A stretch of 64,000 nt of DNA, from assembly GCF_907165195.1 (NCBI RefSeq), contig NZ_OU015584.1, positions 1,116,001 to 1,180,000 on the forward strand, given 5' to 3'. The position numbers were made by a program, and so were the translations under genes. Below are positions 1-64,000 of the stretch, one piece after another; the first letter of the stretch is position 1, and every line of letters begins with the position of its first letter. Below the pieces are notes generated by a model. It did not search any database, had not been told where the DNA came from, and saw only the letters and a program-made list of their open reading frames with translations. The DNA comes from Parvicella tangerina (lineage in GTDB: Bacteria; Bacteroidota; Bacteroidia; Flavobacteriales_D; Parvicellaceae).

Positions 1-152
1 AGTTTCAGGTTACTTGTACTCCATATTACCAGGGAGAAACCTTGGTTGCAACCTACCAATATTTAGGAGGCACATCTTTTGAAATATTTTTAACTAACCT
101 TTCTGATATCCTAACTGATGGTGTCGTTTCATTCGAATTAAGAGTAAAATAA
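1..152 (+). CDS. C-terminal end of a repeat adhesin-like protein (5' part outside window)
   Basis: An open frame enters from the left edge (first full codon at base 3) and stops with TAA at 150-152. Its last residues, GVVSFELRVK, closely match the end of the next gene, GVVTFELLVK, and the spacing of aromatic residues before it (YQYLGG against YNYFGQ) is also alike. The two are therefore tandem paralogues by sequence. Only six bases separate this stop from the next ATG at 159, so they are probably cotranscribed. Only about 49 residues are visible, so signal peptide and repeats cannot be judged. Confidence 0.7.
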   Translation, partial: FQVTCTPYYQGETLVATYQYLGGTSFEIFLTNLSDILTDGVVSFELRVK

Positions 153-158
153 AGAACT

Positions 159-2939
159 ATGAACTGCTTAAAAAACATCCTGTATTTACTAGTTGGTATA
201 CTTATGCTGAATAGTTCTGCTTTTGCTCAGGTTGAATACACCTCAACGGGTAGTGGAGGAGCCTATTCACTGGCCATACCTGCAAACATTAATGCATTAA
301 CTCCTGGCTTGTCGTTTACGTTTAAAGCAAATCATGTGAGTGCCAATCCATCTACGCTTAATGTAAATGGTTTAGGAGCCGTTACAATCATGAAAGGTGT
401 TTCAACTAATCTCGATGTCAATGATATTCTAGCTGGTCAGGTGGTAACAGTGGTATATGATGGTACGAACTTCCAAATGACTTCAGCTCCTGGGAGCATC
501 GGAGCAAGCGGAAGCGACTCCGTTATTGCAGATGCTGATAGTGATACAGAGATCAATGTGGAAGCAGCCGCAGATCAAGATGTGATCCATTTTAATCTGG
601 GAGATAACGCTGGTTATCCAGCAGCTGAGTATTTTACGATGATTGGACCGAGGTTGGAAGTGATTAATTCTGGGAATTCGGTGTTTTTTGGAGCTGGAGC
701 TGGAGCAAATGATAATTTGGCATCCAATGGCAATGCTTTTATCGGAACTAATGCGGGTAACTCAAATCTTGATGGTCAGAATAATGTGGCAGTCGGATTA
801 GATGCAATGCAGGCGCATACATCAGGTTATAATAATACAGCAATTGGACGAGCCGCTATGTATTCTACAACCACAGGAACTCATAATACGGCATTGGGTA
901 GTGATGTCCTTTATTTGAATACAACAGGAACTTCGAATGTTGGTGCTGGTTATCAAGCACTCGGCTACAACATAACAGGCAGCGGTAATGTAGCACTAGG
1001 ACAATTTGCTCTAAGAACAAATTCTGCTGGGAATAACGGAACAGCTATCGGTCATAACGCGATGCAATACGCAAATGATAATGTTGCGTCATTTAATAAT
1101 GAAAATGTGGCATTGGGGTTTAGTGCACTTCGTGGATCGATAACGGCTGCTGCCAATACAGGGAACGGAAATGTAGCAGTTGGATATCAGACCTTACTGA
1201 ATTTTACCACAGCTCAATATAATGTTGCTGTAGGATCAAACTCACTTTTCACCAATGATACTGGGGATGATAATATAGCAGTAGGTGCATATTCTTTATA
1301 CAGTAATACATCTGGAGTCCGCAATGTTGCCATGGGAAGAAATGCATTGCAAATGAACACCACAGGAAATTATAATGTGGGTATTGGATATCAAGCGTTA
1401 GCATTAACAACAGGTTCTAACAACACTGCCGTTGGTTATGTTTCTGGATCAAATATAACATCGGGAATCGGTAACACTTTTTTAGGTTATCGAGTAGGTA
1501 TTGGAAATACCACTGGAGCAAATAACACTATTGTAGGAACCGAATCTGGGGACGTAAATGCCACGGGAAGTAACAATGTGTTGATCGGCTATAATGCTGA
1601 ATTGTCTGCAAATGGTCTGAACAATGCCATTGCAATCGGTTCTAATGCAGAAGTAGGAGCTGATAACTCACTTGTTTTAGGGTCAATTAATGGGGTAAAC
1701 GGAGCCACTGCAGATACAAAAGTAGGTATAGGCACTACGGTCCCAGCTGTAAGTCTTGACGTAGCTGGCACAGATGCTATTAAAGTCCCTGTAGGTACAA
1801 CTATTCAACGTCCGGGAACTCCAACTAAGGGAATGATTCGCTTCAATGATGATGTTATTAGTTACGAAGCTTATGATGGAACTTCATGGGTGAGTCTGGG
1901 AGGTGCTGGAGGTGACTTCTTTGCAGATGGATCAGTTCCAATGACTGGTGGTCTTGATATGAATAACAATTACATTGTTAACCTGAATGACCCTATAAAT
2001 CCGCAGGATGCAGCTACGATGAACTATGTAGATAATACGATTTCAGGTTGGCTAACTGATTATATAAGTAGATGGGGTGATTCTATGCAGGGAGATTTGG
2101 ATATGACAAGTAACTACATAACTAACCTGGCTGATCCTACAGCAGCTCAAGATGCAGCGACTAAGAATTATGTTGATTTGGCCGTAAGTGGTGCTGGTGA
2201 CTTTTTTGCAGATGGATCCGTAGCCATGACAGGTAACTTCCAATCGGGAGGTAACTTCATTTCAAACGATGGAGGAAATGAAGGGATTGGAATTGCTACA
2301 AATGGAGAAGTTAGCGCAACACCTGCAACTACGGGAGCTGGTAATATAGCCTTTAGAAGTTATGGTGATATTTGGACACAAGGACAAGCAACAGGTATTT
2401 ATTTCACGAACGCCAATATTGGAATTACTGGAAACGATGGAAATGCTGGAGGAATGCACTTCAGGACTTCTGGTTCAGAGAGATTGACCATATTGGCTGG
2501 AGGTGCGGTAGGAATCGGAACTTCAACTCCAGCAGAAAAATTAGAAGTGGCGGGAAACATTTCTATTCAGAATGATGCTCAACGTTTTGTTCGCGGAGGA
2601 TCAGGTGGAGATATGATCCCAGTTGCCTATGGTGTAATCAATGATGGGGTGCTACAAACAAATGCTTCTGAAGGAGATATTACCGTGCAAAAAATGGCAA
2701 TTGGTCATTATAGATTGACGTATAATGGTTCAAGAACTTTTACTGGGCTAGGAGAGTTTGCACTAAACTTGACAGTCGCAGACCAGACTTCAGGAGGTAA
2801 TGCAATGATGGCTAACTATAATTATTTTGGTCAAACTGCTGGTAGCGAGCATGTGGATATCTACATTTGGGATTTGATGGGAGGAGGTAGTCCGAATCCT
2901 ACAGATGGAGTTGTTACATTTGAATTATTAGTTAAATAA
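159..2939 (+). CDS. Secreted repeat adhesin with YadA-head/tail-fibre-like repeats
   Basis: This 926-residue protein begins with a clear signal peptide (about residues 1-24, ending SSAFAQ). Residues about 180-540 hold roughly 22-residue repeats built on N-x-A-V/I-G and NTTG motifs, as in trimeric autotransporter heads and phage-like tail fibres of Bacteroidota. Two later copies of a unit with FFADGSV and QDAATKNYVD follow near residues 590-680, then a GIGTSTPAEKLEVAG segment typical of the stem before an endosialidase-chaperone region. No T9SS sorting domain is visible at its own C-terminus. The stop overlaps the next ATG by one base (TAATG), so translation is likely coupled to the T9SS type B protein downstream. 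Inferred role: a long surface fibre, probably trimeric. Ligand unknown. Confidence 0.75.
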   Translation: MNCLKNILYLLVGILMLNSSAFAQVEYTSTGSGGAYSLAIPANINALTPGLSFTFKANHVSANPSTLNVNGLGAVTIMKGVSTNLDVNDILAGQVVTVVYDGTNFQMTSAPGSIGASGSDSVIADADSDTEINVEAAADQDVIHFNLGDNAGYPAAEYFTMIGPRLEVINSGNSVFFGAGAGANDNLASNGNAFIGTNAGNSNLDGQNNVAVGLDAMQAHTSGYNNTAIGRAAMYSTTTGTHNTALGSDVLYLNTTGTSNVGAGYQALGYNITGSGNVALGQFALRTNSAGNNGTAIGHNAMQYANDNVASFNNENVALGFSALRGSITAAANTGNGNVAVGYQTLLNFTTAQYNVAVGSNSLFTNDTGDDNIAVGAYSLYSNTSGVRNVAMGRNALQMNTTGNYNVGIGYQALALTTGSNNTAVGYVSGSNITSGIGNTFLGYRVGIGNTTGANNTIVGTESGDVNATGSNNVLIGYNAELSANGLNNAIAIGSNAEVGADNSLVLGSINGVNGATADTKVGIGTTVPAVSLDVAGTDAIKVPVGTTIQRPGTPTKGMIRFNDDVISYEAYDGTSWVSLGGAGGDFFADGSVPMTGGLDMNNNYIVNLNDPINPQDAATMNYVDNTISGWLTDYISRWGDSMQGDLDMTSNYITNLADPTAAQDAATKNYVDLAVSGAGDFFADGSVAMTGNFQSGGNFISNDGGNEGIGIATNGEVSATPATTGAGNIAFRSYGDIWTQGQATGIYFTNANIGITGNDGNAGGMHFRTSGSERLTILAGGAVGIGTSTPAEKLEVAGNISIQNDAQRFVRGGSGGDMIPVAYGVINDGVLQTNASEGDITVQKMAIGHYRLTYNGSRTFTGLGEFALNLTVADQTSGGNAMMANYNYFGQTAGSEHVDIYIWDLMGGGSPNPTDGVVTFELLVK

Positions 2940-3454
2940 TGAGATATATACTAAATATAGTTTTTGTACTTTCGATAGCATTAAGCTACGGTCAAAATAC
3001 TGCTGAGCGTTACGAAATCAGTTCCGCAGGGGCAGAAGCAGTCACACCAACTGGAGGAAATATTTCATTCACCGTAGGTGGACTAACTGTTGAAACAGCG
3101 ACTACACCATCAATGAGTATTACGCAAGGGTTTGAGCAGCCGACTGATGATGCAGAAGGTACGTTCACCAATGTTAAACCTCCCAATGCTTTTTCTCCGG
3201 ATGGTGATGGCGTTAATGATACTTGGATCATTGACCTTCCAACGAATTTAGTCGATATTGTAGACCTTACAATCGTTAATAGATGGGGGGATCAAATTGC
3301 CTTTGTGGAAGATTATAATAACACCACGAATGTCTGGGACGGTACTTACGATGCCTCTGGAGAACCAGTTGTGGCGGGTACTTACTTTTACATTATGGAA
3401 GCCAGAGAGGTTGGAGGAAAGAAGACTGGCTGGATTCAAGTAGTGAGAAACTAG
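2939..3454 (+). CDS. Short protein dominated by a T9SS type B (gliding-motility-associated) sorting domain
   Basis: The protein has 171 residues. A signal peptide (about 1-18, ending SYGQ) is followed by about 60 residues with the pattern SFTVGGL...ITQGFEQP, and then a type B sorting domain from about residue 80: NAFSPDGDGVNDTW, then NRWGD and GTYFYIMEA, ending at GWIQVVRN. Family knowledge: this domain sends proteins through the type IX secretion system. There is almost no passenger. The start overlaps the adhesin stop by one base. I infer that it partners the adhesin, which lacks its own sorting domain. It could instead be an independent small surface protein. The sorting-domain call is strong; the partnership is a hypothesis. 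Confidence 0.85.
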   Translation: MRYILNIVFVLSIALSYGQNTAERYEISSAGAEAVTPTGGNISFTVGGLTVETATTPSMSITQGFEQPTDDAEGTFTNVKPPNAFSPDGDGVNDTWIIDLPTNLVDIVDLTIVNRWGDQIAFVEDYNNTTNVWDGTYDASGEPVVAGTYFYIMEAREVGGKKTGWIQVVRN

Positions 3455-3569
3455 TCCAGGTTTAATGTAATGGATAGCATGTTTTGGTAATCCTTTGTAT
3501 TGGATTAGCTCGCTGATTCTCTAGATGATTGCTTTTTCAACCGATTCACGCTACTTACCTTAATGGAAA

Positions 3570-3604
3570 AACTAACCTTTCGCTCAGATTGCAAAAGGTT
3601 AGTT
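3570..3604. terminator. Bidirectional terminator hairpin between convergent genes
   Basis: A perfect 11-base inverted repeat, AACTAACCTTT and AAAGGTTAGTT, flanks a 13-base loop and is A-rich on the left side. It sits between the convergent stops at 3454 and 3622, as expected for a shared terminator. The rest of 3455-3621 shows nothing else. Confidence 0.7.
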
Positions 3605-3621
3605 GCAGATAAAAATTGAAA

Positions 3622-4956
3622 TTACTTAACTTGTTTTTCATGGAAGATCATTCCATACTCTTCCAGCTCCTTTAAAACAGGATCATATACTTCTTTGTAA
3701 ATTGGTAACTGCACACCGGTTAGTGTAATGGTTCCGTTTAAGATCATTTTTGCACAAATAGCAGCTGGAATACCAACAGTATCGCTCATCGCTGTATAGG
3801 TTTGGTCCTTACCAATGTAAACAAAAGAAGAGTTGATCTCTCTGTCTTTTCCTTCTTTCTGATAAGTGAATTTATGCCACATTACTAACATGTCCTTGTC
3901 GTCTTCAGCAAGTGTCCATTTATCTTCTAATATCTTTTGAAGTATTTGTGCCGGTGTCGCATCTTTGATGCCCACTTTTTTGTCGCTAAAAATCCCTAAC
4001 CAAACTAATTTTTCCCAGACGTAATCATCTTGTTCAATATTAAGATAATACCTCAACTTCATTTCAACGCTATTGTGAGGATCGTACGCAAGAAATGAGT
4101 TCGTAAAGTCTCTGTAGGTCATGTTTTCACTTCCCTCAAGAACATAAGAGTCATCTGTCATACCCAATTGAACGAACATGTTCCAGGCCCTACAAAAACC
4201 TACACGTCTCAATGTTCCTCTGTAGATCGTTGGGATATCCTCTAAACCATAAACCTCCCTATACTTAAGTGAGTCTCGGTTCGCGTATCCTTCAAATTTA
4301 CCATAGCCATCAATTTCTATGATTTCCGTTCTTCTAAAAAGCTTATGGTAGGGGATATACTTGTACTGCCCTTCCTGAATGAATTTTGCAGCACCACCTT
4401 GTCCAGCAAGTACCACATTTCTTGGGTTCCAAGTGAATTTGTAATTCCATGGGTTGTTATCACTCTCTGGGGCTACTAGTCCGCCACAGAATGACTCAAA
4501 AGAATCGAGTTTACCACCTGCTTCTTCAATATCATCTAACACCTTTTGGGCTGACATGTGATCAAGTCCAGGATCTACTCCAATTTCATTCATAACCAAA
4601 ACTCCCGCTTTTACAGCATCATCATGCAGCTCTTTCATCTCATCAGAAATGTATGAAGGCGTAATCACATGTGTTCCTAACTTGATACAATCTTTTACGA
4701 CTTCAACATGGAGTCTTGCAGGGAGCATGCTTATTATTAGGTCTTTATGAAGCATCTCAGCCCATCTCTCTTCAGCGTTCAAAGCATTGAATTCAAAAGC
4801 TTCTCCTCTGGGGTGATCATTGACTTTATCTTGTGCAAGCCTCAAATTCATATCTCCAACACGTACGTGCCAATCCTCTTTTTCAGCGTTATCTAATAAG
4901 TATTTGATCATTGATGAGCTAGATCTCCCAGCTCCAATTACTAGAATGTGTTTCAT
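3622..4956 (-). CDS. Saccharopine dehydrogenase family protein
   Basis: A 444-residue protein starting at the ATG at 4956, where a Rossmann nucleotide-binding motif begins at once (KHILVIGAGRSSSSM). A longer reading to 5043 adds 29 unrelated residues and runs toward the opposite promoter, so it was rejected. Length and layout fit the saccharopine dehydrogenase/reductase family: N-terminal NAD(P) domain, then a substrate domain containing ARLHVEVV and NEIGVDPGLDHMSA. Known members act on the saccharopine-lysine pathway or related imino acids. The true substrate here cannot be read from sequence, and no other lysine-degradation gene lies nearby. Divergent from the DUF4476 gene. Confidence 0.8.
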   Translation of the reverse strand: MKHILVIGAGRSSSSMIKYLLDNAEKEDWHVRVGDMNLRLAQDKVNDHPRGEAFEFNALNAEERWAEMLHKDLIISMLPARLHVEVVKDCIKLGTHVITPSYISDEMKELHDDAVKAGVLVMNEIGVDPGLDHMSAQKVLDDIEEAGGKLDSFESFCGGLVAPESDNNPWNYKFTWNPRNVVLAGQGGAAKFIQEGQYKYIPYHKLFRRTEIIEIDGYGKFEGYANRDSLKYREVYGLEDIPTIYRGTLRRVGFCRAWNMFVQLGMTDDSYVLEGSENMTYRDFTNSFLAYDPHNSVEMKLRYYLNIEQDDYVWEKLVWLGIFSDKKVGIKDATPAQILQKILEDKWTLAEDDKDMLVMWHKFTYQKEGKDREINSSFVYIGKDQTYTAMSDTVGIPAAICAKMILNGTITLTGVQLPIYKEVYDPVLKELEEYGMIFHEKQVK

Positions 4957-5070
4957 TTTATTTGTGAGTTGTTTCAATACGAATTTAACAGGAATTTGAG
5001 AACTAGTGTCATGGATTTTCGGAGAATTGAAGGTTTGGCACAAAATTGGACTTAACTTGCCACAAATAAC

Positions 5071-5078
5071 TAATTTTG
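5071..5078 (+). promoter_or_regulatory. -7 box TAATTTTG upstream of the DUF4476 gene
   Basis: TAATTTTG matches the Bacteroidota -7 consensus TAnnTTTG. The inferred transcript start lies near 5083, which leaves the ATG at 5101 as the usable start rather than the GTG at 5083. A weak upstream TTGG lies at 5045. Confidence 0.5.
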
Positions 5079-5100
5079 TGATGTGATAAATAGTAAGTTG

Positions 5101-6021
5101 ATGAGGGGAGTACTTTTCTTAATATTGATTTTTGAACTGGCAATTTGCAATGCGCAAGAGTATGCAAATTTTATTGTACAATCGGATGATTCAGTTCGTT
5201 TTGTGCTTGAGTTAGACGGAGTACGGCAGCTGGATAGTGCCTACTACAATATAAAAGTAGAGGGGTTGGAGGATCAATCACACGATGTCAGGTTAATATT
5301 GGCAAGCAGTGACAGTCAGGTCATTGAAAAAGCACTGTTTTTTCAAAGTATGGGAGTGGAATCGACCATGAAGCTGGTCAATTTGAATGGGGAATATAAG
5401 TTACGTTACTTTGGTGAGGTGTCTATGGGAGCTGCACCAATCCAAGAAAATCAATGTGTTGTGCAATATAAGGGCGGAACTGGAAAGTTTGCTTCTGATC
5501 AACCAGATCTATCAGAAATGAGTAAAGTTGAAGCATACAGCTACGAACTTCAAAACGATGAAAGTGCTGCATTTGAAATCTCATCAACTGTTCCAACCTC
5601 ACAAGCGAATAATGCTACAGTTGATATGGTAGAGGATAGCGTCATTTTAGATAGTTTGTCACCACTGTTAGATTCGAATAAAGTTTATGATGAGGAGTTG
5701 TTGGCTTTAGTGTATAGCTACGAAGGGAAAAAAGGGTGTGCTTTTCCAGATTTTGAGTTAGAGGAATTGATGGAGTCAATTGAGGTAACCCCGTTTTCAA
5801 GTCAAAAAGTGAAATTGGCAAAAAAAGGTATTGAAGAGAAGTGTATTACCACAAACCAAGTTGAAAGGATTGCCAAATTACTTGAATTTGAAGATGATAA
5901 ATTGGCATTTATCAAACATGCTTATCCGTACACTTATGATAAAGACAACTATCAGTCACTGCTGAAGCTATTTAACTTTAAAAATACACGAGCTGATTTT
6001 CTTGAGTTTCTGAAAACATGA
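5101..6021 (+). CDS. DUF4476 domain-containing secreted protein
   Basis: A 306-residue protein with a signal peptide (about 1-18, ending CNAQ). The start is set at ATG 5101 because the -7 box at 5071-5078 places transcription after the alternative GTG at 5083. The C-terminal 95 residues look like DUF4476: helices containing EEKCITTNQVERIAKLLEFE and YPYTYDKDNYQSLLKLFNF, with the paired cysteines of this family. The middle is acidic and low in recognisable motifs. DUF4476 has no established function. Its stop overlaps the start of the DUF6340 lipoprotein gene by four bases (ATGA), so the two are probably translated as a unit. Confidence 0.7.
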   Translation: MRGVLFLILIFELAICNAQEYANFIVQSDDSVRFVLELDGVRQLDSAYYNIKVEGLEDQSHDVRLILASSDSQVIEKALFFQSMGVESTMKLVNLNGEYKLRYFGEVSMGAAPIQENQCVVQYKGGTGKFASDQPDLSEMSKVEAYSYELQNDESAAFEISSTVPTSQANNATVDMVEDSVILDSLSPLLDSNKVYDEELLALVYSYEGKKGCAFPDFELEELMESIEVTPFSSQKVKLAKKGIEEKCITTNQVERIAKLLEFEDDKLAFIKHAYPYTYDKDNYQSLLKLFNFKNTRADFLEFLKT

Positions 6022-6995
6022 TTTCCATAAGTAAATACGTAATACCTATCGTTTTGTTAGGATTGATTGGTGTGGGGTGTACCTCCACGGTTTCAGTAAC
6101 CGTAATGCATCCAGCCGATATTGCACTACCCGCAGATCTGGATAGTCTCATCATTGTTAATCGTACGCAGCGGATCAAGACTGGAAGTAAAGTTGGTAAT
6201 GCAATTGAGGGATTTTTTACGGGTGAGCCTATTGCAGGGGATAAAAATGGGGTCAGTAAAACGTTAGAACATGCGATTAATCTGCTCAATAATAATGAAA
6301 GAGTAACGCTTGTAACAACAAGAATATTTGAAGTTCCCAACATTAATGGAACGCTAAAGTATGAAATCCCCATTCGATCAGAAGTAATTGATTCCTTGGC
6401 TGAAAATCATCATGCGGATGGTGTGTTAGCTCTAGAGTATTTTGATAGTGATAGGGTTATTAATGGAAACAGGAATACTTCAGAATCGTTTGTATGGACT
6501 TATTGGAGGCTCTACTATCCAAACGCTCAGGAGATTATTGATGAGTTTCAACTGAAGACATTCGGTCGAGGAGATTATTCCTATACCTCATTTATTCCAA
6601 CGGGGTATTCTAGTATTGTACGCGCAGGTACAGAAAGTGCGGATAGATACTTAAAGAGAATTATACCAAGTTGGTATGTAGAACGAAGAACATACTACAC
6701 CAAAGGGTGTGAAGAGCTTAAGATAGCTCGAAATCAGATTAAGATTGGTGATTGGTCCAAAGCTAAATATACGCTTGAGATGGGATTTCAGCAGAAATAC
6801 TCTCCTAAGGTATTGGGAAGATTAGCTTATAACCTTGCCGTTGTTTGCGAACAATTGGAATTACTTAATGAAGCACTGGACTATGCCTACAAATCTGCCG
6901 AGACAGGAAATAATCAAGCGCCAAGGCTTATACTAATTCTCAAGACAAGAGTGGATGAACAGGCGCTGATTCAAGATCAACTTATTAGAGAATAA
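6018..6995 (+). CDS. DUF6340-like lipoprotein
   Basis: A 325-residue protein with a lipobox, LIGVGC, after a short hydrophobic leader, so it is predicted to be a lipoprotein anchored at about Cys21. The stretch after the lipobox (VMHPADIALP, then SLIIVNRTQ) resembles the DUF6340 family of Bacteroidota lipoproteins. C-terminal residues of about 230-310 look like TPR-type helices (KAKYTLEMGF, LNEALDYAYKSAETGN). Function unknown. It overlaps the DUF4476 gene by four bases and is followed at once by a strong hairpin, making this a two-gene operon. Confidence 0.65.
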   Translation: MISISKYVIPIVLLGLIGVGCTSTVSVTVMHPADIALPADLDSLIIVNRTQRIKTGSKVGNAIEGFFTGEPIAGDKNGVSKTLEHAINLLNNNERVTLVTTRIFEVPNINGTLKYEIPIRSEVIDSLAENHHADGVLALEYFDSDRVINGNRNTSESFVWTYWRLYYPNAQEIIDEFQLKTFGRGDYSYTSFIPTGYSSIVRAGTESADRYLKRIIPSWYVERRTYYTKGCEELKIARNQIKIGDWSKAKYTLEMGFQQKYSPKVLGRLAYNLAVVCEQLELLNEALDYAYKSAETGNNQAPRLILILKTRVDEQALIQDQLIRE

Positions 6996-6996
6996 A

Positions 6997-7024
6997 AAAA
7001 GGTCACCCAAATGGATGACCTTTT
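6997..7024. terminator. Bidirectional rho-independent terminator
   Basis: AAAAGGTCA at 6997-7005 pairs with TGACCTTTT at 7016-7024 around a short loop. The T-run on each strand serves the convergent genes ending at 6995 and 7046. This is a textbook intrinsic terminator in both directions. Confidence 0.85.
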
Positions 7025-7045
7025 GAAACTGGTATTGAACCAATT

Positions 7046-8104
7046 TTATTTAGTAACTACAAACTTTTTAGTTAAAGTACCGTTGCTTGTCTGTACAGTG
7101 TAGAAATATTTTCCAGCAGTGTAGTCAGCAAGGTTGATCGTTTCAACATACTCTCCTGTTGTTTTGTTACCACTATTGATAACTTCAACAACTCTACCAG
7201 TAGCATCAATGATCGTGATTGTTACTTCATCAGAAGAATTCTCAAGACCATAGTTGATGTTGATCACATCATTAGCTGGGTTAGGGTATGCACTCATTTT
7301 AAGACCATTTAGGTAACCGTTTGATTCGATTCCTACGTTCTGATCTCCAATAACCGGGAAAATCGCCACATTCGCATTTAGAGAACCTCCGAAAGCGAAG
7401 TTAGTAACATACCAGTTACCTCCAACATTGTGGAATGCATATTCATAACCGTCTCCGTCACCATCCCCTAAAAGACCTAGTGTATCTCCTTTACCAGCAA
7501 GGTCATTCGAGTTAACAGCAACAGCAAAATCAGTTCCTGTAACACTAGCAGGTGATGTTAGGGTTACTACACTAAAATCTGGGAACCAAGTAGTATCAAC
7601 AGCTGATAACAAAATTGTTCCAGATCCTAAAGATGAGTTTGGACCAGGTGAGTTAAGAGCTGGGCTTCCAGAACCATTGTCATTGTAAGCCTTGTTATCT
7701 GCCATAGAATATACCGTTACGGTAGCAGAAGATGTTACATCATCATTGTCTTTAGCAACTGCCAAAAACAGAACTTCGTCAATGTCAAAGTTTAGTTCAT
7801 CTTCATTGAAATAACCTTGAGCACAAGTGTTGTAGTTGTCAACATTAGAACCAAAGATGTATCCACCACCTAAGTATCCATACTGAGTAACTCCACCTGT
7901 AATCCCTGCAAATTCAGGAGCAAAAGAGGTTCCCGTCATCCATCCAGCTGTATCTGTAGCTGCTTTTGGAGATAACCCTTTCTCAAGTTTCATCGTTCTC
8001 TGAATCTGAATTTTACCACTCAGGTTCAAAGGTTCTACATTTTGTGCAAACATCGCACTAGTAGCAAACAAAGCAGTCGCTACTAAAGAGTAAACTTTTT
8101 TCAT
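7046..8104 (-). CDS. T9SS type A cargo protein of unknown function
   Basis: A 352-residue protein with a signal peptide (about 1-20, ending AMFAQ) and a C-terminal type A sorting domain from about residue 272: MSAYPNPANDVININY, then IDATGRVVE and ending FVVTK. The passenger is beta-rich with a GDGDGDGYEY acidic stretch near residue 215, and resembles no enzyme I recognise. Family knowledge says the domain directs secretion through the type IX system, with removal or attachment at the cell surface. It stands alone between the terminator at 6997-7024 and a short upstream gap, so it is probably monocistronic. Confidence 0.8.
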   Translation of the reverse strand: MKKVYSLVATALFATSAMFAQNVEPLNLSGKIQIQRTMKLEKGLSPKAATDTAGWMTGTSFAPEFAGITGGVTQYGYLGGGYIFGSNVDNYNTCAQGYFNEDELNFDIDEVLFLAVAKDNDDVTSSATVTVYSMADNKAYNDNGSGSPALNSPGPNSSLGSGTILLSAVDTTWFPDFSVVTLTSPASVTGTDFAVAVNSNDLAGKGDTLGLLGDGDGDGYEYAFHNVGGNWYVTNFAFGGSLNANVAIFPVIGDQNVGIESNGYLNGLKMSAYPNPANDVININYGLENSSDEVTITIIDATGRVVEVINSGNKTTGEYVETINLADYTAGKYFYTVQTSNGTLTKKFVVTK

Positions 8105-8169
8105 ATGATAATTGATTTATTAGTTTCTACAATAATACGAATAATTCAAAAAGGTTGCTTCATAAAAAA

Positions 8170-10368
8170 TTAATTTGCGACTTCGCTCATGAATTTTAAG
8201 CGAACGAGTCTCAATTCTTCTTCAGAATAATCACCATCAAATTCATCGTAAGCTTCAGCAATACTATCAGATTCAGCGTCTTCCATAAAGTATTCAAATA
8301 CTTCCTCAATTGCATCTTCGTCCAGAACATCGTTGATATAGTAGTCAATGTTTAATTTTGTGCCAGAGGCCACAATGCCCTCTAATTCAGTTAAAAAGTC
8401 TTCAAATTCCTTCTGTTGACTTTTTGCAATCACGTCTAAAGGAAGTTTTTTGTCAATATTCATGATAATATTAACCTTTGAGCCACTTTTGTTCACCACT
8501 GATTTGACAACAAAATCCTGAGGTCGATCAATATCATTTTCTTCAACATATTTGGCAATAACATCAACAAAGGGCTGACCGTATCTTTTAGCTTTTCCAG
8601 CACCAACACCAGCTATGTTTTGTAATTCTTCCAAAGTAATAGGGTATTGAACCGTCATATCCTCCAGAGACGGATCTTGAAAAACAACAAACGGAGGAAC
8701 TGATTTTTCTTTGGCAATTTTTTTTCGAAGATCTTTCAATATGCTAAATAACGTAGCATCGGCAGACTGACCTCCTTGCTTAGGCGTAACCGTGCCATCA
8801 GCACCATCCACATCACTGAAGTCATTTTGTTTGATGACCATAAATGAGTGAGGTGATTGCAAAAATTGTTCACCCTTTACAGTCAAATACAATGTTCCGT
8901 AGGATTCGATTTCCTTGCCGATAAAGCCTTCCACAATACACTGACGTATAGCACCACTCCAGTAAGACTCTTCTTTACCTTTTCCAGCTCCAAAGAATTC
9001 TGACTGATCATGTTTGTACGTGACAATGTCATTGCTTTTCTTGCCAGTTAACAGATTGATGAAGTATTTCATTTTATGCTTGCCCTGCAGAGCTTTGATC
9101 GTTTTTAGCAATAGAATTACATCCTCTTTTCCTTCTACTTTCTCTTTTGGGTACCTGGAATTATCACACATGTCCGCACCCTCTCCATTTACTTCATCAA
9201 ACTCTTCACCAAAGTAGTGCAGAAGAAACTTCCTTCTATTCATCGAAGTTTCAGCATAAGAGACCACCTCTTGCAATAACTGAAAACCAATCTCTTGTTC
9301 GGCTACAGGTTTGCCATGTAAGAATTTTTCGAGTTTTTCGATGTCCTTGTAAGAATAAAAAGCAATACAATGACCTTCACCACCATCTCTTCCTGCTCTT
9401 CCGGTTTCTTGATAATAACTCTCTAGTGATTTAGGTATGTCGTGATGGATCACAAAACGTACATCTGGTTTGTCAATACCCATTCCAAAGGCTATTGTTG
9501 CAACAATTACATCGACATCTTCCATTAAGAACATATCCTGATGCTTCGCACGGGTGGTCGCATCTAGTCCTGCATGATAGGGGAGTGCTTTGATGCCATT
9601 GACTGACAATACCTGAGCTAATTCTTCTACCTTTTTTCGGCTTAAACAGTAAATAATACCAGATTTCCCAGTACGCTCTTTGATGAACTTAATGATTTGT
9701 CGCTGAACATCCTTTTTCGGTCTGATTTCGTAGAAAAGGTTCTTTCTGTTAAATGAGGCCTTGTAAACCTCTGCATCCAACATTCCCAGATTCTTTTGAA
9801 TGTCCAATTGTACCTTTTCTGTAGCCGTAGCCGTTAACGCAATGATTGGAACATTGTCTATTTTCTCGATCATGGGACGCAATCTCCTGTATTCAGGTCT
9901 GAAATCATGCCCCCACTCACTGATACAATGGGCTTCATCGATGGCGAAAAAGGAAATTTTAATACTGCTTAAAAAATCAATGTTTTCTTGTTTCGTCAAA
10001 GATTCTGGAGCAACATACAAAAGTTTCGTTTTTCCTTCAATAACGTCTGACTTTACGCGATTCGCTTCAGTTTTGTTAAGGGACGAATTTAAAAAATGAG
10101 CAATACTGTCGTTCTCACTCACTTGACGTATCGCATCTACTTGATTTTTCATCAGTGCGATTAAAGGAGAAACGACTATTGCTGTTCCTTCGGTCATTAA
10201 TGCAGGTAATTGGTAGCACATCGATTTGCCGCCACCTGTAGGCATAATTACAAAAGTATGTTTACCTTCCAATAAACTGTTTATTACATCCTCCTGCTCT
10301 CCTTTGAATGAATCAAACCCAAAATAGGTTCGGAGCGCATCTTTAGGCGTCATTGTGGTAGAAATCAT
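8170..10368 (-). CDS. recQ: ATP-dependent DNA helicase RecQ (variant lacking the zinc cysteines)
   Basis: A 732-residue RecQ. Motifs seen in order: QxxxxQ-type N-terminus, Walker A PTGGGKS (about 43-49), DEAH (about 144-147), the RecQ aromatic loop (ISEWGHDFRPEYRRL), helicase C with GMGIDKPDVRFVIH and QETGRAGRDG, RQC region, and an HRDC domain near 535-605. RecQ unwinds recombination and replication intermediates in the cytoplasm. In E. coli the zinc site uses four cysteines; here the matching stretch reads NGEGADMCDNSRYP with one cysteine only. My recollection is that a RecQ subgroup in Bacteroidota shares this. An acidic C-terminal tail follows. Monocistronic, with a hairpin upstream that separates it from the AsmA remnant. 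Confidence 0.92.
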   Translation of the reverse strand: MISTTMTPKDALRTYFGFDSFKGEQEDVINSLLEGKHTFVIMPTGGGKSMCYQLPALMTEGTAIVVSPLIALMKNQVDAIRQVSENDSIAHFLNSSLNKTEANRVKSDVIEGKTKLLYVAPESLTKQENIDFLSSIKISFFAIDEAHCISEWGHDFRPEYRRLRPMIEKIDNVPIIALTATATEKVQLDIQKNLGMLDAEVYKASFNRKNLFYEIRPKKDVQRQIIKFIKERTGKSGIIYCLSRKKVEELAQVLSVNGIKALPYHAGLDATTRAKHQDMFLMEDVDVIVATIAFGMGIDKPDVRFVIHHDIPKSLESYYQETGRAGRDGGEGHCIAFYSYKDIEKLEKFLHGKPVAEQEIGFQLLQEVVSYAETSMNRRKFLLHYFGEEFDEVNGEGADMCDNSRYPKEKVEGKEDVILLLKTIKALQGKHKMKYFINLLTGKKSNDIVTYKHDQSEFFGAGKGKEESYWSGAIRQCIVEGFIGKEIESYGTLYLTVKGEQFLQSPHSFMVIKQNDFSDVDGADGTVTPKQGGQSADATLFSILKDLRKKIAKEKSVPPFVVFQDPSLEDMTVQYPITLEELQNIAGVGAGKAKRYGQPFVDVIAKYVEENDIDRPQDFVVKSVVNKSGSKVNIIMNIDKKLPLDVIAKSQQKEFEDFLTELEGIVASGTKLNIDYYINDVLDEDAIEEVFEYFMEDAESDSIAEAYDEFDGDYSEEELRLVRLKFMSEVAN

Positions 10369-10401
10369 TGGTCTTAATTTGTCTGAATAAATTTAACACA
10401 T

Positions 10402-10423
10402 AAAATTGGTATGAGCCAATTTT
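10402..10423 (-). terminator. Hairpin between the AsmA remnant and recQ
   Basis: AAAATTGG at 10402-10409 pairs perfectly with CCAATTTT at 10416-10423 around a 6-base loop, followed by Ts. It lies just past the stop at 10433 and before recQ, so it likely ends the AsmA transcript. The stem is AT-rich and may be only moderately efficient. Confidence 0.5.
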
Positions 10424-10432
10424 TACGACATT

Positions 10433-12610
10433 TTATTCCGTTAGATTGTCCACTTTATTGTTGGCATCAGTCATGATTTGATCTGCTTGAGTTTGGGCTG
10501 CATTTTCAACTTGTGTAGCCTTGGTATCAGCCTCAGTTCTGACTTTGGCTGCTTTGCCATAAGCAGTCTCTTTCCCCTGATCAGCTTTATCGTATGCTGC
10601 TTCTTTAAAGGTTTTGACTTTGTCGTCTGTTTCTTCTTTCAGTTTTTTAGCCGCTTTCTCTGCTGCGATTTTCTCTAGCGGATTACTCGCCTTATCGATG
10701 AGTTTTTGTGCAGCGTCATAACCTTCTTTCTTCAGTTTTTCAGCTTGTTTGTCTGCTTCTTCTAGAGCAAGTTGATGTGCTTTGTCTGCCTCATTTTCGA
10801 TTTTAGTTGCTTGCGCATTAGCTTCACTTCTGATTTTGTCTGCGGTCTCTTTTGCTTCGGCAAGCAGCTGGTCGATCTTTTCCTGAGCCTGAGCTAGAAT
10901 CTTTTTGGCCTCTTCGTTAAGTTTGTCTTTACCTTGTTGAATGAGATCCTGAGTAACCGTCTGACCACTTTGTTTAAGATCTGAAGTAATTACAGGGTCT
11001 TTTACGGTACCCCCAATATTAAATACGATGGGTAATTTATCTGGTATCTGAACATTACCACCAGTAGCATTATTCAGTTTTCCTAAAAGTTCGTTGGCGA
11101 TGTTTTGAGCAGAGGTCCCTAGCAAGTTAGAGGGAAACTCTGTTTTCCACTGGTAATCTAATGTTTGGTCTAACCCCGTGCTTCCAACTAACGTACTGGA
11201 TACTTGACCTAGTTTTATTGGAGTCTCTTTTAGTTTGAACCGTCCATTTTCAAACGAGAACGAAAGATTGAGGTTCTCAATATGTTGATTTTTAAGTGGG
11301 TTCTTTTCCGTTTTCAGGTGACTCGACAGCTTGTCAAGAAATGGAAAATCCTTCGTAAACTCCACATGACTGGATTTAAGATCGCCCAACCCGTTTATAC
11401 TTTGATAAACTGGATAATAGAATTCATCGAGATGTGTTTCTATCTGCATTTTGGTAGATACTTTTCCTTCGCAATACTTTAGAATGGGAGCATATTTCTC
11501 AACGGCTGTAAAATAACTTGCCGCATCTTGAAAATCTATGGCTTTAATGTCATAAGCAAAGTTAGTTGTAGCTAATTTAGGTTCTAAAGCTTTGTATTTC
11601 CCATTGAGTGTCACGGATCCATCAAAGAGGTTCATTTGTAGATTCTCCAGATGAGCTTCCGCATTTTTTACGCTGATGGTACCCTCGACATTCTTAATCG
11701 CGGCACTGTCATAGGTAAGCTGATGAATGCTAGTCGCAAGCTGGAAGTCAATATTTGCTGGAATTTTGAAGACCTCTACGAGAGACGAGTCAATCACATT
11801 AGAAGGAGTTTCTTTGGTTGAGATATCTTCACTACTTGAGCTTGAAGACATTAGTTCATCGAGGTTAATATGATCCGCGTTAAAGTTTAGATTTCCCCTA
11901 ATGGTATCGTTTCTGAGAAAATACCCCAGATAATTCTCAAGCTTTCCGTTGATGTTGAAGTCACTACTTCCCAGTGCTGCTTCCATCTGAACCAGATCTA
12001 AGGATGCAGGTGAGAACTTAAATAACACGCTGTCAATAAGGATGGGGTAGGAGAAGTCTTTGGATTCATAGTTAACCTTTGATAGGCTTAAATCCCCCTG
12101 AGCTTTGAAGTCATCATACTTCTCTTGCTCTATGGCTGATGCTCTCCCTGCAAGTTGGATGTTCGCATTCATAATTCCCGAATAGTTTTCACCTTCACTT
12201 AACGGAATTACCTTTTCAAGCTGAGAAAGATCCAAGAAGCTTGAAATATTTGCACTGATATCTGGATCTGACAATGGATGCGTCAATAGAAGAGCAAGGT
12301 TTATTTTATTCTGGATAAACTCAAGATTCATTTTTTTAAGATCAATGATCACATTATCAAGATCAGGTCCTTCTTCTCGTGATAGTTTCAAGTCTAAACC
12401 GATATGCTCAATTTTATCTGGAAGGTCTGGATACTGAAGCCAAGCATTTTTGATTAATGTATTGATTTCAAATCCTGGCATGTCGGTTTCCGTATATTTC
12501 CCTTTTAGACTTCCATTGATATCAATTTCTCCATCTGTAGCAATTTCATTGAATTCAGAAGTATATACTCCAGGTACAATGCTCAGTAAACTCTTGAAGG
12601 TTTGATTCAT
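10433..12610 (-). pseudogene. AsmA-like envelope protein, C-terminal part only (N-terminal half missing)
   Basis: About 725 codons remain from the first in-family ATG at 12610. The segment FKSLLSIVPGVYTSEF normally sits mid-protein in Bacteroidota AsmA-like proteins, which begin with a membrane segment and an AsmA domain; here nothing of the kind precedes it. Upstream codons in frame belong to a CotH-like gene read in another phase. The preserved part has the AsmA C-terminal barrel-like repeats, then a long Ala/Lys/Glu coiled coil from about residue 570 (repeats of EEAKKI, EANAQATK, EADKQAEK). Full-length relatives shape lipid traffic or outer-membrane integrity. Without a signal or membrane anchor this copy is probably non-functional, although the frame is still intact, which suggests a recent event or an assembly join. 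Confidence 0.75.
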
Positions 12611-13103
12611 CGTTATAATTACTACCCAAAGACAACTCTTTAAACCCATAAAAACGTTGATTTTTAATCTCAACATACTCATCCTCATATTCATCCATTT
12701 TTAATCGAAATGGTAATTTCCCACTATTTGCATTTAAACTAGAATTTCCTTTATAACGAATACCTACATGGTACCATTCAATATCATTGAAATACATTTC
12801 ACATTCAAAATATAAAGGAGTATCATCAGAAAAAGTCATCTGTCCTCCACCTCCTCCTGGCCCACTAGTTGAGCTAAGTATATCTTCAAGGTCATCTTGC
12901 ATGTCTTCCCAATTCTTTTCAGTAAATACAAAATCTAATCTGTTTACAGTATTCTGATTAAATACCATATTGTAATTTGGAGAAACATCATTAGAATGGG
13001 TTTCTGTCGTCCAGTCTTCTAAGCCATTTCCATATTCAATAAAAATTTCTTTTTTACATGAAAAAAAACTTAATCCTAAAAATATATAAATCAACTTTTT
13101 CAT
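12555..13103 (-). pseudogene. CotH kinase-like lipoprotein, N-terminal fragment
   Basis: A 182-residue reading frame with a lipobox (LSFFSC) and the N-terminal part of a CotH family protein: NTVNRLDFVFTEKNWEDM, VGIRYKGNSSL, then SGKLPFRLKMDEYED and FYGFKELSLGSNYNDES. In the family the chain continues for several hundred residues, including the kinase active site. Here the match ends at NDES, and the last dozen residues are AsmA DNA read in the wrong frame. CotH proteins are atypical protein kinases at spore coats or cell surfaces. Truncated, so presumably inactive. It overlaps the DUF2490 gene upstream by four bases, showing it was the last gene of that operon. Confidence 0.75.
12601..12607. 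repeat. Direct heptamer TTTGATT, left cassette edge
   Basis: It lies exactly where the CotH match ends and the AsmA match begins. The same heptamer in the same orientation is at 15759-15765. Short enough to be chance, but both copies fall on the breakpoints judged from protein families. Confidence 0.4.
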
Positions 13104-13816
13104 TTTTTCTTCTTTTTAAGTGTGTAAGTATATTTAAACCCGATAATGTGAGATGAAAGAGGATACTGAGCATTTAACTCTTTTTCAAACCTATAAAAAA
13201 GCCCAAAAACCCCTATTTTCTTAAGATTATATTTAGTCCCAAAAGTAAATCTTATATTATTAAAGCCATTTTGCTCTCCTTTTTCATAGTGTCTGAAAAT
13301 TTCGACAGATCCTTCAGGGTCTAATTTCCATTTTTTAATATTATACCCAACACCCGCTTTTAATCTAATATGATTATTTGAATAATCTCCTTCATCTTTG
13401 GAGATTCCTAATTCATTCTTTGTTTGAAATCTCAATCTATATTTAAAGTCAAATCGATTTAAACTGTGTTTTACTCCAAAGTCAAAATTAAAGCGCAAAT
13501 GATTTTCAAAACCTTGCACATCTCCTTTTGTATCATTTTGCCTTAAATATCTAAATCCAACACCTCCAAAAATGTATTTACTAAAACTATGACTAACACT
13601 TAACTCTGTAAAATATCTATCAAGCGCAGAAGAATTATCGTTAAATCTAAACTGCTGTTCTAAACCTAGCTTCCAATTTTTATTCAATTTATATTTTAAA
13701 TTAAAAGAATTCCATGTCTCAAAATCTCTTATCGTCACCCATTCACCATCTTGAGCAAAAATCTCTACACAAGAAAAAGCAAATAAGAGTATCATTATGT
13801 ATTTAATTTGTTTCAT
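13100..13816 (-). CDS. DUF2490 outer-membrane barrel-like protein
   Basis: A 238-residue protein with a signal peptide (ending IFAQ at about residue 22) followed by alternating beta strands rich in aromatic residues (WNSFNLKYKLNKNWKLGLE, YIFGGVGFRYL, NNIRFTFGTKYNL), typical of DUF2490, a family modelled as small outer-membrane barrels. A run of lysines closes the chain after TYTL. DNA is clearly AT-rich. It follows the DUF4956 gene after a 108-base gap containing a small hairpin and overlaps the CotH fragment by four bases. Such barrels recur beside VTC/DUF4956/CotH genes in my recollection of Bacteroidota genomes, suggesting a role at the outer membrane in that system. Function is unproven. 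Confidence 0.7.
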   Translation of the reverse strand: MKQIKYIMILLFAFSCVEIFAQDGEWVTIRDFETWNSFNLKYKLNKNWKLGLEQQFRFNDNSSALDRYFTELSVSHSFSKYIFGGVGFRYLRQNDTKGDVQGFENHLRFNFDFGVKHSLNRFDFKYRLRFQTKNELGISKDEGDYSNNHIRLKAGVGYNIKKWKLDPEGSVEIFRHYEKGEQNGFNNIRFTFGTKYNLKKIGVFGLFYRFEKELNAQYPLSSHIIGFKYTYTLKKKKK

Positions 13817-13828
13817 ATTCTAATATTT

Positions 13829-13843
13829 AATCCCTGAGGGATT
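13829..13843 (-). terminator. Small hairpin between DUF4956 and DUF2490 genes
   Basis: AATCCC and GGGATT pair around a TGA loop, with AT-rich flanks and Ts downstream on the minus strand. It could be a weak terminator or attenuator that lowers expression of the DUF2490 and CotH genes relative to the polymerase genes. Confidence 0.3.
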
Positions 13844-13924
13844 TTAATTTTCCGACACTTGTATCGAATTAATAAATTGTTATTCTATTTTGACACCCCG
13901 TCTCCTTGGATCGAGGTAGTTCAT

Positions 13925-14551
13925 TTATTCTGCTAATTCATTATAATCAGAAAAGCCTTGTTCATCATCATAATAAAAAATGCGAACCTGAGCTGTATCA
14001 TCCAAATAATTTATTTTACCAATTTCAACTCTATTGATACTTAATCCTGTTCTATTCTCCAGTTCTTCCTTAAGTTGTTCTTCCTTTCGAATATCAATTA
14101 ATTTTATATTCTCAAAAAGAATCGTTTTCCTAGTTTCATGTTTTAATAGCCACACATATTCGAGAACATAAATTAATACAAGCATAAACAAATTGATTAT
14201 TGCTAATTCAGTCATCGATATCTTGTTTGATGCCAGAGAGTTAACCACACTCAAACCTATAACAATGAACAAATAAGTCATTTCCTTAATTGCTATTTGA
14301 TTTGTTCGATATCGAATAATACTGAATATAGCAAATAACCCAAGCCCCATTCCTGTATCAATATCTAATTTTTTTAATGAAAAACAGATGAAGAAAATGA
14401 TGAATCCCATTAAATAATAAGTGAACAAATAATCTTTCCTCTTGGTAATTTTATAATAAAAAAATCGAACAATTATTGTAATAAATACAAAGTTAATTGC
14501 CAATCTCATTAGCAACTTATATACATCTTCATCAAACCAATTTATCTTCAT
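13925..14551 (-). CDS. DUF4956 membrane protein
   Basis: A 208-residue protein with three to four predicted membrane helices in its first 150 residues and a cytoplasmic tail. The signature DTGMGLGLFAIFSIIRYRT followed by AIKEMTYLF marks DUF4956. The family commonly sits beside VTC-domain polyphosphate polymerases. In this window the ATG overlaps the VTC stop by four bases (ATGA), which indicates tight coupling. I infer a membrane partner or anchor for the polymerase, perhaps a channel for its product; this is not established. Its C-terminal domain (TAQVRIFYYDDE) resembles a small soluble ferredoxin-like fold. Confidence 0.75.
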   Translation of the reverse strand: MKINWFDEDVYKLLMRLAINFVFITIIVRFFYYKITKRKDYLFTYYLMGFIIFFICFSLKKLDIDTGMGLGLFAIFSIIRYRTNQIAIKEMTYLFIVIGLSVVNSLASNKISMTELAIINLFMLVLIYVLEYVWLLKHETRKTILFENIKLIDIRKEEQLKEELENRTGLSINRVEIGKINYLDDTAQVRIFYYDDEQGFSDYNELAE

Positions 14552-15294
14552 TCTTGTGTAATTTTATCTAATCGAATTAATTTCTTTTTAAATCGATTGT
14601 ATTTAACATTTTCCTTTCCATGTGTTTTTATCACACCAATACAATATTTGCTCACATTATATGGTGTAATTTGTAAATCTCGTAAAGCTCTAAAAACAGA
14701 AGTCTCTCTTGACAAAAAGGGTTGCTTTAACTCTATAATTCCAATATTTTCTAATTGAGAACTCTGCTCATTGAACTGGAATCTAATATTAAAATCTATT
14801 GTTACCCTCTCTACTGATGACTTTGAAACCAACGTTATCCTACTGTAATTATTAATTAATTTAAGTTTTAAATCATTTTTTAGAATTTTTGCCTCTTTTA
14901 GAAATAACTCATCTTCTTGAGACAAATTAATTTTCTCATTTTGAACTTTTATCCTTTGCTTATCTACACGACCATTTTTTTTATGTTTCACTTCCAAAAA
15001 AGTAATATTGGAATCCACATAATTTCTAAAACGAACCTTATACCTATCTTTTCTTTTCCTGTGATGCTCATGATAAAAAAACAAACTATCAGTATCAAAA
15101 TACAAAGTTCGGTATGCAGGGGTTTTATTATCATCAAAACTAACTACTCTGTAGTCATTTTTAATACAATCCAACACCATAGGAAGCTTATTCAATGAAA
15201 GGACAAACTTTGTTTCTATCCTATCCATTAAAGCAACCTTGTCCATTTCTTCCAAAGAAATAGAGTCGAACTTATTTAAAACATCATTAACCAA
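14548..15294 (-). CDS. VTC-domain polyphosphate polymerase
   Basis: A 248-residue protein with the VTC catalytic tunnel motifs in order: RIETKFVL (basic entry strand, about 25-32), AYRTLYFDTDSLFFY (about 60-74), RKRKDRYKVRFRNY (about 80-93), and FLEVKHKKNGRVDKQR (about 100-115), with a late IELKQP strand. These basic and acidic residues bind ATP, metal and the growing chain in known VTC proteins, which make polyphosphate from ATP. The start is a TTG at 15294; the stretch NKFDSISLEEMDKVALMDR before the core matches family members, so this start is preferred to the internal Met at about residue 17. First gene after the EF-hand gene in the cassette. Confidence 0.82.
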   Translation of the reverse strand: MVNDVLNKFDSISLEEMDKVALMDRIETKFVLSLNKLPMVLDCIKNDYRVVSFDDNKTPAYRTLYFDTDSLFFYHEHHRKRKDRYKVRFRNYVDSNITFLEVKHKKNGRVDKQRIKVQNEKINLSQEDELFLKEAKILKNDLKLKLINNYSRITLVSKSSVERVTIDFNIRFQFNEQSSQLENIGIIELKQPFLSRETSVFRALRDLQITPYNVSKYCIGVIKTHGKENVKYNRFKKKLIRLDKITQE

Positions 15295-15306
15295 ATTAAT
15301 ATTTTC

Positions 15307-15627
15307 TTATCTTCTAGGAGGTCTTCCTCCTCCTTGTGGTTTTGGAGCATTCTCAAATTCCGATTTAGATATTAGTCCATCTCCGTTAGCATCAATTTTA
15401 GAAAAATCATTACGAATAGGCCCTTCTGCTTCATCCTTATCAACAACCCCATCATTATTTGTATCCAATTGAGTAAAACTAGGAGACCCTCCTCTTTGTT
15501 CTCTTTGAGGTTTTTGACTACTCAATGACTGCTGATCAGATGTTGTTTTCTTATTCGATGAACATCCAAACATAAATATGCCTAGACTCAACAAAGCCAA
15601 TGATTGAATTTTAAATTGTATTGCCAT
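15307..15627 (-). CDS. EF-hand calcium-binding lipoprotein
   Basis: A 106-residue protein with a lipobox (FMFGC, about Cys22) and two canonical EF-hand loops, DTNNDGVVDKDE (about 55-66) and DANGDGLISKSE (about 79-90), each with Asp/Asn/Asp and a final Glu at the calcium positions. Proline and arginine-rich ends flank the pair. It should sit in the envelope as a calcium-binding lipoprotein. Small EF-hand proteins next to VTC and CotH genes suggest a calcium role in the cassette, since polyphosphate binds calcium strongly; that link is inference. First gene of the cassette operon, twelve bases upstream of the VTC gene. Confidence 0.8.
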   Translation of the reverse strand: MAIQFKIQSLALLSLGIFMFGCSSNKKTTSDQQSLSSQKPQREQRGGSPSFTQLDTNNDGVVDKDEAEGPIRNDFSKIDANGDGLISKSEFENAPKPQGGGRPPRR

Positions 15628-15705
15628 AATTAAAAATATTTATACTCATATGACAATACGCTACAAAAAATCCTTCGCTTATATATTAATTTATTATTAA
15701 ACGGT

Positions 15706-17712
15706 TTAATCCATAATAATATTCAATGCTCGTTCTTTAAAAATTTTAAAATCATCCATTTGATTATCAGAAACAACTATATTATAGGTTCCTGGACAAA
15801 GGTTAGAGAAGTCGGTTATCGTACCAAAGGTCGCTCCATTGTCTATACTGTAGGAAGTTGCTTCACTTGTCTGCAAAGTAATTGTCCCATTACAATCACC
15901 ATTACAAAGCGGGTGAGCGTATACAACATTATCAATAGAAACTGCTGTAGGTTCAGTTACCGTAATTCCAGATAAGCTTACACTACATCCGTTTTCATCA
16001 TTCACATTCAAGGTGTAATTACCCGCACATACATTGGTGAGAGCATTTGACGTACTTCCAGATGACCAGTTATAAGTATAAGGAGGTGTTCCTCCTTGCA
16101 CAGTAGTGTTAATTTCACCATCACAAGCAGCGTTTGCAGAATTACAGGTATTGTCAGTCACTGTAGCTGAAGCAGTAAGTGCAGATGGTTCTAGTAAAAC
16201 ATTTGTTCCAGTCGCCTGACAACCATTAGCGTCTTCTACGAACAAATCATAAGCATCAGCTGGTAAGTTTGAAAATATTCCACTAGCCTGAAGTGTAGAA
16301 CCATTATCAATGCTATATTGGTAGGGAGAGGTCCCTCCTGAAGCATTCAGTATGATTTCACCAGAACTATCTCCGTTACAATCCAAATCGGAGGGAGTAG
16401 ATGAAAAAACAAGTTCACTAGGTTCCGAAACTGTTCCAGATGCTGAGATAGTACACAGTGCATCCGTCACTTCTACAGTATAGATATCTGTACAAAGCCC
16501 AGTTAATGTCAACCCTGTAGCGCCAGGAATAGCCGCTCCAGTTCCATCGTACCACTGGATGGTAGAGGTTCCGCTTGTGCCAGTTGTGTCAACGGTAACC
16601 GTGCCGTTGCAATTCCCGAAACAGTCGATATCTGTTGAGGTCACATTTAAAACCATAGAACAACAGGCTGGACCAGTGTTAATCGTTGCGGTTTCTTGTA
16701 TTGTACAACCATTGGCATCTGTGATGTCTATTGTATATGTACCAGCACTTAAATTGCTAAAAGTTCCTGAGGTGTTACTGGCACTCGAAGGTCCAGACAA
16801 ATCATACGTTACTGGTGCTGTTGCATTCGATAATGAAATACTGATTTCTCCATCTCCAGTACCGGTACAAGTCTCTGGTGTCTCCGTAATGTTTGCAGTT
16901 ATTTGAGGCAGAACAGTAACCGTACCAGTGGCTTGGGTTGTACTACCATCGTTGTAAGTTATGGTAACGGTATAGTCTGTTGTCACTGTTGGGTTTACGT
17001 AAGCAGTTTCACCTGTAGCATTGGTGTTTACAAATCCAGGAGTTGAAGTGTCCCAGGCCCAGGAAACACCGTCAAAAGCGATTATTTCGCCTGTCTCTCC
17101 GTAACAAATAGTAGGATTAGAAGTACTTCCACAAGTAACTTGCGCAGATCCAAAAAAGTCTAGAGGTACATTGGTGCTAGCACTGCTGTAGTTGGAAAAG
17201 CAGACAATAAATTGATCTCCAGCATTAACAGCTATTGGATTCTCGAAGTCAGACTGATCGCCTCCCGCAGGTAAGTTTCCAGGGGCTGCCATTCCTGTGA
17301 TTCCTGTGCAAGCCCCGTTCCAGTTACAACTAACAGGAGGTAACGTGTTTCCTTGAATCCCAGAACACGTGCTAGCATCATAAGGCCACATAGCCCAATC
17401 AAAACAATTGTTGGATCCAGCCGTACCCATACTGAACTCCAGATCTCCAGACTGAGATACACTGATCACAATCCAAGTTGAATTCAGTTCACCACTCAAC
17501 AAGCATCCTTGGTTTCCAGGTGATGTATTAGGGTTTGTCTGGGGATTACTAACCGTGGAGTTAGTGGTAAAGTCGATATCATTTCCAGACCCGTTTGGAG
17601 TAACACTGAAGGATGGATTAGAGCAAGCAGGTATGTTGTTAGAACAATCACTCCACTGAGCGTAAGAAAATAAACCAAACAGAAGTGCGTATGTAAAGAA
17701 AATCAGCCTCAT
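15706..17712 (-). pseudogene. SprB-repeat surface protein, 3' end missing
   Basis: The frame has 668 codons. A signal peptide (about 1-18, ending SYAQ) is followed by a T9SS-cargo-like N-terminal domain with many cysteines, then SprB repeats from about residue 280 (GDGEISISLSNATAPVTYDL, ANGCTIQE, GGTSPYQYSIDNG, GGTPPYTYNWSSG). Family members continue to a type A or B sorting domain. Here the repeat breaks off at GTYNIVVSDNQ and 17 unrelated residues with AT-rich codons lead to the stop, so the sorting domain is absent. Without it, type IX export and surface attachment should fail. The ATG overlaps the upstream 115-residue gene by four bases. A truncation caused by the cassette or by assembly error is the simplest reading. 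Confidence 0.75.
15759..15765. repeat. Direct heptamer TTTGATT, right cassette edge
   Basis: It lies where the SprB-repeat match ends and AT-rich sequence begins, and copies the heptamer at 12601-12607 in the same orientation. Confidence 0.4.
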
Positions 17713-18056
17713 TCACAATCCATTTTTTGGTCGATAATAGCTTGCACACCATGAATACCGTGTCTCGCACATTTGTAGTCGATTCCCAACTCATCCATCC
17801 AGGTAGTTATTTGTTCTGGGGTAATACCAGCGTTTGAATAGTAGAGTACCAAAAATTTCTTTGAATTGACATCGGCTCGTGCCATATATATACCTTCTTG
17901 ATTACGATAGAAATTATCAATTTCAACAGCCTTTTCTTTTGAAGAAAGATTAGTCATAATGAACTGAACAAACTCTTTTTCATCAGGGTTAACTTCTTGA
18001 GCCACATTCCATAAAGGGATAGAAAGGATCAGGGTTAAGAAAAAAATAACTCGCAT
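17709..18056 (-). CDS. Small secreted protein upstream of the SprB-repeat gene
   Basis: A 115-residue protein with a signal peptide (about 1-19, ending NVAQ). The mature part is about 95 residues with a beta-alpha pattern, including IYMARADVNSKKFLVLYY and ITPEQITTWMDELGIDYKC, which looks like a small ferredoxin/HMA-like fold but lacks the CxxC metal motif. Two cysteines near the end (Cys99 and Cys114) could pair. I do not recognise a named family. It overlaps the SprB-repeat gene by four bases and would be the first gene of that operon, so a role in export or assembly of that protein is possible. Confidence 0.6.
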   Translation of the reverse strand: MRVIFFLTLILSIPLWNVAQEVNPDEKEFVQFIMTNLSSKEKAVEIDNFYRNQEGIYMARADVNSKKFLVLYYSNAGITPEQITTWMDELGIDYKCARHGIHGVQAIIDQKMDCE

Positions 18057-18144
18057 GAAGCTTTTTTTAATTAGTAATGTGTCACACTAACGTAAATATT
18101 TTAGAAAGGTTGCCAAAAAAAGATAGATTCTTTAATGCTTTCAG

Positions 18145-18152
18145 TAGTTTTG
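18145..18152 (+). promoter_or_regulatory. -7 box TAGTTTTG upstream of the MBL-fold gene
   Basis: A perfect TAnnTTTG match 41 bases before the ATG at 18194. No good -33 TTTG is seen at the usual distance. Confidence 0.4.
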
Positions 18153-18193
18153 TGTGAAAATAGACGATCACTTAAAATATAGTTTCAATTTCA

Positions 18194-18829
18194 ATGCAAG
18201 TCAAGAAATTTACATTTAATCCATTTCAAGAAAACACCTTCATCCTATTTGATGATACTAAAGAGTGTTTAATTGTTGACGCGGGATGTTATTTTCCCGA
18301 GGAATTTGTTCAACTGAAGAAATTCATCGAGGAAAATGATTTAGTCCCTCAAAAATTGATCAGTACGCATAGTCATTTAGACCATGTGTTTGGAAATCAT
18401 ATTGTCACTAAAGAACTAAAACTGCAGTTGGGTATTCATCCAGAAGATGAACAGACCTTAAAAATGTTGAAGACCACAGCCGACCTGTATCAGGTACCCA
18501 ATGTTTTTGAATCTCCTGAACCTGATTTTTATTTTGAGCATGGCGATACCATTAAATTTGGAAAAAGTGAACTTGAGGTGCGATTTGTGCCTGGTCATGC
18601 ACCCGGGCATGTGGTATTCGTTGATCATAAAGATAGTCTGGTGATTAATGGAGATTGTTTGTTTGCGGGCTCTATTGGAAGAACAGACCTTCCAGGAGGT
18701 GATCATGCTACATTATTGAAATCGATACAAGAACAGTTGTTTACACTACCAGATGAGTATGTTGTGTATTGTGGTCATGGCCCTGAAACGACTGTAGGTG
18801 ATGAAAAGAGAACTAATCCATTTTTCTGA
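18194..18829 (+). CDS. MBL-fold metallo-hydrolase (glyoxalase II-like)
   Basis: A 211-residue metallo-beta-lactamase fold enzyme. The zinc motif HSHLDH is near residues 57-62, followed by a later metal histidine in VPGHAPGHVV and the metal-bridging aspartate in NGDCLFAGSIGRTDLPGG, then CGHGPET near the end. These are the marks of hydroxyacylglutathione hydrolase-like and related thioesterases. At 211 residues it lacks the helical C-terminal domain of true GloB, so substrate is uncertain. It is cytoplasmic, since no signal is seen. It ends 45 bases before prfB, which has its own -7 box. Confidence 0.82.
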   Translation: MQVKKFTFNPFQENTFILFDDTKECLIVDAGCYFPEEFVQLKKFIEENDLVPQKLISTHSHLDHVFGNHIVTKELKLQLGIHPEDEQTLKMLKTTADLYQVPNVFESPEPDFYFEHGDTIKFGKSELEVRFVPGHAPGHVVFVDHKDSLVINGDCLFAGSIGRTDLPGGDHATLLKSIQEQLFTLPDEYVVYCGHGPETTVGDEKRTNPFF

Positions 18830-18847
18830 CCATATTCTTGGGATGAT

Positions 18848-18855
18848 TACCTTTG
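18848..18855 (+). promoter_or_regulatory. -7 box TACCTTTG for prfB
   Basis: A perfect TAnnTTTG match, 19 bases before the prfB ATG at 18875, lying between the MBL-fold stop and prfB. Confidence 0.5.
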
Positions 18856-18874
18856 TGAAACTAAAACGTAATGA

Positions 18875-19957
18875 ATGATAACGCAAGATCAATTAAAAGA
18901 TATAGCTGATCGGATTGAGGCCTTGAAGGGATACTTGGGAATTGATGAGAAAAGGATGGAGATTGAAGAAGAGGACCTTAAAACTCAAGATCCTGATTTC
19001 TGGAACGATCCTAAGCAAGCCGAAATGGTTTTAAAAGGACTCAAAAAGAAAAAGTTTTGGGTAGAGGAGTATGAAAAGAGTTTTACAAAATGTGAGGATT
19101 TAGAAGTCTTGTTCGATTTTGCGAAGTTGGGAGAAGCAACAGAAGAAGAGGTTGACGCAGCTTATGAGAGGTTGTTAGAGTCCGTTGAGGAACTTGAATT
19201 CAAGAATATGCTGAGTTCAGAAGAGGACTCATTGAATGCGGTTCTTCAAATTACCGCTGGAGCTGGAGGTACAGAAGCTTGTGACTGGGCTTCTATGTTA
19301 ATGAGAATGTACTTGATGTGGGGAGAGAAAAATGGTTACAAAGTGAAGGAACTGAATTATCAAGATGGAGATGTTGCAGGTATTAAAACGGTCACCCTTG
19401 AATTTGAAGGTGATTTTGCCTTTGGATATTTAAAAGGCGAGAATGGGGTTCACAGGTTGGTAAGGGTAAGTCCATTTAATGCGCAAGGGAAAAGAATGAC
19501 TTCTTTTGCCTCTGTTTACGTCTATCCTTCCGTAGATGATTCTATTGAAATAAAGATTAATCCAGCAGACATTTCTTGGGATACGTTTAGATCAGGTGGT
19601 GCAGGTGGTCAGAATGTGAATAAGGTGGAAACAGGAGTAAGACTAAAACATGCTCCTTCTGGAATTGTGATTGAGAATACGGAAACACGATCGCAATTGG
19701 GGAACCGTGAAAAAGCAATGCAATTACTAAAGTCTCAGCTATATGAACTGGAGTTAAGAAAACGTCAGGAGTCAAGAGAGGAGATCGAAGCAGGTAAGAA
19801 AAAGATTGAATGGGGTTCTCAGATTAGAAGTTATGTGTTGGATGATCGAAGAGTAAAAGATCACCGAACGAATTTTACGGTCAATGACCCAGATAAAGTG
19901 CTTGGAGGTGATCTGGATGGTTTTTTAAAGGCATACCTCATGGAGTTTGGCAAATAG
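18875..19957 (+). CDS. prfB: Peptide chain release factor 2 (no programmed frameshift)
   Basis: A 360-residue RF2. The anticodon-like SPF motif is at about 199-201 (VRVSPFNAQ) and the catalytic GGQ at about 244-246 in GGAGGQNVNKVE. It ends translation at UGA and UAA codons. Many bacteria have an in-frame TGA near codon 25 and a +1 shift that autoregulates RF2. Here the matching place reads LKGYLGIDE, with GGA after TTG, so the gene is one open frame and the autoregulation is absent. Stop and next ATG are separated by three bases, so the ABC exporter downstream is probably cotranscribed. Confidence 0.95.
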   Translation: MITQDQLKDIADRIEALKGYLGIDEKRMEIEEEDLKTQDPDFWNDPKQAEMVLKGLKKKKFWVEEYEKSFTKCEDLEVLFDFAKLGEATEEEVDAAYERLLESVEELEFKNMLSSEEDSLNAVLQITAGAGGTEACDWASMLMRMYLMWGEKNGYKVKELNYQDGDVAGIKTVTLEFEGDFAFGYLKGENGVHRLVRVSPFNAQGKRMTSFASVYVYPSVDDSIEIKINPADISWDTFRSGGAGGQNVNKVETGVRLKHAPSGIVIENTETRSQLGNREKAMQLLKSQLYELELRKRQESREEIEAGKKKIEWGSQIRSYVLDDRRVKDHRTNFTVNDPDKVLGGDLDGFLKAYLMEFGK

Positions 19958-19960
19958 AAA

Positions 19961-21754
19961 ATGGCGAAAAGAGAAAGAAAAGAGCGTGTTAAGCTAAAAA
20001 AAGGAGCGTATAAAAGGGCGTTTCGAGCTTTTGCATTTGGGAAACCGTTCATGGGATCTCTTATGCTGAGTATGGTGTTTCTCGTTTTGTCTAGTCTCAC
20101 AACTCTGGCCTTCCCTTATTTGTTGGGTGGGTTATTTGGTTCAGAAGGAACATCAGAAAAAAATCCGTTTGAGTTAACTAATCTCGATAACATCAATGTG
20201 ATTATGGTATTGATGTTTATGGTTTTTGGAGCAAATGCTGTCTTTGGCTTCTTTAGAATTTATTTCTCAAGCCGATTTGCAGAGAGTACATTGTCAATCA
20301 TTCGGAAAAAAGCTTTTCAGCGGCTTGCATTTTCCGAGATTGGTTTTTACGACCAAAATCAGGTGGGAGAGCTAAGTAGTAGGGTGGCTACAGATTTGAA
20401 TTCTTTGAATGCGCTTTTATCAACTACGCTTGCAGAATTTATTCGTCAATGGATTACGATTATTCTTGGCATTGCTGTTATTGCTACGATCTCTCCAAAA
20501 TTACTTGGAGTGATGTTGTCTGTGGTGCCCGTAGTGATTATATTAATTGTCATTTTTGGCAGGATCATCAAGAAGATTTCCAAAAGAACACAGGATGCGC
20601 TAGCCGAGTCAAATAGTATTCTAGGAGAAATGTTGACTGGAATCAAAAATGTTAAAGCTTTTGGAAACGAGTTTTTTGAAATGGCAAAGTTTGGTGTGCA
20701 ATCTGATAGAGTAAGATCGCTTGCGATCAAGGGGTTCATTGCACGTGGACTTTTTGCTTCTTTTATCATTTTAGGTTTGTTTGGCGGAATTTCTTTTGTG
20801 ATTTACATGGGGTATAAAATGACACTGGAGCCAGGTGGATTGACTATGGAAGAATTCCAAATCTTCATCTTTTTTACGGCTTTTCTGGCTGCATCATTTG
20901 GTGGAGTTGGAAGCTTGATGGGGGAAATACAAAGAGCTGTTGGGGCAACCGAACGACTGATGGATTTGCTTGAAAATCCAAATGAAGAGATTTCTCAAAA
21001 CTTTAAACCGATTGATTTGAAGGGAGAAGTGCGTTTCGAAAATGTAGGGTTTGTCTATGATTCTAGAAAAGATGTGACCGTGCTTGATGATGTTAGCTTT
21101 TCAGTTTCTCCAGGAGAGATCATGGCTATCGTTGGACCCTCAGGAGCAGGTAAGTCGACCATAACAGCATTACTTTTAAGGTTTTATCAGGTGTCCTCTG
21201 GAAAAATATTATTTGATGGAAAGGACATCAGTGATTACGAACTTAGTGCACTGAGAAATGAGATGGCTATTGTTCCGCAAGAGGTAATGCTATTTGCTGG
21301 GTCGATTAAGGAGAATATTGCTTACGGAAATGTTGAAGCAACAGAAGAAGAGATAGTAGCAGCAGCTAAACAAGCAAATGCCTGGGAGTTCATTGCTAAC
21401 TTTCCAGATGGGCTGGATACACTAGTTGGGGATAGAGGTGTTCAGTTATCTGGTGGACAAAAACAACGAGTAGCTATCGCTAGAGCAATCCTAAAGGATC
21501 CAAAGATTCTTATTCTTGATGAAGCAACCAGTTCGCTAGATTCTGAAAGCGAAAAACTGGTTCAAGATGCCTTAGATAAGCTTATGCGTAATAGAACTTC
21601 AATTGTAATTGCTCACAGACTTTCCACTATTAAAAATGCCAATAACATTCTTGTGCTAGAAAAAGGAAAAGTTGTGGAACTTGGAAAACATGATGAGCTG
21701 ATTCATAAAGATGGCCTCTATACCAAGCTAAGTAAACTGCAGTTTAACGTTTAA
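19961..21754 (+). CDS. MsbA-like ABC exporter, fused membrane and ATPase domains
   Basis: A 597-residue half-transporter. Six membrane helices lie in residues about 20-320, with the ATPase after about 350: Walker A GPSGAGKS, signature LSGGQKQR, Walker B ILILDEATSSLD, and the switch histidine in IAHRLS. It works as a homodimer in the inner membrane. The family moves lipid A, lipids or drugs; the substrate here is not evident. A basic N-terminus (KRERKERVKLKK) precedes the first helix. It follows prfB by three bases. Confidence 0.9.
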   Translation: MAKRERKERVKLKKGAYKRAFRAFAFGKPFMGSLMLSMVFLVLSSLTTLAFPYLLGGLFGSEGTSEKNPFELTNLDNINVIMVLMFMVFGANAVFGFFRIYFSSRFAESTLSIIRKKAFQRLAFSEIGFYDQNQVGELSSRVATDLNSLNALLSTTLAEFIRQWITIILGIAVIATISPKLLGVMLSVVPVVIILIVIFGRIIKKISKRTQDALAESNSILGEMLTGIKNVKAFGNEFFEMAKFGVQSDRVRSLAIKGFIARGLFASFIILGLFGGISFVIYMGYKMTLEPGGLTMEEFQIFIFFTAFLAASFGGVGSLMGEIQRAVGATERLMDLLENPNEEISQNFKPIDLKGEVRFENVGFVYDSRKDVTVLDDVSFSVSPGEIMAIVGPSGAGKSTITALLLRFYQVSSGKILFDGKDISDYELSALRNEMAIVPQEVMLFAGSIKENIAYGNVEATEEEIVAAAKQANAWEFIANFPDGLDTLVGDRGVQLSGGQKQRVAIARAILKDPKILILDEATSSLDSESEKLVQDALDKLMRNRTSIVIAHRLSTIKNANNILVLEKGKVVELGKHDELIHKDGLYTKLSKLQFNV

Positions 21755-21768
21755 AATGCGTGTTTTTT

Positions 21769-21776
21769 TACTTTTG
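21769..21776 (+). promoter_or_regulatory. Possible -7 box TACTTTTG before the archaemetzincin gene
   Basis: A perfect TAnnTTTG match, but about 110 bases before the ATG at 21887 and with no -33 partner. Low certainty. The rest of 21755-21886 shows only AT-rich sequence. Confidence 0.3.
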
Positions 21777-21886
21777 TTAGATCCTTTTGGTTTTATTGAT
21801 TTCGAATAATAGGTGCCATAGTTCGATTAATAGTTTCGCCAATTATTCAGTTATCTAATTATCTACTTTTATTAAAAACAGGTAAG

Positions 21887-22552
21887 ATGATTAAATGGAT
21901 ATTTCTTTTTGTAGTAGCTAGCAGTTGTTTGTTCGGTTGTCAAAAAGAGCATAAAAAGGTAAGTGAGGATACAGTAATACTCGTTCAACCTTTTGAAGGA
22001 ATGGACAATGCTCTGGTTGATACTGTGCTGACAACCTTTCAAGAAGTTTACGGAGTGAAAGCTTATGCAAAATCTGCCATTGCTATTCCTTCCTATTCTT
22101 TTGTAGACATTAAATCACCTCGCTATCGTGCTGATTCACTGATTCGATTTTTAAGAGACTCGATATATCCACAACATGCCAATGTAGATCATATTCTAGG
22201 ATTGATAGATGAGGATATTTCTACGACTAAGTACTCCAACTTTAAGAAGAAAGAAGTCAAATCGCCATCTTCAAAATATCAGGACTGGGGAATCTATGGT
22301 TTAGGGTTTTGTCCTGGAAAGACTGCGATTGTCTCAACTCATCGATTAAAGAAAGGAACCAGCAAGGAGAATTTTATTTTGCGACTTAAGAAAGTATCTT
22401 GTCATGAATTAGGACATAATTTTGGACTACCACATTGTCCAAATACCAACTGTATTATGCAGGATGCTGCAGAAACCATCAAGACGATAGATAATGTGGC
22501 TCTTCAGCTTTGTGAAGCATGTAGGCTAAAAATTGGTTTACCTGCAAAATAG
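21887..22552 (+). CDS. Archaemetzincin-like metalloprotease lipoprotein
   Basis: A 221-residue protein with a lipobox (LFGC, about Cys18). The metzincin zinc motif HELGHNFGLPH spans about 173-183 and is followed by the archaemetzincin cysteines: Cys184 right after the motif, NCIM, and CEAC near the end, the second zinc site of this family. The N-terminal part has the archaelysin fold (VILVQPF, then HILGLIDEDI). Archaemetzincins are predicted proteases whose substrates are largely unknown, and most are cytoplasmic, so the lipoprotein signal is uncommon. Expression may start from the box at 21769. Confidence 0.85.
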   Translation: MIKWIFLFVVASSCLFGCQKEHKKVSEDTVILVQPFEGMDNALVDTVLTTFQEVYGVKAYAKSAIAIPSYSFVDIKSPRYRADSLIRFLRDSIYPQHANVDHILGLIDEDISTTKYSNFKKKEVKSPSSKYQDWGIYGLGFCPGKTAIVSTHRLKKGTSKENFILRLKKVSCHELGHNFGLPHCPNTNCIMQDAAETIKTIDNVALQLCEACRLKIGLPAK

Positions 22553-22555
22553 GAG

Positions 22556-22987
22556 CTATTTTTTGTGCTTCAGAATGTTAAGCAGTAGCAGTACCCAGGA
22601 TGTAATCATAAAAATACCACCTATGGGAGTTAGTGGAATCATGGCGTATTTTACCATGTCAATGTTCCAAAGATGATTGAGCACCAAGATATAAATGCTG
22701 AAAGCAAAGAGCGATACACCAATTGATAAAATGATCAATGACGTTTTTAAAGAGTTCAGACGATAATTTTTTTCAAGCATGATCATCAGAATTAACCCGC
22801 CTGCCATGAGTAGTTGATAGAGAACCCCAGTCTTCCAACTTGCCAGATTTTTCAAGTCAAGTTTACCTTCTTTCACAAGTCCATCTAAACCATGCGCTCC
22901 AAAGGCTCCAAGCGCTATACCTGTAGCAATTAGCAAGATGGCATAGATTAAAAATGGTTTTCTTTTTATGCTGCTATCTGAACCCAT
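22556..22987 (-). CDS. DUF423 membrane protein (YgdD-like)
   Basis: A 143-residue protein with four predicted membrane helices and the family signature GIALGAFGAHGLDGL near residues 20-34, followed by WKTGVLYQL. The start at ATG 22987 overlaps the ruvX gene by 14 bases; an in-frame Met at 23038 would overlap it by 65 bases and adds residues unlike the family. DUF423 function is unknown. Likely cotranscribed with ruvX. Confidence 0.85.
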   Translation of the reverse strand: MGSDSSIKRKPFLIYAILLIATGIALGAFGAHGLDGLVKEGKLDLKNLASWKTGVLYQLLMAGGLILMIMLEKNYRLNSLKTSLIILSIGVSLFAFSIYILVLNHLWNIDMVKYAMIPLTPIGGIFMITSWVLLLLNILKHKK

Positions 22988-23399
22988 TTGCTTTTTGTTG
23001 TAAATAATCTTGAAGGATAATGGTAGCACTGACTTCATCCACTAAGCCTTTGTTCTGGCGTTGTTTTTTCTTAGCACCTCCCTGAAGAATAGCTTGAGAA
23101 GCGATGGATGAAGTGAAACGCTCATCTATTGTCTCAATTTTAAGTGTGCTAAATTTTCGTTGTAGATGCTTGACGATCTTTTCAACCTCTTTCGTGCTGT
23201 CGGCTGCTTTATTCATAAGGTTCTTAGGCATACCTACAACAATTGTTTCAACTGGGTTTTCTCTTAAGTATTTCTCCAGAAAACTGATCAGTTCTGAAGA
23301 ATGTATCGTTTGAAGACCACTGGCGATGATTTGGAGATCATCAGTAACAGCAATGCCTACTCGCTTAGTTCCGTAATCTATGGCCAGGATTTTTGACAT
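22974..23399 (-). CDS. ruvX: Holliday junction resolvase-like RuvX (YqgF)
   Basis: A 141-residue protein starting at ATG 23399 with the RNase H-like first strand ILAIDYGTKRVGIA. The second acidic motif TIDERFTSS and the final acidic LVDEVSATI complete the nuclease triad. Known homologues process pre-16S rRNA 5' ends and resemble Holliday junction resolvases. Five residues upstream to 23414 are omitted because the family begins at MSKILAID. Overlaps the DUF423 gene by 14 bases. Confidence 0.92.
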   Translation of the reverse strand: MSKILAIDYGTKRVGIAVTDDLQIIASGLQTIHSSELISFLEKYLRENPVETIVVGMPKNLMNKAADSTKEVEKIVKHLQRKFSTLKIETIDERFTSSIASQAILQGGAKKKQRQNKGLVDEVSATIILQDYLQQKANGFR

Positions 23400-23441
23400 C
23401 ACACAAAGATACATGTCAGCAACAATAAAGTCTTATTTATA

Positions 23442-23471
23442 TTGCATTTTTCAAAAAAAATCACATATTTG
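23442..23471 (+). promoter_or_regulatory. Possible promoter TTG-N19-CATATTTG
   Basis: TTG at 23442-23444 is 19 bases from CATATTTG at 23464-23471, a 7/8 match to the -7 consensus. It would serve the gene at 23651 with a leader of about 175 bases. The leader holds a 26-codon ATG frame at 23537 that resembles nothing. Confidence 0.35.
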
Positions 23472-23650
23472 CAATTATTGAAGCACAAGATGGGGAGAAT
23501 TGAGAGAACGTTACTAGCATTCAAAGTGTATTCAGTATGAAGCATTTGACGCTATCTTTAGTATTTCAGAGTATTTGTTGTAATTCTCTTGTTGAAGCGG
23601 TGCGTGAAGTTGAATAGGTATAAAAAGTACCTAACCAAGAAAATGTTGAT

Positions 23651-24022
23651 ATGAAAAAGTCTGAGTTAGCAATAGTAAAAAAAGTTGCTGAAGGAATTAA
23701 AATAGACAACGGTGATGTCTTAAAGAGCATCGTTGATGGATTTGATACTCCAGAGAAATTGTCTTTTGGTGGTTTCAATGCAAAGAGTTACGTTCCAGAG
23801 ATTGTTGTAGAGAAGCAAAATGGGAAGAAGGATTATTTCATTTTTGCTCCCAAATATTCAAAGAAAATGATCTCCGAAGAGTTTGGAAAATGGATCTTCT
23901 TTAACATTCAAAGCAAAAAAGATAATGGGGTTTTCCATTTGATTTGTAGAAAAGATGACTCTGATAAACTCAAAGAATTACTTGAAAGCAAGCAAATTCC
24001 TGTTGAGATTGTAGGCTATTAA
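23651..24022 (+). CDS. Hypothetical 123-residue protein
   Basis: I do not recognise this protein. It has no signal peptide or membrane segment and should be cytoplasmic. The sequence is lysine-rich with a clear alpha/beta pattern: an N-terminal helical part (SELAIVKKVAEGI), strands around VPEIVVEKQNGKKDYFIF and a C-terminal KLKELLESKQIPVEIVGY. The E..KxNGKKD strand recalls nuclease-like folds but no catalytic set can be assigned. Start codon ATG with AT-rich upstream. Length and codon use look normal for neighbours. Confidence 0.6.
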   Translation: MKKSELAIVKKVAEGIKIDNGDVLKSIVDGFDTPEKLSFGGFNAKSYVPEIVVEKQNGKKDYFIFAPKYSKKMISEEFGKWIFFNIQSKKDNGVFHLICRKDDSDKLKELLESKQIPVEIVGY

Positions 24023-24054
24023 TAACCTACGTGTAATCTAAAAGCATAGATTTC

Positions 24055-24062
24055 TATCTTTG
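24055..24062 (+). promoter_or_regulatory. -7 box TATCTTTG for the gene at 24085
   Basis: A perfect TAnnTTTG match. Transcription should start near 24068, which supports the ATG at 24085 over the TTG at 24082. Confidence 0.55.
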
Positions 24063-24084
24063 TCGTCAATTAAATTTAGAATTG

Positions 24085-25377
24085 ATGACCAAAATTTTAT
24101 GTTGTTTCTTATTTAGCTTCCTTTTTGCTGGTATGGTATCAGCTCAAATGAAGGGGTATAGTATTTTGCGAGATGAAAGTGATGAAAGTGCTTACCTAAT
24201 ACTTCAAGCTCAAGTTGATCCTTACTCCTGCTTTTCTGGGAAGTCGATGAGAGGTTTGTACAGTCTTGTTGACGGTGAGCTAAGGTTGGACTCAATTTTA
24301 GGTGAGGATGAGTTTGGAAAAGATGAAGAATGCTACGCTTTTGAGGTAGGTAAGAAAATTGACTTCACAGGAAACTTAGTGGTTTCCAGATTGGAATTTA
24401 ACGAGAAACAATTTACGAAAATACTCGGCAAAGGTGGTGTTGAAATAGATAACTACACCAGTGATATTACCATGATTTCATTTGAAAATGGGGTGAATAA
24501 AAACGAGTATTGTGTTGGCCGAGAATCATCTTATTGTAACAGTTATGCTGGTCAATTATTCTTGAATCTTTGGGGTGAATCTCATAGCGTAAAGATCCTT
24601 CATGACGGACAGGTAATTTATGATCTTACAGAACTTGAAATCTTTGGTGAGTATGTACTTATTTTACCTGCAGGGAAATACCAAATTCAGGAGGTGACTT
24701 ATGAAGGTGAGATCATTCTGAAAGAATTTCAGTTAGATGCCGAGCAACGCTACTTCTATGACGGGGCCAATTATGGATACAACTATGATGAAACCTATAA
24801 CTTCGGAACAAGCCTTAATTATTCAGGATATGTGGGAATGGACTTCTTATACACTAATGCTAACCTGATCAGTCTTTCTGACAATGAGGCTTCTAAATCC
24901 TTTCACCTCGGTTTTAAAGGTGGTGCGGATATGTTTAGCAGTAAGATCGGAATGTCTAAGCTCGCAATCACCTATGGGTTTGATTATGATTATGTTAATC
25001 TTGATAACGAATTTGATTCCATTGCAGATAAGGAAGTGAAAAGAACTGCTTATGTAGGTATTTACTATACTACTGACGTGTTTTTCAGACAATATTTCTC
25101 CCTGCCAATCGCTGATCGATATGTTAGACCTTGCTTAGATCTTGGTGTGAGCTATAAACTACCACTCTATTTTAGAAAGAATACAGTAACCGATGGCTTT
25201 AAGTACTCTGAACGTTGGCTACACCTTTATAATGAACTGATTGTTTATTCAAGAATAGGTATGTCAAATGGATTTGCGTTAAATGTTTCTTATCGTCCTT
25301 TCAATTCAATTAAAAATGGCTTGCCAGAGTTGCCAAAACTTCAATTTGGTCTAACAATAATGTTAGATGTTTACTGA
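24085..25377 (+). CDS. Secreted protein of unknown function, likely envelope
   Basis: A 430-residue protein with a signal peptide (about 1-21, ending MVSAQ). The second half, from about residue 270, has alternating strands with aromatic ends (KLAITYGFDYDYVNL, AYVGIYYTTDVFF, FALNVSYRPFNS) and ends in a hydrophobic strand TIMLDVY, which is typical of small outer-membrane barrels. The first half has several cysteines. No named family recognised. Its stop overlaps the convergent YigZ gene by seven bases, so the two transcripts must overlap at their ends. Confidence 0.6.
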   Translation: MTKILCCFLFSFLFAGMVSAQMKGYSILRDESDESAYLILQAQVDPYSCFSGKSMRGLYSLVDGELRLDSILGEDEFGKDEECYAFEVGKKIDFTGNLVVSRLEFNEKQFTKILGKGGVEIDNYTSDITMISFENGVNKNEYCVGRESSYCNSYAGQLFLNLWGESHSVKILHDGQVIYDLTELEIFGEYVLILPAGKYQIQEVTYEGEIILKEFQLDAEQRYFYDGANYGYNYDETYNFGTSLNYSGYVGMDFLYTNANLISLSDNEASKSFHLGFKGGADMFSSKIGMSKLAITYGFDYDYVNLDNEFDSIADKEVKRTAYVGIYYTTDVFFRQYFSLPIADRYVRPCLDLGVSYKLPLYFRKNTVTDGFKYSERWLHLYNELIVYSRIGMSNGFALNVSYRPFNSIKNGLPELPKLQFGLTIMLDVY

Positions 25378-25991
25378 TCAAGCGATTTTAGTTCAAGGTT
25401 AATTTCAGAGCAATACACTTCAAAATCATCTACCTGACTTAAGGTGCATTTAACCAATGCTTCGCAAGATTCATTGAACTCGGTGTTTACAATTTCTATC
25501 TCAAACTTTGAGAAGGCTTGATTTACCAATGAGGTCTGGTCGTAGTTATAATTGAGGAGGTAGGATTTTTTTAGCTCCGTTGTGATAATACTGTTGGCTT
25601 CGATAGCCAACCTTGTCGCTTCTTTGTAGGCGTTAATTAGCCCTCCAACACCTAGTTTAGTTCCTCCAAAGTAACGCGCTACAACAGCTCCTACATTAGT
25701 GATTTCTGAAGAAAGTAACTGACCGTATATTGGCTTCCCCGCTGAATTGTTAGGTTCACCATCATCGCTATATCGGTAGTGTTGACCATCTGGATTTAAG
25801 CGAAAGGCATAACAATGATGGTTACAACTCGGATGAATTTCTTTGATTTCTTGAAGTTTGTCCTTGAATTCAGCTTCGCTATTAATTGGAAAAACAAAAC
25901 TAATGAACTTACTTCCACGGTCTTTGAATAAATACGTTGATGAATGCTTAACGGTCTTGAACTTCTCCAAATCAATAGATATATTTTCCAA
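25371..25991 (-). CDS. YigZ/IMPACT family protein
   Basis: A 206-residue protein with the family hallmark RYFGGTKLGVGGLINAY near 105-121 and the preceding DDGEPNNSAGKP. The start is a TTG at 25991: an in-frame stop lies just upstream at 26004-26006 and no Met precedes the fold. It overlaps the EamA gene stop by 20 bases, so translation probably depends on that gene. IMPACT proteins in eukaryotes influence translation control; bacterial YigZ function is poorly known. Confidence 0.88.
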   Translation of the reverse strand: MENISIDLEKFKTVKHSSTYLFKDRGSKFISFVFPINSEAEFKDKLQEIKEIHPSCNHHCYAFRLNPDGQHYRYSDDGEPNNSAGKPIYGQLLSSEITNVGAVVARYFGGTKLGVGGLINAYKEATRLAIEANSIITTELKKSYLLNYNYDQTSLVNQAFSKFEIEIVNTEFNESCEALVKCTLSQVDDFEVYCSEINLELKSLDQ

Positions 25992-26859
25992 AGGTAATAA
26001 TTGCTATCCCAAGGATGGCAAAAAGAATACCCAGCCAGTTTGATGAGGTCATTTTTTCTTTGAATAAAAGCCATCCAATAATCGCTGAACTAAAGACAAC
26101 CCCCATGCTCACAATAGGATAAAGCTCAGATTGCGCTAATCCAGATGTTTGTAATGCTCGAAACATAAAAAACAGTGTACCAAAATTAGGGATGCCAACA
26201 GCGATGCCCCACAATATATTCTTCCATTCAAATTTCAACCCCTGTCCTAATGACTTGCCGGTTAACATGATTACCCCAACTATTGAAGCGATAATAAAGA
26301 GGACAATAAAAATGAGTAATTGATTCTCTTGAGCTCCAGGAAGTCTAGAGCAATTTCCGAATATGACATCCGCGATACCTTGTCCGACAAAAATGGCGAG
26401 AATGACCCAGATATGTTTTTTGTCGAAGGATAACTTGCCTTTCTTGGTTGATGTGAGGTAGATACCTACTACAGCAAAGAGAAATCCTAATACTTTGTAT
26501 ATGATATCATCAGTCTCTGAATAAAGAACTAAACCAGCAATAGTTGGGAAGATCATAGACATTTTGTTGGCAACCGTGGAAATAGCTACACCTACTTTTT
26601 GCGTTCCAAAAGCATAAAAGTTAAATACCACAATGAATAAAACGCCTATGGCTACTGCATGTAAGATCCAATTTGAATTTATCACGTCAGATAAAGAAAC
26701 ATGACCTCCCTTGGAGGTGAATAAGATAAAGCCCAAGGTGGCTGCTGTGATATAATTAAAGATCAGTGCTTGGAGGTTGTCTACTTTATATTTTGGAAAA
26801 AGTTTAAACAGGATGACAACCAGGTTAAACAATCCTACGGTGATTAATAGGTCAAGCAT
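25972..26859 (-). CDS. EamA/DMT family transporter
   Basis: A 295-residue protein with ten predicted membrane helices in two EamA-like halves; the second half carries GIPNFGTLFFMFRAL and the C-terminal ILGIAIITFGKYIY. DMT exporters move small metabolites across the inner membrane; substrate unknown. It overlaps ribD by eight bases and YigZ by 20, so the three genes likely form one operon. Confidence 0.85.
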   Translation of the reverse strand: MLDLLITVGLFNLVVILFKLFPKYKVDNLQALIFNYITAATLGFILFTSKGGHVSLSDVINSNWILHAVAIGVLFIVVFNFYAFGTQKVGVAISTVANKMSMIFPTIAGLVLYSETDDIIYKVLGFLFAVVGIYLTSTKKGKLSFDKKHIWVILAIFVGQGIADVIFGNCSRLPGAQENQLLIFIVLFIIASIVGVIMLTGKSLGQGLKFEWKNILWGIAVGIPNFGTLFFMFRALQTSGLAQSELYPIVSMGVVFSSAIIGWLLFKEKMTSSNWLGILFAILGIAIITFGKYIY

Positions 26860-27859
26860 TTTCGTATAATTGAATTAAGTCTTTACCAAAAGTAAACCGA
26901 TCTGTCAATTTACCCCTTATACTAGGCGCACTTATTCCTGTTTTAAAGTTTTTACTACCGATGAGCACTCTAGCTTCATCCCAGATATTATGGTCCAAGA
27001 ATAACTGAAGTGTTTTACTACCTCCTTCAACGATGACAGACTGAATGTCTTTGTTATACAAATCTTCAAGCAATTCAGTCAACGATTTATTCCTGATGTT
27101 AAAGAAGATTGTCTCGGCATCCTTATTCAAGATGTTAGCGTCAGAAGGGATTGAGTCTTTTGAAGAAAGAATAATTCGAACAGGATTTTTTCCATCAACT
27201 GCGCGTACGGTCAACGAGGGGTTATCCTTAACAATTGTTTGGTGACCTACCAAAATTCCCGCCTCCTCAGCTCTCCATTGATGCGTAAGTTGCTGTGTTT
27301 CTGATTGTGTGATCCAGTTTATCTCAGCTTTTTTATGTTTCCTTTCTCTATCCAAAAAGCCATCACGTGTTTGTGCCCACTTTAAAATAATATAGGGTCT
27401 TTTTTGTTCATGAAAAGTGAAAAATCTATTATTGAGTTCTCTAGCCTGTTTTTCGAGCATACCTACCTTGACATCAACGCCTGAATCACGTAGTTTCTGG
27501 ATTCCTTTTCCCGCAACTTCACTAAACGAATCCGTGCACGCAATAATAACTTTAGGAATATTGTTTTCGACAATAAGATCACTACATGGAGGAGTTTTAC
27601 CATGGTGGCTGCAAGGCTCTAAACTAACATAAAGTGTACTTTTGGGAATTAAGTGACGATCACTTTTTTTTACACTATGTATTGCATTTACCTCCGCATG
27701 GGCTTCGCCAAATCGCTGATGAAAACCTTCTCCGATAATCCTGTCTTGAAAAACGAGTACCGCTCCAACCATTGGATTAGGTGCTACAAATTGGCGACCC
27801 AATTCAGCTAATTCAAGACACCTCCTCATGTAAAAATTATCCACTTCTTCTTTCGGCAT
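26852..27859 (-). CDS. ribD: Bifunctional riboflavin deaminase/reductase RibD
   Basis: About 335 residues from ATG 27859; a GTG four codons upstream (27871) is a weaker choice. The deaminase domain carries the zinc ligands: HAE (about 54-56), and PCSHHGKTPPC (cysteines about 83 and 92). PNPMVGAVLV marks the fold. The reductase domain follows from about 145 with KWAQTRDGFLD and VEGGSKTLQLFLDH. RibD performs the second and third steps of riboflavin synthesis on the pyrimidine intermediate. No other rib gene is in the window and no FMN riboswitch was seen. Operon with the transporter and YigZ genes. Confidence 0.95.
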   Translation of the reverse strand: MPKEEVDNFYMRRCLELAELGRQFVAPNPMVGAVLVFQDRIIGEGFHQRFGEAHAEVNAIHSVKKSDRHLIPKSTLYVSLEPCSHHGKTPPCSDLIVENNIPKVIIACTDSFSEVAGKGIQKLRDSGVDVKVGMLEKQARELNNRFFTFHEQKRPYIILKWAQTRDGFLDRERKHKKAEINWITQSETQQLTHQWRAEEAGILVGHQTIVKDNPSLTVRAVDGKNPVRIILSSKDSIPSDANILNKDAETIFFNIRNKSLTELLEDLYNKDIQSVIVEGGSKTLQLFLDHNIWDEARVLIGSKNFKTGISAPSIRGKLTDRFTFGKDLIQLYENA

Positions 27860-27949
27860 GGTTGTTGGCACAATAAAAAATGTTTAACATCAGGCTAAAA
27901 TTACATTAAAATCAATGAAAATTAATTTTTTATCAGTAATTTCGAATTT

Positions 27950-28546
27950 ATGGATTTCTCAGAGGCAAAAGACTACATTGTTGAACGGCTGATCAAAGAA
28001 CTTCCAAAGGATTTGTACTATCATGGGGCGCATCATACGTTTGATGTGGTGAAGAGTGTTCATTCTTTGTCGGTTGCTGAAAAACTGAGTAATGCAGACT
28101 TTTTTGTGTTGTTGACCGCAGCATATTTTCATGATGCGGGTTATATCTATCGATACGAGCATAATGAACCCATAGCAGTTAAAATGGCTCGTAAGTCGTT
28201 GCCAGATTTTGGTTACAGCCCTGAGCAGATCGATGTTATAGAAAATATCATTATGGCAACATCTCATAGCATAGAGCCCAAAACAAAGCTTGAAATGATC
28301 ATGTGTGATGCAGATCATGATTATTTCGGTAGACATGACTATCAAAAGATTGCGGTTAGTTTAAGAAAAGAACTAGCTGTTTATGAGGCGGAGTACTCTG
28401 ATGAGATATGGTTGGATATGCAAATTAAGTACCTTGAGAACAATCACCGTTATTATACAGAAACTGCTATCCGTGAGAAACAACCCCAAAAAGAACACCG
28501 AATCCAGGTGTTGAAGAATCAACTAGATGTCTTAGTCAACGCGTAA
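27950..28546 (+). CDS. HD-domain phosphohydrolase
   Basis: A 198-residue protein with the HD superfamily metal set: HHTFDVV near 25-31, the paired HD in AAYFHDAGY near 60-64, and a late aspartate in CDADHDYFGR. Members hydrolyse phosphate esters of nucleotides or second messengers; the substrate is unclear. Starts divergently from ribD and ends one base before mltG, so the pair is probably cotranscribed. A near-match -7 box TAATTTCG lies at 27937. Confidence 0.82.
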   Translation: MDFSEAKDYIVERLIKELPKDLYYHGAHHTFDVVKSVHSLSVAEKLSNADFFVLLTAAYFHDAGYIYRYEHNEPIAVKMARKSLPDFGYSPEQIDVIENIIMATSHSIEPKTKLEMIMCDADHDYFGRHDYQKIAVSLRKELAVYEAEYSDEIWLDMQIKYLENNHRYYTETAIREKQPQKEHRIQVLKNQLDVLVNA

Positions 28547-28547
28547 C

Positions 28548-29603
28548 ATGAAAAAGATTATTCTGCTTTTAGTGCTGGCAGTTTTAGGAGTTGGGGTATA
28601 CATTGCGTATCCTTACATAAAAGCCTATCAAATCAAGGATAAAGCAACGCATGTTGAGGAATACGAATCCAACAGAATAACTTTCAAGAAAGGAATGTCA
28701 ATCAATGAGCTTGCACACCTACTTCAGGAGGAGAAGATCATTGAAAATGCGGATGACCTTATTCTATTAGCTGAAATGAAGCAGCAGGCAGACTTGGTGC
28801 TAGAGATAGAAGAACTTGTAGTTGAAAAGGAAAAGTGGAAAACGTATAACGACTTGCTGAATAATGTCATTGTGCAGAACGGTAGTGAGATGAATACCGT
28901 GGACGTTCAATATAACAACGTGAAGTCGATTGAAGATGTAGCAGGGAAGTTAACTCGTAACATTGAATTGGATTCCGCTGAATTAGCAGATTTCCTTCTG
29001 GACCCAGAGACAAGAAATTCGCTAGGGTTTACCGAATTGAGTTATCCTACTTTTTTTATACCTGTTAAGTTTGAGGTGTACAAAGATATTTCGAAAGAAG
29101 AAATGCTCGAAAAGTTGAAGGATTACTATAAGAGCTTCTGGAATGAAGAAAGGAAGGCTAAGGCAGCTGCGCTGGGCTACTCGCAATCTGAAATCACTAT
29201 TTTGGCTTCTATCGTTTATGAGGAACAGAAAGTGAAGTTTGATGAGCAGCCGAAAATTGCAGGGCTATATTTGAACCGATTAAAGAAAGGGTGGTTGTTA
29301 CAAGCTGACCCAACCGTTAAGTATGCTATTGGAGATCCTTCAATAAAGAGATTGCTATATAAGCATCTGGAATATGAATCACCTTACAATACCTACCTCT
29401 ACACAGGCCTGCCTCCTGGGCCAATCTCTTTTCCAGAGGCACAAACTATTGATGCTGTTTTGAATTATGAGGATCATGAATATATGTACATGTGTGCGAA
29501 GCCAGAATACTCTGGATATCATAACTTTTCAAAAACATTGAATCAACACAATGTTTATGCAAAAGCGTATCAAAAATGGTTAGATCAGGAAGGAATTCAA
29601 TAA
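28548..29603 (+). CDS. mltG: Endolytic murein transglycosylase MltG
   Basis: A 351-residue protein with one N-terminal membrane helix (about 5-20) and a YceG/MltG domain. The catalytic glutamate lies in ILASIVYEEQ, followed by AGLYLNRLKKGWLLQADPT, the best-conserved block, and YNTYLYTGLPPGPI near the end. MltG cuts nascent peptidoglycan strands in the periplasm at the membrane face and sets glycan length. It is cotranscribed with the HD gene, one base apart. The downstream gap to the convergent BatA gene holds only a weak seven-base inverted repeat. Confidence 0.93.
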   Translation: MKKIILLLVLAVLGVGVYIAYPYIKAYQIKDKATHVEEYESNRITFKKGMSINELAHLLQEEKIIENADDLILLAEMKQQADLVLEIEELVVEKEKWKTYNDLLNNVIVQNGSEMNTVDVQYNNVKSIEDVAGKLTRNIELDSAELADFLLDPETRNSLGFTELSYPTFFIPVKFEVYKDISKEEMLEKLKDYYKSFWNEERKAKAAALGYSQSEITILASIVYEEQKVKFDEQPKIAGLYLNRLKKGWLLQADPTVKYAIGDPSIKRLLYKHLEYESPYNTYLYTGLPPGPISFPEAQTIDAVLNYEDHEYMYMCAKPEYSGYHNFSKTLNQHNVYAKAYQKWLDQEGIQ

Positions 29604-29629
29604 AATAAGTGTTACTTCTGCTGACTCGC

Positions 29630-31684
29630 TTATTTAAGAAGACGGTAAACAGCTATTTCTAATGCTAAAAAGATCAGAGCAGCTAAAAGTAAGTGCCACC
29701 AGTATTTTTGACCATTAACTACACTTTCTAAAGCAATACCATCACTACTATCTGCACCTTCAATAATACTGAAAGTGCTGTTGAGGTCAGAATTAGCCAT
29801 GGCTTCTAATAATTGGTCTCCGCTTAAGAATTGTAGCTGCGATTCATCCCGACTGTAATTAAATGCAATACCATCTGCCGTATTTCCATTAACATTAACA
29901 TTATAGCTACCTGCTGATTTGATTTGATTATGTACAATAAAATTAGCAGATTGGTTGGTGATCTTGATCTCGGGTAAAAAAGAGAAGTCGCTTTCAACAC
30001 CTTCAATGGAAACTTCGTCAGAAACTGCAATGGTGTTGGGAGCATCAACGGTGATATCTTTTCCGATAGTATAATCATAGTGCGGACGGAATTTTGAGAA
30101 TTCAGCTATCCTTAACATTGTTGGGACAAACAGTGCATGCTTTGGCCAGTTCCCGAATTGTTCATCTAAAGGAGTGCTACAAATGGAAACACTGCCTTTC
30201 AAGGAACTGTGAAAAACAAAGAATGGATTTCCATCTTGCAGTGTGTATAATGGAATGGCGTAGCTGGAACTAGGCAAGCCTAATGGATAGGAGAGGTTGA
30301 CTGTAGGTAAGTCTATGTTATCTGGAACGAGTTCAAATATTCCGTCAAATATTGGGTGCTCTTTAGCGAGATTTGAAACTTTGTTCTGGGCCGTAATCTG
30401 AGGAGACAGTGTGATCGAAGCGATGGGTTGAAGCAATTCATTGTAGGAACCTATGTCTGCATTTGCTGATGGGTAAATACAAATGCTGCCGCCAGCACTG
30501 TTATACGATTTCAGTTCATTGATCAAGCCATTGGAAAATGAAGTTATTCCATTGAGAATTACGAGATCATAAGAACCAAGAGTAGAAAAGTCGAAGGTGG
30601 AGAGTTGTTCATTCTTAAAAAGAAAGTCTGGATCATTACCATAGAGTGCTCCAAAAAAACCAGCACTATCATTCATCAAGCCTTTAGTGTGAAGGTGGAG
30701 AATCTTCACAGCAGGCTGAATGTAATACGAAAAGAAATAATCATCATCGAAGGTAAGGTCGGCATCAGGGTAGTCGTTTAAGGAAAGACGCGCATGTTGA
30801 ACCCCGTTTGTGTGAACAGTAAAAGGAATTTCACAGGTTAATTTTTGTCCAGGAGCAATCGTGTAATTCACAAATGCTTGATTACTTCCATTAACCTCCA
30901 GATTGACCTTAAACTCTAATTCTTTGTCTCCTTCATTATGAACTAAGGCATTAACATGATCCTCAACCCCCGACTTTCGCACAGGCGTCTCAAACCAAAT
31001 GCTGTCAATATATAAGTTTTGACTACTCTTGTTTTCATAGGGTATTCCATATAAAGCTAAACTACTATCTGGCTGAATACTATTGAAATCGCAAGCATAT
31101 TCCTGAAAGTCTGATAACCAATAGGCAAACTTGTTCGCAGACTCATGCTTCAGTAGGTCCGTTTGTCTGGCATAGATTTCACTGAAAGTTCTGGACTGAA
31201 ATGAAGGCTCGATTTCGTTGATCAATTGAATTGCTTCTTGCTTATTGTAGAGGCGCTGATGTCTTCCTTCAAAATCATTCGTGATGATCTGAAAAAGGTC
31301 TGTAGGCCCGTAGTTGTTGACAATATTCTCTGATTGCTCTTTCGCTAATTCCAGACGAAACCCATTTACTCCTTTGGAGTCCATACTGTGACTGTTGTCA
31401 ATGTAAATTGAGACCACATTTTCTCCATGCTTTTGTTCTTGGTTAACAGGAATATAGGGTTGGGCAAAAGCTAGTACCAGCGCTGAGATAGCTAGCAACC
31501 TTAACGCAAGAATAATGAGGTGTTTAAGTCTTGATTTTGACTTTGTTTCAAGTTTAACTTCTTTGAGCAGATCAATATTCGAGAAGTAAACCTTTTGAAA
31601 TTTTCTAAAGTTAAAAAGATGAATGATGATCGGAATGCTCAAGGCTAGCAACCCCCACAGATATTCTGGATACATCAACTTCAT
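29630..31684 (-). CDS. BatA-type membrane protein with VWA-like domain
   Basis: A 684-residue protein opening with the BatA motif YLWGLLALSIPIIIHLFNFRK, a membrane helix and basic patch, then a second helix (ALRLLAISALVLAFAQPYI). A VWA-like domain follows (VSIYIDNSHSMDSKG, the DxSxS metal-binding motif) and a long beta-rich region to a final membrane helix. BatA-domain proteins are common in Bacteroidota and are loosely tied to oxygen tolerance and MoxR ATPases, none of which are adjacent here. The domain call is strong, but the role is not fixed. Confidence 0.85.
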   Translation of the reverse strand: MKLMYPEYLWGLLALSIPIIIHLFNFRKFQKVYFSNIDLLKEVKLETKSKSRLKHLIILALRLLAISALVLAFAQPYIPVNQEQKHGENVVSIYIDNSHSMDSKGVNGFRLELAKEQSENIVNNYGPTDLFQIITNDFEGRHQRLYNKQEAIQLINEIEPSFQSRTFSEIYARQTDLLKHESANKFAYWLSDFQEYACDFNSIQPDSSLALYGIPYENKSSQNLYIDSIWFETPVRKSGVEDHVNALVHNEGDKELEFKVNLEVNGSNQAFVNYTIAPGQKLTCEIPFTVHTNGVQHARLSLNDYPDADLTFDDDYFFSYYIQPAVKILHLHTKGLMNDSAGFFGALYGNDPDFLFKNEQLSTFDFSTLGSYDLVILNGITSFSNGLINELKSYNSAGGSICIYPSANADIGSYNELLQPIASITLSPQITAQNKVSNLAKEHPIFDGIFELVPDNIDLPTVNLSYPLGLPSSSYAIPLYTLQDGNPFFVFHSSLKGSVSICSTPLDEQFGNWPKHALFVPTMLRIAEFSKFRPHYDYTIGKDITVDAPNTIAVSDEVSIEGVESDFSFLPEIKITNQSANFIVHNQIKSAGSYNVNVNGNTADGIAFNYSRDESQLQFLSGDQLLEAMANSDLNSTFSIIEGADSSDGIALESVVNGQKYWWHLLLAALIFLALEIAVYRLLK

Positions 31685-31774
31685 AACCTTTCTTTAGTGC
31701 TTCAAATATCGCATTTCTTAAGGAATATCGAAAGCCCACTTGAAAGATATTGTAATAACCCTTATTTTTAGGCT

Positions 31775-32359
31775 GTGAAAACGATCAAATGGATTTTATT
31801 GGGCTGCCTGCTGACTTTTTTTAGGACAGGATGGAGTCAGAATACTGGGCTGGAGAAGTATAATGAAGAGTTTCACTTTGTGCCAACTCTTGCACTGAAT
31901 AATGATTTCAACACGGATGATTGGTATACAGGATTGTCAGGAGGAATTGAGGATATTGGATATCAATGGGGTGTGAGGTTAGGTTTTCAATTCAGACCTT
32001 TTAGAAAAAAGATACAGGTAATTGAGAACTCGAGTTTTATTCGTCAATACCAAGAGAGAAAATATTTGATTTTTTTGGATGTAGACAAACGTTTCGCTCA
32101 TTTTAGCATTAGCAAAGCGCATATACAGTTCTACCTGGGTGCGCGTGGAGGCTTTTTGATGGGGAATTATTCGGGAACTAGAAATGACGCGGATAATCAT
32201 TGGGTAGCGGCTCCATTTGCTGGTGTGTGTGCAAATGTTCATGACAACGTGTTCTTTAAGTTGGGTTACATGTATTTTCCAGATCAATTGCTGAATGTAG
32301 ACGATGGACGCATTCAGTTTTCTATGGTTTTTAGTTTAAGACCGCTTAAAATGGAATAA
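31775..32359 (+). CDS. Secreted hypothetical protein, barrel-like
   Basis: A 194-residue protein. The only plausible start is a GTG at 31775 (GTGAAAACG), because no ATG precedes the signal peptide (about 1-21, ending GWSQ). The mature part has alternating strands with aromatic residues (GYQWGVRLGFQFRPF, FSISKAHIQFYLGARGGFLMG, VFFKLGYMYFPD), suggesting a small outer-membrane barrel. A TATTTTTA -7-like box at 31763-31770 would place transcription close to the start codon. No family recognised. A terminator follows directly. Confidence 0.6.
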   Translation: MKTIKWILLGCLLTFFRTGWSQNTGLEKYNEEFHFVPTLALNNDFNTDDWYTGLSGGIEDIGYQWGVRLGFQFRPFRKKIQVIENSSFIRQYQERKYLIFLDVDKRFAHFSISKAHIQFYLGARGGFLMGNYSGTRNDADNHWVAAPFAGVCANVHDNVFFKLGYMYFPDQLLNVDDGRIQFSMVFSLRPLKME

Positions 32360-32362
32360 AAA

Positions 32363-32393
32363 AAGAGCCTCTATTAAAAAAATAGAAGCTCTT
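32363..32393. terminator. Bidirectional terminator hairpin
   Basis: AAGAGC (32363-32368) pairs with GCTCTT (32388-32393), with an inner CTATT/AATAG pairing. It lies between convergent genes ending at 32359 and 32415 and has A and T runs on both sides. Confidence 0.75.
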
Positions 32394-32414
32394 CAAATAC
32401 GTTGGTTAATCAAG

Positions 32415-33287
32415 TTATTCTATGACAACTTTTTTCACTGTATTACCAATAGCAACCAGATATACACCAGACCTAAGCTGCTCAGCGTTGATTCTTGTAA
32501 TTGCGCTTGCACTTTGTCCGTTTAATACCATTTTGCCTGTTAGGTCAACCACCTCATAATTGAATGAAGAAACATTCTCTGTCTTGATGGTGATGATATT
32601 ATTGTAAGCAAAGATGTCAAAGGCAGACTCTTCAGACTCCTCAACACTTGCCGAAGCAGGATCTAGGATTTTGATATTATCAACCCTTAAAGTTGTCCCA
32701 TCTTGAGGATCAGGGAACGTTGGATCATTTGCCAGGTCTCTTGCACTTGAAACAATATAAATCTTAATAGAATCTGGCATTAGAGAAGTAGAGTTAAAAA
32801 CAAAAGGAATTGTCCTTGTTGTCCAAGAACTCATTGCAGCTCCAATAGTATCAGCCGCAGAGGCAATAACGATTGCAGAATCTCCTGTAGCATCCCAAAC
32901 CGTTAGGTCGACTGAAATGGCTCCCCAATCACCATTTACAGGAGCAAATTGATAGTCTAGCTGAACATCGGTAACGGTGTTGGAATAGTAACCCGTTTCC
33001 TGAGTCAACAGACCAGGTATAGTGTCTGGCAAACCAAAACTAGCACAACCTGAACACGGTTGGGTGAACATTTCAGCAGCAAACGAACCTTCTGATACAT
33101 TTGAGCTCAGTTTAACGACATTTGGACTTGCGCCTACGAAGCCAGCATACTGATTTACTGTTGTCCACCCATCGGGATCATCGTAGCCAGTACCAGCAGT
33201 CCAGTTTTCCAAATTCATGTTTTGGAGCTGTGCATCCATGCCTAGCGCGGCTAAAAGCGTAAAAAAAGAAAGGTAAATTTTTTTCAT
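32415..33287 (-). CDS. T9SS type A cargo with a PCMD-like N-terminus
   Basis: A 290-residue protein with a signal peptide (about 1-19, ending MDAQ) and the start NMNLENWTAGTGYDDPDGW, a pattern seen in carbohydrate-related PCMD-like proteins of Bacteroidota. The passenger is a jelly-roll type beta sandwich up to about residue 215. The C-terminal type A sorting domain begins near residue 220 (FDIFAYNNIITIKTEN) and ends GNTVKKVVIE. It should be secreted and retained at the surface. Carbohydrate binding is a guess from the N-terminus. Confidence 0.75.
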   Translation of the reverse strand: MKKIYLSFFTLLAALGMDAQLQNMNLENWTAGTGYDDPDGWTTVNQYAGFVGASPNVVKLSSNVSEGSFAAEMFTQPCSGCASFGLPDTIPGLLTQETGYYSNTVTDVQLDYQFAPVNGDWGAISVDLTVWDATGDSAIVIASAADTIGAAMSSWTTRTIPFVFNSTSLMPDSIKIYIVSSARDLANDPTFPDPQDGTTLRVDNIKILDPASASVEESEESAFDIFAYNNIITIKTENVSSFNYEVVDLTGKMVLNGQSASAITRINAEQLRSGVYLVAIGNTVKKVVIE

Positions 33288-33340
33288 AGTATTTGTTTTT
33301 TTATAGAGTAACTGATTAAATATTAAATGGTTGTCTCAAA

Positions 33341-33625
33341 TCATTCTTCTTCTTCTGGATCTTTTTTCCAAGACTTGCAATAAATATCAATATTGCAGTT
33401 GCCAGTGGATTTAATGTGTTCAAATGCACTGATTTTTGCGTTTTCCTCCAGTTTTGTATTTTCGCTTCCGCAACCTTCAAAGACTTCAAGAGTATCTCCC
33501 GTTAGGGTATTGTAAACAGCACACCTTTTGCACTGGTTGGGTAGAACCACTCCATTAAAAATGGCCGCACAGGAAGAGAAAAAAATAAGTAATACGGCAC
33601 TTATGGGAATAACTTTTACTTTCAT
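33341..33625 (-). CDS. Small cysteine-rich lipoprotein
   Basis: A 94-residue protein with a lipobox (FFSSC, Cys19) and five further cysteines in the mature part (QCKRC, EGCGSE, NCNIDIYC). It ends in an acidic tail. Such a cysteine pattern suggests disulphides or metal binding. No family recognised. It may be cotranscribed with the T9SS cargo downstream. Confidence 0.6.
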   Translation of the reverse strand: MKVKVIPISAVLLIFFSSCAAIFNGVVLPNQCKRCAVYNTLTGDTLEVFEGCGSENTKLEENAKISAFEHIKSTGNCNIDIYCKSWKKDPEEEE

Positions 33626-33673
33626 ATTCCCAAAGTTAACGATTTTAGAGTGAATGATTTAAAAAAATGAGAT

Positions 33674-33681
33674 TACCTTTG
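33674..33681 (+). promoter_or_regulatory. -7 box TACCTTTG immediately before era
   Basis: A perfect TAnnTTTG match ending seven bases before the era ATG at 33689, so the transcript would have only a few bases of leader. Confidence 0.5.
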
Positions 33682-33688
33682 CGCCCTT

Positions 33689-34567
33689 ATGCACAAAGCT
33701 GGATTTGTAAATATTATTGGTAGCCCGAATGTTGGGAAGTCTACACTAATGAATAGATTAGTGGGAGAGCGGTTGTCCATTATTACCAGTAAAAAGCAAA
33801 CAACTCGGCATAGAATCATGGGGATTGTAAATGAGGAGGACTATCAAGTTGTTTTTAGTGACACGCCAGGGGTTCTAGACCCTAGTTATAAGTTGCATGA
33901 AAATATGATGTCGTTTGTGAACACGGCTATCACGGATGCTGATGTGATCTTGTTGGTAACCGATATATTCGAGAAGCAAACAGCTCATCAAGAGACACTG
34001 GAAAAAATCCAAAAGCATTCCGCTCCTGTTTTGGTACTGGTAAATAAAGTAGATCTGAGTAAAGATGAAGATCGCTTATTAAAGACCATTGAGAACTGGA
34101 AACAGCTCATTCCACGTGCCGAGATCTTGCCAATTAGTGCCTTACACGGGTTTAGTACAGATTTTATTTTTCCTAAGATCGTAGAGTTACTTCCAGAGAG
34201 TCCTCCGTTTTTTGCCAAGGATGAACTAACGGATAAACCAATGCGTTTTTTTGTTTCTGAGATTATTAGAGAAAAGATCTTTGAGAATTATGCAAAAGAG
34301 GTCCCTTACTCAACTCAGGTTGAGGTTGAATACTACAAGGAGAAGCCGAATATCGTTGAAATCAGAGCGATAATTTATGTGTCCAGAAGCTCTCAAAAAC
34401 CAATAATTATTGGTCAGCAGGGAGCAAAAATAAAACGAGTTGGTACTCAAGCCAGAAAAGATCTGGAAGCATTTATAGGTTCAAAGGTATTTTTAGACCT
34501 TTATGTTAAAGTAGACAAGGATTGGAGGGATAAGGAAGCAGAACTTCGCAAATTTGGATATCAATAA
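33689..34567 (+). CDS. era: GTPase Era
   Basis: A 292-residue protein with Walker A GSPNVGKS (about 11-18), switch and DTPG motifs (SDTPGVLD), NKVD, and a KH RNA-binding domain at the C-terminus ([15 protein letters not shown]). Era binds 16S rRNA and checks 30S maturation. Its stop overlaps the der start by one base (TAATG), so the two are translated in series. Confidence 0.96.
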
Positions 34568-35877
34568 TGGGAAATTTAGTAGCCATAGTCGGAAGACCTA
34601 ATGTTGGAAAGTCGACGCTGTTTAATCGTTTAACGAAGACGAGAAGAGCGATCGTTCAGGAAACTAGTGGAGTGACCAGAGATCGCCATTATGGTAAATC
34701 AGTTTGGGGAGGCAAAGAATTCTCTGTGGTCGATACGGGTGGTTTTGTGAAGGGGTCTGACGATGTTTTTGAGGATGAGATTAGAAAGCAGGTTGTCATA
34801 GCAATTGAAGAGTGTAACATTGTCATCTTTGTGGTTGACGTGGAGACTGGGATTACCGACCTTGATGAGGCGGTTGCAAATGTTTTAAGACAGTCAAAGA
34901 AACCGGTTTTTGTTGTTTCTAACAAGGTAGATAATAATGAACGAGAAGTTGATTCCTATGAGTTCTACAACTTTGGACTTGGCGATGTTTATAGCATTTC
35001 AGCTATTAATGGTTCCGGTACTGGAGAGCTCCTGGATGATTTGATCAAAGAGCTTCCTGAAGATGCTCATGAAGAAGATGAGTCAGAATTGCCACGAATT
35101 GCGATTGTTGGTAAGCCAAATGTTGGTAAATCATCTTTGACCAATGCATTACTGGGGATCGAAAGAAATATTGTGACGGATATTTCTGGTACAACTAGAG
35201 ACTCTATTGACACCCATTTCAATGCATTTGGGTTTGATATGGTACTGGTAGATACTGCTGGTATTCGGAAGAAGGGTAAAGTGCATGAAGATATTGAATT
35301 TTACTCGGTAATGCGATCAATTCGGACCATTGAAAATAGTGATGTTTGCTTATTCATGATAGATGCTGAGGAAGGTCTTCAGTCTCAGGATATGAGCATT
35401 TTTTCTGTGATCGAAAGAAATAGAAAAGGAATGGTTGTTCTCGTCAACAAATGGGATAAGATCGAGAATAAGGAAGCCAATACGATGAAGAAGTATGAAG
35501 AGATGATCAAAGAAAGGTTGGCACCGTTTACAGATGTACCAGTTCTTTTCGTTTCTGCACTGACCAAGCAACGAATTCATAAGGCATTAGAAATTGCCAT
35601 GGAAGTTTATAAGAATCGAACAACTAAAATTCCAACGAGCAAGCTGAACGAAGTGCTGTTACCACTGATTGAAAATTACCCTCCACCAGCTTACAAAGGG
35701 AAATTCATAAAAATCAAGTTTGTGACTCAACTTCCCAACCATGCTCCAGCATTCGCTTTTTTCTGTAATTTGCCGCAGTATATTAAGGACCCGTATAAAC
35801 GCTATCTTGAGAATCAACTCCGTAAACATTTTGATCTTACAGGAGTGCCCATTCGTTTGTTTTTCAGGAAGAAGTAA
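34567..35877 (+). CDS. der: Double-domain ribosome GTPase Der (EngA)
   Basis: A 436-residue protein with two GTPase domains: GRPNVGKS at about 9-16 and GKPNVGKS near 181-188, each with its own DTxG motif (VVDTGG, LVDTAG) and NKxD (SNKVD, VNKWD). A KH-like C-terminal domain follows. Der acts in 50S subunit assembly. It is directly coupled to era. The end overlaps the convergent glycosyltransferase gene by 14 bases. Confidence 0.97.
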
Positions 35878-37141
35878 TTTTGTCGGGCTTAAAATAGAGC
35901 AATAGTCCAACAGCAATCAGGTTAATCAAACCAAAGGTGTGATAGTCATCGAGTAAGTCAGTGGCGTAGTTCCCAATAATATCTCTTCCTTGGATAGTGA
36001 AGAGGAGTAAAATGAGAAGAGAAAAAAAACTGATGATTTTGAACAGTTGATTCCCATTCCAATTTTTCTCAAACCCTTTCAGAAACAGTGCTAAGAAGTA
36101 TGTTCCGGCTGGCACAAAGAATAGCATTGCATATTTTTGTTGATGAGGGAAGATTAAAGCAATAGCGATGAACAGATAGGCGATCTCCCAAAAGAAAAAA
36201 ATCGTTGGATTTTGTTTCCTTTTATGTGTGGAAAATGCAAAATAGGCGATGAGCACTGCTAACAACAATCTTGTTGTCAAAAGAAAGTAGCTGAGTGCCT
36301 GATTACTTAATGGGATGATTTGTCTGGGACGATCAGTTGGAGGTTCTTGATCGTTTCCTTCAAAGTCAAAGAAATAGGCAGGGAGTATAGCGTTTAAAGA
36401 GTAGGTGCCATTATCAAACTCAAATACGTATTTGTCCCGTGAGGGGTTAATCGTTTCTTCCCAGTTTTCTAATAAATTAATGTTGTTTTCAACTCCTATT
36501 GCAAAGCTCGGTAGTAATAAGCAAAGAGGAATAGCTAATCCTCCGATTACTAGAGACTTCCATTCTTTCTTTAGTAGTAGATAAAAAAGGGCAAGCACAG
36601 GAATAATCTTGATCACCGTACCGATGCCGAGTAATATGCCTCCAACTACTTTTCTGTTCTGTATGCGCGTTTGGTATAAGCCTTCAAAGATGAACCATAA
36701 AATAAGGATAGTTATTTGTCCGAGGCTCACATTATGAAGCACCATTCCAAAACTGAGTAGAATTCCTCCTGAAATTAGAATAAGTTGATGTTTTTTGGAA
36801 AGAGAAAAATGGGGTAGGATAGCCTTTACAAATAGATGAACAACCCGAATGAAGATCAACATATTAAATACACCCCAAAGTGCTTTTCCAAATGTGCCAA
36901 ATAGTGTGAATGGCCACAAAAGGAAAGCGAAAAAAGGACTGTAGAGATAGTAGTTAAAAGGGTTGTTATCGTAGATGTTTTCGCCTGAAAATAATTGTTT
37001 TGATGCATAGAGATAAACATCTGCATCCATTCCCTCATGATAGCATTTGATACCAGCAAACACCATTAAAAGAATTGAGATGACAACACCCAGAATAAAG
37101 CTTTTTGAGCTCATGTTTTTATTCGTAAACCATGTCGTCAT
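35864..37141 (-). CDS. GT87/DUF2029-type membrane glycosyltransferase
   Basis: A 425-residue integral membrane protein with about ten helices. The first loop after helix one holds the acidic pair expected for polyprenol-phosphate sugar transferases ([12 protein letters not shown]), and [18 protein letters not shown] is close to the GT87/DUF2029 mannosyltransferase family. These use lipid-linked sugar donors at the membrane. It lies downstream of a DUF4296 gene and near a dolichol-phosphate mannose synthase-like gene (39151-39864), which could supply such a donor. It overlaps der by 14 bases in convergent orientation. Confidence 0.75.
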
Positions 37142-37159
37142 TTGATTGAAGGTAAAAAT

Positions 37160-37816
37160 CTAGTCCACTCCTTGAGCTTTATCATCCTTATTTTTTAAAT
37201 ACGTTTTAAGTTGGTTGAACATCATTTTGTTATTGGTGTTCAGAACAAAGGTAAAACGTACAGACTCCATATCATAACCTTTGTCAGTGACAATTTCTGG
37301 AAAGCTATCCAGGTAATGGAAGAGAGAGTCTCTTAGTAATTCGGCAAGAACAGGATCTGCATCAAGCATGAGGTTTTTGATCGGTGTTTCAAACACAATA
37401 TCGCCTATTTGTTGTCTGCTGAGCGAATTCAAACTATGGTTTGGAATTTTAACATCGCCTAAAGCAACCTCTTTTTCCTTAAGGTATACGATAGCTTGTG
37501 TGATAAGTGAATCCATCAGACCCGGGTTCTTTGCATATTCTTGCATCGAGTAGTAAAAAGCTTCCCCGGTAGTTTCATATTTTTCAAACAGCGCTTTGTA
37601 ATAGTGGTTAACGCTATCCTTAAAATAGGGTTGGTAAATTCGTAGGACAGAAATATGAGACTCAATCACCTGCGCTTCTGCGAATACTTTTACAAATGTA
37701 GGTTCATCGATCAACTCGACATCTTCAGGAACACTACTGACTTCAGCTGTAGTTTCTTCCTGACAAGAAAGAACTCCCAAAAAGAGAAAGAGAATTATGT
37801 AGGTATACGTTTTCAA
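37160..37816 (-). CDS. DUF4296 lipoprotein
   Basis: A 218-residue protein with a lipobox (GVLSC, about Cys18) and the DUF4296 pattern FVKVFAEAQVIESHI, then VNHYYKALFEKYETT. Function unknown. The start is a TTG at 37816, immediately after the dihydroorotase stop (TAA then TTG), with no other Met before the signal. Translation therefore probably depends on termination of the upstream gene. Belongs to the operon from purA-side genes to the GT87 gene. Confidence 0.75.
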   Translation of the reverse strand: MKTYTYIILFLFLGVLSCQEETTAEVSSVPEDVELIDEPTFVKVFAEAQVIESHISVLRIYQPYFKDSVNHYYKALFEKYETTGEAFYYSMQEYAKNPGLMDSLITQAIVYLKEKEVALGDVKIPNHSLNSLSRQQIGDIVFETPIKNLMLDADPVLAELLRDSLFHYLDSFPEIVTDKGYDMESVRFTFVLNTNNKMMFNQLKTYLKNKDDKAQGVD

Positions 37817-39154
37817 TTATCGATTAAATAGCATACGCATTCCGGTGTCACCTTCAATGATCTCCCCGTTATCGTATACTTTCCGACCATTTACAAACGT
37901 GTTAACCACTTTGTGATCAAAGGTTGTTCCTTCAAATGGAGACCAGCCGCATTTATACAAAAGATTACCTTTTGTAACTTCCCATGGAGCCTCAGATTTT
38001 ACAAGAACCAAGTCGGCATAGTAGCCTTCTCGAATAAACCCTCGCTTGTCAATACTGAACATTTCTGCCACATTGTGAGCAAATTTTTGAACGACCTCTT
38101 CAATGGTAAACTCATTCTTCAACGTCATCTGAAGGTAAGCAACCAATGCATGCTGCACTAAGGGACCGCCACTAGGAGCAGAGGTGTAAGGATTGTTCTT
38201 TTCCATGATCGTATGAGGGGCGTGATCTGTAGCCAAGACATCAATTCTGCCACTTTTCACAGCCTGAATAATTTGCTTTCGATCTTCCTCTGACTTCACC
38301 GCAGGGTTCCATTTGATCCAAGGACCTTTTTCTTTGTAGTAAGTATCATTGAACCAAAGGTGGTGAGTACAAGCTTCTGCCGTAATTCTTTTTTCTGATA
38401 ACGGATCGGTGGAGAACAACGTTGTTTCTTTTCCCGTTGAAATGTGCAGAATATGCAACCTAGTATTATGCTTTGTAGCTAGTTCAACAGCTTTTGAGGA
38501 TGATTTATAGCACGCTTCTTCATCTCTGATTACAGGGTGGAGATGAAAAGGAATGTTGTCTCCATAGAGTTCTTTGTACTTGGCAAGATTTCTCCGTACC
38601 GTTTGTTCATCTTCACAGTGGGTTGCTATTAAGAGTTCACACTCCTTGAATAAAGCTTCCAGAGTAGCTGTGTCGTCTACGAGCATGTTGCCTGTTGAAC
38701 TTCCCATGAAAACTTTAACACCACAAACTGTTTTTTTGTCTGTTTTCAGAACCTCTTCCAAATTGTCATTAGATGCTCCAAAGAAAAATGAATAATTTGC
38801 TATTGAACTTTCAGCAGCAATATCGTATTTGTCTTGCAGTAAGTCTTGGGTCAGTGTATTCGGAACGGTATTTGGCATCTCCATGAAGGAGGTTATACCT
38901 CCTGCAACGGCAGCACGAGATTCAGTGAAGATATCAGCTTTATGTGTTAACCCAGGTTCTCTAAAATGGACCTGATCATCAATCATTCCTGGGAGCAAGT
39001 ACATCCCTTTTGCATCAATTACCTCGTCAAAAGTAGACTCATCTACCTCTTTAGGATTAACACTTTTAATGAATTGATTTTCAATCAGAACGCTTCCTGA
39101 GAATTGCTTGCCTTCATTTACAATAGTGGCATTTTTTATATAAACTGTACTCAT
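37817..39154 (-). CDS. pyrC: Dihydroorotase
   Basis: A 445-residue amidohydrolase with the first metal motif DDQVHFREPGL (HxH-like; the first position is Gln in this reading, VHF following), then the carbamylated lysine region CGVKVFMGSSTGN, HCED, LHILHIST and a late aspartate in ATDHAPHT. It is close to type I dihydroorotases of Bacteroidota, which convert carbamoyl-aspartate to dihydroorotate in pyrimidine synthesis. Note that the first metal motif shows Q-V-H rather than H-V-H. It overlaps the glycosyltransferase gene upstream by four bases, and the DUF4296 gene follows directly. Confidence 0.85.
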   Translation of the reverse strand: MSTVYIKNATIVNEGKQFSGSVLIENQFIKSVNPKEVDESTFDEVIDAKGMYLLPGMIDDQVHFREPGLTHKADIFTESRAAVAGGITSFMEMPNTVPNTLTQDLLQDKYDIAAESSIANYSFFFGASNDNLEEVLKTDKKTVCGVKVFMGSSTGNMLVDDTATLEALFKECELLIATHCEDEQTVRRNLAKYKELYGDNIPFHLHPVIRDEEACYKSSSKAVELATKHNTRLHILHISTGKETTLFSTDPLSEKRITAEACTHHLWFNDTYYKEKGPWIKWNPAVKSEEDRKQIIQAVKSGRIDVLATDHAPHTIMEKNNPYTSAPSGGPLVQHALVAYLQMTLKNEFTIEEVVQKFAHNVAEMFSIDKRGFIREGYYADLVLVKSEAPWEVTKGNLLYKCGWSPFEGTTFDHKVVNTFVNGRKVYDNGEIIEGDTGMRMLFNR

Positions 39155-39864
39155 TTGAATTTCTTTTTACGTAACCGTAAGACACCTAAAAAGGCTTCTT
39201 TGAAAATTTTCATATCCATTTTGGATTCACCTAAAACTCTATCGATGAATGTAATAGGTACTTCCACGACTTTGAACCCAGATTTTAAAGTCGAATATTT
39301 CATTTCAATCTGAAAAGCGTAGCCCACAAACCATATATCATCAAGGTCTAACTTTTCTAGAACAGCTCTTTTGTAACACTTAAAACCTGCAGTCGTATCC
39401 TTGATATTTATCCAAAGAACCAATCTTACGTAGAAAGAAGCGAAATAAGACATTGCCCACCTTAAAAACGGCCAGTTTTTCACTTTTCCTCCTTTGCAAT
39501 ATCTTGATCCAACAGCCATTCCAACGCCATCCGGTTTACAGGCTTCTAAAAGTCTGGGTAGATCTTCTGGATTATGTGAAAAGTCGGCATCCATTTCAAA
39601 AACATACTCATAGTCATGTTTCAAAGCCCATTTAAAACCATGAATGTATGCCGTTCCTAAGCCCAATTTTCCAGTGCGCTCTTCTAAATGCAAAAAACCA
39701 GGATACTTTTTCTGTAGTTCTCTGACAATGTCTGCCGTACCGTCTGGAGAACCATCATCCACTATCAAGATGTCAAAACGCACAGGTAAACTAAACACCT
39801 TTTCGATGATCCGTTGGATGTTTTCTTTTTCGTTGTAAGTTGGTATGATAACCAAGTTCTCCAT
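39151..39864 (-). CDS. Polyprenol-phosphate mannosyltransferase-like GT2
   Basis: A 237-residue GT-A glycosyltransferase starting at ATG 39864, with LVIIPTYNEKENI and the metal-binding DxD motifs IVDDGSPDGT and MDADFSHNP. C-terminal KDTTAGFKCYKR matches dolichyl-phosphate mannose synthase-like proteins. It makes a lipid-linked sugar donor at the inner membrane. A longer frame to 39996 adds 44 residues overlapping the OstA-like stop and was rejected. The GT87 enzyme at 35864-37141 could use its product. Confidence 0.88.
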   Translation of the reverse strand: MENLVIIPTYNEKENIQRIIEKVFSLPVRFDILIVDDGSPDGTADIVRELQKKYPGFLHLEERTGKLGLGTAYIHGFKWALKHDYEYVFEMDADFSHNPEDLPRLLEACKPDGVGMAVGSRYCKGGKVKNWPFLRWAMSYFASFYVRLVLWINIKDTTAGFKCYKRAVLEKLDLDDIWFVGYAFQIEMKYSTLKSGFKVVEVPITFIDRVLGESKMDMKIFKEAFLGVLRLRKKKFK

Positions 39865-39922
39865 GAGCAGACGAAGATAAGGTTTAAAATGGTGTGATGA
39901 TACTACTGTTATGCAAAAAATG

Positions 39923-41449
39923 TTAAGGAGATGTTTCTGCTGGTTGCAAAAACTCCTCTTGATTGGGGCGTATTTGAATTTTCCATTTAAAGCCATCCAA
40001 AAAACGTTGTTTCCTGCTCATCTCCGCAATTGCTTGATAAACGGCATTGGGAGACTCCAGGAATTTAATAGTGTGGATAGCGCCTTTATCAAAATGAACA
40101 ACAATATCAGCGCATTCTGCTGAGTTTGCTTCCAAGTAAAGACTATCTTCATTGAGAATGTGGTAGAGCGTTTTTCCGTTGCCTTTAACATCTACTTTAG
40201 CGATCTTTCCTTCCTTAAAATAAGCAAAAAGGTCTTTTCCCTGAATTTGATCATACATCGTTGTATCAATTTCAGATATGATGTAGGCGTTTTTATTGAC
40301 CGTTAATGACTTAATCGATTGTTTAGCAGTTTGCGCTTCTATATAATCTCCTGTGATTTGGCTCTCATCAGACCATAAAATGGGTGTTTTAAAAAATCTC
40401 ATTAGAGAATCATTATCATTATAAATGAGGGAATCACAAACTCCTTGAAAGTCGGGCTGGAAAATTCGAACCTCACGATACGCTCTAATTTGTTTGTTTT
40501 CGTTTAAAGAGTCCGTTTTAATAGTTAGGTATTCAGCCGAAATAAAGAGGGTGTCTTTCTCATTGAGCTGTGTCATCTGAGCACAACCAAAGATCGAAGT
40601 GGAGTCTTGAAGTTCATTGTGGTAGCCATTATCACCATACAAAATAACATCATTAGCGGTGTCTTTCATCACTACATGTCCAAAGATTTCTCCTATCCCT
40701 TGTTCCCTGTTGTAGTGAATGCTATCTCCAATAATGGTTTGTTCTTTGCCTATGATGGTAGCACTGTTCCATAGTGATGTGACCTCGGTTTCTGTATTAT
40801 ATACGCCAGCATTGCACAAGATCTTATCGTCTTTAGAAATGATTTCTGTTGGGCCATAAAAAAAGGCAGTTTTTGTCGCTGTGTTGTAAACCAAAGTGTC
40901 AGAATACATATCGTAATCCTTGTTGTGAAGGCGCACACTATCTTTGAAGTAAACGGTTTTGTTTTCGCTGTGATATTCCCCTTTTTTACTCTTAAGGACG
41001 TTTTTATCGGCTCTGTTCGTAATTACAGCAGGCGTGTCATAACGACCAATTTTAGTGTTGAAATCATAAAAAAGGGTATTGGTTACGAGTTGTACCTTCC
41101 TATCATTATAGACAATGTTTCCAAGCATATCCGCTGTCTTTGAGGTTCCTCTATAATAAAGCGTATCGCCCTCAAGCTTCATGCTGTCACCCTTAACTAC
41201 AGATATATTACTAAAGGCATGAAATACATTGCTATCGAGAAAAAAATAGGCGCTGTCGCAATACATGGTTGTGCTGTCATGCTCAAACACTACATTGCCT
41301 TTTAGAATGTGTGTGTTCGCATAAGTGGGGTGGGAAGTGCCTTCATCTGCATGAATGATTTTAATCTGATCTGTTTTTTCTTGCGCCAATCCTTGACAAA
41401 AGATGGTTCCAAATCCAATCAACAGTATTAAAAGATATCTCTTCACCAT
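39923..41449 (-). CDS. OstA-like (LptA/LptD N-domain) envelope protein
   Basis: A 508-residue protein with a signal peptide (about 1-22, ending GLAQ) and several OstA repeats: HILKGNVVFEHDSTTMYCD, YDTPAVITNRADKN, and periodic KLEGDTLYYRG-like strands. LptA-type folds form the periplasmic bridge for lipopolysaccharide transport. At this size it fits the Bacteroidota OstA-like family that combines several units. A role in lipopolysaccharide transport is inferred from the family. It lies in a minus-strand gene row with pentapeptide and purA genes upstream. Confidence 0.8.
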   Translation of the reverse strand: MVKRYLLILLIGFGTIFCQGLAQEKTDQIKIIHADEGTSHPTYANTHILKGNVVFEHDSTTMYCDSAYFFLDSNVFHAFSNISVVKGDSMKLEGDTLYYRGTSKTADMLGNIVYNDRKVQLVTNTLFYDFNTKIGRYDTPAVITNRADKNVLKSKKGEYHSENKTVYFKDSVRLHNKDYDMYSDTLVYNTATKTAFFYGPTEIISKDDKILCNAGVYNTETEVTSLWNSATIIGKEQTIIGDSIHYNREQGIGEIFGHVVMKDTANDVILYGDNGYHNELQDSTSIFGCAQMTQLNEKDTLFISAEYLTIKTDSLNENKQIRAYREVRIFQPDFQGVCDSLIYNDNDSLMRFFKTPILWSDESQITGDYIEAQTAKQSIKSLTVNKNAYIISEIDTTMYDQIQGKDLFAYFKEGKIAKVDVKGNGKTLYHILNEDSLYLEANSAECADIVVHFDKGAIHTIKFLESPNAVYQAIAEMSRKQRFLDGFKWKIQIRPNQEEFLQPAETSP

Positions 41450-41511
41450 TTTAAGGTCACTCCATTAATTGGAGAGGTGCGAAATTAACGAAAAACAAGG
41501 ATTATTGTTGC

Positions 41512-42072
41512 TCAAGCGATAATTTCCAAGGAAAAATTAGCGAGTAACCCGGGTAAATTATCAAGGTCTACCCTCATTTTTTTTACACTATTTTTCGTGA
41601 TGTCGATTGAAAGGTCTGTTACGCCAGAAAGATAGGCTCCTGAGAGATTGGTTTGGTCAAAAACGGTGTTCTTTAGATTGGATTCAGAAAAATTAGTGCC
41701 CTGCGCATTTACTTCAAGAAATTGCGCATCGCTAAAATTGCAATTTCTGAAATTGGATCGACTGAGATCGTTTTCCGCAAAGTACGTTAGACTGAGATCA
41801 CAATTAATACAGTCGATTCCAAAAAGAAACGGATTGACATCTTGAAAGTTTATCCCTGTCAATTTTGATTCTTCAAATTCACAATCCTGCAATGAAGTTT
41901 GATTTAAACTTACATTACTGAGGTTACACTGCTTGAATGTGCAGTTCTCAAATTTGAAAAAGGCGAGTGAAATAGCTGTAAAGTCACAGTTTTTGAAAAC
42001 ACACTCTTCATACAACCCTTTTTCCAGGCTCTCGAACGTTATATTTTCAAAAGTCTTGTGTTCAGTAACCAT
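41512..42072 (-). CDS. Pentapeptide-repeat protein
   Basis: A 186-residue protein made of A(D/N)LxX-type pentapeptide repeats: FENCTFKQCNLSNVSL, FRNCNFSDAQFLEV, NFSESNLKNTVFDQTNLSG. The central Leu/Phe every five residues predicts a right-handed quadrilateral beta-helix. Length is near McbG and below Qnr (about 218), both gyrase-protecting proteins, but nothing else supports that role. Overlaps purA by one base (TAATG), so it is translated with it. Confidence 0.88.
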   Translation of the reverse strand: MVTEHKTFENITFESLEKGLYEECVFKNCDFTAISLAFFKFENCTFKQCNLSNVSLNQTSLQDCEFEESKLTGINFQDVNPFLFGIDCINCDLSLTYFAENDLSRSNFRNCNFSDAQFLEVNAQGTNFSESNLKNTVFDQTNLSGAYLSGVTDLSIDITKNSVKKMRVDLDNLPGLLANFSLEIIA

Positions 42073-43352
42073 TAAACCGCTGGTTCTCTTCTTTGAATCG
42101 TCTGCTTTCTGTCTGGACCTACAGATACGATAGAAATTGGAACTTCTAGTAACCCTTCCAAATAGTCGATATAATCTACCAGCTTTTGTGGTAGTTCATC
42201 ATCGTCAGTAAGTTTTGTTAAATCCGTTTGCCAACCGTCTAACTCTTCATAAATTGGAGTGACTTCCTTTTCGTTGATCGAGTAGGGGAAGTAATCAATT
42301 TTTTCTCCCTCGTAGTTGTAGTGTGTACAAACTTTGATCTTTTCAAAAGTGTCCAGCACATCGCCTTTCATCATCGCTAGTTCAGTAACTCCATTGATCA
42401 TGATAGCATATTTCAAAGCTGGAATATCGATCCAACCACATCTTCTTTCTCTTCCTGTTGTTGCGCCAAATTCATGACCGATTTGTCGGATTTTTTCACC
42501 TGTTTCATTGTCTTCTTCAGTAGGGAATGGTCCACTACCAACTCTGGTACAATACGCTTTAAAGATCCCTATCACATTTTGAATTTTCGTGGGAGCGATC
42601 CCAAGTCCTGTACACGTTCCTGCAGTAATCGTATTCGATGAGGTTACAAATGGGTAAGTTCCAAAGTCTACATCCAATAAGGTCCCTTGAGCTCCTTCGG
42701 CAAGGATGTTTTTTCCTTCCTTCATAGCTTGATTGAGATAATGTTCACTGTCGATAGGTGTCAAAGCTTTCAAGGTTTCAATACCTTCAAAGAAAGGAGC
42801 CTCTAATGCTGCAAGATCATACTCCAGATTGTGGTTGTTCAAGATATTTTTATGTTTCTCCACCAAAGCGGTGTACATTTCTCGGAAGTTATCCCCAAAG
42901 ACATCTCCCACACGAAGTCCGTTTCTTCCCGTTTTATCCATATATGTTGGACCTATACCCTTTAAAGTAGAGCCAATTTTTGCCTTACCTTTTGCAATCT
43001 CAGAGGCCTTGTCTAATAGTTTATGAGTTGGAAGAATAAGGTGAGCTTTTCTTGATATTAGTAATTGTTCGTTAACGTTCACTCCACGATCAACTAGCTT
43101 ATCAATCTCTTCTTTCAGGATTACAGGGTCTATGACAACGCCATTTCCCACAATGTTTTTTACTCCTTGATGAAAAATACCAGAAGGAATAGTATGCAAA
43201 ACATGTTTAATGCCTTCAAATTCTAGTGTGTGACCTGCATTGGGTCCTCCTTGAAATCTTGCAATGATGTCATATTTTGGAGTTAAGACATCAACAATTT
43301 TACCTTTTCCTTCATCCCCCCATTGAAGGCCTAATAAAACATCTACTCCCAT
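42072..43352 (-). CDS. purA: Adenylosuccinate synthase
   Basis: A 426-residue PurA starting at ATG 43352 with MGVDVLLGLQWGDEGKGK, the P-loop-like IMP and GTP site. Further motifs: GGPNAGHTLEF, IGSTLKGIGPTYMDK, EGAQGTLLDVDFGTYPFVTSS and GRERRCGWIDIPAL. It makes adenylosuccinate from IMP, Asp and GTP in the cytoplasm. Eighteen extra residues to 43406 would overlap the STAS gene and were rejected. Operon order on the minus strand: Fur-like, STAS, purA, pentapeptide. Confidence 0.96.
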   Translation of the reverse strand: MGVDVLLGLQWGDEGKGKIVDVLTPKYDIIARFQGGPNAGHTLEFEGIKHVLHTIPSGIFHQGVKNIVGNGVVIDPVILKEEIDKLVDRGVNVNEQLLISRKAHLILPTHKLLDKASEIAKGKAKIGSTLKGIGPTYMDKTGRNGLRVGDVFGDNFREMYTALVEKHKNILNNHNLEYDLAALEAPFFEGIETLKALTPIDSEHYLNQAMKEGKNILAEGAQGTLLDVDFGTYPFVTSSNTITAGTCTGLGIAPTKIQNVIGIFKAYCTRVGSGPFPTEEDNETGEKIRQIGHEFGATTGRERRCGWIDIPALKYAIMINGVTELAMMKGDVLDTFEKIKVCTHYNYEGEKIDYFPYSINEKEVTPIYEELDGWQTDLTKLTDDDELPQKLVDYIDYLEGLLEVPISIVSVGPDRKQTIQRREPAV

Positions 43353-43362
43353 TGGTGTATCT

Positions 43363-43746
43363 TTAATTTTGTTTGATTTGTTTAAATTGATTTTTCGCTT
43401 CCTCAAGCGTTTCTGTTGTAGTGATTACACTGCTTAACTTTGTTATTACCAGTAACTTCTTGACTTTTTCGTTGATACCGAAAACAACCATTTCCCCTCC
43501 TTGAGTTCTTGTCTTGGTAAGAATCCCGATGAGTGAGTTCAAGCCACTACTGTTTAAATAATCTACTTCTGAAAGATCAAGAATCAATAAGTTTCGATCA
43601 GGGCTTAACTCACTTACAATGGCGTTAGTCAGTTCATTAGAAGTAGTTTGGTCAATTATTTTTCCCTCGAGTTTAACCAGTAAGATAAGATCTTCAAGCT
43701 TCTCAAAGTTGATGTGCAATTGTTCGCTATTTTCTTTTTCTGGCAT
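43363..43746 (-). CDS. STAS-domain anti-sigma factor antagonist-like protein
   Basis: A 127-residue protein starting at ATG 43746 with a STAS domain: [29 protein letters not shown] with the candidate phosphorylated serine pair (NSSG, about 65-68), and GEMVVFGIN. In SpoIIAA-type switches that serine is phosphorylated by a partner kinase, but no kinase gene is next to it. It overlaps the Fur-like gene by 20 bases and precedes purA by ten. Confidence 0.83.
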
Positions 43747-44182
43747 AAAAATATAGGGTATGATCAGTAATTTCAAGGTCAAACATGTCTTCTAATGTTG
43801 ACTTGATTTGTTGAATTCTTGGATCGCAAAACTCGATGATGTCATCTGTACCATTGATAATGATATGGTCATGCTGTCTGGATTCATGGGATTTCTCAAA
43901 GAGCGAAATGTTCTGTCCAAACTGATGTTTTCGGACCAATTGTGCATCGATTAGAAGCTCCATTGTGTTGTACAAAGTAGCGCGAGAAACACGATATTTT
44001 TTCTCTTTCATTTTGACATAGAGTTGCTCAATGTCAAAATGACCAGGATGACTATATATTTCATTCAAGATGGCAAAGCGTTCAGGCGTTTTTCGATGTC
44101 CCTTTTCCTGAAGATAATCGTTAAAAATTTCCTTTACTTTATCTTGAATATCAACTATTTCAATATCTCCCTGTTCCTCCAT
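43727..44182 (-). CDS. Fur-family transcriptional regulator (lacks the CxxC zinc motif)
   Basis: A 151-residue protein with a winged-helix N-terminus ([21 protein letters not shown], then [14 protein letters not shown]) and a Fur dimerisation domain. The metal-region histidines are there (RQHDHII), but where the structural zinc CxxC usually follows, this protein reads [10 protein letters not shown], with only one cysteine (EFCDP). It should bind DNA as a dimer; the metal it senses cannot be read. First gene of a purA operon, separated by 110 bases from the relA/spoT gene stop. Confidence 0.85.
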
Positions 44183-44292
44183 ATCTAATCCGCTAGAATT
44201 CTGAGACTAAACGACAAATTTAACTTATTTTAAAATGGATGTACGAAGCTAATTACAGAAGATTTCAATAAAATTTGATGTTTGTTAACATT

Positions 44293-46503
44293 TTATCCTT
44301 CTTCATCCATGTTCACCCGTTCAATCTTGTTGATGCCTTCAACATTGAGCAGCTTTTCTATTAGAATAGAGAGGTGAATAGTGTCAGAAACATACAGCAT
44401 GATTCTACCTTCAAAGATACCGTCATTAGAATCAAAAGAGATGGATTTCATGTTGACGTGTTCTTCGGCAGAAATAATGGCCGTGATCTTCTGCACGATC
44501 CCTACGTTGTCTATTCCGGTAAAGACTATTCCCGTTAGGAAGCTTTCTTGCTTCTGGTTGGCCCACTTCGCATTGATTACACGATAGGCGTAATTTGCCA
44601 GCATTGATTTAGCATTCGGACAGTTAACGCGGTGAATCTTTATGCCGTCATTAATCGTTAAAAAGCCAAAAACCTTATCACCAGGCACGGGCTTACAACA
44701 AGGTGCTAGTGTATAATCAAACTTCGTCTTTTCATCACCAATGATGATCTCTTCTTTTTTAGCAACAACTTTCGAGTATAAATTCTCAAAAGTCTCTTTG
44801 ATCGATTTGGTAATTGAGGAAGGGTTTTTCAGTTTACCCCCTTTCTGGACCAGAGATTTCAGTTTGCTTAGATCTAAGTTGTCTTGTGCAATTTGATAAT
44901 AGAGATCTGTGTGCTCTTCTGCTTCATAGAATTTGATGACCTCCTTGATGTTATCTTCGTTAAAGTCTACTTTGAGGCTGGATAGCTTTCTTTCCAGAAT
45001 CTCTTTCCCCATGGAAGCGACCTGCTTACGTTCTTCTTTGAGTGCTGATTTTATTTTTGAACGTGCTTTGCTGGTCACCACATAGTTCAGCCAATCTTCT
45101 TTTGGAGTTTGCTTTTGAGAAGTTATGATCTCTATTTGATCTCCGCTCTTCAGCTTGTAGCTCAATGGAACTAGTTTGTGATTGACCTTAGCACCGATAC
45201 ATTTTGCCCCTACTTCACTGTGTATTTCAAAAGCAAAGTCGAGCGCTGTAGCATTTGAAGGGAGGGTTTTTAGTTCTCCTTTGGGAGTAAAGACAAAAAT
45301 CTCTTCGGCAAAAAGATTCATTTTGAAATCGTCAATGAAGTCTAGCGCATCACCGTCTCTGTTCTCAATCAGTTCCCTGATCTCGCTGATCCATTTATCA
45401 AAGCCACTTGCCTGTTCAGAATTTTCTTTGTATTTCCAATGCGCGGCAAGCCCCTTCTCCGCAACTTCATCCATGCGGGTAGTTCTGATTTGAACCTCTA
45501 CCCATTTTCCTGTTGGAGACATTACGGTAGTGTGAAGTGACTCATAACCGTTCTGTTTGGGGTGGGAGATCCAGTCTCTGAGCCGCTCAGGATTGGGTTT
45601 GTAGAAGTCGGTAACTACGGAGTAGACTTTCCAACAGTCTGCCTTCTCATTTTCGGGTTCACTATCAATGATGATTCGAACAGCAAAAAGATCATAAATT
45701 TCTTCAAATGGAACCTTTTTCTCCGTGATCTTTTTGTAAATCGAGTTGATTGACTTCGACCTACTTTTTACGGTAAATTTTAGTCCCTGATCTTTCAGGA
45801 CAGTCTCAATAGGAGAGATGAACTTTTTGATAAAGCGCTCTCGAACTTCTCTAGCTTTTTCCAGCTTAGATTCGATCTCTTGATAGATCTTCGGCTGAGT
45901 ATGCTTTAGGGAAAGATCGTCTAGTTCTGATTTGATGTTGTACAGACCAAGTCTATGCGCAAGAGGAGCGTACAGGAAAGAAGTCTCGCTGGCGATTTTC
46001 AACTTTTTGTCTTCCCGCATGGAGTCCAGCGTTCGCATGTTGTGCAGTCGATCCGCTATTTTTATGAGAATAACTCTGATGTCCTCTGGTATCGTGAGCA
46101 ACATCTTTCTGAAGTTCTCTGCTTGCGCTGAAGTTTCCAAATCAAAAACCCCAGAAAGTTTGGTGAGTCCATCTATGATGTTTCTGCATTTAAGGTTAAA
46201 CATAGATTCAATATCATCAAGTGTGATATCTGTATCTTCAACCGTGTCGTGCAGGAGCGCACAGGCCACTGAAGTAGCTCCTAAGCCAATCTCTTCAGCG
46301 CAGATCTTCGCAACCGCAATGGGATGGAAAATATAAGGTTCTCCAGATTTTCTGCGCATTTCCTTGTGCGCATCGACAGCAATTTCAAAAGCTTTTCGTA
46401 AAAACTTGAGGTCATCACTCGTTAATTCAACCTTGATCGACTTGATCAGGTCTTTATATGCCGCTAAAATCTGCTGTTTCTCTTTCTCGTGATCTATTTC
46501 CAC
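44293..46503 (-). CDS. Bifunctional (p)ppGpp synthetase/hydrolase
   Basis: A 736-residue RelA/SpoT family protein. HD hydrolase domain with ALLHDTVEDT (about 80-90) and RLHNMRTL; synthetase domain with FAVRIIIDS; TGS domain (VFTPKGELKTLPSNAT) and a C-terminal ACT domain (IDNVGIVQKITAI). Intact HD and synthetase motifs suggest both activities. The start is GTG at 46503; the next Met is about 50 residues in, beyond the first conserved block. This enzyme makes and degrades the alarmone in response to starvation. Confidence 0.93.
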   Translation of the reverse strand: MEIDHEKEKQQILAAYKDLIKSIKVELTSDDLKFLRKAFEIAVDAHKEMRRKSGEPYIFHPIAVAKICAEEIGLGATSVACALLHDTVEDTDITLDDIESMFNLKCRNIIDGLTKLSGVFDLETSAQAENFRKMLLTIPEDIRVILIKIADRLHNMRTLDSMREDKKLKIASETSFLYAPLAHRLGLYNIKSELDDLSLKHTQPKIYQEIESKLEKAREVRERFIKKFISPIETVLKDQGLKFTVKSRSKSINSIYKKITEKKVPFEEIYDLFAVRIIIDSEPENEKADCWKVYSVVTDFYKPNPERLRDWISHPKQNGYESLHTTVMSPTGKWVEVQIRTTRMDEVAEKGLAAHWKYKENSEQASGFDKWISEIRELIENRDGDALDFIDDFKMNLFAEEIFVFTPKGELKTLPSNATALDFAFEIHSEVGAKCIGAKVNHKLVPLSYKLKSGDQIEIITSQKQTPKEDWLNYVVTSKARSKIKSALKEERKQVASMGKEILERKLSSLKVDFNEDNIKEVIKFYEAEEHTDLYYQIAQDNLDLSKLKSLVQKGGKLKNPSSITKSIKETFENLYSKVVAKKEEIIIGDEKTKFDYTLAPCCKPVPGDKVFGFLTINDGIKIHRVNCPNAKSMLANYAYRVINAKWANQKQESFLTGIVFTGIDNVGIVQKITAIISAEEHVNMKSISFDSNDGIFEGRIMLYVSDTIHLSILIEKLLNVEGINKIERVNMDEEG

Positions 46504-46565
46504 CTATACAACTATTTTCGAATAGACTAAAGATAGTCAATTCTTGCATAAGGAAGAACGTAATT

Positions 46566-47846
46566 TTACTTTGCTGGTAAAATCGTTGCGTTTACCTCTC
46601 CAAATCCTACTCTGATACCTTCTTTTTGGGCGTAGCCACGCATAGTCACGGTGTCTCCATCCTGAATGAATTTTCTTTCAGAACCATCTTTCATTTGAAC
46701 GGGTTTGGTCCCTTTCCAAGAAATCTCTAGCATGGAGCCATAAGCAGATTCTTCATTTCCAGAAATAGTTCCAGAAGCCATCATATCCCCACATTTGATG
46801 TTGCATCCATTTACGGAGTGATGAGCTAACTGTTGATTCATGTTCCAGTACATGTGTTTGTAATTGCTTTTGGCAACAACTGTCTCTTCACTCTTTTCTG
46901 GCGTGATACCAACCTCAAGGTTGATGTCAATGTGCTTATTTCCTTTGTATTCTAAATAAGGAAGGACTTTAGGGTCTTGAACTGGACCAGAAGTTCTGAA
47001 CGGTTCAAGAGCATCCAAGGTAACAATCCAAGGCGATACGTGAGAGGCAAAGTTTTTGGCTAGGAATGGACCAAGCGGAACGTATTCCCATTTTTGAATG
47101 TCTCTTGCTGACCAATCGTTGAACAAGCACATGCCAAAAATGTAGTCATCAGCCTCGGCTGTGCTAATGGAGTCACCTAGCGCCTTGCCTTCATAAGTGA
47201 CAAAAGCCATTTCTAACTCGAAGTCTAAAAGCTTACACGGTCCAAATACTGGTGGTTGATCCGGATTTGGAATGGTCTGTCCTTTTGGGCGGTGAAAAGG
47301 TGTTCCAGAAATCACGATTGAAGATGCTCTCCCGTGATAACCAACTGGAATATGTTTCCAATTTGGAAGCAAGGCATTATCAGGGTCTCTGAACATGCAT
47401 CCAACGTTGTAAGCGTGTTGCTCACTTGAGTAGAAGTCTGTGTAATCACCAACCTTCACTGGTAAATGCATTTCGCAATCTTTTTGATTGAACAAGACTT
47501 GCTCTACATGGTCTTTGTTTGCCTGTAATTCCTGATTGTCAGTACTCAAAAGTTCAGCCAATCTATTTCTAAGTTGTCGAGTGGCCATTTTACCATGAAG
47601 CATCATTTTATTCAGGTATTCCGCTTCAAAATCACCACCTTCAAAAGGAAGTTCGTGTAAATAACCTAATTCAAACAATTGGTACAAGTCAAGTATTTGA
47701 TCCCCAATAGCTACACCAACTCGTTTGTTAGAAGATGAGTAATTAGAGAAGATACCAAAGGGAAGATTCTGAATAGGGAAATCAGAATTTTCTGGTACGT
47801 TGATCCATGAAGATAAATTTGGGTTATTTGCAGTTATTTCCATCAT
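46566..47846 (-). CDS. fahA: Fumarylacetoacetase
   Basis: A 426-residue protein with the N-terminal FAH domain (FGIFSNYSS, VGVAIGDQILDL) and the catalytic domain: MFRDPDNALLPNWKHIPVGYHGR, the metal-binding ELEMAFV with Glu/Glu, NDWSARDIQKWEYVPLGPF and YGSMLEISW. It hydrolyses fumarylacetoacetate at the end of tyrosine degradation. Other pathway genes are not in the window. It starts 12 bases after glyA on the same strand, so they share a transcript. Confidence 0.95.
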   Translation of the reverse strand: MMEITANNPNLSSWINVPENSDFPIQNLPFGIFSNYSSSNKRVGVAIGDQILDLYQLFELGYLHELPFEGGDFEAEYLNKMMLHGKMATRQLRNRLAELLSTDNQELQANKDHVEQVLFNQKDCEMHLPVKVGDYTDFYSSEQHAYNVGCMFRDPDNALLPNWKHIPVGYHGRASSIVISGTPFHRPKGQTIPNPDQPPVFGPCKLLDFELEMAFVTYEGKALGDSISTAEADDYIFGMCLFNDWSARDIQKWEYVPLGPFLAKNFASHVSPWIVTLDALEPFRTSGPVQDPKVLPYLEYKGNKHIDINLEVGITPEKSEETVVAKSNYKHMYWNMNQQLAHHSVNGCNIKCGDMMASGTISGNEESAYGSMLEISWKGTKPVQMKDGSERKFIQDGDTVTMRGYAQKEGIRVGFGEVNATILPAK

Positions 47847-47858
47847 TGTATAAACGTT

Positions 47859-49133
47859 TTAAGCGTTAAATAAAGGTTTGTTTTTCATTAATTCAGTCAC
47901 TTCTTTACCCACCTGATCAATCACTTCATCATTGGTTGGATTTACAATTACTTTATCGATGAGTTCAACAATTGTTGAGATCTCATCTTTTGATATTCCC
48001 CGGGTAGTTAAAGCAGGTGTTCCTAAGCGAATACCACTTGTAACAAACGGAGATTCAGTATCAAACGGAACCATGTTTTTGTTCGTAGTGATATGCGCTT
48101 TTACCAGTGCATTTTCAGCGTCTTTACCTGTAATGTTTTTACTTCTCAGGTCTACAAGTACACAGTGGTTATCAGTACCCCCAGAAATTACTTCAAAACC
48201 TCGGTTCACAAGTTCAGCAGCCATGTGTTTCGCATTGGCCATTACTTTTTCCCCGTACGTTCTGAAATCATCTGAGAGCGCTTCACCAAAAGCAACTGCT
48301 TTAGCTGCGATTACGTGTTCTAACGGACCACCTTGGGTTCCTGGGAACACTGCACCATCTAAAATCGAGGACATCATGCGTGTTTTTCCGCTTTTCAGTT
48401 TGATGCCAAATGGGTTTTCAAAATCTTCCCCCATCATAATAACACCTCCCCTGGGACCTCTCAAGGTCTTATGGGTAGTGGAAGAAACAATATGACAGTG
48501 CTTGATAGGATCATTCAATAAGCCTTTAGCGATCAATCCTGCTGGGTGCGAAATGTCGGCAAAAAGTATTGCGCCAACTTCATCAGCGATCTCTCGTAGT
48601 TTTTGGTAGTCCCAATCTCTTGAGTAAGCAGAAGCTCCACAAATGATCATTTTGGGAGATTCTTTTTTTGCAGTATCCCTGATCTTGTCAAAATTAATTG
48701 TTCCTGTTTCTTTTTCTACGCCATAAAATGACGGAGAATAAAGTCTTCCACTGAAATTAACAGGAGATCCATGAGTCAAATGCCCTCCGTGAGAAAGGTC
48801 AAACCCAAGAACTTTGTCACCAGGTTTTAAACAAGCAAGGTAAACGGCTGCATTAGCTTGCGATCCAGAATGTGGCTGAACGTTAGCCCATTGAGCTCCG
48901 AATAATTGCTTTAATCTGTCAATGGCGAGTTGTTCAATTTGGTCAACCACTTCACATCCTCCATAGTATCTTTTATTAGGTAGTCCTTCTGCGTATTTGT
49001 TCGTCAGGATTGAACCCATAGCAGCCATCACTTCGTCACTTACAAAGTTCTCAGAAGCGATTAATTCAACGCCATTAATTTGGCGGTTGTGTTCTTTGGT
49101 AATTAGATCGAATATTTGCTTGTCCTGTTTCAT
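47859..49133 (-). CDS. glyA: Serine hydroxymethyltransferase
   Basis: A 424-residue PLP enzyme. The PLP lysine lies in [14 protein letters not shown] near residue 226; other blocks are [33 protein letters not shown] and [15 protein letters not shown]. It exchanges serine and glycine with one-carbon folate. A -7 box (49160-49167) lies 27 bases upstream. No glycine riboswitch was seen. It is followed by fahA. Confidence 0.97.
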
Positions 49134-49159
49134 TGGTTTGATTAAATAAAATAGGGCAG

Positions 49160-49167
49160 CAAAGTTA
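49160..49167 (-). promoter_or_regulatory. -7 box TAACTTTG for glyA
   Basis: On the minus strand this reads TAACTTTG, a perfect TAnnTTTG match, in the 35-base gap between the exosortase-associated gene and glyA. Confidence 0.45.
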
Positions 49168-49168
49168 A

Positions 49169-49816
49169 TTATTCATTTGGTTTTAACTCCTGAGAAGAGA
49201 GGTAAATTTTGAATCCAAGAATACTTAGCAGGGTGGGTAGGCTTGATTCTAAAAAATGTCCAATTTCCATAGCGATAAGATAGAAGTTTAATTTCGTATC
49301 GTGAGACCATTGAAAGAAATAGCAACTAAAAACGAGTCCCATAGACAATGTTCCCAAGCCGTATAGTAAGATGGTGTAAGGGAGGGTATTGTTTGAGGGA
49401 TAGATCAATCTCAGGATCAAATGGGATAGAAAACCATATAATAGGATAAAAATACCAGAAGAGACATACTTCAGCAGATAAATCGTGTTGGAACTTGCGT
49501 TACCCAAGATAGCTTTCATCCAGCTGTCCGTAGGGTCAACGTATTTGTCTGGTGACCCTCCTTGTTCAATAAGGTATTGATAGTCCATTCTCCAGGAAAG
49601 GTTATGAAAAACGTAGTCTCTGACAAAATCCAGGTAAAAAAGGAAAACGATCAGGATGCACGTTAGAATGATTCTGGTGATTTTATTATGGTCTGATGAA
49701 ATGCCAAGGTTCAGACTTGCATCTCTCAATCTCTTGTTCCAGAAAACTATGAAGAGGTAAGTGATTGCCCCTACGAGAAGAACAGCAATAATCCCAATGT
49801 AGTTATTGTGAAGCAT
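49169..49816 (-). CDS. Exosortase-associated membrane protein
   Basis: A 215-residue protein with about five membrane helices, no soluble domain and no catalytic motif. It overlaps the exosortase gene by 14 bases and is the last gene of a three-gene operon. Bacteroidota exosortase systems often carry a partner membrane protein beside the sortase, and this fits in position and topology. Its exact family (for example the XrtF- or XrtX-type partners) is not certain from sequence alone. I infer a role with the sortase. Confidence 0.65.
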
Positions 49817-50357
49817 GCGTTGTCTTAAGATTGATTTCTGAGAATTTCTGAACCCAGATGTACCACATCAGAAAAATGATCCCATAAATAAGGATCTGAA
49901 ACGTAACATTGTGATTGAAGTCCAGGTATTCTGGCCATTTAGCTTCAATAATGGTTAGTGCAGATACTCTGATGGCGTTGGCTAGGTGGATAATGATAAA
50001 TCCAGCAGGTATGAACCATAACTTGTGTTTCCATTTCCCAGGAAAAGCAAGAATAAAAATCCCAAACAACCCCATCACTTTTATTCCATTACACGGTTCA
50101 CCGATCCAAGTTCCATGAGTAGGACCAAAATCTGTCAGCTTCGTAATGACTAAGTCGCGTGTTAATTCAATGGTTGTTGAATAGCCAAAGAGTTCTGTGA
50201 AAAAGTTCGCGTGCCTAGCTAAGATCAGAGATACTTTGTGTTCAATATCGCCAGGAAAGAGATGGTAAAGATTTTTGTAAAGCGCAAACCAGGAAACCAA
50301 TAAAACGGTGAAAATAAAGATAAACCGCACGAAGGGGTTTTTCCAGAGATCTTTCAT
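49803..50357 (-). CDS. Exosortase/archaeosortase-family cysteine transpeptidase
   Basis: A 184-residue integral membrane protein with the exosortase catalytic set: Cys89 in WIGEPCNGIKVMGLFGIFIL, Arg130 in LANAIRVSALTII and a His near 149 in NHNVTFQ. Exosortases cut C-terminal sorting tails in the inner membrane and hand substrates on for anchoring or export. At 184 residues it is the single-domain size seen in Bacteroidota types such as XrtF and XrtX. It begins two bases after the short substrate gene and overlaps the partner membrane gene. Confidence 0.85.
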   Translation of the reverse strand: MKDLWKNPFVRFIFIFTVLLVSWFALYKNLYHLFPGDIEHKVSLILARHANFFTELFGYSTTIELTRDLVITKLTDFGPTHGTWIGEPCNGIKVMGLFGIFILAFPGKWKHKLWFIPAGFIIIHLANAIRVSALTIIEAKWPEYLDFNHNVTFQILIYGIIFLMWYIWVQKFSEINLKTTHASQ

Positions 50358-50359
50358 TT

Positions 50360-50602
50360 TTATGCCTCTGAATCTTCTTTGGTCTTGTAGAAATCGTAAG
50401 CCTTCTTACTGCCATAAGCAGCTCCAAGCGCAATTAAAACGCTGATTCCTCCATCCACAGGTATGCAAGGAGGAGGCCAACAAGGAGGATTAGATCCTCC
50501 AGAAGGTCCGCCAGGAGGAGTTCCAGCAGGTTGTGCATGCAATGCCGCTGAAGAGATCAACAATAGCACGAACAAACTTGTTTTTAGAATAAAATTTCTC
50601 AT
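50360..50602 (-). CDS. Short exosortase substrate with PID-CTERM-like tail
   Basis: An 80-residue protein. Signal peptide about 1-24 (ending ALHAQ), a short Pro/Gly-rich mature stretch (PAGTPPGGPSGGSNPP), and a C-terminal sorting tail: CWPPPCIPVDGG at about 41-52, a hydrophobic helix (ISVLIALGAAYG) and a Lys-rich end (KKAYDFYK). The PVDGG motif, helix and basic tail fit the PID-CTERM class. The mature part left after cleavage would be only about 25 residues with two cysteines. It sits directly upstream of the exosortase gene, so it is probably its own substrate. Confidence 0.8.
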   Translation of the reverse strand: MRNFILKTSLFVLLLISSAALHAQPAGTPPGGPSGGSNPPCWPPPCIPVDGGISVLIALGAAYGSKKAYDFYKTKEDSEA

Positions 50603-50610
50603 TTCAAGGG

Positions 50611-50618
50611 CAAATATA
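50611..50618 (-). promoter_or_regulatory. -7 box TATATTTG for the exosortase operon
   Basis: On the minus strand the box reads TATATTTG, a perfect consensus, eight bases before the ATG of the substrate gene (50602). The leader would be only a few bases. Confidence 0.5.
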
Positions 50619-50781
50619 AAACCTTTTTACAATCGGAATACGAAGTTCGCAAATAATCTTTAAAGTTTCGATGGTTATTTGATGAGATATATGATTTCAT
50701 TGTCGAATGAATTATTGGTCATTGTATTTTAATATACTTGATTTAGGTTAAACCTGTTAATCTCATATGAATAAGTTATCC

Positions 50782-50789
50782 TATATTTG
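50782..50789 (+). promoter_or_regulatory. -7 box TATATTTG for the tyrosine autokinase gene
   Basis: A perfect TAnnTTTG match. Transcription near 50796 leaves the TTG at 50811 as the start codon, since no ATG precedes the first membrane helix. The rest of 50603-50810 holds only the two opposed promoters. Confidence 0.5.
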
Positions 50790-50810
50790 TCGGAGTAAAA
50801 TTTTAGGATA

Positions 50811-53144
50811 TTGGAGCAAGAAATTCAAAAGGAGGAGAAGTTATTTGATCTGGGTAGTTACAAATACGTGCTCAAGGCGCTTCTTAAATGGTGGTATGTT
50901 ATTGTGTTGAGCACCTTGCTTTTGGCTACTTTCGGGGTCTTTAGGGCTTATGTTAAGCCAAAAACAACAACTTCAAGATTGCAGCTATTGCTTCAGTCAG
51001 GTGATGTCTACAATTATCAAAGTTCGATTTACAAGAATGTTGGTTATTTGTATACCGATATATCCAACCAAATTCGTGTTTTAAAATCTTATGACCTCAT
51101 CGAAAAGGTAGTCAGGAAGCTGGATCTAAACGTTTCCTATTACATCGTTGGAAGACTAAAAACACAAGAAGTATTTTATGGGGTTCCGTTCAAGATTACC
51201 GTTGTCGATTTTAATCGGAGCCTAGAAGGGAAAAGATTATCGTTCAAAGTGTTAAATGGAGAACAGTTTGAGGTTGAGTTTGACGCAGGTGGAGAACATC
51301 GGGTCATGAAGCATGAGTTTAATCAAGATATAATAACGCCTTATTATATTATCAATGTTTCTTCATACCCAGGAGTTGAGGTTGCTACCGCTAATTATGA
51401 GGTGGAGTTTCATAAAGACGCATACTGGGTTAAAAAGATTCAAAATAATCTTCAGATTTCGAACGAAGACTACACTTCAGTTTTGACGCTTACCTTAACG
51501 GATGAAATAGGCGATCGTTCAACTTTGATTTTGGATTCACTAGCGTCTGAGTACTTGCATTATACTTTGCAAAGTCAGTTTGATGTGAACGAAAACACTA
51601 TGGTTTATATCAATAAACAGATAGAGGACGTCACCACATTAATGGACTCTATAGAGTCTGAATATGATACACTTCGTGATGAAAATAATGTGCTTAATTT
51701 GAATCTGGAGACGGAGAAACTGTTTGAAACGTTGTTTTCGCTTAGGAAGAATAAAACGGTAACAAAGGAAAAAATAACGACCCTTAATAATTTGGAAGCT
51801 TTCATTCAAAACTCTAGTGACAAGAATCTATTACCTCCTTCGGTCTTTAAGCTTGCTGACGATAATTATCTTTCCGAAGCCCTTTCGGATTTTTACAAGA
51901 AACAAATTCAGATGAATGAAATGAAAAGTAAGGTAAAAGAGGATCATCAAGGTTATCAGGGTTTCGTGGAGAGCCTATCCTTGTTGAAGTCGGATATTTT
52001 ACTATACATTTCAAATGCTAGAGATGCATTCAAGGGAGTTGTCGAACAATTAGATGCTGAAATTGCAATGGTTGAAAACCAGCTCAGAGGAGTTCCAAAA
52101 ACTCAAAGGGATTTTAGTGATGTTGGACGGAACCTAAACGTTAATGAAAAGTTGTATATGTACCTACTCGAGAAAAGAGCAAATACGTATATCGCAAGGT
52201 CGGGGATCATACCTAGCACTAAAGTTATTGAAAAGGCAAGGGTTGTTAGTGTGAATAAGGGAGATGTGATAACTGAAGGAGCTGTTTTTGGAGGGGTTGG
52301 ACTTGGTCTTGGAGTTTTATTGTGTTTAGGTATTTATTTACTTTTTGGAACCTTTGAAAGTGTAAAGGAGCTCAAGGAGGCAACTAAGCTACCTGTTCTA
52401 GGGGCTATTCCTTTTAAGAAAGGTTTAGATAGCGTTGATGATTCAGGGTCCAAGTCGAATATGTTGGAGTCGCTTAGAGGGATTAGGACTAGTTTGAGTT
52501 ACTCTGGAGGAGATCATTGTAAGGTTTTCATGGTGTCCTCTGTGCACCCTGGGGAAGGTAAAACGTTTGTGTCTGGTAGTCTTGCCTCTATGTATGCACA
52601 ATCTGGAAAAAAGACATTGCTGATTGATTTTGATCTTCACAAACCGCGAGTGCATAGATTGTTAAAATTGGATAACACAAAAGGAAACTCATCTTACCTT
52701 TCAAGACAGAGTGACATAGAAGAAGTCTTGCAGTCGGTAAATGAGAATATTGATGTCTTGACCGCTGGTCCAGTGCCTCCAAATCCATCTGAGCTAGTGC
52801 TTTCGAAAAGAGTTGAGGAACTAATTAGTTATGGAAAACAGAATTATGATGTTGTTTTTGTGGATACTCCTCCTGTTGGTTTAATCAGCGATGGGGTAGT
52901 GTTGATCCAACAAGTAGATTTTGCTTTGTTTGTGTTGAATACAAAAATGGCGAACAAAAAGGGGGTTAAATATCTTGAAGAAATAATTGCAGACACAAAG
53001 GTAAAGCATAAAGGGCTTATCCTAAACGGAGTTCGGACTAAGAAATGGAGGTACTACTATGGTAAGTACGGTTACGGATATGGCTATGGCTACGGATATG
53101 GGTATGGGTATGGCTACGGCTACGGAAAGAGGGACGATGAATAG
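50811..53144 (+). CDS. Wzc-like polysaccharide tyrosine autokinase
   Basis: A 777-residue protein with a Wzz domain (helix at about 25-45), a long periplasmic coiled coil, a second helix near 490-510, then a BY-kinase domain: Walker A SSVHPGEGKT (about 574-584), Walker A' LLIDFDLHKPR and Walker B VVFVDTPPVG. These control chain length and export of surface polysaccharide. The tail YYYGK followed by ten Tyr-Gly units and KRDDE replaces the usual tyrosine cluster. The start is the TTG at 50811. First gene of the polysaccharide locus; no Wza-type export protein lies in the window. Confidence 0.9.
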   Translation: MEQEIQKEEKLFDLGSYKYVLKALLKWWYVIVLSTLLLATFGVFRAYVKPKTTTSRLQLLLQSGDVYNYQSSIYKNVGYLYTDISNQIRVLKSYDLIEKVVRKLDLNVSYYIVGRLKTQEVFYGVPFKITVVDFNRSLEGKRLSFKVLNGEQFEVEFDAGGEHRVMKHEFNQDIITPYYIINVSSYPGVEVATANYEVEFHKDAYWVKKIQNNLQISNEDYTSVLTLTLTDEIGDRSTLILDSLASEYLHYTLQSQFDVNENTMVYINKQIEDVTTLMDSIESEYDTLRDENNVLNLNLETEKLFETLFSLRKNKTVTKEKITTLNNLEAFIQNSSDKNLLPPSVFKLADDNYLSEALSDFYKKQIQMNEMKSKVKEDHQGYQGFVESLSLLKSDILLYISNARDAFKGVVEQLDAEIAMVENQLRGVPKTQRDFSDVGRNLNVNEKLYMYLLEKRANTYIARSGIIPSTKVIEKARVVSVNKGDVITEGAVFGGVGLGLGVLLCLGIYLLFGTFESVKELKEATKLPVLGAIPFKKGLDSVDDSGSKSNMLESLRGIRTSLSYSGGDHCKVFMVSSVHPGEGKTFVSGSLASMYAQSGKKTLLIDFDLHKPRVHRLLKLDNTKGNSSYLSRQSDIEEVLQSVNENIDVLTAGPVPPNPSELVLSKRVEELISYGKQNYDVVFVDTPPVGLISDGVVLIQQVDFALFVLNTKMANKKGVKYLEEIIADTKVKHKGLILNGVRTKKWRYYYGKYGYGYGYGYGYGYGYGYGYGKRDDE
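53067..53126 (+). repeat. Ten Tyr-Gly codon pairs at the kinase C-terminus
   Basis: Sixty bases encode ten YG pairs, using TAC or TAT and GGT, GGA, GGC or GGG. The mixed codons show this is not a fresh slippage product; the dipeptide appears kept at the protein level. Confidence 0.85.
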
Positions 53145-53212
53145 GTTGTTTTTTCGTTTATCAGTATTTTAGTCTGATCTGTAATGTTGAGAAGTTGATT
53201 TGTAAAATTTTG

Positions 53213-53243
53213 TTTGAGTACTCCCAAAAAAAAAATATCTTTG
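53213..53243 (+). promoter_or_regulatory. Full Bacteroidota promoter TTTG-N19-TATCTTTG
   Basis: TTTG at 53213-53216 and TATCTTTG at 53236-53243 are exactly 19 bases apart, a full match to the Bacteroidota consensus. It serves the T9SS cargo gene at 53298. Confidence 0.75.
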
Positions 53244-53297
53244 TAGAAGGACTGGAGTTTTTCTAGTCACTAAATATTTAAAAGATTTAAGATTAAG

Positions 53298-56200
53298 ATG
53301 ATTAGATCAATTTATATAAAAGCAACCCTAAATGCTTCGCTAGTCATAATGTTTGTGTTTATGGGATGGTTAACTTGTTATTCTCAGGATACCGGACCAG
53401 GAGGGGTTGGAACCGCAGCTAATACTGCATTCTGGTTGGACGCTGGAAGCTTAGGTCTGGGGGATGGAGCTGCTGTGAGTTCTTGGGCTGATCAGGGTGG
53501 TAACGGTAATGATTTTTCTCAAAGTGTTGGAGGAAGCCAGCCTACGTATCACCTGAGTGGTTCGATTAACGGACTTCCTACAGTTGATTTCGGTGGGGCA
53601 CATTTCTTGGAGTCTGGAGCAATCCCTGAGTTAGATTCTGATGAAATATCCTTTTTTATCGTTTCAAAGAGTAATATTAACATGACTAATGGGAGCGTTC
53701 GTTGTTTAATAAATAATGAAACTGATTTGACAAACCAAGCTTGGAAATCTTTTTATTATCGTGCGAGTAGCGTGGATAGTTACATGGTGCGGCATGGTAA
53801 GGATGCTTCGTTGGGTAATGTCATATCATCTTCCAAATTTCCAACTTCTGAAATTCAAACGCCTAAAATTCTTTCGCAATTTTGGACTGCCAGTAACAAT
53901 ATTAACGGTAAGATAGATGGTTCTACGAACGCAGGTCAATCCGGTGCTGACCTAAGTGGTTGGACACATACCAAAACCACCATTGGATCGCAATTTGGGT
54001 CAATAAGATTTTTTAATGGTGAAATTGCTGAAGTGATTGTGTTTGATGAAGTTGTGAATGCCGCTCAAGAGATTATTATCTACAATTATCTGGGGGCGAA
54101 ATATAACATTTCATTGGATGCCAACGCTCACTACACCGCAGGGGCGACCCATGGAGCTGAGGTTGCAGGGATAGGTCGTGAAGATGCGAGTAATATACAC
54201 AATTCGGCACAGGGTTCTGGTATTGTTGCTGTCACTTCTGCCGGCATTACCTCTGATGGCGCTTATCTCTTATGGGGACATGATGAGGGTGGTTTAACAA
54301 CGACCGCAGTAAATACTCCAGCGGCTTACGCTGCCACTGGGGGAACAAGATTGGTGCAGGAATGGAAAGTTTCTGAAGTTTCTGAAGTAGGGGATATTAC
54401 ACTGGAGTTCGATTTGACGGGTATTACTTTTGGAAAGGATGATCAGTATGAACTGTTGGTTGATGAAGATGGTGATGGCGATTTTTCTGATGCCATAACG
54501 TATTCAGGAATACCAACAGGGGACATAATTTCATTTAGTTTAACTGCAAATGATCTTGATGATGGCTATTTATTTACAATAGGTAATACTCAGGAAAAAA
54601 TTATAAGCGTGATTGATGGTCAGAACTGGAATGATGTGACGACCTGGAGTTCAGACTTTTTGCCAACTACATTGAATGATGTTATTGTTGATAACGGTCA
54701 TGCGGTAACCGTTTCCGATAACCAATTCTCCTTGGATCTAACGGTAAATGGAACAGGTACTTTAGTGGTGGATAACGGGGCGAACCTTGAGGTTTCAGGA
54801 AATGTTGATTCAGACGGCACTTTTACCTGTAATTCTGGAAGCAAGATCACGTTAAACGGAGCTGTTGCTCAGACCTTAGATTTTGTTGGAACAATTGCAC
54901 TTGATAGTCTTGAAGTAAATAACGCTAATGGGGTAACATTTAATACGGGGTCATTCACGTTTTCGGGAACCTTGTTTCCAACAAGTGGAGATGTAGACTT
55001 CGGAGCGAATAGTGTTACTTTTCTTTCTGACGCAACTGGAACAGCATCAATTGGTCCGATAGGAGGAGGTGTTGCTATAACAATGACTAATGTTACATCT
55101 CAGCGATTTATTGAAGGAGGAGATGCGGGATGGACTGAAGTAGGCTTCCCTTTTGATAATAGCTTTAAGTTAAGTGATTGGGATGATGAGCTTTTTATTA
55201 GTGGACCTGGTGGGACTTTTCTCGATGGCTGTGCTTATGGTAGTGGAGGAAGCTGTTTTACTTCAGTTAAATATTGGGATCCTTCTTTGTCTAAGATGTT
55301 TGGTGTAACCAATGCTGACTCTGCAGTTAATGCGGGTAGAGGATTTGATATTTACTTGGGAGATAACTTGTCAACATTTAGTGCTGCAACAATCTCGACT
55401 ACTAAGAATCTTAACTTGAATGCGAACCCGGCAATTGCAGTTCAGAATGGATGGAACTTTATAGCAAACCCAGTTTTAGCTCCTATTGACTGGAACAATG
55501 TAACCCTTGGAGGTGGAGTAAATAATTATTTTTGGGTTTTTGATGCTGAGGACGGTTGGCAATTTTATGAACCAGGAGGTTCTCCTGAGACTTTCTCTGC
55601 GAATTTGACAGGAGGAATCATTTCCGCGTACCAAGGTATTTGGGTGTTTAATTCAGGTGGAGCCTCTGATGTTACTTTCAATGAAAGCGCAAAGAGTGTG
55701 GGTAGTTCTGATGCGTTCGTAAAGTCTTTGAATGGAAAGGCAAGTATAGAACATAATTGTTTTACCATGAGAATGGAAGATAAACTTTCTCCAACAACAT
55801 TTGGAAAACTCTATATAGATTTTGCGAATGAAAGATCAAATATGCCAAAGTTACCAACGCTTCCAGGTAGTTATAAATCTATTAATCTTTATGCTGATTT
55901 TGAAGGTGAACAATATAGTGTTTTGACTTTGGGGACTTATATTGAGGATTGCATTAGGTTGCCAATAGGAATGGAAGGTGTCTCAGCAGGAGTTTTTAGC
56001 CTTTCATTTGATAACGTACCTAAGGACAGAGAGTTGTACATCGTAAATTATGTAAGTGGCGAAAGAATTAGGGTGACCTCAAAAAGTGATATTGAGATAT
56101 ATTTGACAGAACAGAATAGATCTGCTTTTAAATTACTTGTGTTGAGTAAGTCTGGGGATTGTGAAACAAGTGCTCATGAAGATTTGAATGTAGCGTACAA

Positions 56201-56429
56201 CGATTGGGATGGAATAGTAGTTACAGATTTCAGTAATACTGAGATGGAGGTTCATACGTTTAATGTTTTCGACTTAACAGGAAAACTAATTCTTTCTGAA
56301 AAGAGTGCAGTGGACACGGCTTCAAAATATGTCATTCCAGCAAATCTGTCAGCTGGTTCCTATATTATTGAGGTGAGAAGTGCTTCAGGCATTGTCGGAA
56401 CAGGAAAAGTTGTTGTTACCCAAAATTGA
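53298..56429 (+). CDS. Large T9SS type A cargo with LamG-like domain
   Basis: A 1043-residue protein with a signal peptide (about 1-30, ending CYSQ), then a LamG-like jelly roll (ANTAFWLDAGSLGLGDGAAV, SSWADQGGNGNDFSQ), a further beta-rich middle with INGLPTVDFGG and PNPAIAVQNGWNFIANPV, and a type A sorting domain at about 960-1043 ending VVVTQN. LamG domains often bind glycans, which suits its place inside a polysaccharide locus, but binding is inferred. It has its own strong promoter, so it need not be cotranscribed with the kinase. Confidence 0.8.
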   Translation: MIRSIYIKATLNASLVIMFVFMGWLTCYSQDTGPGGVGTAANTAFWLDAGSLGLGDGAAVSSWADQGGNGNDFSQSVGGSQPTYHLSGSINGLPTVDFGGAHFLESGAIPELDSDEISFFIVSKSNINMTNGSVRCLINNETDLTNQAWKSFYYRASSVDSYMVRHGKDASLGNVISSSKFPTSEIQTPKILSQFWTASNNINGKIDGSTNAGQSGADLSGWTHTKTTIGSQFGSIRFFNGEIAEVIVFDEVVNAAQEIIIYNYLGAKYNISLDANAHYTAGATHGAEVAGIGREDASNIHNSAQGSGIVAVTSAGITSDGAYLLWGHDEGGLTTTAVNTPAAYAATGGTRLVQEWKVSEVSEVGDITLEFDLTGITFGKDDQYELLVDEDGDGDFSDAITYSGIPTGDIISFSLTANDLDDGYLFTIGNTQEKIISVIDGQNWNDVTTWSSDFLPTTLNDVIVDNGHAVTVSDNQFSLDLTVNGTGTLVVDNGANLEVSGNVDSDGTFTCNSGSKITLNGAVAQTLDFVGTIALDSLEVNNANGVTFNTGSFTFSGTLFPTSGDVDFGANSVTFLSDATGTASIGPIGGGVAITMTNVTSQRFIEGGDAGWTEVGFPFDNSFKLSDWDDELFISGPGGTFLDGCAYGSGGSCFTSVKYWDPSLSKMFGVTNADSAVNAGRGFDIYLGDNLSTFSAATISTTKNLNLNANPAIAVQNGWNFIANPVLAPIDWNNVTLGGGVNNYFWVFDAEDGWQFYEPGGSPETFSANLTGGIISAYQGIWVFNSGGASDVTFNESAKSVGSSDAFVKSLNGKASIEHNCFTMRMEDKLSPTTFGKLYIDFANERSNMPKLPTLPGSYKSINLYADFEGEQYSVLTLGTYIEDCIRLPIGMEGVSAGVFSLSFDNVPKDRELYIVNYVSGERIRVTSKSDIEIYLTEQNRSAFKLLVLSKSGDCETSAHEDLNVAYNDWDGIVVTDFSNTEMEVHTFNVFDLTGKLILSEKSAVDTASKYVIPANLSAGSYIIEVRSASGIVGTGKVVVTQN

Positions 56430-56495
56430 GTTTAAGGATTAAGTCATTTATAGTTTCCTTCCTATGAAAGGGGATGGGAGTGTACAGCGTGTTAA

Positions 56496-57740
56496 ATGGG
56501 AAGCATTTTTATTAAAGTAAGGGAGTTTCCAACAAAATCTGAGACCTTCGTTTTAGGACAGATGGAGGTTATTACTCAATTAGGGTATGACCTCAGAGTT
56601 TTAGTGAACAAAAAAAATGAGCTTTCTGTATCCTCCAACCCCGAATTAGTTAAAAAACTGGATGTTATGAATCGAGTCACTGTGCTCCCCATTGATTCAA
56701 GCTCCAGATTCTTGAAAAGAGGGTGGCTTATCTTAAAAGGTTTGCTAAAGCTTCCTCCATTACGATCCTTAAAGCTGTTAAGTACTAGAAGATATGGAGA
56801 AGCAGCAATAAGGGGGAGGTACCTACTGGAATATCTTAGTTTAAGGAAAAAAATTTCCGGTCAAGTTGTTCATGTTCAGTTTGGTGACAATGTGGGGAGT
56901 TTAGACAAGTACAAAGAGCTTAATCTGGTAGACTTTAAGTTGATCGTTACGTTTCACGGTTATGATGCCCATTTCACAGATGATAACTTCGAAATGAAAA
57001 GAATGGAATATAAAAGGTTGTTTGAAGTGGGCGATTTTTTTACTTGTAATACATCCTTTTTAGCTTCGAAGTTGATCGCATTGGGCTGTCCCGAAAAGAA
57101 GTTGCGTATAATGCCTGTTCCTCCGAATGCGATGATGTTCTTGCAGGGTTATGTAAAGCGAGAGCTAGGAGATGTTTTGAATTTGGTTTCTGTCGGTAGG
57201 TTGATTGAACTGAAAGGGCATGGATATGGTTTAATGGTTGTCAAGGAGTTGCTTGATAAAGGCGTTAAAGTAAAGTATACCATTGTTGGAGAAGGAGATC
57301 AGCTCGATGAATTGCAAAAATTAGTCAGTGAATTGTCTATTGAATCCAATGTGACATTCTTGGGGGCTCTCGCTCAACAGGAAATAAAAGAATTGTTGGA
57401 TAGAATGGATATTTTTCTTATGCCCTCAGTTACAGATAGACATGGAAGGCAAGAGGCTCAAGGTGTTGTAGTGTTGGAAGCTCAAGCGTGTGGAATTCCT
57501 GTGATAGCCTTCAGTAGTGGTGGATTGTCGGATGTTGTTCAGCATGGTGAAACAGGGTTTCTTGTAGAAGAGAGAAATGTTTTGAGTATGACAGAAGCAG
57601 TTTTGCAACTATTCAATAACAGCGCGCTCTACAAGATTATGAGTGAGCAAGCAAGGAGCTATGTTATAAAATACTTTTCTCAAGAAAAATCTATTGAAAG
57701 ATGGAATGAGGTCTATAAAAAGCTCTTGAGTGAAAGATAG
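56496..57740 (+). CDS. GT4-family glycosyltransferase
   Basis: A 414-residue GT-B glycosyltransferase with HVQFGDNVGSLD and VTFHGYDAHF in the N-domain and the donor-site block EAQGVVVLEAQACGIPVIAFSSGG near 320-345, followed by the GETGFLV motif. It resembles WcaL/AmsK-type colanic-acid transferases. It should add a sugar to the lipid-linked repeat unit at the cytoplasmic face. Sugar donor and linkage are unknown. Confidence 0.88.
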   Translation: MGSIFIKVREFPTKSETFVLGQMEVITQLGYDLRVLVNKKNELSVSSNPELVKKLDVMNRVTVLPIDSSSRFLKRGWLILKGLLKLPPLRSLKLLSTRRYGEAAIRGRYLLEYLSLRKKISGQVVHVQFGDNVGSLDKYKELNLVDFKLIVTFHGYDAHFTDDNFEMKRMEYKRLFEVGDFFTCNTSFLASKLIALGCPEKKLRIMPVPPNAMMFLQGYVKRELGDVLNLVSVGRLIELKGHGYGLMVVKELLDKGVKVKYTIVGEGDQLDELQKLVSELSIESNVTFLGALAQQEIKELLDRMDIFLMPSVTDRHGRQEAQGVVVLEAQACGIPVIAFSSGGLSDVVQHGETGFLVEERNVLSMTEAVLQLFNNSALYKIMSEQARSYVIKYFSQEKSIERWNEVYKKLLSER

Positions 57741-57922
57741 CTCATGCTCATGTGGTATTCGATTGAGCTTATTTCCACCAAGATCTACTTTATGGTCTAT
57801 ATGTATATTTATTGTCGGAAAAAACACTAATTTTGGACTGATAGAACATTTGTGACGTTAAATCAATTGATTGTGAGTTGAAGTGAGTGATGATTTTTAG
57901 TATGTTGATGTAAATTGGGAAA

Positions 57923-58765
57923 ATGCAAGTTAGAAATTACACCCCTGAAACAGGGTTAAATAGTCCGTTTGCTCTCCTGAAGGAGATAGTTAATGGCTTT
58001 GGAAAAGGAAGGTTTTTGGGTTATCAATTGTTTGTTAGAGATCTGAAAGCTTCTGTACGACAAAGTTTTTTGGGTTTTTTATGGCATTTTATTCCTGCAA
58101 TTGCTACTGCTGTAATATGGATAATGTTAAACTCTCAGCAAGTTGTGACAATTGAAAATGTTCCAATGAAGTTTCCTGCCTTTGCTATTACTGGAACAAT
58201 TATTTGGACGTTAATTACAGAGTCAATAAGTAAGCCATTAATGCGGTTTAATGCTTCAAAATCTATGATGGTTAAGCTAAATTTTCCTAAAGAAGCGATT
58301 GTGCTAGCTACTTTTTATGATTTAGCCTTCTCTCTTTTGCTTAAAATGATAGTTCTCATCCCAGCACTTTTTGTTATGGGATATTATCCTAGTGTTGATT
58401 GGTTGTTTGGTCTTTTTGCTATTTTTCCGATGTATGTGTTTGGAATTTCATTGGGTTTACTAATAGTTCCAATAGGAATGTTGTTTTCTGATATTAGCAA
58501 AGGAATTTCTTATATGTTTCAGATTGTAATGTATTTGGCCCCTGTGGTTTATCCCGTTGTAACGGAAGGTGCGATGGGGGTTATTCATAAATGGAATCCA
58601 GTTACTCCGTTTATTGAGTTTATAAGATCTAATCTTGGAGGATACGAATTTAGTATGTCTTTTCAATTAGCTTTATGGAGCCTCGTTGGATTGGTAATGT
58701 TCGTTTTTAGTCTTTTTGTTCTCAGGTTAAGTTTGCCAGTAATCCTAGAAAGGTCTGGTTCATAG
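57923..58765 (+). CDS. ABC-2 polysaccharide exporter, permease (Wzm-like)
   Basis: A 280-residue protein with six membrane helices, starting at an ATG after AT-rich sequence. The RDLKASVRQSFLGFLWHF and YLAPVVYPV blocks fit O-antigen/teichoic-type ABC-2 permeases. It is two bases before the ATPase gene. The pair exports a finished glycan on undecaprenyl phosphate, a different route from Wzx/Wzy. Confidence 0.9.
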   Translation: MQVRNYTPETGLNSPFALLKEIVNGFGKGRFLGYQLFVRDLKASVRQSFLGFLWHFIPAIATAVIWIMLNSQQVVTIENVPMKFPAFAITGTIIWTLITESISKPLMRFNASKSMMVKLNFPKEAIVLATFYDLAFSLLLKMIVLIPALFVMGYYPSVDWLFGLFAIFPMYVFGISLGLLIVPIGMLFSDISKGISYMFQIVMYLAPVVYPVVTEGAMGVIHKWNPVTPFIEFIRSNLGGYEFSMSFQLALWSLVGLVMFVFSLFVLRLSLPVILERSGS

Positions 58766-58767
58766 TT

Positions 58768-59937
58768 ATGAAAGAAGATAAGGAAGTATTAATAAAGGTA
58801 GAAGGTGTCTCGAAGAAGTTTGCAAGGAACCTAAGAAAGAGTCTTCGATATGGTGTTCAGGACCTTACAAGGGAGGTCTTTGGGATGGCTAGAGTTGAAC
58901 AGTTAAGGAAGTCGGAATTTTGGGCACTAGACGATGTTAATTTCGAGATCAGAAGAGGTGAGTGTCTTGGTTTGATTGGTCATAACGGTGCAGGTAAGTC
59001 AACTATCCTTAAAATAATCAACGGATTGCTAAAGCCAGATAAAGGAAGGGTAACCGTTAAAGGCAAGGTGGCTGCGTTAATTGAACTTGGAGCAGGGTTT
59101 AATCCAATATTGACTGGAAGAGAGAATATTTACAATAATGCTTCCGTTTTAGGATTCACAAAGGAAGAGACAGACGCTAAATTAGATGATATTATTGCAT
59201 TCTCGGAGATTGGTGAGTTTATTGATGCTCCCGTACAAAGCTATAGTTCCGGAATGAAAGTTAGATTAGGATTTTCAGTTGCTGCTCAAATGGATCCAGA
59301 TGTCTTGATAATAGATGAGGTTCTTGCGGTTGGAGATGTATTTTTTAGAAATAAGTGTATTGCAAGAATTGATCAACTGAAAAAGAACTGTGCGATCATA
59401 TTCGTGTCACACTCTATTAACTTGGTAGGTAGAATTTGTACAGCTGCTCTTGTCATGGATAAGGGAAAAGTAGTTGATTCAGGAAATAGTATTGGAGAAA
59501 GTTATTTGAAGTTTTTAGAGTTGCGACCAAATACAGACTCATATAATCCCGAAGGATCGCTGTTATCTTCGATACATATAACGCAAGACGGCCAACGTGT
59601 AGATCAAGTTCATGCGTACAGTTTAATTGACATTCACATGGAATTTACACACAAACTTGACGCATACATCAATATTGTATTGTTTGACATAAGTCAGCGA
59701 CCTGTGATTACAATCTTACACGAAGATTATAATAATGTAAATGGAAAGAGGATTGTAATTAAAGATTTTGCCGTCAACCTAGTGCCAGGAAAATATTCTT
59801 TTTCCGTGAATATAAATAAAGGAAGAAACGATTCTGTAATCGAAAAAATTACTGAAGTTGGAAGTTTTAAAGTGCTTGGAGAAGATTTCTTATGGAGTCC
59901 TCTTGTAATAAAACAAGATTTTGATGTTCAAGAGTAA
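58768..59937 (+). CDS. ABC-2 polysaccharide exporter, ATPase (Wzt-like) with glycan-binding tail
   Basis: A 389-residue protein. Walker A GHNGAGKST (about 71-79), signature YSSGMKVRLG, Walker B DVLIIDEVLAVGD and the switch histidine in FVSHSI. Beyond about residue 250 a beta-sandwich domain matches the Wzt C-terminal substrate-binding fold, which in known systems recognises the glycan end. Forms the exporter with the permease gene. Overlaps the sulfotransferase start by 14 bases. Confidence 0.92.
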   Translation: MKEDKEVLIKVEGVSKKFARNLRKSLRYGVQDLTREVFGMARVEQLRKSEFWALDDVNFEIRRGECLGLIGHNGAGKSTILKIINGLLKPDKGRVTVKGKVAALIELGAGFNPILTGRENIYNNASVLGFTKEETDAKLDDIIAFSEIGEFIDAPVQSYSSGMKVRLGFSVAAQMDPDVLIIDEVLAVGDVFFRNKCIARIDQLKKNCAIIFVSHSINLVGRICTAALVMDKGKVVDSGNSIGESYLKFLELRPNTDSYNPEGSLLSSIHITQDGQRVDQVHAYSLIDIHMEFTHKLDAYINIVLFDISQRPVITILHEDYNNVNGKRIVIKDFAVNLVPGKYSFSVNINKGRNDSVIEKITEVGSFKVLGEDFLWSPLVIKQDFDVQE

Positions 59938-60556
59938 ATTTAATAAAGAGAAAGTTTTTTGTATTGGCTATGGTAAAACTGGAACTACCACTATTGGTAA
60001 AGTATTAGAAGATTTTGGTTATGACCTTGGGGATCAACCAACAGCAGAGTTACTGATTTACGAGTATCATAAAAGAAACTTTAAAGCAATCTCAGATTAT
60101 TGTTTAACCGCTAATGCATTTCAAGACCTTCCGTTTGCTGCACCATTCCTATTTATTTACTTAGATCAAATCTTTCCAAATGCTAAATTCATTCTAACAA
60201 GAAGAGATAATCCAGAACAATGGTATTCCTCCTTGGTCAGGTTTCACTCGAAAAAATGGAGTGATGGCGTGAATCCACCTTCTAAAGAGGAATTACTTAA
60301 GGCAGGGTACAGAAATCAGACATTTGCTTATGATACTAAGCACATCGTGTTCAATAGTACCGATGAAGATCTGTATCATAAGGATACTCTAATAAGCTCT
60401 TATGAATCTCATAACAAAGCAGCCAAAGAATATTTCAGGACAAAGTCCAACTTTATCGAGATTAATGTTAGTAACAAAGGAGATTATGTGCGTCTCTGTG
60501 AATTCTTAAATAAAACTCCTAAAGGGGATGACTTTCCTTGGCTAAACAAAACATGA
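59924..60556 (+). CDS. Sulfotransferase-family protein
   Basis: A 211-residue protein starting at ATG 59924. The PAPS 5'-phosphosulfate loop is GYGKTGTTT (about 15-23) and a second PAPS-contact block is LTRRDNPEQWYSS. It likely adds sulfate to the glycan made by this locus. It overlaps the ATPase gene upstream by 14 bases and the aminotransferase start by four (ATGA), so the row is translated in series. Confidence 0.85.
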   Translation: MFKSKFNKEKVFCIGYGKTGTTTIGKVLEDFGYDLGDQPTAELLIYEYHKRNFKAISDYCLTANAFQDLPFAAPFLFIYLDQIFPNAKFILTRRDNPEQWYSSLVRFHSKKWSDGVNPPSKEELLKAGYRNQTFAYDTKHIVFNSTDEDLYHKDTLISSYESHNKAAKEYFRTKSNFIEINVSNKGDYVRLCEFLNKTPKGDDFPWLNKT

Positions 60557-61617
60557 TACCAGTTACTAAATCATACCTACCGCCTAAGGATGAATACCTG
60601 TCTTGGTTGAATCAAATCTATGAAAAAGAATGGTTGACCAACAGAGGTAATCTTGTTCAATTGCTTGAAAAAAGGATTCAGGAAAGATTAAAAATTGATT
60701 GGGTTTTAGCCACTAATAATGGAACAATACCAATTCAAATAGCATTAAAACTGTTGGCAGGAAAGGGAGAAATAATTACGACTCCATTTAGTTATGTCGC
60801 TACGACATCCTCAATAGTTTGGGAGGATTGCAAACCTGTCTTCGTAGATATACACCCTGAATTCCTGACTATTGATGAATCAAGAATAGAGGAAGCAATA
60901 ACTGACAGTACAACATGTATTTTAGCCACTCATGTTTTTGGAAACCCGTGTAATGTTGAGAAGATAGACCAAATTGCCAAGAAACATGATCTTTATGTGA
61001 TCTATGATGCCGCTCATTGTTTTGATGTGAATTATAACGGGAAATCATTATTTGAATATGGAGATGTAAGCACTTGTAGTTTCCATGCTACTAAAATCTT
61101 TCACACAGCTGAGGGAGGAGCATTATTCACGAGTAAAGAAGATCTGAAGAATAAACTATTCTATAGTCACAACTTTGGACATAAAACACCTGTCGAGTTT
61201 CAAGGTGTTGGTATCAATGCCAAACTATCCGAGCTTCATGCAGCAATGGGATTATCAGTCTTGAATCACATGGATGAAATAATATCTAGTCGAAAAGGTG
61301 TAGTCAAAATATATGATGAGCAGTTAACAAATTTCCAAAGACTCAAGATCAGAGAAGGTACCGAATGGAACTACAGTTATTATCCGATAATTTTTGAAAC
61401 TGAAAAAGAATTATTGCAAAGCCTCGAAATTCTAAAGGAGCATGATATTTACCCAAGAAGGTATTTTATGCCTTCCTTGAATGAGTTGAGCTATGTTGAA
61501 TATCAGGCTACACCAATTTCTGAGTCAATTTCTCGAAGAGTTTTGTGCTTGCCACTTTATTACGGATTGGAAGAAGGTAATGTTCGGAAGATCGTTTCAC
61601 TACTAAATAAGAACTGA
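60553..61617 (+). CDS. DegT/DnrJ/EryC1/StrS aminotransferase
   Basis: A 354-residue PLP enzyme starting at ATG 60553. The PLP-lysine is in SFHATKIFHTAEGG, with VDIHPEFLTID and YDAAHCFDVN as further fold marks. Such enzymes transfer an amino group to keto-sugar nucleotides. It implies an amino sugar in this polysaccharide. It overlaps the sulfotransferase stop by four bases and precedes WbqC by one base. Confidence 0.92.
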   Translation: MIPVTKSYLPPKDEYLSWLNQIYEKEWLTNRGNLVQLLEKRIQERLKIDWVLATNNGTIPIQIALKLLAGKGEIITTPFSYVATTSSIVWEDCKPVFVDIHPEFLTIDESRIEEAITDSTTCILATHVFGNPCNVEKIDQIAKKHDLYVIYDAAHCFDVNYNGKSLFEYGDVSTCSFHATKIFHTAEGGALFTSKEDLKNKLFYSHNFGHKTPVEFQGVGINAKLSELHAAMGLSVLNHMDEIISSRKGVVKIYDEQLTNFQRLKIREGTEWNYSYYPIIFETEKELLQSLEILKEHDIYPRRYFMPSLNELSYVEYQATPISESISRRVLCLPLYYGLEEGNVRKIVSLLNKN

Positions 61618-61618
61618 T

Positions 61619-62326
61619 ATGGATACCTCTGCAGCAATCATGCAGCCTTACATCTTTCCCTACCTTGGTTATTTTCAGCTAATTCAAGCTGCTGATCATT
61701 TTGTTTTTTATGACGATGTAAGTTTCATCAAGAAGGGGTGGATCAATCGAAATCAATTACTGATCAATAAAGAAGCGAAGAAATTTAGTGTTCCGCTTAT
61801 TAAAGCTTCTCAAAATAAGTTAATAAAGGAAGTCGAGGTATGCAATGACCCAAAGTGGTTTAAACAGTTCTTCACTACTTTAGAACATAGTTATAAAGCC
61901 GCTCCCTACTACGGTGAAGTGATAGAACTAATCAAAGATATTTTTGAAAAGGATTTCGTGACGATCTCAGATCTTGCAATTATTAGTGTTCAAACAATTA
62001 GTGATCATCTTGGGATAGACGTAACTTTTTCACTAAGCTCAGAGGAATTTTCAGAAAGTAGAGGTATCAACAGAGCAGAAAGGCTTGCAACAATTACAAA
62101 AGAGTGTGGAGCTGAAGTTTACATTAATCCGCAAGGGGGGATGGAACTGTATTCAAAGGAAATGTTTATTCGGTATGGGGTAGATTTAAGGTTTATCGTG
62201 AGCGATTTACCTGCTTATAAACAGTACGAAAATGATTTCGTGAAAGGGCTTTCTATTATTGATATTTTAATGTTTAATTCTCGAAATGAAGTCAAGAAAA
62301 TGTTAGATTTGTACGAACTAAAATAA
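61619..62326 (+). CDS. WbqC family protein
   Basis: A 235-residue protein with the WbqC signature AIMQPYIFPYLGYFQLI at the start, then VSFIKKGWINRNQ and ERLATITKECGAEVYINPQGG. WbqC proteins are found in sugar loci and are linked to acyl or amide transfer onto amino sugars, but their chemistry is not well fixed. It sits between the aminotransferase and the acyltransferase, a sensible order for modifying the amino group. Confidence 0.9.
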   Translation: MDTSAAIMQPYIFPYLGYFQLIQAADHFVFYDDVSFIKKGWINRNQLLINKEAKKFSVPLIKASQNKLIKEVEVCNDPKWFKQFFTTLEHSYKAAPYYGEVIELIKDIFEKDFVTISDLAIISVQTISDHLGIDVTFSLSSEEFSESRGINRAERLATITKECGAEVYINPQGGMELYSKEMFIRYGVDLRFIVSDLPAYKQYENDFVKGLSIIDILMFNSRNEVKKMLDLYELK

Positions 62327-62333
62327 GAAAGAA

Positions 62334-62993
62334 ATGGCGAAAGTAGTGATATTTGGAATCTTAGACACAGCGGAGCTCGCCCATTGGTATCTGACCAATG
62401 ATTCTGAACATGAAGTGGTGGCATTTACTGTTCATGAGGAGTATAAAAAAGAAGACTCTTTTCAAGGACTCCCGTTAATCGCGTTTGAGAAACTACAAGA
62501 AGAATATTCTCCTGGAGAATACTTTCTGTTTGCGCCTATGACAGGTAAAAATATGAATAGACTGAGAGAAAAGGTTTACTTGGAAGGAAAAGAGAAGGGG
62601 TACAGATATATTTCGTATGTAAGTTCAAAGGCTACTGTCTGTGGTAATGAAATTGGTGAGAACTGTTTTATTCTTGAAGACAATACTTTACAGCCGTTTA
62701 CGAAGGTTGGGAATAATGTAGTAATGTGGAGTGGAAATCACATTGGTCATCACGGAGAAATAAAGGACCATGTCTTCTTTACTTCTCATGTTGTCATGTC
62801 TGGGCATTGCACAATTGAATCCTATTGCTTTTTCGGAGTGAATGCTACGATAAGAGATTATTCTCACCTAAAACAGGGAACGTTACTGGCAATGGGAGCT
62901 AGTCTTACCAAGGCAGAAACTGAAGAGTGGGGGGTGTACTTAGGGAACCCAGCAAAGAAGATGGAAGGTAAGAAAAGCTTTGATGTTTACTAA
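62334..62993 (+). CDS. NeuD/PglD-like sugar O- or N-acyltransferase
   Basis: A 219-residue protein with an N-terminal PglD-like domain (KVVIFGILDTAEL, LIAFEKLQEEYSPGEYF) and a left-handed beta-helix from about residue 95 with catalytic histidines (SGNHIGHHGEIKDH, SHVVMSGH). This family acylates amino sugars or sialic-acid-type intermediates. It likely acylates the product of the aminotransferase; the acyl donor is unknown. Confidence 0.88.
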   Translation: MAKVVIFGILDTAELAHWYLTNDSEHEVVAFTVHEEYKKEDSFQGLPLIAFEKLQEEYSPGEYFLFAPMTGKNMNRLREKVYLEGKEKGYRYISYVSSKATVCGNEIGENCFILEDNTLQPFTKVGNNVVMWSGNHIGHHGEIKDHVFFTSHVVMSGHCTIESYCFFGVNATIRDYSHLKQGTLLAMGASLTKAETEEWGVYLGNPAKKMEGKKSFDVY

Positions 62994-62995
62994 TT

Positions 62996-63943
62996 ATGGA
63001 ATTTAACAAGAAAGGTCATATATTCAAACCAACTGGTGAATACTCTTGGAGTAGGAGTCACGCACAAGTGCCATTTGCCTTCAAGTTGAATGACGATGTT
63101 ATACGTGTTTTCTTCGCAACTCGAGATGAGAACAGTAGTTCAAGTACATCTTTTGTTGATGTAGATGCGGATAATCCATCTAATATTTTAAAAGTGCATG
63201 ATCAACCTGTCATTCAAAAAGGGTCACAAGGATCGTTTGATGATTCTGGAACCATGCCTTCATGGTTTTTAATGTCTGATAATAAATTACTACTCTATTA
63301 TACAGCTTGGAATAGAAGTAAAGAAGCATCTTACCGATTATCAATTGGGTTAGCTGAGAGCACTGACAATGGCTTGAGTTTTACTAAATTATTCAAAGGA
63401 CCAGTTCTGGATAGAAATATTAACGACCCGATCTGGGTTGGTCAGCCTTGCGTGCTAAAAGAAGCTGATGTCTGGAAAATGTGGTATCTCTGCTGTGAAA
63501 AAATTGAGATTATCGATGGTCACCCTGAGCCGTTCTACAATGTTAAATATGCCGAGTCTCAAGATGGGATCAATTGGGTAAGGAATAATGAAACTTGTAT
63601 AGGCTTCGAAGATGGAAAAACTGAAGCCATTGGCAGACCTTGCGTATGGAGGTATAAAAACAAATATTGGATGTTCCACTCAAACAGAATGGCTAAAGGT
63701 TATCGTGATTATAAAGAGGCTAGTTACAGAATAGAGTTGTCATCTTCTACGGATGGAATTCATTGGAACAAAGAAGAATGGTTTGAGATGCCAAAAAGTG
63801 GAAATCCAGAAGAATGGGATGGAATGATGAATGAGTACACTTCTGTTGTTCCAAAAAATGATAGCGGTGAGTTTTACGTTTTCTACAACGGCAACGGTTT
63901 TGGTGGTAGTGGCTTTGGATATTTCGTTCTAAACTTGGATTGA
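62996..63943 (+). CDS. GH43-like five-bladed propeller protein
   Basis: A 315-residue protein with repeated beta-propeller blades: RVFFATRDENSSSSTSFV, LLLYYTAWNRS, KMWYLCCEKIE, YWMFHSNRMAKGYRDYK and FYVFYNGNGF. This arrangement is shared by GH43/GH130-type enzymes and by non-enzymatic sugar-binding relatives in polysaccharide loci. Candidate acids exist but cannot be assigned without a structure comparison. No signal peptide, so it is cytoplasmic, which argues for a biosynthetic or modifying role. It overlaps the next ATG by one base. Confidence 0.65.
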   Translation: MEFNKKGHIFKPTGEYSWSRSHAQVPFAFKLNDDVIRVFFATRDENSSSSTSFVDVDADNPSNILKVHDQPVIQKGSQGSFDDSGTMPSWFLMSDNKLLLYYTAWNRSKEASYRLSIGLAESTDNGLSFTKLFKGPVLDRNINDPIWVGQPCVLKEADVWKMWYLCCEKIEIIDGHPEPFYNVKYAESQDGINWVRNNETCIGFEDGKTEAIGRPCVWRYKNKYWMFHSNRMAKGYRDYKEASYRIELSSSTDGIHWNKEEWFEMPKSGNPEEWDGMMNEYTSVVPKNDSGEFYVFYNGNGFGGSGFGYFVLNLD

Positions 63944-64000
63944 TGACTGAATCAATTGATAATATTGAGTCTTGCATCGTTTGTGGTGGTTCTATATGGA
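63943..64000 (+). CDS. Start of a further locus gene (truncated at window edge)
   Basis: ATG at 63943 overlaps the previous stop by one base and the frame stays open to the window edge. The visible residues include SCIVCGG, a cysteine pair like the zinc-binding start of sugar C-methyltransferases in such loci. Only 19 codons are visible, so the product is a guess. Confidence 0.45.
   Translation, partial: MTESIDNIESCIVCGGSIW

Follow-up and report, generated by a model that had tools for sequence, protein, structure and literature searches.

The window analysed here, a stretch of 64,000 nucleotides from the Parvicella tangerina genome (assembly GCF_907165195.1, contig NZ_OU015584.1, positions 1,116,001 to 1,180,000), contains at positions 49169-50602 three open reading frames (ORFs) on the minus strand, which encode an exported precursor of 80 residues (50360..50602), an exosortase of 184 residues (49803..50357), and a partner membrane protein of 215 residues (49169..49816). 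The substrate and exosortase ORFs are separated by 2 bases, whereas the exosortase and partner ORFs overlap by 14 bases, in line with the first-pass annotation, which had described the locus as a three-gene exosortase operon with its own 80-residue substrate. The genome, a single contig of 3,980,026 bases, bears this description out, as it carries one exosortase and one above-cut-off match to the PID-CTERM precursor model. Head-to-head with the operon, on the plus strand, lies a gene for a Wzc-type polysaccharide chain-length/tyrosine autokinase (50811..53144). Because the same gene order recurs across an order of Bacteroidota, the three-gene arrangement reflects more than chance.

The precursor consists of a predicted Sec signal peptide ending at Ala23 (residues 1-23; 50534..50602, minus strand), the stretch QPAGTPPGGPSGGSNPPCWPPPCIPVD, and a presumably removed tail (residues 51-80; 50363..50452, minus strand) composed of a GG pair, a hydrophobic helix, and a Lys-containing end. 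The P-V-D-G-G motif, helix, and Lys-rich end had already been recognized from the sequence, and residues 48-70 of the 80 match the PID-CTERM model (NF046080) with 35.7 bits against a cut-off of 26, which places the precursor in that family. Since signal peptidase I products of Bacteroidetes mostly begin with Gln, which then cyclises (PMC5837995, in part), the mature product is likely to start at Gln24. With a signal peptide ending at Ala23 and a tail starting after Asp50, the payload would be 27 residues (Q24-D50; 50453..50533, minus strand), slightly longer than the approximately 25 first estimated, whereas the two cysteines noted in that estimate are indeed present. They lie within a conserved core, PPCWPPPC (residues 39-46; 50465..50488, minus strand).

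Peptide-sized payloads are conserved among relatives, in keeping with the peptide-like product proposed for Parvicella. In a partly by-eye reading, 54 of 58 exosortase-adjacent substrates yield a mature stretch of 18-29 residues that contains exactly two Cys, the commonest form being CWPPPC, and 55 of the 58 have Gln at +1, the exceptions being L127, L094, and L084; the mature start was set by eye in L090, L089, L098, L094, and L084, and two Gln residues are possible in L092 and L125. By script, 57 substrates could be parsed; 51 were shorter than 40 residues, and 50 of these 51 contained two Cys. The two cysteines are spaced by 4 residues in 33/51 script-parsed short peptides, as CWPPPC or CFPPPC, and by 7 residues in 14/51, in forms such as CDGPFGPVC. 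Across 35 substrates, the second Cys and the Pro two positions before Asp are conserved at 100% and the PPP at 94-97%; these sequences were chosen for a Cys followed by Trp or Phe, so the conservation of the first Cys and of the W/F position is partly a product of the selection. No signal-peptide column in the same 35 sequences exceeds 60% conservation. Four adjacent substrates (L077, L086, L084, and L101) are longer and Cys-rich, with 6-12 Cys before the PID tail. In locus L116 (exosortase at 2550-3110), the upstream ORF has a P-V-S-D-H tail in place of P-I-D-G-G and retains the Cys pair.

The downstream enzyme belongs to the exosortase/archaeosortase superfamily according to both its TIGR04178 score (61.2 bits, cut-off 23) and its Cys-Arg-His set, and it falls in the XrtX/XrtF branch. 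It passes the exosortase F model (TIGR04128, 99.3 bits, cut-off 90); the exosortase X model (NF046081) is the top-scoring exosortase model, though at 150.1 bits it stays under its cut-off of 170. The residues Cys89, Arg130, and His149 had been correctly located by the first-pass annotation, which considered that their loss in relatives would speak against activity; no such loss was seen, as Cys89 is invariant in 66/66 loci and Arg130 and His149 each in the 65/65 loci with residues there, L130 being broken at a contig end before these positions. The AlphaFold2 model of the exosortase has a pLDDT of 93.6. Among solved structures, a profile search gave a best E of 0.11, Foldseek returned no exosortase match at E<=0.001, and VIA-align returned none at Z 8 or more, where a weak or missing match says nothing about the fold. 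The exosortase may act as a sortase-like transpeptidase, which would cleave the tail and attach the product to an acceptor.

The partner membrane protein (AlphaFold2 pLDDT 89.8; no Foldseek match at E<=0.001, which is likewise uninformative on fold) scores 27.3 bits against the XrtX-associated model (NF046082), under the cut-off of 75. When the same model was run on six partners of relatives in the order, L096 scored above the cut-off (114.3), and L102 (74.9), L088 (61.3), L115 (54), L067 (41.4), and L119 (16.9) fell below it. The XrtF-associated model (TIGR04127) did not match the window partner at E<=1 or any protein of the window genome at E<=1e-4, and it gave a single match across 245 genomes of the order. 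Nevertheless, a profile of 43 partner sequences aligned with a profile of 9 XrtF-type partners (two of which were scanned, both passing TIGR04127) over 145 columns with 96.2% and an E of 2.5e-9, compared with 0.6% and 0.3% in control comparisons against the exosortase profile; as judged from these profiles, the window partner and the XrtF-associated protein share distant homology only. The partner gene is present in 64/66 loci, and in 54 of these it lies -80 to +120 bp from the exosortase.

Among 120 genomes of the order (the window's included), PID-CTERM matches occur above the cut-off in 52 and at E<=0.01 in 55, and 54 of these 55 genomes have exactly one match, G114 being the exception. An exosortase occurs in 66/120 genomes, as a single match in all but G030. 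With a profile built on the window enzyme, 66 loci were recovered in 65 genomes, L103 and L130 being pieces of one gene of G030 and G066 not being recovered. The order of the operon, whose conservation had been proposed as a check, is largely maintained: a PID-tailed ORF ends directly upstream of the exosortase in 58/66 loci. A single-copy oddity or chance ORF is ruled out by this recurrence. The eight loci that lack an adjacent substrate are L095, L080, L103 (at a contig end), L117, L091, L097, L079, and L078. In two of them PID-tailed genes lie elsewhere: the genome of L080 (G114) has two PID-tailed Cys-pair genes, one above the cut-off, both far from the exosortase, and that of L079 (G063) has one PID gene about 7 kb away. 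In L091, L097, and L117 (genomes G085, G093, and G087), the end of the preceding gene resembles adenosylhomocysteinase by eye, and G087 also carries an unlinked Cys-rich ORF ending in CTPIDSG (L133). Upstream of the L078 exosortase (7095-7610), a small exported Cys-rich ORF with the tail motif FIPVGN overlaps the exosortase start, possibly representing a further tail type. Of the records that bear a name, the nearest are metagenome-assembled genomes assigned to Flavobacteriales and Crocinitomicaceae. This exosortase also turns up in records (L212, L175, L191, and L195) filed under Candidatus Saccharibacteria or Chryseobacterium gleum, whose contigs are probably wrongly labelled or binned.

In a wider sample of the phylum, PID-CTERM matches were found in 62/392 genomes and an exosortase in 143/392, and one genome (G407) combines a single exosortase match with nine PID-CTERM matches. 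Because one exosortase coexists there with up to nine PID-CTERM matches, the term dedicated, as applied to the Parvicella enzyme at first reading, is appropriate for this lineage and not for the enzyme family. A search of relatives for the same tail returned one per genome in 54/55 genomes of the order and up to nine per genome elsewhere in the phylum. A PID gene lies directly upstream of the exosortase in only 4 of 40 loci hand-picked elsewhere in the phylum, although these were picked partly for having PID genes. In a separate set of PID peptides from 30 other genomes of the phylum, 23 of 30 parsed ORFs give 14-18 residues, such as QPGLPSAPSQAPID, and the Cys pair is absent. By eye, none of the 30 has a Cys in the mature stretch, and 3/30 have a Cys located before the signal peptide. 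This set comprises the best match from each of the 30 best-scoring of 62 PID-CTERM genomes (31 ORFs, 30 parsed) and therefore favours the model consensus. The small payload, which had been singled out as notable, is thus real but not peculiar to the Parvicella genome, being usual among PID-CTERM substrates (NF046080).

A system of this kind is already on record in NCBIfam as XrtX/PID-CTERM (NF046080, NF046081, and NF046082), with which the Parvicella locus shares the PID tail, the top exosortase model, and an XrtX-associated-type partner gene; given that the PID-CTERM model passes while the XrtX and partner models remain under cut-off, the model scores mark the locus as a divergent branch of this recorded kind. 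Compared with most PID loci viewed elsewhere in the phylum, it is distinguished by a single dedicated substrate, the Cys pair, and the head-to-head Wzc. The XrtF system of Flavobacterium (TIGR04128 and TIGR04127; Fjoh_1448 and Fjoh_1449) is similar in that the window exosortase passes the XrtF model and the partners are profile-homologous, but it differs in that the window partner has no TIGR04127 match. A search for a Cys-pair peptide upstream of XrtF-type exosortases covered 12 loci outside the order, of which nine have an FYDP-sharing partner, and found none; the nine loci with an XrtF-type partner had neither a PID nor a Cys-pair peptide before the exosortase. In seven of these nine genomes (L277, L282, L283, L284, L287, L288, and L291), a PID-CTERM match lies apart from the exosortase, in a set picked partly for having such matches, and XrtF-type enzymes may handle PID peptides too. 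Part of a study of F. johnsoniae leaves the substrates of XrtF for future work and describes deletions of xrtF and Fjoh_1449 that reduced sand colonisation and biofilm and abolished zorbs (PMC10936215); this is the phenotype of a relative of the system and not of the Parvicella system itself.

More distant systems provide further points of comparison. PEP-CTERM/EpsH (XrtA) shares the exosortase superfamily and the polysaccharide neighbourhood, but its motif differs, and PEP-CTERM genomes have a median of eight substrates (PMC1569441, in part), in contrast to the one match in the window genome as counted with the PID-CTERM model. In Methylobacillus, disruption of EpsH left the polysaccharide unaffected, according to a passage of the same paper. 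MYXO-CTERM substrates of myxosortase resemble the Parvicella precursor in their tripartite tail and carry an invariant Cys next to the region that is cleaved (PMC11980579, in part), whereas the Parvicella-type peptide has two Cys and myxosortase belongs to an unrelated protease family (CPBP). A literature search found no paper on PID-CTERM or XrtX among the matches listed. As far as this search reached, the conservation of the Cys pair, the head-to-head Wzc, and the profile homology between the partner and XrtF-associated proteins appear to be new observations.

The gene opposite the operon was assigned to the Wzc-type tyrosine autokinases by TIGR01007 (172.6 bits, cut-off 108) and is followed by genes resembling glycosyltransferases and Wzm/Wzt ABC exporters, whose matches remain under the curated cut-offs of individual models; the polysaccharide locus reported next to the operon is thereby confirmed. 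Between Wzc and the polysaccharide genes lies an ORF for a protein of 1043 residues (53298-56429) with a T9SS type A sorting tail (TIGR04183, 25.5 bits, cut-off 23). A Wzc gene stands head-to-head within 1.5 kb of the operon in 51/66 loci. In the other 15, Wzc lies elsewhere in the stretch (3), the contig ends (4), or the gene is missing although at least 1.5 kb of contig is available (8), the genomes of these last eight carrying a Wzc elsewhere. Recent capture of the operon beside a polysaccharide locus can be ruled out on account of the repeated head-to-head arrangement.

At the genome level, with kinship ignored and Wzc counted at 350 bits or more, 59 of the 120 genomes have both, 7 the exosortase only, 7 Wzc only, and 47 neither. 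Five of the exosortase-only genomes (G005, G011, G038, G044, and G054) have a piece of Wzc beside the enzyme at a contig end; of the remaining two, the contig of G027 ends 464 bases upstream, and the exosortase of G066 is not this enzyme. In genus g3, in which several genomes are incomplete, the exosortase occurs in 4/11 genomes, which are the sole g3 carriers of this Wzc (in two, pieces at a contig end). The seven Wzc-only genomes all belong to family f3, where the kinase lies within polysaccharide loci and the exosortase profile found nothing near an equally strong Wzc in the seven stretches examined (L215-L221); a Wzc of this strength therefore does not need the exosortase. Elsewhere in the phylum, the 40 hand-picked exosortase loci included a Wzc match in 4 (102-237 bits) and none in 36.

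Taken together, these data lead us to favour, with a probability of about 0.6, the interpretation that the operon is a dedicated exosortase unit that trims and re-attaches one conserved micro-peptide for a role in building or attaching surface polysaccharide. The precursor would be exported by Sec and cut by signal peptidase I before Gln24, which would be converted to pyroglutamate, while the C-terminal helix would hold the peptide in the inner membrane. Cys89 would then attack the P-V-D-G-G motif with the assistance of Arg130 and His149, and the partner membrane protein would help the exosortase. The helix would be dropped, and the Pro/Gly-containing Cys-pair peptide of about 27 residues would be passed via its new C-terminus to a lipid or glycan acceptor in the envelope. 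Such a transfer has been proposed for exosortases and archaeosortases at large. Enzymes of the exosortase type are believed to be transpeptidases (PMC11980579, in part). With a Wzc-type kinase of polysaccharide export as its conserved neighbour, the operon probably yields a product that helps to assemble or attach surface polysaccharide. In a bolder version, which we hold only tentatively and consider rather improbable, no protein sorting is involved at all, and the doubly capped micro-peptide, with pyroglutamate at one end, a lipid or glycan at the other, and its Cys pair closed or itself modified, would anchor the Wzc-exported polysaccharide in the envelope or cap its end.

The principal alternative is that the exosortase is a general sorter that also processes proteins with tails invisible to the PID model, its small neighbour being one client among others. 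Such a role would fit the finding that, elsewhere in the phylum, as many as nine PID-CTERM matches accompany a single exosortase and only 4 of the 40 hand-picked loci have a PID gene immediately before the enzyme. Even within the order, the two Cys-pair genes of G114 lie far from their exosortase. The first-pass annotation had reasoned that many other genes with the same tail would make the enzyme a general sortase; the window genome instead contains a single one, with next best PID matches of at most 16.6 bits, and one per genome is the rule in the order, which makes a general sorter unlikely here. The 80-residue protein might alternatively stay uncut and carry no payload, belonging to the exosortase/partner complex as a small subunit or as a helix for docking, as would suit its almost fixed gene order with the enzyme (58/66 loci) and the location of its conserved part beside the helix. 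However, the protein has a signal peptide, its basic end is consistent with the three-part tail of a sorting substrate, and in other lineages the motif occurs on several genes away from the enzyme, as is expected of a sorting signal, so that we find a docking role improbable.

A secreted signalling or antimicrobial peptide, for which release from the membrane would be the point of the cleavage, is very improbable. Its size, predicted pyroglutamate cap, and Cys pair would be suitable, and the Cys spacing does differ among relatives; however, the Cys pair 3-7 residues before Asp is kept across families (51/51 short parsed peptides), whereas signals tend to diverge along with their receptors, and the steady neighbour is a polysaccharide kinase. 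The 40 neighbour clusters listed, which were viewed by eye, included no recognisable receptor or immunity gene, though an ABC-transporter cluster recurs in 20 loci.

With only one substrate, and one this small, it would be unusually easy to learn what exosortases attach. As the whole product would comprise about 27 residues, encoded once and beside its enzyme, the attached moiety could come to light in a single intact-mass measurement. Homology with the XrtF-associated protein of F. johnsoniae provides a phenotype to look for, namely adhesion and biofilm, and the Wzc neighbour points to a pathway.

Finally, the sequence before the substrate gene bears on where the operon transcript begins. On the minus strand, TATATTTG (50611..50618), which we take to be a Bacteroidota -7 type box, stands 8 nt before the substrate ATG, and a box of the form TAnnTTTG occurs no more than 60 nt upstream of the substrate start in 44/56 loci compared with 4% of shuffles, the ATG being chosen by a rule made for this analysis. 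The peptide gene is thus probably the first on the transcript, whose leader in the window would be very short. Of the 44 boxed loci, about half have a box that ends no more than 10 nt before the chosen ATG, and a TATATTTG-type box so near the ATG hints at leaderless or near-leaderless transcripts.
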